This document shows, piece after piece, positions 1 to 11,354 of a DNA stretch of 11,354 nucleotides. Origin of the DNA: Verrucomicrobiota bacterium (GTDB lineage: Bacteria; Verrucomicrobiota; Verrucomicrobiia; Chthoniobacterales; UBA10450); the NCBI GenBank assembly GCA_003219995.1, contig QHRC01000022.1, positions 1 to 11,354 on the forward strand. Reading direction: 5' to 3'. Under the pieces are notes generated by a model that was not told where the DNA came from, ran no database searches, and saw nothing but the letters and a program-made list of their open reading frames with translations. The translations under genes were made by a program, and so were the position numbers. How positions within the stretch are numbered: the first letter of the stretch is position 1; each line of letters begins with the position of its first letter.

Positions 1-361
1 CCGCTTCGTGTTTTTCCTCGGCCGCTTCCATCCGGCGAATGGCGATGTCGGTCCCGAGCGCGCGATTGAACCAGCGCTTGAAACGGGTGCCGATTGTGTC
101 CGGCAGCTTCGGAATTGGTGCGCCGAGATCGGCAAGTTTCTTTGCCCAACGTTCCGCGTGGCGCTCCTCCGCTTCCGCCATGCGGCGCAAAATGCCTTTA
201 CGCCTTTCATCCACTTCGCGCGACGCCAGCTCGCGGTAGACCTGCGCCGTCTCGACCTCCGCCCGCCAATTGCGCTGCACGACTTCAATTGTCTCCTCCG
301 CTCGCGACGGCTGTCGGAGTTGTCGATCTTTGGATCCGCCTGATGACTTTTCTGTTGTCAT
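1..361 (-). CDS. Ferritin-like / VIT1-type membrane protein, N-terminal part (runs off left edge)
   Basis: Open frame from an ATG at 361-359 to the window edge, 120 residues and no stop. After a polar N-terminus of about 25 residues it is rich in charged helices. Diiron ligand-like positions are visible: Glu35 (in NWRAEVETA), Tyr42, an ExxH at 65-68 (EERH) and a second ExxH at 115-118 (EEKH). This pattern is typical of rubrerythrin/ferritin-like domains, and the surrounding sequence resembles proteins in which such a domain precedes a VIT1/CCC1 iron/manganese transporter (MbfA-like). The membrane half would lie beyond the window, so the transporter assignment is an inference. The ATG overlaps the TGA of the upstream EamA gene (ATGA), so translation is probably coupled. 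Likely role: iron or peroxide handling at the membrane. Confidence 0.72.
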   Translation of the reverse strand, partial: MTTEKSSGGSKDRQLRQPSRAEETIEVVQRNWRAEVETAQVYRELASREVDERRKGILRRMAEAEERHAERWAKKLADLGAPIPKLPDTIGTRFKRWFNRALGTDIAIRRMEAAEEKHEA

Positions 362-1311
362 TGGGCGCACTCCGCTCCGGCGACTTGTCCGGTAAGGACT
401 GGCTCCGTTCTGGATTTCATTTGCTGCCAGGTGATTACAACTGCCACCGACCCGATAATCAATCCCGCACCGATCCACGTCCGCAAAGTCAGACGTTCGC
501 CAGCAAAAAGGGTCCCGAGGAAAATGGCCACGATTGGATTGACGTAAGCATAGGTCGCGACTTTTGCCGGCTCGCAGTGACGGAGCAGATAAAAGTAAGC
601 GGTGTAACCAACGAGCGCTCCGATAAGCACGAGATAAACGAACGCGCCTAACGAGAGCCAGGTTACGTTGCGGATATCGAATTGGCGATATTCGCCCAAT
701 CCGAGTCCAGCGAGGATGAGCAACGCTCCGCCGCAAATCATTTGCTGACCCGCCGCGACAAACAGCGACGACGAGTGTTTAGCCTTGCGCGAATAGAGCG
801 AGCCGATCGACCAAAGTAACGACGCGACCACCAGGATCGACATGCCCCATGCCAGATGATTTCCGGTCGAACTTGTGAATGCCGGCCCAACCAAAATTCC
901 GACTCCGATAAAGCCGCCGATCAATCCGAGCCAGACGATCGACGTCGGCCGGGACGCCGTGCCGCTGAGCCAACCAAGCAGCGCGATGTAAATCGGAACT
1001 GTGGCGACGAGCAACGCGGCCAATCCGGTCGGGACCCATTTTTCGGATATGGTGACACCGCCGTTTCCGCCCAAAAGCAAACAAGCGCCGATAATCAGCG
1101 CCGTCCACCATGTCGATCTTTCCGGTTTCGGCGCGCCTTGCAATCGCGCGATCCCGTACATGATTGCACCCGCGGAAAAGAAACGCACGCCCGCCATCAA
1201 AAACGGCGGGATCGATTGAATGGCGAAAAGGATTCCGAGATAAGTCGAACCCCAGATCAAATAAACTGCGGCAAACGCAATGATGATCCAAATTCTCTTC
1301 GGCGCCGCCAT
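358..1311 (-). CDS. EamA/DMT-family transporter (YedA-like)
   Basis: 317 residues, the usual length for the drug/metabolite transporter superfamily, with about ten hydrophobic helices in two EamA repeats (about 10-140 and 155-295). Family signatures are the N-terminal YLIWGSTYLGI segment, RFFSAG near residue 43, and in the second half HCEPAKVATYAYVNPIVA followed by FAGERLT (about 245-275), the classic end of the second EamA repeat. The ATG at 1311 has a good Shine-Dalgarno (AAGG, 6 nt upstream). It should act in the inner membrane as an exporter of small metabolites; the substrate cannot be read from sequence. It is the first gene of an apparent two-gene unit and overlaps the downstream ferritin-like gene by 4 bases. 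Confidence 0.9.
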   Translation of the reverse strand: MAAPKRIWIIIAFAAVYLIWGSTYLGILFAIQSIPPFLMAGVRFFSAGAIMYGIARLQGAPKPERSTWWTALIIGACLLLGGNGGVTISEKWVPTGLAALLVATVPIYIALLGWLSGTASRPTSIVWLGLIGGFIGVGILVGPAFTSSTGNHLAWGMSILVVASLLWSIGSLYSRKAKHSSSLFVAAGQQMICGGALLILAGLGLGEYRQFDIRNVTWLSLGAFVYLVLIGALVGYTAYFYLLRHCEPAKVATYAYVNPIVAIFLGTLFAGERLTLRTWIGAGLIIGSVAVVITWQQMKSRTEPVLTGQVAGAECAQ

Positions 1312-1336
1312 CGCTCACCTTCCCGCATCGTGCGGG
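1312..1336 (-). promoter_or_regulatory. Shine-Dalgarno and adjacent 5' UTR hairpin of the EamA gene
   Basis: Read on the minus strand, AAGGTGA (1321-1315) is the ribosome binding site. Directly 5' of it is a perfect stem CCCGCA / TGCGGG with a 3-base loop (1322-1336). The hairpin abuts the ribosome binding site and could affect its access; its stem is seen directly, its role is inferred. Confidence 0.4.
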
Positions 1337-1649
1337 CAGAGCAAGCGACCGCGGCGTGTCAGGCCGCCTCCGACTTGACGCGCCCGATGTGCGGTTGGAA
1401 GCTTCTGCCAGTTCTTTGTTTCGCTTAATGGATCGGCCAGTTGTCGATCTTGCGGGGGAACCAATTTCTGTTCCGCGAACGCGGAAAAGATCGGGGCGAA
1501 CGATGCGCGGCATCGAGAGCATTTAATGGCTCCAGCCCGACAGCTAACCTCGTCGGCATCATTAAAGGGCAAGGAAGTCGTAGGGAACCGGCTCCAGTGA
1601 AAGTCAGGCGTCTCGTCGCGCGAGTGCTGCCTCGTTTTGAGTCGAAAAA
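1312..1649. other. Divergent intergenic region between the EamA and first permease genes
   Basis: About 338 bp separating two divergently transcribed genes, so both promoters should be here. I could not find a convincing -35/-10 pair with correct spacing on either strand. It contains one copy of TGTCGATCTT (1442-1451), the hairpin beside the EamA start, and a short open frame on the plus strand (1441-1653) whose TGA overlaps the permease TTG start. That frame has no recognisable domain and no ribosome binding site, so I do not call it a gene. Confidence 0.5.
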
Positions 1650-3485
1650 TTGATACCAACTAACGTTAAGCGTCCGCGCAACGTGGATGTGCCGCGCGCA
1701 GCCGCGATTCTTTACGGCGACTGGGGCACGAGCAAAGCCTACGTCATCGGTCTCGCCTTCGCCGTCGCCGGGTACGCCTCGTTCTGGCTCATCGCGCTCA
1801 TGTGCGTCCTTACCGCGCTCGTCGGCATCAACTACATGATCATCTGCCGTCTTTATCCGGACGGCGGCGGCGTCTACGCCAGCGTGCGACATCGCAGCGA
1901 AGTGATTTCGATCGTCGGTGCGTTCCTGCTCATCGCTGACTATTTGGTAACGGCGGCAATCAGCGCGCTGTCGGCGTTTCAATATCTCGGCGTTCCGCAT
2001 CCGGAAAAGTTCGCCGCCGCGGCCATCCTCATTATCGGATTGCTCAACCTGCTCGGACCAAAACACACCGGTGGCCTCGCCTTCTTGATTTCGGTGCCAA
2101 CCCTGATCGTCGTCGTCGTTCTCGGACTTTTCAGTCTGCCGCACATGGGCGAAGCGATCGGTCATCTGCAACCGTTGCATGGCGGGTTCTGGTCGAACTG
2201 GGCGGGATTTGTCGGAATCGTGCTTGCGCTTTCCGGTGTCGAAGCGATCGCCAACGCCACAGGTGTGATGCGCCTCGATCCCGGCAGCACCGATGCGCAA
2301 CCGTCGGTGCGTAAAACGTCCACGCCCGCAATTCTCTGGGTCATGATCGAAGTTTGCATTTTCACCGCGTTGCTCGGGCTCGCCATGCACGCGCTCGGCG
2401 GATTGCAGATCGCCCACGGCGATGTCAACGCGCCGCATGCCGAAGGCGTGCGCGACTACATGCTGCGTTACATGGGAGAAGTATTCGTCGGCGGCGCGCT
2501 CGGCCCGGTGATCGGTCACGCTTTCGGTATCGCCGTCAGCATCGTCTTCGCTCTGCTTCTCCTCTCCGCCGTCAACACTGCGATTGTCGATCTTATCACG
2601 ATCCAATTCCTTATGTCGCGCGATCGTGAGCTGCCAAACATTTTCCAACGACTGAACAAATGGGGCGTGCCGAGCGCGGGCATGATGCTCGCCACCATCG
2701 TCCCGATGTTGCTCGTGATTCTCGTTAAAGACATGGCCGGTCTCGCCGATCTTTACGCCGTCGGCGTCGTCGGCGCGATCGCCACCAATGTTGGCGCGAC
2801 CGCGACCGACCGGAAACTGCCGATCAAACCGTGGGAACGCACGCTCATGTTCGCGACGTTCGTCGTTATGTTCGCGATCGAAATGTCGTTGCTCATCGAC
2901 AAGCCGAACGCGCGTTATTTCGCCGTCACCATTCTCGCCGTCGGTTTGATCCTGCGCGGCCTTGTCCAGGAACGCCGCGCCAAGAAAGAGGCAATACCTT
3001 CGCCGCAGCTAATACCCGAAAAGTTACCTGTCGATCTTGCGCCGGCGCTCCCGAAAGAACCTCCGATTGCTGTTTCAGTGGGGGCCGAATCAATTCTCTG
3101 CGCTATCAGAGGAACAGGCCGCACCCTCGACTTTGCTTTGAAGGAAGCGCAAGAAACTGGCCGCCGCCTGTATCTGCTTTTCGTCCGCGAACAACCGTTC
3201 ATGACCGAACAGGACAGTAAACGCAAATGGCAGCAGGATGAAGAAGCGAGCGAAGTATTCCGCGTCGCCAAAGAAAAAGCGGGCGACCATCCACCATTGT
3301 TTGCGTATGCCGTCAGCCCGTCTGCCGCCGAAACAATTGTCGATGTCGCGGCCACCGTCGGCGCTTCGCGCCTCATCCTCGGCACACCAAAACGCAACGC
3401 GCTTATCAATCTTCTCCGCGGCAACGTAATTCGCGAAGTCTCCAACTCACTTCCGGAAGAGATCGATCTGCTTGTTTATGCCTGA
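1650..3485 (+). CDS. APC-family amino acid permease with C-terminal UspA-like domain (copy 1)
   Basis: 611 residues. Residues 18-440 form an APC-type permease of about 12 helices: LYGDWGTSKAYVIGL in the first segment, ALSGVEAIAN at about 193-202 (helix 6 region), and the conserved SRDRELP at 323-329 that matches the APC 'RDG-LP' loop. A linker (about 440-473) leads to a UspA-like domain (474-611) whose end has the nucleotide-loop pattern G578-T-P-K-R582 and RGN at 590-592. It should import or exchange an amino acid or polyamine, with the cytosolic USP tail regulating it; the substrate is unknown. The start is TTG at 1650: an in-frame TGA at 1638 excludes anything further upstream, and the next residues align with the paralogue at 6552-8450. 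The Shine-Dalgarno is weak (GAG). Confidence 0.88.
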   Translation: MIPTNVKRPRNVDVPRAAAILYGDWGTSKAYVIGLAFAVAGYASFWLIALMCVLTALVGINYMIICRLYPDGGGVYASVRHRSEVISIVGAFLLIADYLVTAAISALSAFQYLGVPHPEKFAAAAILIIGLLNLLGPKHTGGLAFLISVPTLIVVVVLGLFSLPHMGEAIGHLQPLHGGFWSNWAGFVGIVLALSGVEAIANATGVMRLDPGSTDAQPSVRKTSTPAILWVMIEVCIFTALLGLAMHALGGLQIAHGDVNAPHAEGVRDYMLRYMGEVFVGGALGPVIGHAFGIAVSIVFALLLLSAVNTAIVDLITIQFLMSRDRELPNIFQRLNKWGVPSAGMMLATIVPMLLVILVKDMAGLADLYAVGVVGAIATNVGATATDRKLPIKPWERTLMFATFVVMFAIEMSLLIDKPNARYFAVTILAVGLILRGLVQERRAKKEAIPSPQLIPEKLPVDLAPALPKEPPIAVSVGAESILCAIRGTGRTLDFALKEAQETGRRLYLLFVREQPFMTEQDSKRKWQQDEEASEVFRVAKEKAGDHPPLFAYAVSPSAAETIVDVAATVGASRLILGTPKRNALINLLRGNVIREVSNSLPEEIDLLVYA

Positions 3486-3489
3486 TCGA

Positions 3490-3518
3490 TTGACCAAGTC
3501 GCCGAACTGGTCTATAGA
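3490..3518 (+). promoter_or_regulatory. Candidate sigma70 promoter upstream of the 3D-domain gene
   Basis: TTGACC (3490-3495), a 17-base spacer and TATAGA (3513-3518) fit a sigma70 promoter, although the last -10 position is not T. It would give a leader of about 150 nt ahead of the gene at 3680. It starts only 5 bases after the permease stop. Confidence 0.3.
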
Positions 3519-3556
3519 AAGATCGGCTCGTCACACCGAGTCGCAGTCAGAAGTCC

Positions 3557-3580
3557 GCGCGCCCTTAAGGGCTAGCGCGC
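3557..3580 (+). terminator. Palindromic hairpin after the first permease gene
   Basis: A perfect 12-bp palindrome GCCCTTAAGGGC (3561-3572) lies between two GCGCGC blocks (3557-3562 and 3575-3580), so alternative stems can form. It lies 72 bp past the permease stop. No T-run follows, so it is a weak terminator candidate and could instead be an operator or REP-like site. Confidence 0.25.
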
Positions 3581-3679
3581 CGGGGCTGTTCCGAATCTGA
3601 AGTAGAAGACGTAGTTCTGCGGCTTTCGGAGTCGAGAATAGCGTGCTCCGCCCGAGACTCGACGACATCGGAGCAACTT

Positions 3680-4084
3680 TTGGAAGTCATGAAGTTATTT
3701 TGCGCAGTTATATTTTTATTGTCGTTGGCGTCGGCCGCTTTCGCGGCCGAGGAATCGGTCCTGGCGCGTGTCACCAGTTATTGGGCAGATGAGGGAGCTT
3801 CCGTTAAATATGCCAGTACGGGCCGACGATTGCGCGCCGGACATTGCGCAGTCGATCCAAAACGAATTCCGTACGGCAGTAAAATCGTCTTCCCCGATCG
3901 CGCCTGCACCGCGGTCGACACCGGGCCGGCGGTTATTAGTCGTAAAGCCGCTCGGCTATGCGCGCGGACTGCCAGCCAACTCAAGGCCATCGTGGTTGAT
4001 CGATTTTTTGAAACAAAACGAGAGGCGATGGCGTGGATGAATGCGAATCCCGAGTTCATGACACTTCAGGTTGTTTCGCCCTGA
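3680..4084 (+). CDS. Small secreted 3D-domain (RlpA-like barrel) protein
   Basis: 134 residues. The N-terminus is a signal peptide: Lys5, a hydrophobic core (6-19) and a cleavage site after AFA (20-22). The rest is a compact 3D domain: ARVTSYWADEG at the start, then AVDPKRIPYGSKIVF, AVDTGPAV and VVDRFFETKREAMAW, giving the three conserved aspartates that name the family. The fold is a double-psi beta barrel related to lytic transglycosylases (MltA, RlpA, Sps/YabE proteins), so a periplasmic cell-wall role is likely. No partner domain (LysM, G5, SPOR) is present. Start choice: TTG at 3680 has GGAG 6 nt upstream; the alternative ATG at 3689 has GGAAG only 2 nt upstream. Both leave the signal peptide intact. 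Confidence 0.82.
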   Translation: MEVMKLFCAVIFLLSLASAAFAAEESVLARVTSYWADEGASVKYASTGRRLRAGHCAVDPKRIPYGSKIVFPDRACTAVDTGPAVISRKAARLCARTASQLKAIVVDRFFETKREAMAWMNANPEFMTLQVVSP

Positions 4085-4097
4085 TTACATTCAGAGC

Positions 4098-4114
4098 CGA
4101 CCGAGCTACGGTCG
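4098..4114 (+). terminator. Weak hairpin after the 3D-domain gene
   Basis: CGACCG and CGGTCG form a 6-bp stem with a 5-base loop, 13 bp after the stop at 4084. The following bases are A/T-rich (ATTACAAAT) but not a T-run, so termination is only possible. Confidence 0.3.
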
Positions 4115-4160
4115 ATTACAAATAAAGATCGGATCCTTTCTATCAGCGCCGGAGGCATTT

Positions 4161-4223
4161 ATGACGGAAACCGCGCCGTCATCCTGGACAGGTACGAAAA
4201 AGGCTGTAAATAGATGGAGATGA
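4161..4223 (+). CDS. Possible 20-codon leader peptide ORF
   Basis: ATG at 4161 preceded by GGAGG at 4151-4155 with a 5-base spacer, the best Shine-Dalgarno in the window, and ended by TGA at 4221-4223. The peptide begins MTETAPSSWTG and is basic at the end. Its first codons lie in an inverted repeat (ATGACGG at 4161-4167, CCGTCAT at 4176-4182) that could hide the start codon. A second tiny frame starts at 4220 with an ATGA overlap and reaches TAA at 4276. There is no homology evidence; the ribosome site may be chance. Confidence 0.22.
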   Translation: MTETAPSSWTGTKKAVNRWR

Positions 4224-4227
4224 AAAC

Positions 4228-4289
4228 GATCAACGCGCCAATGTGCGCCGCCCGCCGCGGCGGGCAGGCTGCATAAAAGCCCGTTGATC
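4228..4289 (+). ncRNA. Structured element, possible small RNA or leader RNA
   Basis: An outer inverted repeat GATCAACG (4228-4235) / CGTTGATC (4282-4289) encloses the perfect 16-bp palindrome GCCCGCCGCGGCGGGC (4250-4265) and an alternative pairing CGGGC (4261-4265) with GCCCG (4279-4283). Nested and competing stems are typical of structured RNA. It matches no riboswitch consensus that I know. With the terminator at 4304-4354 it could be the body of a small RNA or the leader of the gene at 4406. Confidence 0.35.
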
Positions 4290-4303
4290 TCGCCAAGTTG
4301 GAG

Positions 4304-4354
4304 CCCGCTTTTCGCGGCACCCCAGTGGTCGAATCTTACCACGCGCGGGTTTTT
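4304..4354 (+). terminator. Rho-independent terminator-like hairpin (or attenuator)
   Basis: CCCGC (4304-4308) pairs with GCGGG (4345-4349), an inner stem is GTGGT (4325-4329) with ACCAC (4338-4342), and TTTTT follows directly (4350-4354). It points towards the gene at 4406, 51 bp away, so it either ends an upstream RNA or acts as an attenuator for that gene. Confidence 0.5.
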
Positions 4355-4405
4355 GCGCCGGTCGTCCGAACCGAATTCGGGAATAACTCTCAACAATTTT
4401 AATTT

Positions 4406-4684
4406 ATGAAACCAACACCTCAAATCAGTCAACACGTTCCCCGGGGTTTTCCCGTAACGGATTACAACTTTCAGCCGACTGTGGAAACGCCGACGAGCTC
4501 GTCTGCCACTCTTTCGGCAACGAAGCCGCCCGCTTTCCACAAATTAAGCAGCGAATTCTTCGGTGCAGAAACGAGCCGGGATTATATCGTCGAGCTTTCG
4601 TTCTTCATTCTGATCACCGGCCTCGCCGTCTGGCCGGTCGTGTCGATGCTCGCTTGCCTGGCGTGGATGAAAATTGTGTTCTAG
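4406..4684 (+). CDS. Small single-pass membrane protein, function unknown
   Basis: 92 residues. The first 50 or so are polar and rich in Pro, Ser and Thr, with no signal peptide. The segment from RDYIVELSFF to the C-terminus (about 58-92) is one hydrophobic helix containing AVWPVVSMLACLAW. The protein therefore looks tail-anchored, with the polar part in the cytosol. I recall small proteins of Verrucomicrobiota with a similar WP-containing C-terminal helix, but this is recall, not a search. No Shine-Dalgarno is visible before the ATG (the upstream bases are A/T-rich). The codon choice in the 3' half is GC-rich at third positions, which supports real coding. The upstream structured region and the terminator-like hairpin suggest control at RNA level. 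Confidence 0.65.
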   Translation: MKPTPQISQHVPRGFPVTDYNFQPTVETPTSSSATLSATKPPAFHKLSSEFFGAETSRDYIVELSFFILITGLAVWPVVSMLACLAWMKIVF

Positions 4685-4694
4685 GCAATTTCGA

Positions 4695-4746
4695 CTGTAG
4701 GGGACGACGCTGTCGTCCCGTGGGAAGCCAACGGCTTCCCCTACAG
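4695..4746. repeat. Cloverleaf palindromic repeat, copy A (52 bp)
   Basis: Terminal inverted repeats CTGTAGGGG (4695-4703) and CCCCTACAG (4738-4746) enclose two perfect hairpins: GGGACGAC / GTCGTCCC (4701-4719, 3-base loop) and GGGAAGCC / GGCTTCCC (4722-4740, 3-base loop), 2 bases apart. The same plan recurs at 8763-8819. It lies 10 bp after the stop of the small membrane protein. It resembles REP-like or non-autonomous palindromic elements. Confidence 0.75.
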
Positions 4747-4816
4747 GGGCTTGGGGTTATGGCGGTTTCCTAATTCCTGTTTTGCTGCTTTCCCGATTCG
4801 AAGCGTTTTAACGCAA

Positions 4817-4834
4817 GCCGCCGGGGACGGCGGC
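4817..4834 (-). terminator. Hairpin between convergent genes, candidate serA terminator
   Basis: GCCGCCG (4817-4823) and CGGCGGC (4828-4834) make a 7-bp GC stem with a 4-base loop, 10 bp past the serA stop. On the minus strand it is followed by TTGCGTTAAAACGC, only partly T-rich and itself able to form a small stem. It could serve both converging transcripts. Confidence 0.4.
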
Positions 4835-4843
4835 CGCTACAAC

Positions 4844-6436
4844 TCAAAGTTCAATGACTTGCGCGGAATGGATGTCCTCGCTGGCGCGAATTTTTTCGAG
4901 CAACTGCGCGTCCGGCGTGGAGTCGAGATTTAAAACGGTGAGCGCGGTACCGCCGGCTTGATTCCGGCTGAGCGACATGGTGGCGATGTTTACTCCATGA
5001 TTGCCCAGCATTGTACCGACGCGGCCGACCATTCCGGGGCGGTCCGTGTTTTCCAAAACCAAAAGGACGCCGTGCGGACGCGCTTCGACCGGGCGGCTGT
5101 TCACACTGACGATGCGCGGAGTCGCGCCAAAAAACGCGCCGCCGACGGAAACGGTTTTACCATCCGCGACGGCGGAAAGTTCAAGCAAGTCGGTGTAATC
5201 GCCTGCTGCGCTCAAGCGGGTTTCGGTGATTTTGAGTCCGAGAGTTTCAGCAAAGGCCGGCGCGTTGACCTCGTTCACTTCGCTCCCGCCGGCGCTTTGC
5301 AAAAATCCCTTCAGGACCGCGCGCGTGATCGTGGTCGTATCGACCTCGTTGACTTTGCCACTGTAATTAATGTTGAGCGTCTCGACTCGGCGCGGCGCGA
5401 TTTGCGAGAGAAATCTGCCGAGCTTTTCCCCGAAACGCAGATGCGGTCCAATGATCGACAATGTCTTGGCGTCCAGGTTTGGCATGTTGATGGCGTTGCG
5501 AATCGTTCCTTCGAGCAACGCCGCGCGGACCGATTGCGCGATTTCGATGCCGACACTCTCCTGCGCCTCAGCGGTGGACGCACCGAGATGAGGAGTGAGA
5601 ACAAGGTTCGGCGCCAGGCGCAGCGGCGAATCGTCCGGCAAAGGCTCGTGCTCGAAAACATCGAGCGCAGCGGCGGCAACATGTCGATCTTGCAAGGCGC
5701 GGGCGAGCGCAGCTTCGTCAACCAGTCCGCCACGTGCGCAATTGATGATGCGGACGCCGCGTTTTGTTTTTTGTAGCCGCGCGGGATCGACAATGTGATG
5801 CGTCTCGGCTGTTAAGGGCGTGTGGAGCGAGATGAAATCGGAATTTGTCAGCAAATCGTCCAGCTCATCGACCAGCTCGACCTGCAAACTGCGTGCCCGC
5901 GTTGCCGAGAGATACGGATCGTAGGCGAGCACGCGCATGCCGAAAGCAATTGCCCGCCGGCTCAGTTCGCTCCCGATCCGGCCCAGGCCGATGACGCCAA
6001 GGGTTTTGTTGTAAAGCTCGACGCCTTCGAAATTTTTGCGGTCCCAATTCTTCCCGCGCACGCTCGCGTCGGCCTGAGGAATTCGTCGCGCCACCGAAAG
6101 CAAAAGCGAAAAGGCATGTTCGGCGGTGGAAACGGTATTTCCACCGGGCGCGTTGAGCACGACAATCCCGCGGCGGGTCGCTGCCTCAACATCAACATTG
6201 TCTACACCGACGCCGGCGCGGCCGACAACGCGCAGTTTTGTTCCGGCATTCAAGATCTTCGAACTAACTTTCGTTTCGCTTCGAATGATGATCGCGCTGA
6301 ATTCCGGGATGAGGGCGACAAGTTCAGGTTCGGTTAAGGCGGTTTTTGTAGTGAGTTCGAGAGCGTTGTCACGCGCAAGCTCTTCGATGCCGCGCGGCGA
6401 GATGGCATCGGCAATGAGAACTCGCGGCGTGGTCAT
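4844..6436 (-). CDS. serA: D-3-phosphoglycerate dehydrogenase, long ACT-containing form
   Basis: 530 residues, the normal length of the long type of this enzyme, which oxidises 3-phosphoglycerate with NAD+ to 3-phosphohydroxypyruvate in the first step of serine synthesis. The N-terminal substrate region (1-95) includes VGRAGVGVDNVD; the NAD fold has GLGRIG at 150-155; catalytic residues are Arg235 (NCARGGLVDE), Glu264 (EHEP) and His283 (TPHLGAST). Residues of about 320-450 form the allosteric substrate-binding domain and 455-530 an ACT domain (RPGMVGRVG, then GVNIATM), the usual serine sensor. All key residues are present. The ATG at 6436 fits the family N-terminus; no Shine-Dalgarno precedes it. 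It lies 115 bp downstream of the second permease gene on the same strand. Confidence 0.96.
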   Translation of the reverse strand: MTTPRVLIADAISPRGIEELARDNALELTTKTALTEPELVALIPEFSAIIIRSETKVSSKILNAGTKLRVVGRAGVGVDNVDVEAATRRGIVVLNAPGGNTVSTAEHAFSLLLSVARRIPQADASVRGKNWDRKNFEGVELYNKTLGVIGLGRIGSELSRRAIAFGMRVLAYDPYLSATRARSLQVELVDELDDLLTNSDFISLHTPLTAETHHIVDPARLQKTKRGVRIINCARGGLVDEAALARALQDRHVAAAALDVFEHEPLPDDSPLRLAPNLVLTPHLGASTAEAQESVGIEIAQSVRAALLEGTIRNAINMPNLDAKTLSIIGPHLRFGEKLGRFLSQIAPRRVETLNINYSGKVNEVDTTTITRAVLKGFLQSAGGSEVNEVNAPAFAETLGLKITETRLSAAGDYTDLLELSAVADGKTVSVGGAFFGATPRIVSVNSRPVEARPHGVLLVLENTDRPGMVGRVGTMLGNHGVNIATMSLSRNQAGGTALTVLNLDSTPDAQLLEKIRASEDIHSAQVIEL

Positions 6437-6551
6437 AGCGGAAGTAAACGTTCAACAGCCTGCCCTGAGCGCAAGTCGAATGGGTTCAGCATCGGAACGT
6501 TCAATGTTCAATTCTGCGGCGGTCATACCGGGCCGTGCGCGGCTACAGGCC
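6437..6551 (-). promoter_or_regulatory. serA upstream region with short direct repeats
   Basis: Contains two copies of AACGTTCAA (6447-6455 and 6496-6504) and a related TGTTCAA (6505-6511). The second copy includes the palindrome GAACGTTC (6495-6502). Between them, 6463-6484 begins CCCTGAGCG and ends GTCGAATGGG, like a degenerate copy of the CCCTGAGC...GTCGAAGGG intergenic repeat that I know from several phyla. GGGCC (6530-6534) and GGCCC (6548-6552) form a loose stem at the permease stop, without a T-run. No clear promoter was found; operator function is inferred. Confidence 0.35.
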
Positions 6552-8450
6552 CTAACCGAAGATCAGCAATTGAATCGAATCTGGCAATTGTTGGGCAACA
6601 TTCGTGGCCACGCTGCCACGGAGGAGATTGGCAAGGGCGGTCCGTTGCGTCGCACCGATGACGAGAAAATCGATGCCCATGGTGGCGGAAAGATCGACAA
6701 TCGTCGCGGAGGCATCCTGGCTCACCGCATAAACCGGCACGACGCAGACATCACGGTCGGCTCCAAGTTTAAGCATGAGCGACATGATGGCGTTCGCCTC
6801 CGGGTCGTCCTGCCAACGTGCGCGACCGAGTCGGGCCGGACCGCCGGAATAATAAACGGCGACTTCTTTGACGTAAAGCACGCAGAGTGTCGCTTTGCGC
6901 AATTGCGCTTCGTCGAGAGCAAAACTGAGCACCGGCGTGATGCCGCGTGCCGCAACCATGATTTTTTGTCCTTCCTCCAGCCGCGGCTGCATCGTTGCGA
7001 CGAGATTGGGTGAAACCATCTCGGCAACTTGCCGGGTCACGGTGACCGTGGTGAGGCCCTGACGCTTCAGCGTGTAGGCACGCAGACCCAATCCGCCGAT
7101 CAATATGCATGTCACGAAGAAAAGCGCGTCCGGTTTTGTGTGAGCAAGCGTGAATTCCACGGCGAACAAAACGACGAACGTGATGCCGAACAGCAGGCGG
7201 TCGTACCAGGTGAAATCGATTGCCCTGTTGAATGAACAAGAACCAACGTTCACGGTGATCGCGCCGACTACTCCAATCGCGTAAAGGCCGGCGAGCGCAG
7301 TGAAATTCGCAGCGAAGAGCAGAACGATTGCGGGCAGCCCGATACCGATGAGGAGCGGATACATCGGAACACCGTGGCGATTGAGGCGCTTGAATTGGCG
7401 CGGCATCTCGCGATCGCGCGCCATCATGTAGAGCAATCCGATGATCGCCACGATGGCAGTGTTCGCGGCACTTAAAAGGAGCAGGAAAAAAACAATGCCG
7501 ATGATCCAGCCGAATACGACACCAACGCCCGGGGAGAATGTTGCGGTAGCGAATTGCTCACCGATAAAACGCAACATGTCTTCATTGCGTTTCTCCAAAA
7601 CAGAGGCGATCTCCGCGCGGCCAACAAGGTGGAGCGTTTTGCTTAGTACCGCCGGCAGTGAAAGCATCGCCCAGCCAAGCAAGGCGGTGCCGAAGACAAC
7701 TTCAATCGCGACCGGCGTTATCGCCTTCAGGGATGTGCGCGCGACGCGCGGCTGATCCATCGACGAGTCGGGATCCAGTTTCATCACACCGGTGAGATTG
7801 GCGATCGCTTCGACGCCGGAGAGCGCGAGAATGACTCCGACGAATTGGACCCAGAGCATTCCCAAGCTTTCGTGCCGCGGCTCCAGAAAACGCGTCGTCA
7901 AGTGCGGCACGCTGATCGCGATCAGCGCGATTACCACGACGACAGTTGGTAAGGCCAGTGCCACTGCGAGACTGCCCGAATGTTTTGGGCCGAAGTAATT
8001 GATCAACCCCATGATCAAGAGCACGGCGATCGTCGTCAGGGCAATGTGATCGCGTAGGAATTTGATCCAGATCACTTCCTCCGCGCCGGAAGTGATGTAG
8101 GTCAATGCCGACCAGCCGCTCAGTGCTGCGGTCACGGTCAGATCGGCTAGGAGAAGGAGAGCGCCAACCACGGCAAGCAATCGGCCCTGCGAACGCGCGG
8201 CCGAGTAAACACCGCCCCCATCGGGAAAGTGGCGGCAGATGACCACGTAATTGATTCCGACCAGCCCGGTCAGCGCGCAGACGGCAAGGATGATCGGGAA
8301 CGAGGAGAAACCGGCGGCAAGGAAAGCCAGACCGATGACATAGGCTTTGCTCGTGCCCCAATCACCATAGAGGAGCGCGGCCGCGCGCCTCCAATCAACA
8401 TTGCGCGGGCGATGCACCGCCCCGGTCTCCGTGATAATTAAATCAGCCAT
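6552..8450 (-). CDS. APC-family amino acid permease with C-terminal UspA-like domain (copy 2)
   Basis: 632 residues, a paralogue of the protein at 1650-3485. The first helices are nearly the same (RPRNVD, then LYGDWGTSKAYVIGLAF; by eye about 60% identity over the first 100 residues), followed by SGVEAIANLTGVM at 211 and ARDREMP at 344-350, both APC landmarks. About 12 helices span 22-460. The UspA-like domain (491-632) ends with G599-A-T-Q-R603 and RGS at 611-613. Compared with copy 1, the loop of about 268-305 and the linker (462-490) have diverged. ATG start at 8450, preceded only by AAAAAG. Transport specificity is unknown. It lies 76 bp after the methyltransferase gene and 115 bp before serA. 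Confidence 0.9.
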   Translation of the reverse strand: MADLIITETGAVHRPRNVDWRRAAALLYGDWGTSKAYVIGLAFLAAGFSSFPIILAVCALTGLVGINYVVICRHFPDGGGVYSAARSQGRLLAVVGALLLLADLTVTAALSGWSALTYITSGAEEVIWIKFLRDHIALTTIAVLLIMGLINYFGPKHSGSLAVALALPTVVVVIALIAISVPHLTTRFLEPRHESLGMLWVQFVGVILALSGVEAIANLTGVMKLDPDSSMDQPRVARTSLKAITPVAIEVVFGTALLGWAMLSLPAVLSKTLHLVGRAEIASVLEKRNEDMLRFIGEQFATATFSPGVGVVFGWIIGIVFFLLLLSAANTAIVAIIGLLYMMARDREMPRQFKRLNRHGVPMYPLLIGIGLPAIVLLFAANFTALAGLYAIGVVGAITVNVGSCSFNRAIDFTWYDRLLFGITFVVLFAVEFTLAHTKPDALFFVTCILIGGLGLRAYTLKRQGLTTVTVTRQVAEMVSPNLVATMQPRLEEGQKIMVAARGITPVLSFALDEAQLRKATLCVLYVKEVAVYYSGGPARLGRARWQDDPEANAIMSLMLKLGADRDVCVVPVYAVSQDASATIVDLSATMGIDFLVIGATQRTALANLLRGSVATNVAQQLPDSIQLLIFG

Positions 8451-8526
8451 CTTTTTGCCGTGTGACTGTTCATTATCCGCTTGTTTCCTGGCAAGTTCTT
8501 TGTGTGGGATATTGCCCGTGTATGTC

Positions 8527-9611
8527 TCATCGGCACGACGCCGATACTACTACTTCGATCTCGGCGGTTTGCGGGAACATGTCGAGTGGCGTTACCGATT
8601 CGATTTTAAATTTGTCACCTAACTCTTTCAGATCGCGTGCGAGCGTGGCGGGATTGCAAGAAACATAGATGAGCGTGGCCGGCGCAAGATCGACAATCGC
8701 TTCTCGAAGGTTTGCGCTGAGACCGGCGGCCGGAGGATCGACAATCAGGGTGATCTTCTCACAGGTAGGGGCGATTGACCCGAATCGCCCGCGGGCGGTT
8801 CGGTGAACCGCCCCTACCTCAATCTCGACGTCTCCGGCGATGTATGTTTCTTTGGTGGTTGCATTCTCTCGCGCCGCTTCGATTGCGAATTTGTCCCAAT
8901 CAATCCCGATAATTCGTTGGAACTTTTCGAGCAACTTCTTCGCGAAAAAGCCGGCGCCGCAATAGGCATCCACGAGCAATTCCTGGCCGGACGGAACGAG
9001 TCGCGCGATCAAATCGCGCAAGGCATCGGCGACAGCGTCGTTCGTTTGGGTAAAAACGCGGGAACCAGATTTCGCGCGCAAAGTGTAATGGCCGTCGCGA
9101 ACCGGAGTGGCGCGCAAATCCGCGAGCGCGCGATTCACTTCGGCCATCGCGATCGGGCAATGTTCGATGTCGATCAAGCGATGCGATTCGCGGCGGAAAA
9201 ACCCAACCACGCCATCCCGGGCATGAACGGTGATGCGATTGCGATAACGATACGAAGACGGCGAGGGAATGATTGGCCGCATCGGCACATCGGCGAGTTT
9301 TCCGATGCGACGCAAGACATCGTGAACCTGACGGAACTTAAGCGCCAGCTGATGCTCGTAATCGATGTGCTGGTAACTGCATCCACCGCAGCGGCCGAAG
9401 TACGGGCACGGCGACCGGACCCGATGCGGTGAGACTTCGATAAGATCGACAAGCTCGGCCTCGGCGAATTGTTTTTTTTCCCGAACGCGATTTTCGCCGA
9501 CACGCGTTCGCCATTGATCGTGAACGGGATGAAAACAGCTTTGCCGTTGTCTCGCCCGACGCCTTTTCCGCCAAAAGCGACATCTTTGATTTTTAGATCA
9601 ACCGTGCGCAA
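8527..9611 (-). CDS. rlmD: RlmD-type 23S rRNA (uracil-C5) methyltransferase, frameshifted at an A8 run
   Basis: TrmA/RlmD family, SAM-dependent m5U methylation of 23S rRNA. It reads in two frames joined at 9472-9479; the numbering below assumes a -1 shift there, giving 361 residues. A TRAM domain (about 4-58, DVAFGGKGVGR) is followed by four iron-sulfur cysteines: C69, C75, C78 and C152. Then FTQTN (187-191), the SAM motif DAYCGAGFF (215-223), DPPAAGL (292-298, where the family usually has DPPRKG) and the catalytic Cys319 in YVSCNPATLARDL. Residues 266-283 are encoded by an inserted palindromic repeat. The likely start is TTG at 9611; an in-frame TTG at 9710 would overlap the kinase gene. No ribosome site is seen at either. 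The family is certain, the exact target uracil is not. Confidence 0.85.
8763..8819. repeat. Cloverleaf palindromic repeat, copy B (57 bp), inside the methyltransferase gene
   Basis: Terminal inverted repeats AGGTAGGGG (8763-8771) and CCCCTACCT (8811-8819) enclose hairpins GGGCGATT / AATCGCCC (8769-8790, 6-base loop) and GGGCGGTTC / GAACCGCCC (8793-8813, 3-base loop), 2 bases apart as in copy A. Its 57 bases are exactly 19 codons, so the host frame is kept. The encoded residues 266-283 (VGAVHRTARGRFGSIAPT) fall between the SAM region and DPPAAG, where relatives have a variable loop. Confidence 0.75.
9472..9479 (-). other. A8 homopolymer at the methyltransferase frame break
   Basis: On the minus strand the upstream frame reads GGG AAA AAA AAC. 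A -1 slip on the lysine codons, or one extra A in the mRNA, gives GGG AAA AAA AAA CAA TTC and continues directly into the downstream frame (KKKQFAEAELVDL). So one base in this run explains the whole break. Confidence 0.8.
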
Positions 9612-9651
9612 AATGAGAAAGCCGGTGCGGTGAATCGTGGAACGCGCGATT

Positions 9652-11354
9652 TTAATTCGAAACAGATCCCGCTCCGACCGCCCGCTCCATCGCGGCTTGG
9701 AGGTTTTCAAGCTTCACCGGCTTAACCAAATGCTCGGAAAAGCCCGCCTGCAGACTTTTTTCGATATCGCCATTGTTGCCGAAACCACTGATGGCAATTC
9801 CCGGGATGCCGCATATGGCATGCAGCTGCATCATCAAATCCATGCCGGTGCCGTCTGGCAGCGCGATATCGCTAATGAGAAGATCGAATTGATTGCGGAC
9901 GGCGGCTTCCATGGCCGAGCGCACGTTATGCGCGGCCGCTACGAGATGACCACGCCGAACGAGCAATCTCTCCAGAGCGGTGCAGGTGTCCCGGTGGTCG
10001 TCGACCAATAAAATGCGAAGAGTTCGCGTCTCGATCGGCACGGTCGCACGTTTAGCTGGCTGCTGTTGCGCCGGAACGGTTTTCATCGTTAAAAGAAATG
10101 CCGCCCCGCGATCGCGCCCTTCACTTCGTGCGAGAAGCGTGGCCCCGTGGGCTTGGGCGAGCGATTTGGAAATCGCCAATCCAAGACCAAGTCCCCCAAA
10201 ACGCCGCTGGAATGAGACTTCGCCTTGCTCGAACGGATCAAAAATCCGTTCCATGATGTCGGGTTCGACGCCGATTCCGGTGTCGCGCACGGTGATGACG
10301 ATGGTCTGCGGCGCCGGGTTTGAGGAGGAGATGGTAATTTCGCCGTCCTCGCTGGTGAACTTGATCGCGTTTTTCAATAAGTTCCAAATGATTTGCTGAA
10401 ACTTCGCTGTGTCCGCTGAGACATGATGCGCGCCGGCCCGCAAGTCGGGATAGACATGGAGGTTTTTGGCATTCGCTTCCGCCCGACAGATTTCGATTAC
10501 GTTCAAGACGGCCTCGTGCGCATCGATTGAATCGAATTTCAATTCCAATTTGCCTTTGGCGATGCGCGTGAGATCGAGCAGATCGGCGATGAGCTGGCTT
10601 TCCAACTCGACATTGCGTCGGATCATCGCGAGCGAAGCTTTTGACTCTTCCGATTGCGCCGCGTCCGTCTCCAGCGTGTCCAACGCAGCAATGACTGGCG
10701 TGAGGGGTGTGCGCAATTCGTGCGAAAGCATGGCGAGAAACTTGTCTTTTGTCCGGTTGGCAGTTTCAACCGCGGCCTTCTGCTGCTCGATCGCTGCTTC
10801 GGCACGGCGTCGCTCGGCCATGGCAGCGGCCAGCGCCATTGCCGTGATGGTGAGCACGGCGGTCCAGGCTTGGAGCGTCAGAAGCGAATGGTTCTCAGTT
10901 TCCATAATGAACGGTCCGAAGCCATGCAGCGTCCCCCAAATCGCCAGGGCTGAGAGAATAAAAATTCCAGTCGCCGTTTCGCGCTGCGAAAATCGGAAGG
11001 CAGTCCATATCACGACCGGCCCGCAAATGAATGAAATGGGGTAATTCCTGGCCGAAATTGGAAACCATCCGCCAAAGACCGTTTCCCCGAGAACAAATAG
11101 CAAGAGCAGAAGGATGCCGACTTCGCCGGCGTCTCTGCGACTCCAACGCTGCGTCGAAGGGATGCTCCAGAGAAGAATCAGCGGAGCGACCACCAGATCC
11201 CCAGCGCTGTCGCCCAGCCACCAGGTCGTCCAGATTGGGCCGTAGTTTGCCCAAGCAGCGAAACCGCCGAGCGCGAGAGTGGTCACGCCAATGGATGGGC
11301 TGACTAGAGCGCTCAGCATCGCGGCGAGTGCGAATTTAAAAACGTCTTGCGCGC
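9652..11354 (-). CDS. MASE1 hybrid histidine kinase with receiver domain (5' end beyond window)
   Basis: The frame stays open to the right edge: upstream of the first in-window ATG (11319) it reads AQDVFKFALAA, continuous with a MASE1 membrane sensor, so that ATG is internal. Numbering from it: MASE1 helices to about 165, with WWLGDSAGDLVVAPL at 33-47; a coiled coil 166-190; HisKA with His200 in SHELRTP; HATPase with N-box N313 and N317, DTGIG at 346-350 and GLGLG at 376-380; then a receiver domain (434-550) with Asp440/Asp441, phospho-acceptor Asp484, Ser511 and Lys533. All catalytic residues are present. It should sense an unknown membrane or redox signal and pass phosphate internally; no separate regulator or output gene is in the window. 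It ends 40 bp before the methyltransferase start. Confidence 0.93.
   Translation of the reverse strand, partial: AQDVFKFALAAMLSALVSPSIGVTTLALGGFAAWANYGPIWTTWWLGDSAGDLVVAPLILLWSIPSTQRWSRRDAGEVGILLLLLFVLGETVFGGWFPISARNYPISFICGPVVIWTAFRFSQRETATGIFILSALAIWGTLHGFGPFIMETENHSLLTLQAWTAVLTITAMALAAAMAERRRAEAAIEQQKAAVETANRTKDKFLAMLSHELRTPLTPVIAALDTLETDAAQSEESKASLAMIRRNVELESQLIADLLDLTRIAKGKLELKFDSIDAHEAVLNVIEICRAEANAKNLHVYPDLRAGAHHVSADTAKFQQIIWNLLKNAIKFTSEDGEITISSSNPAPQTIVITVRDTGIGVEPDIMERIFDPFEQGEVSFQRRFGGLGLGLAISKSLAQAHGATLLARSEGRDRGAAFLLTMKTVPAQQQPAKRATVPIETRTLRILLVDDHRDTCTALERLLVRRGHLVAAAHNVRSAMEAAVRNQFDLLISDIALPDGTGMDLMMQLHAICGIPGIAISGFGNNGDIEKSLQAGFSEHLVKPVKLENLQAAMERAVGAGSVSN

Follow-up and report, generated by a model that had tools for sequence, protein, structure and literature searches.

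A ten-letter word scattered through one Chthoniobacterales family is a candidate self-recognition sequence for DNA uptake

Why should a single ten-letter word, TGTCGATCTT, recur within and between the genes of a short stretch of Verrucomicrobiota DNA? The window, by which we mean the whole stretch of 11,354 nt that was analysed, carries nine exact copies over both strands, as a sequence-only reading had counted, and TGTCGATCTT is its most frequent 10-mer (Table 1). The word is non-palindromic, its reverse complement being AAGATCGACA. With three near-misses included, 12 copies with at most one mismatch were seen versus 0.96 from shuffles, a number reached in 0 of 200 shuffles. Five of the nine exact copies encode Val-Asp-Leu in sense, and the remaining four comprise three that are antisense in genes and one between genes, which agrees with that reading; the copies at 321 and 9442 were placed inside open frames by translation.

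Table 1. Exact and one-mismatch copies of TGTCGATCTT in the window, with the genomes (G numbers) that carry the exact word at the same site.
Feature	Position	Strand	Context	Exact word at the site in
Copy 1	321..330	+	antisense, start of ferritin-like reading frame (about 2-361, minus; ..KDRQ.. on minus; the name is our own reading)	G001, G002; in G003, G015, G022 present with alignment shift
Copy 2	1111..1120	+	antisense in EamA-family transporter gene (358-1311, minus)	G003, G013
Copy 3	1442..1451	+	intergenic, EamA gene to first APC permease gene	G003, G013
Copy 4	2585..2594	+	sense, Val-Asp-Leu, APC permease + Usp gene (1650-3485)	G001, G013
Copy 5	3029..3038	+	sense, Val-Asp-Leu, APC permease + Usp gene (1650-3485)	G003, G013
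Copy 6	5682..5691	+	antisense in serA (4844-6436, minus)	G001, G003, G010, G013, G015, G022
Copy 7	6690..6699	-	sense, Val-Asp-Leu, second APC permease + Usp gene (6552-8450, minus)	G003, G007, G010, G013
Copy 8	8686..8695	-	sense, Val-Asp-Leu, uracil-5-methyltransferase-like gene (8527-9315 and upstream, minus)	G010, G013, G015
Copy 9	9442..9451	-	sense, Val-Asp-Leu, 5' part of uracil-5-methyltransferase-like frame	G001, G003, G015, G022
One mismatch, TGTCGATCCT	833..842	-		G001, G002, G003, G007, G013, G022
One mismatch, TGTCGATCAT	5451..5460	-		
One mismatch, TGTCGATCCT	8734..8743	-		

The excess is genome-wide. The window's genome (G000; 2,097,096 bases) contains 996 exact copies, 499 forward and 497 reverse, versus 0 for the same word read backwards, which served as control. 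One-mismatch variants add 1017 further copies (2013 in all) versus 45 for the backwards word, as uptake-driven accumulation predicts in the relevant passage of PMC1939737. Across 129.7 kb of G000, window included, 75 copies were observed versus 0.39, 0.56, 0.99 and 1.51 expected under Markov models of order 1 to 4, a frequency nowhere near expectation; the order-5 model, which already includes six-letter pieces of TGTCGATCTT itself, expects 6.7. Ranked against the order-4 model, TGTCGATCTT is the top 10-mer both there and in 160 kb of G013, the richest relative, whose 2.9-Mb genome holds 4653 copies (about 1.6% of the genome). Genomes of the same genus as G000 carry 1419, 1509 and 1179 copies.

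In G013, 21 of the 25 G000 sites compared keep the word letter-perfect, versus 3105 of 27,969 other 10-mers (11.1%; binomial P about 7e-17). Conservation of the 30 flanking bases on each side (75.1%) does not exceed that of the remainder (77.3%), and thus it is the word itself that has been kept. Conservation of this order in a 10-letter word, between two genera whose DNA is about 77% identical, would need a dedicated reader, whatever the function. Other word-rich comparisons gave lower values, both for window sites (4/7 in G001, 1/5 in G002, 1/6 in G007 and 2/5 in G022) and for G013 sites in G015 (6/21). In pooled word-poor sister genera, 0 of 16 G000 sites keep the word, versus 5.5% of other 10-mers, and in pooled word-poor genera the same holds for 0 of 70 G013 sites, versus 6.0%; protein coding therefore does not explain the conservation. 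The idea that the word is a by-product of codon usage, of Val-Asp-Leu or Lys-Ile-Asp peptides, or of chance draws on Val-Asp-Leu being its most frequent frame, used by 203 of the 559 coding sites in G013, but the copies are not confined to those codons: many lie in other frames, antisense or between genes. Given also the 0 of 86 sites kept in aligned word-poor genera and the empty backwards control, we reject a Val-Asp-Leu coding origin and give such by-products a negligible probability. The earlier proposal that this is an over-represented word on which selection acts as DNA is strongly supported by the count against its control, the Markov excess, the near-misses and the sites kept in G013.

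Among the genomes sampled, the excess occurs only in one family of Chthoniobacterales; outside it, none of 255 sampled genomes has more than 57 copies. Eight word-rich genomes yielded a usable SerA, and in a SerA tree they form one clade, requiring one change, although this is a single gene with moderate support (87/85) and the word-rich G002, G010, G016 and G019 are among the genomes outside the tree. A second tree, of the APC permease, was set aside: two paralogs are mixed in it, the word-poor G024 groups with word-rich genomes, and three changes are required. When k-mers were ranked in nine genomes, over 31-40 kb of each, other families of Chthoniobacterales yielded no comparable scattered word. 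High k-mer counts in G041 and G053 resemble clustered longer repeats.

The plus-strand copies lie on the left of the window and the minus-strand copies on the right, an arrangement that the sequence-only reading took as possible polarity and that would suit a directional chromosome word of the KOPS or Chi kind, guiding a translocase or recombinase. It holds within the window only. KOPS and Chi are likewise short and over-represented, but they are strand-biased, whereas TGTCGATCTT shows no strand bias as far as local strand runs tell: the two strands are used equally without one-strand runs, with 353 of the 701 copies in 420 kb of G013 forward and neighbours on the same strand at chance frequency, in 341 of 700 cases there and in 43 of 75 in G000 stretches. 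Lacking strand polarity, TGTCGATCTT is very improbably a word of this kind.

Of those 701 copies, 559 fall in called genes (298 sense, 261 antisense). Intergenic sites are enriched, with 117 of 676 outside called genes versus about 8% of the sequence (676 being the 559 coding and 117 intergenic sites, with 25 partial sites left out). The mean spacing is 598 bp, and over the whole G013 stretch it is no more even than chance, with a coefficient of variation of 1.15 that is raised by one long gap and by tandem pairs. Intervals below 150 bp are rarer than chance, save for 41 tandem pairs; these are direct pairs at 15 or 16 bp, which are in excess, while close inverted pairs are few (16 within 60 bp versus 47 direct). 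The flanks show weak preferences only, for A or T before the word, G-C-G after it and weakly A-rich positions. A repeat element was rejected, given such weakly preferred flanks and copies in several frames inside genes. The 41 direct pairs and the modest intergenic enrichment would fit a site recognized by an abundant nucleoid protein or a global regulator, possibly as dimers at 15-16 bp spacing, but the large share of copies inside genes, in both orientations, speaks against it, as do full 10-letter identity and a copy every 0.6-2 kb, a combination unusual for nucleoid proteins or global regulators. We regard such a site as quite improbable.

We consider it probable that TGTCGATCTT is a self-recognition word of this family, with a role akin to that of the uptake sequences in Neisseria and Haemophilus. 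TGTCGATCTT-bearing DNA would be brought into the cell by a pilus or cell-surface protein that prefers it, and recombination with such DNA would keep re-creating and protecting the word at the same sites. We infer that the reader belongs to a competence pilus and that TGTCGATCTT-bearing DNA would be taken up preferentially. In Neisseriaceae the DUS, of 10-12 letters, is recognized by the minor pilin ComP; TGTCGATCTT resembles it in being a 10-mer with semi-conserved flanks, in numbering roughly a thousand copies or more over both strands, in occupying roughly a percent of the genome and in being conserved in shared genes, and related genera have different words, as in DUS dialects. It differs from DUS in its unrelated sequence and phylum, in having no ComP_DUS member over cut-off, and in direct pairs at 15-16 bp that outnumber close inverted pairs, the latter occurring among the uptake words of Neisseria. 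The USS of Pasteurellaceae, which has a 9-mer core and the predicted receptor PpdA/ComN, is likewise unrelated in sequence and phylum, but shares with TGTCGATCTT a conserved core, weak A-rich flanks, an excess of one-off variants and the lack of strand bias. According to PMC1939737, published uptake sequences are likewise non-palindromic, show no preferred orientation around the chromosome and are commoner in non-coding DNA than expected.

The 420 kb of G013 contain a single long gap without TGTCGATCTT, of 13,034 bp, which encodes a phage-type integrase and an ABC-3C/PDC-M68-like module. Genes to its left match terminase and tape-measure proteins weakly; this phage-like stretch has two copies, of which one sits at the 5' end of the tape-measure-like gene. 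Scarcity of the word, as would be expected in recently gained DNA, was seen in this mobile-looking island of 13 kb, the one island examined.

ComEC, PilT-family ATPases and DprA are present in the TGTCGATCTT family. All three were found in G013; in G000, ComEC and PilT were found and DprA appeared as two pieces only, below cut-off. Among the draft genomes, no ComEC was found in the word-rich G003 and G034 and no DprA in G010. These com and pil genes, which the sequence-only reading had suggested looking for, are weak evidence for competence, given that word-poor relatives have all three equally and that ComEC and DprA were also matched in 10 of 14 control genomes. ComP_DUS (PF16732) gave no match above cut-off in any of 58 genomes, and GspH/FimT (PF12019) was detected in five of the 58, none of them in the TGTCGATCTT family (E <= 0.001). 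Weak ComP_DUS matches occur in eight genomes, word-rich and word-poor alike; at seven of the nine loci they fall, judged by eye, on one similar pilin, and the G013 copy of this pilin is nearest to GspG, under the GspG cut-off. Scanning the PilT loci L297-L299 and the ComEC locus L042 for motifs yielded a single pilin-like match, which was spurious, and protein families run on the proteins of part of the genes at L298 and L299 named no pilin.

That no receptor could be named (ComP_DUS 0/58) and that competence genes do not track TGTCGATCTT favour a word kept inside the cell by DNA binding, methylation or repair rather than by uptake, as may be the case for HIP1 of cyanobacteria, GCGATCGC. Like HIP1, TGTCGATCTT is very dense (one copy per about 600 bp in G013), widely spread through genes and confined to a clade. 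Against this role stand the direct pairs at 15-16 bp and the scarcity in the integrase island, and we know of no such traits for HIP1. Moreover, HIP1 is described as an octameric palindrome in the title of a reference cited by PMC1939737, and TGTCGATCTT, not being a palindrome, cannot be counted as HIP1. We rate an intracellular role as unlikely. Of the functions that the sequence-only reading had put forward, the uptake word thus fits best, while KOPS and Chi lack support from strand polarity and HIP1 from palindromy; its statement that no described motif has this sequence agrees with the open-licence papers searched.

Related genera carry a second word, TCGTTAGGC, and G013 carries both (4653 TGTCGATCTT and 1802 TCGTTAGGC). 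These Verrucomicrobiota may have evolved a self-recognition code for uptake independently of Neisseria and Haemophilus, with another kind of receptor and at least two words (TGTCGATCTT and TCGTTAGGC) swapped between genera, G013 being bilingual; we rate this reading as slightly less likely than not. A paper of 2013 (PMC3630211) described the requirement for short uptake sequences as unique to Neisseria and Pasteurellaceae. A third, unrelated case from a distant phylum would mean more than one origin of self-recognition in bacterial DNA uptake and a new receptor to find, and it would suggest natural transformation within their own family among bacteria that are hardly cultured. Sites of TCGTTAGGC were conserved in 1/3 cases from G012 to G013, 1/7 from G013 to G012 and 1/27 from G013 to the TCGTTAGGC-poor G000, and in 0/9 from G013 to G004, G005 and G009 combined and 0/3 from G012 to G000, values that do not establish its maintenance. 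The long gap in G013 has four copies of TCGTTAGGC versus about nine expected, and it is therefore far less poor in TCGTTAGGC than in TGTCGATCTT. A scan of contigs for direct pairs also matched unrelated bacteria, with two or three words each among the matches listed (80 titled loci).

All nine exact copies of TGTCGATCTT that a sequence-only reading had reported in the window were recovered, together with three further copies carrying one mismatch; none of 200 shuffles equalled the total of 12, and the word is the window's most frequent 10-mer. As that reading held, five copies encode Val-Asp-Leu in sense, while three of the other four lie antisense within genes and one is intergenic. The window's own genome (G000), a draft of 2,097,096 bases that is 77% complete, contains 499 copies on the forward strand, 497 on the reverse strand and none of the same letters read backwards. 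With up to one mismatch allowed, the counts were 2013 for the word (1017 near-misses) versus 45 for the backwards word, and expected counts vary with the model chosen. The middle letters C-G-A have hardly any variants, with some variation at the ends, and the preceding base is A or T in 92% of the copies (n=74). Flanks were profiled over 886 copies in G013, the family relative richest in the word, excluding those with a second copy nearby: the upstream side is A-rich, with G at -5 and A or T at -1, followed downstream by G-C-G.

Among 83 genomes of the window's family, all four of its own genus are word-rich (996–1509 copies). The other genera counted are g11, which includes G013 (4653), g8 (1070), g12 (715), g13 (760), g14 (147–1016) and g5 (74–755), with few copies in g4 (22–85) and in g2, g3, g6, g7, g9 and g10 (9–69); the main genomes compared are drafts. 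Outside the family, the maximum was 57 copies, in a 6.4-Mb genome, among 255 genomes (237 phylum-wide and 21 of the same order, three in common). Among the matches listed, Verrucomicrobia AV19 and AV17, Spartobacteria UBA10877 and Chthoniobacterales COA_Bin_6_3 were word-rich over 4–8 kb. In a tree of a single gene, SerA, the eight word-rich genomes included form one clade (support 87/85) and require one state change (86% of bootstrap trees), which suggests that word richness was gained once. The APC permease tree, in which paralogs are mixed, requires three state changes.

Across 28 kb of G000 aligned to G013 at 77% identity (longest matches 70–83%), the exact word was kept at 21 of 25 sites, the number on which this main figure is based, versus 3105 of 27,969 other 10-mers (11.1%); for 10-mers of equal G+C, 507 of 4107 were exact. 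The 30 bases on either side of the G000 sites were 75.1% identical, so these surroundings are not unusually conserved. In the reverse direction 21 of 39 G013 sites were exact in G000, which has fewer copies, and 6 of 21 G013 sites were exact in G015. Window sites were exact at 7/8 in G013, 3/4 in G010, 3/6 in G015, 2/5 in G022, 6/9 in G003, 4/7 in G001, 1/5 in G002 and 1/6 in G007, all word-rich, and at 0/5 in each of the word-poor G008 and G012; the misses at window position 321 in G003, G015 and G022 are alignment shifts, with the word present alongside. Six pooled word-poor genomes kept none of 16 G000 sites and none of 70 G013 sites, where other 10-mers predict about 1 and 4. Word-rich genomes thus retain the word as DNA, and word-poor ones do not.

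The layout was analysed along 420 kb of one contig of G013 (C4) with our own ORF caller. Of 701 copies, 353 are forward; 559 lie within genes, 298 of them in sense and 261 antisense, a further 25 overlap genes in part and 117 fall between genes. Coding sequence makes up 92% of this stretch. The caller overlooks some genes, as with those around two of the window's copies, so the intergenic excess (P ~6e-16) is an upper estimate. Within genes all six frames are used, one of them only once, and the most frequent readings, with amino acids deduced from the frame, are Val-Asp-Leu (203) and Lys-Ile-Asp (142). The polarity suspected in the window, with plus-strand copies to the left and minus-strand copies to the right, did not extend to G013, where adjacent copies share a strand in 341 of 700 cases, as at random. 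Overall spacing is not regular, given a coefficient of variation of 1.15 over all intervals. Copies less than 150 bp apart occur less often than expected by chance, except for 41 direct pairs set 15 or 16 bp apart start to start, both in genes and between them; one such pair occurs in the G000 stretches (L037). Neighbours at most 60 bp apart were direct in 47 cases and inverted in 16.

A k-mer ranking brought out a second word, TCGTTAGGC, in G012, G013 and G004; its signal in G005 was weak. It is most abundant in six genomes of genera g2, g10 and g11 (e.g. loci L046–L049 and L224–L227): G027 (4605), G021 (2754), G033 (2183), G004 (2147), G012 (1980) and G013 (1802). The remaining 31 family members searched have 58–587 copies, the lowest of which are near background, as the backwards 9-mer occurs 37–106 times within the family; 21 genomes outside it have at most 30. 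TCGTTAGGC is abundant mainly where TGTCGATCTT is scarce, with the exception of the bilingual G013, which has both. Given its low site conservation in few comparisons, the second word may be younger than the first, or something else. In G008 (genus g6; L212–L215) there is a weak excess of words containing CTCGTTAG, possibly a variant of TCGTTAGGC; G024 (g4; L208–L211) showed no such word within 45 kb. G041 (L234–L235) and G053 (L243–L244) have some 10–20 copies of overlapping words in 40 kb; these resemble clusters of longer repeats and may be CRISPR arrays.

One gap between copies of TGTCGATCTT on C4 is exceptionally long, at 13,034 bp; its chance is about 2e-7 across 700 intervals, and the second largest gap is 3276 bp. 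It encodes a phage-type integrase, a protein with an ABC-3C C-terminal domain, a weak replication-protein match and a DUF2326 protein near PADLOC's PDC-M68B, and it contains four copies of TCGTTAGGC. Genes to its left match terminase and tape-measure proteins weakly. The stretch from the word at 55,980 to that at 74,721 has only two others, at 59,256 and 61,687, the latter within the tape-measure-like gene, at its 5' end.

On balance, we favour the reading that TGTCGATCTT works like a DUS, the uptake word of Neisseria; our confidence was lowered slightly by the words in phage-like genes beside the gap and by the second word inside it. Among 58 relatives (37 of the window's family and 21 of other families), ComEC was found in 53, PilT-family ATPases in 56 (52 above cut-off) and DprA in 53 (52 above cut-off); all three also occur in word-poor members, and these families match many control genomes too. 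The DprA of G000 was recovered only as two separate matches, each below the family cut-off. ComP_DUS, the Neisseria minor pilin receptor family, was above cut-off in none of the 58, and no GspH/FimT match was obtained in the window's family at E <= 0.001. As this search named no receptor, the claim stops short of a Neisseria-type DUS. A pilin of a different kind would be unsurprising here, since the receptor predicted for Pasteurellaceae (PMC12616744) is another minor pilin, PpdA/ComN. Consistent with the earlier statement that no such motif is described, the open-licence PubMed Central papers listed for the word, its complement and related topics included no report of TGTCGATCTT, nor of uptake words in Verrucomicrobiota; those listed for the word itself were unrelated by title.

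Coordinates of features in the window, G000 and G013
Feature	Location	Strand	Remark
APC permease with Usp domain, first	window 1650-3485	opposite to second	
APC permease with Usp domain, second	window 6552-8450	opposite to first	
Uracil-5-methyltransferase-like gene	window 8527-9710	minus	
Its N-terminal part	window 9174-9710		frame of this ORF
Its remainder, with Cys-rich motif	window 8527 to at least 9555		different frame, open
DprA pieces	G000 C88:5878-6533		
Interval without TGTCGATCTT	G013 C4:61697-74720 (L060:1697-14720)		13,034 bp

The window also encodes a ferritin-like frame (our own reading), an EamA transporter, serA and a hybrid histidine kinase. Its two APC permease genes are related, have C-terminal Usp domains and lie about 3 kb apart. 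The methyltransferase-like gene is seemingly split by a frame change, either real or an assembly error.
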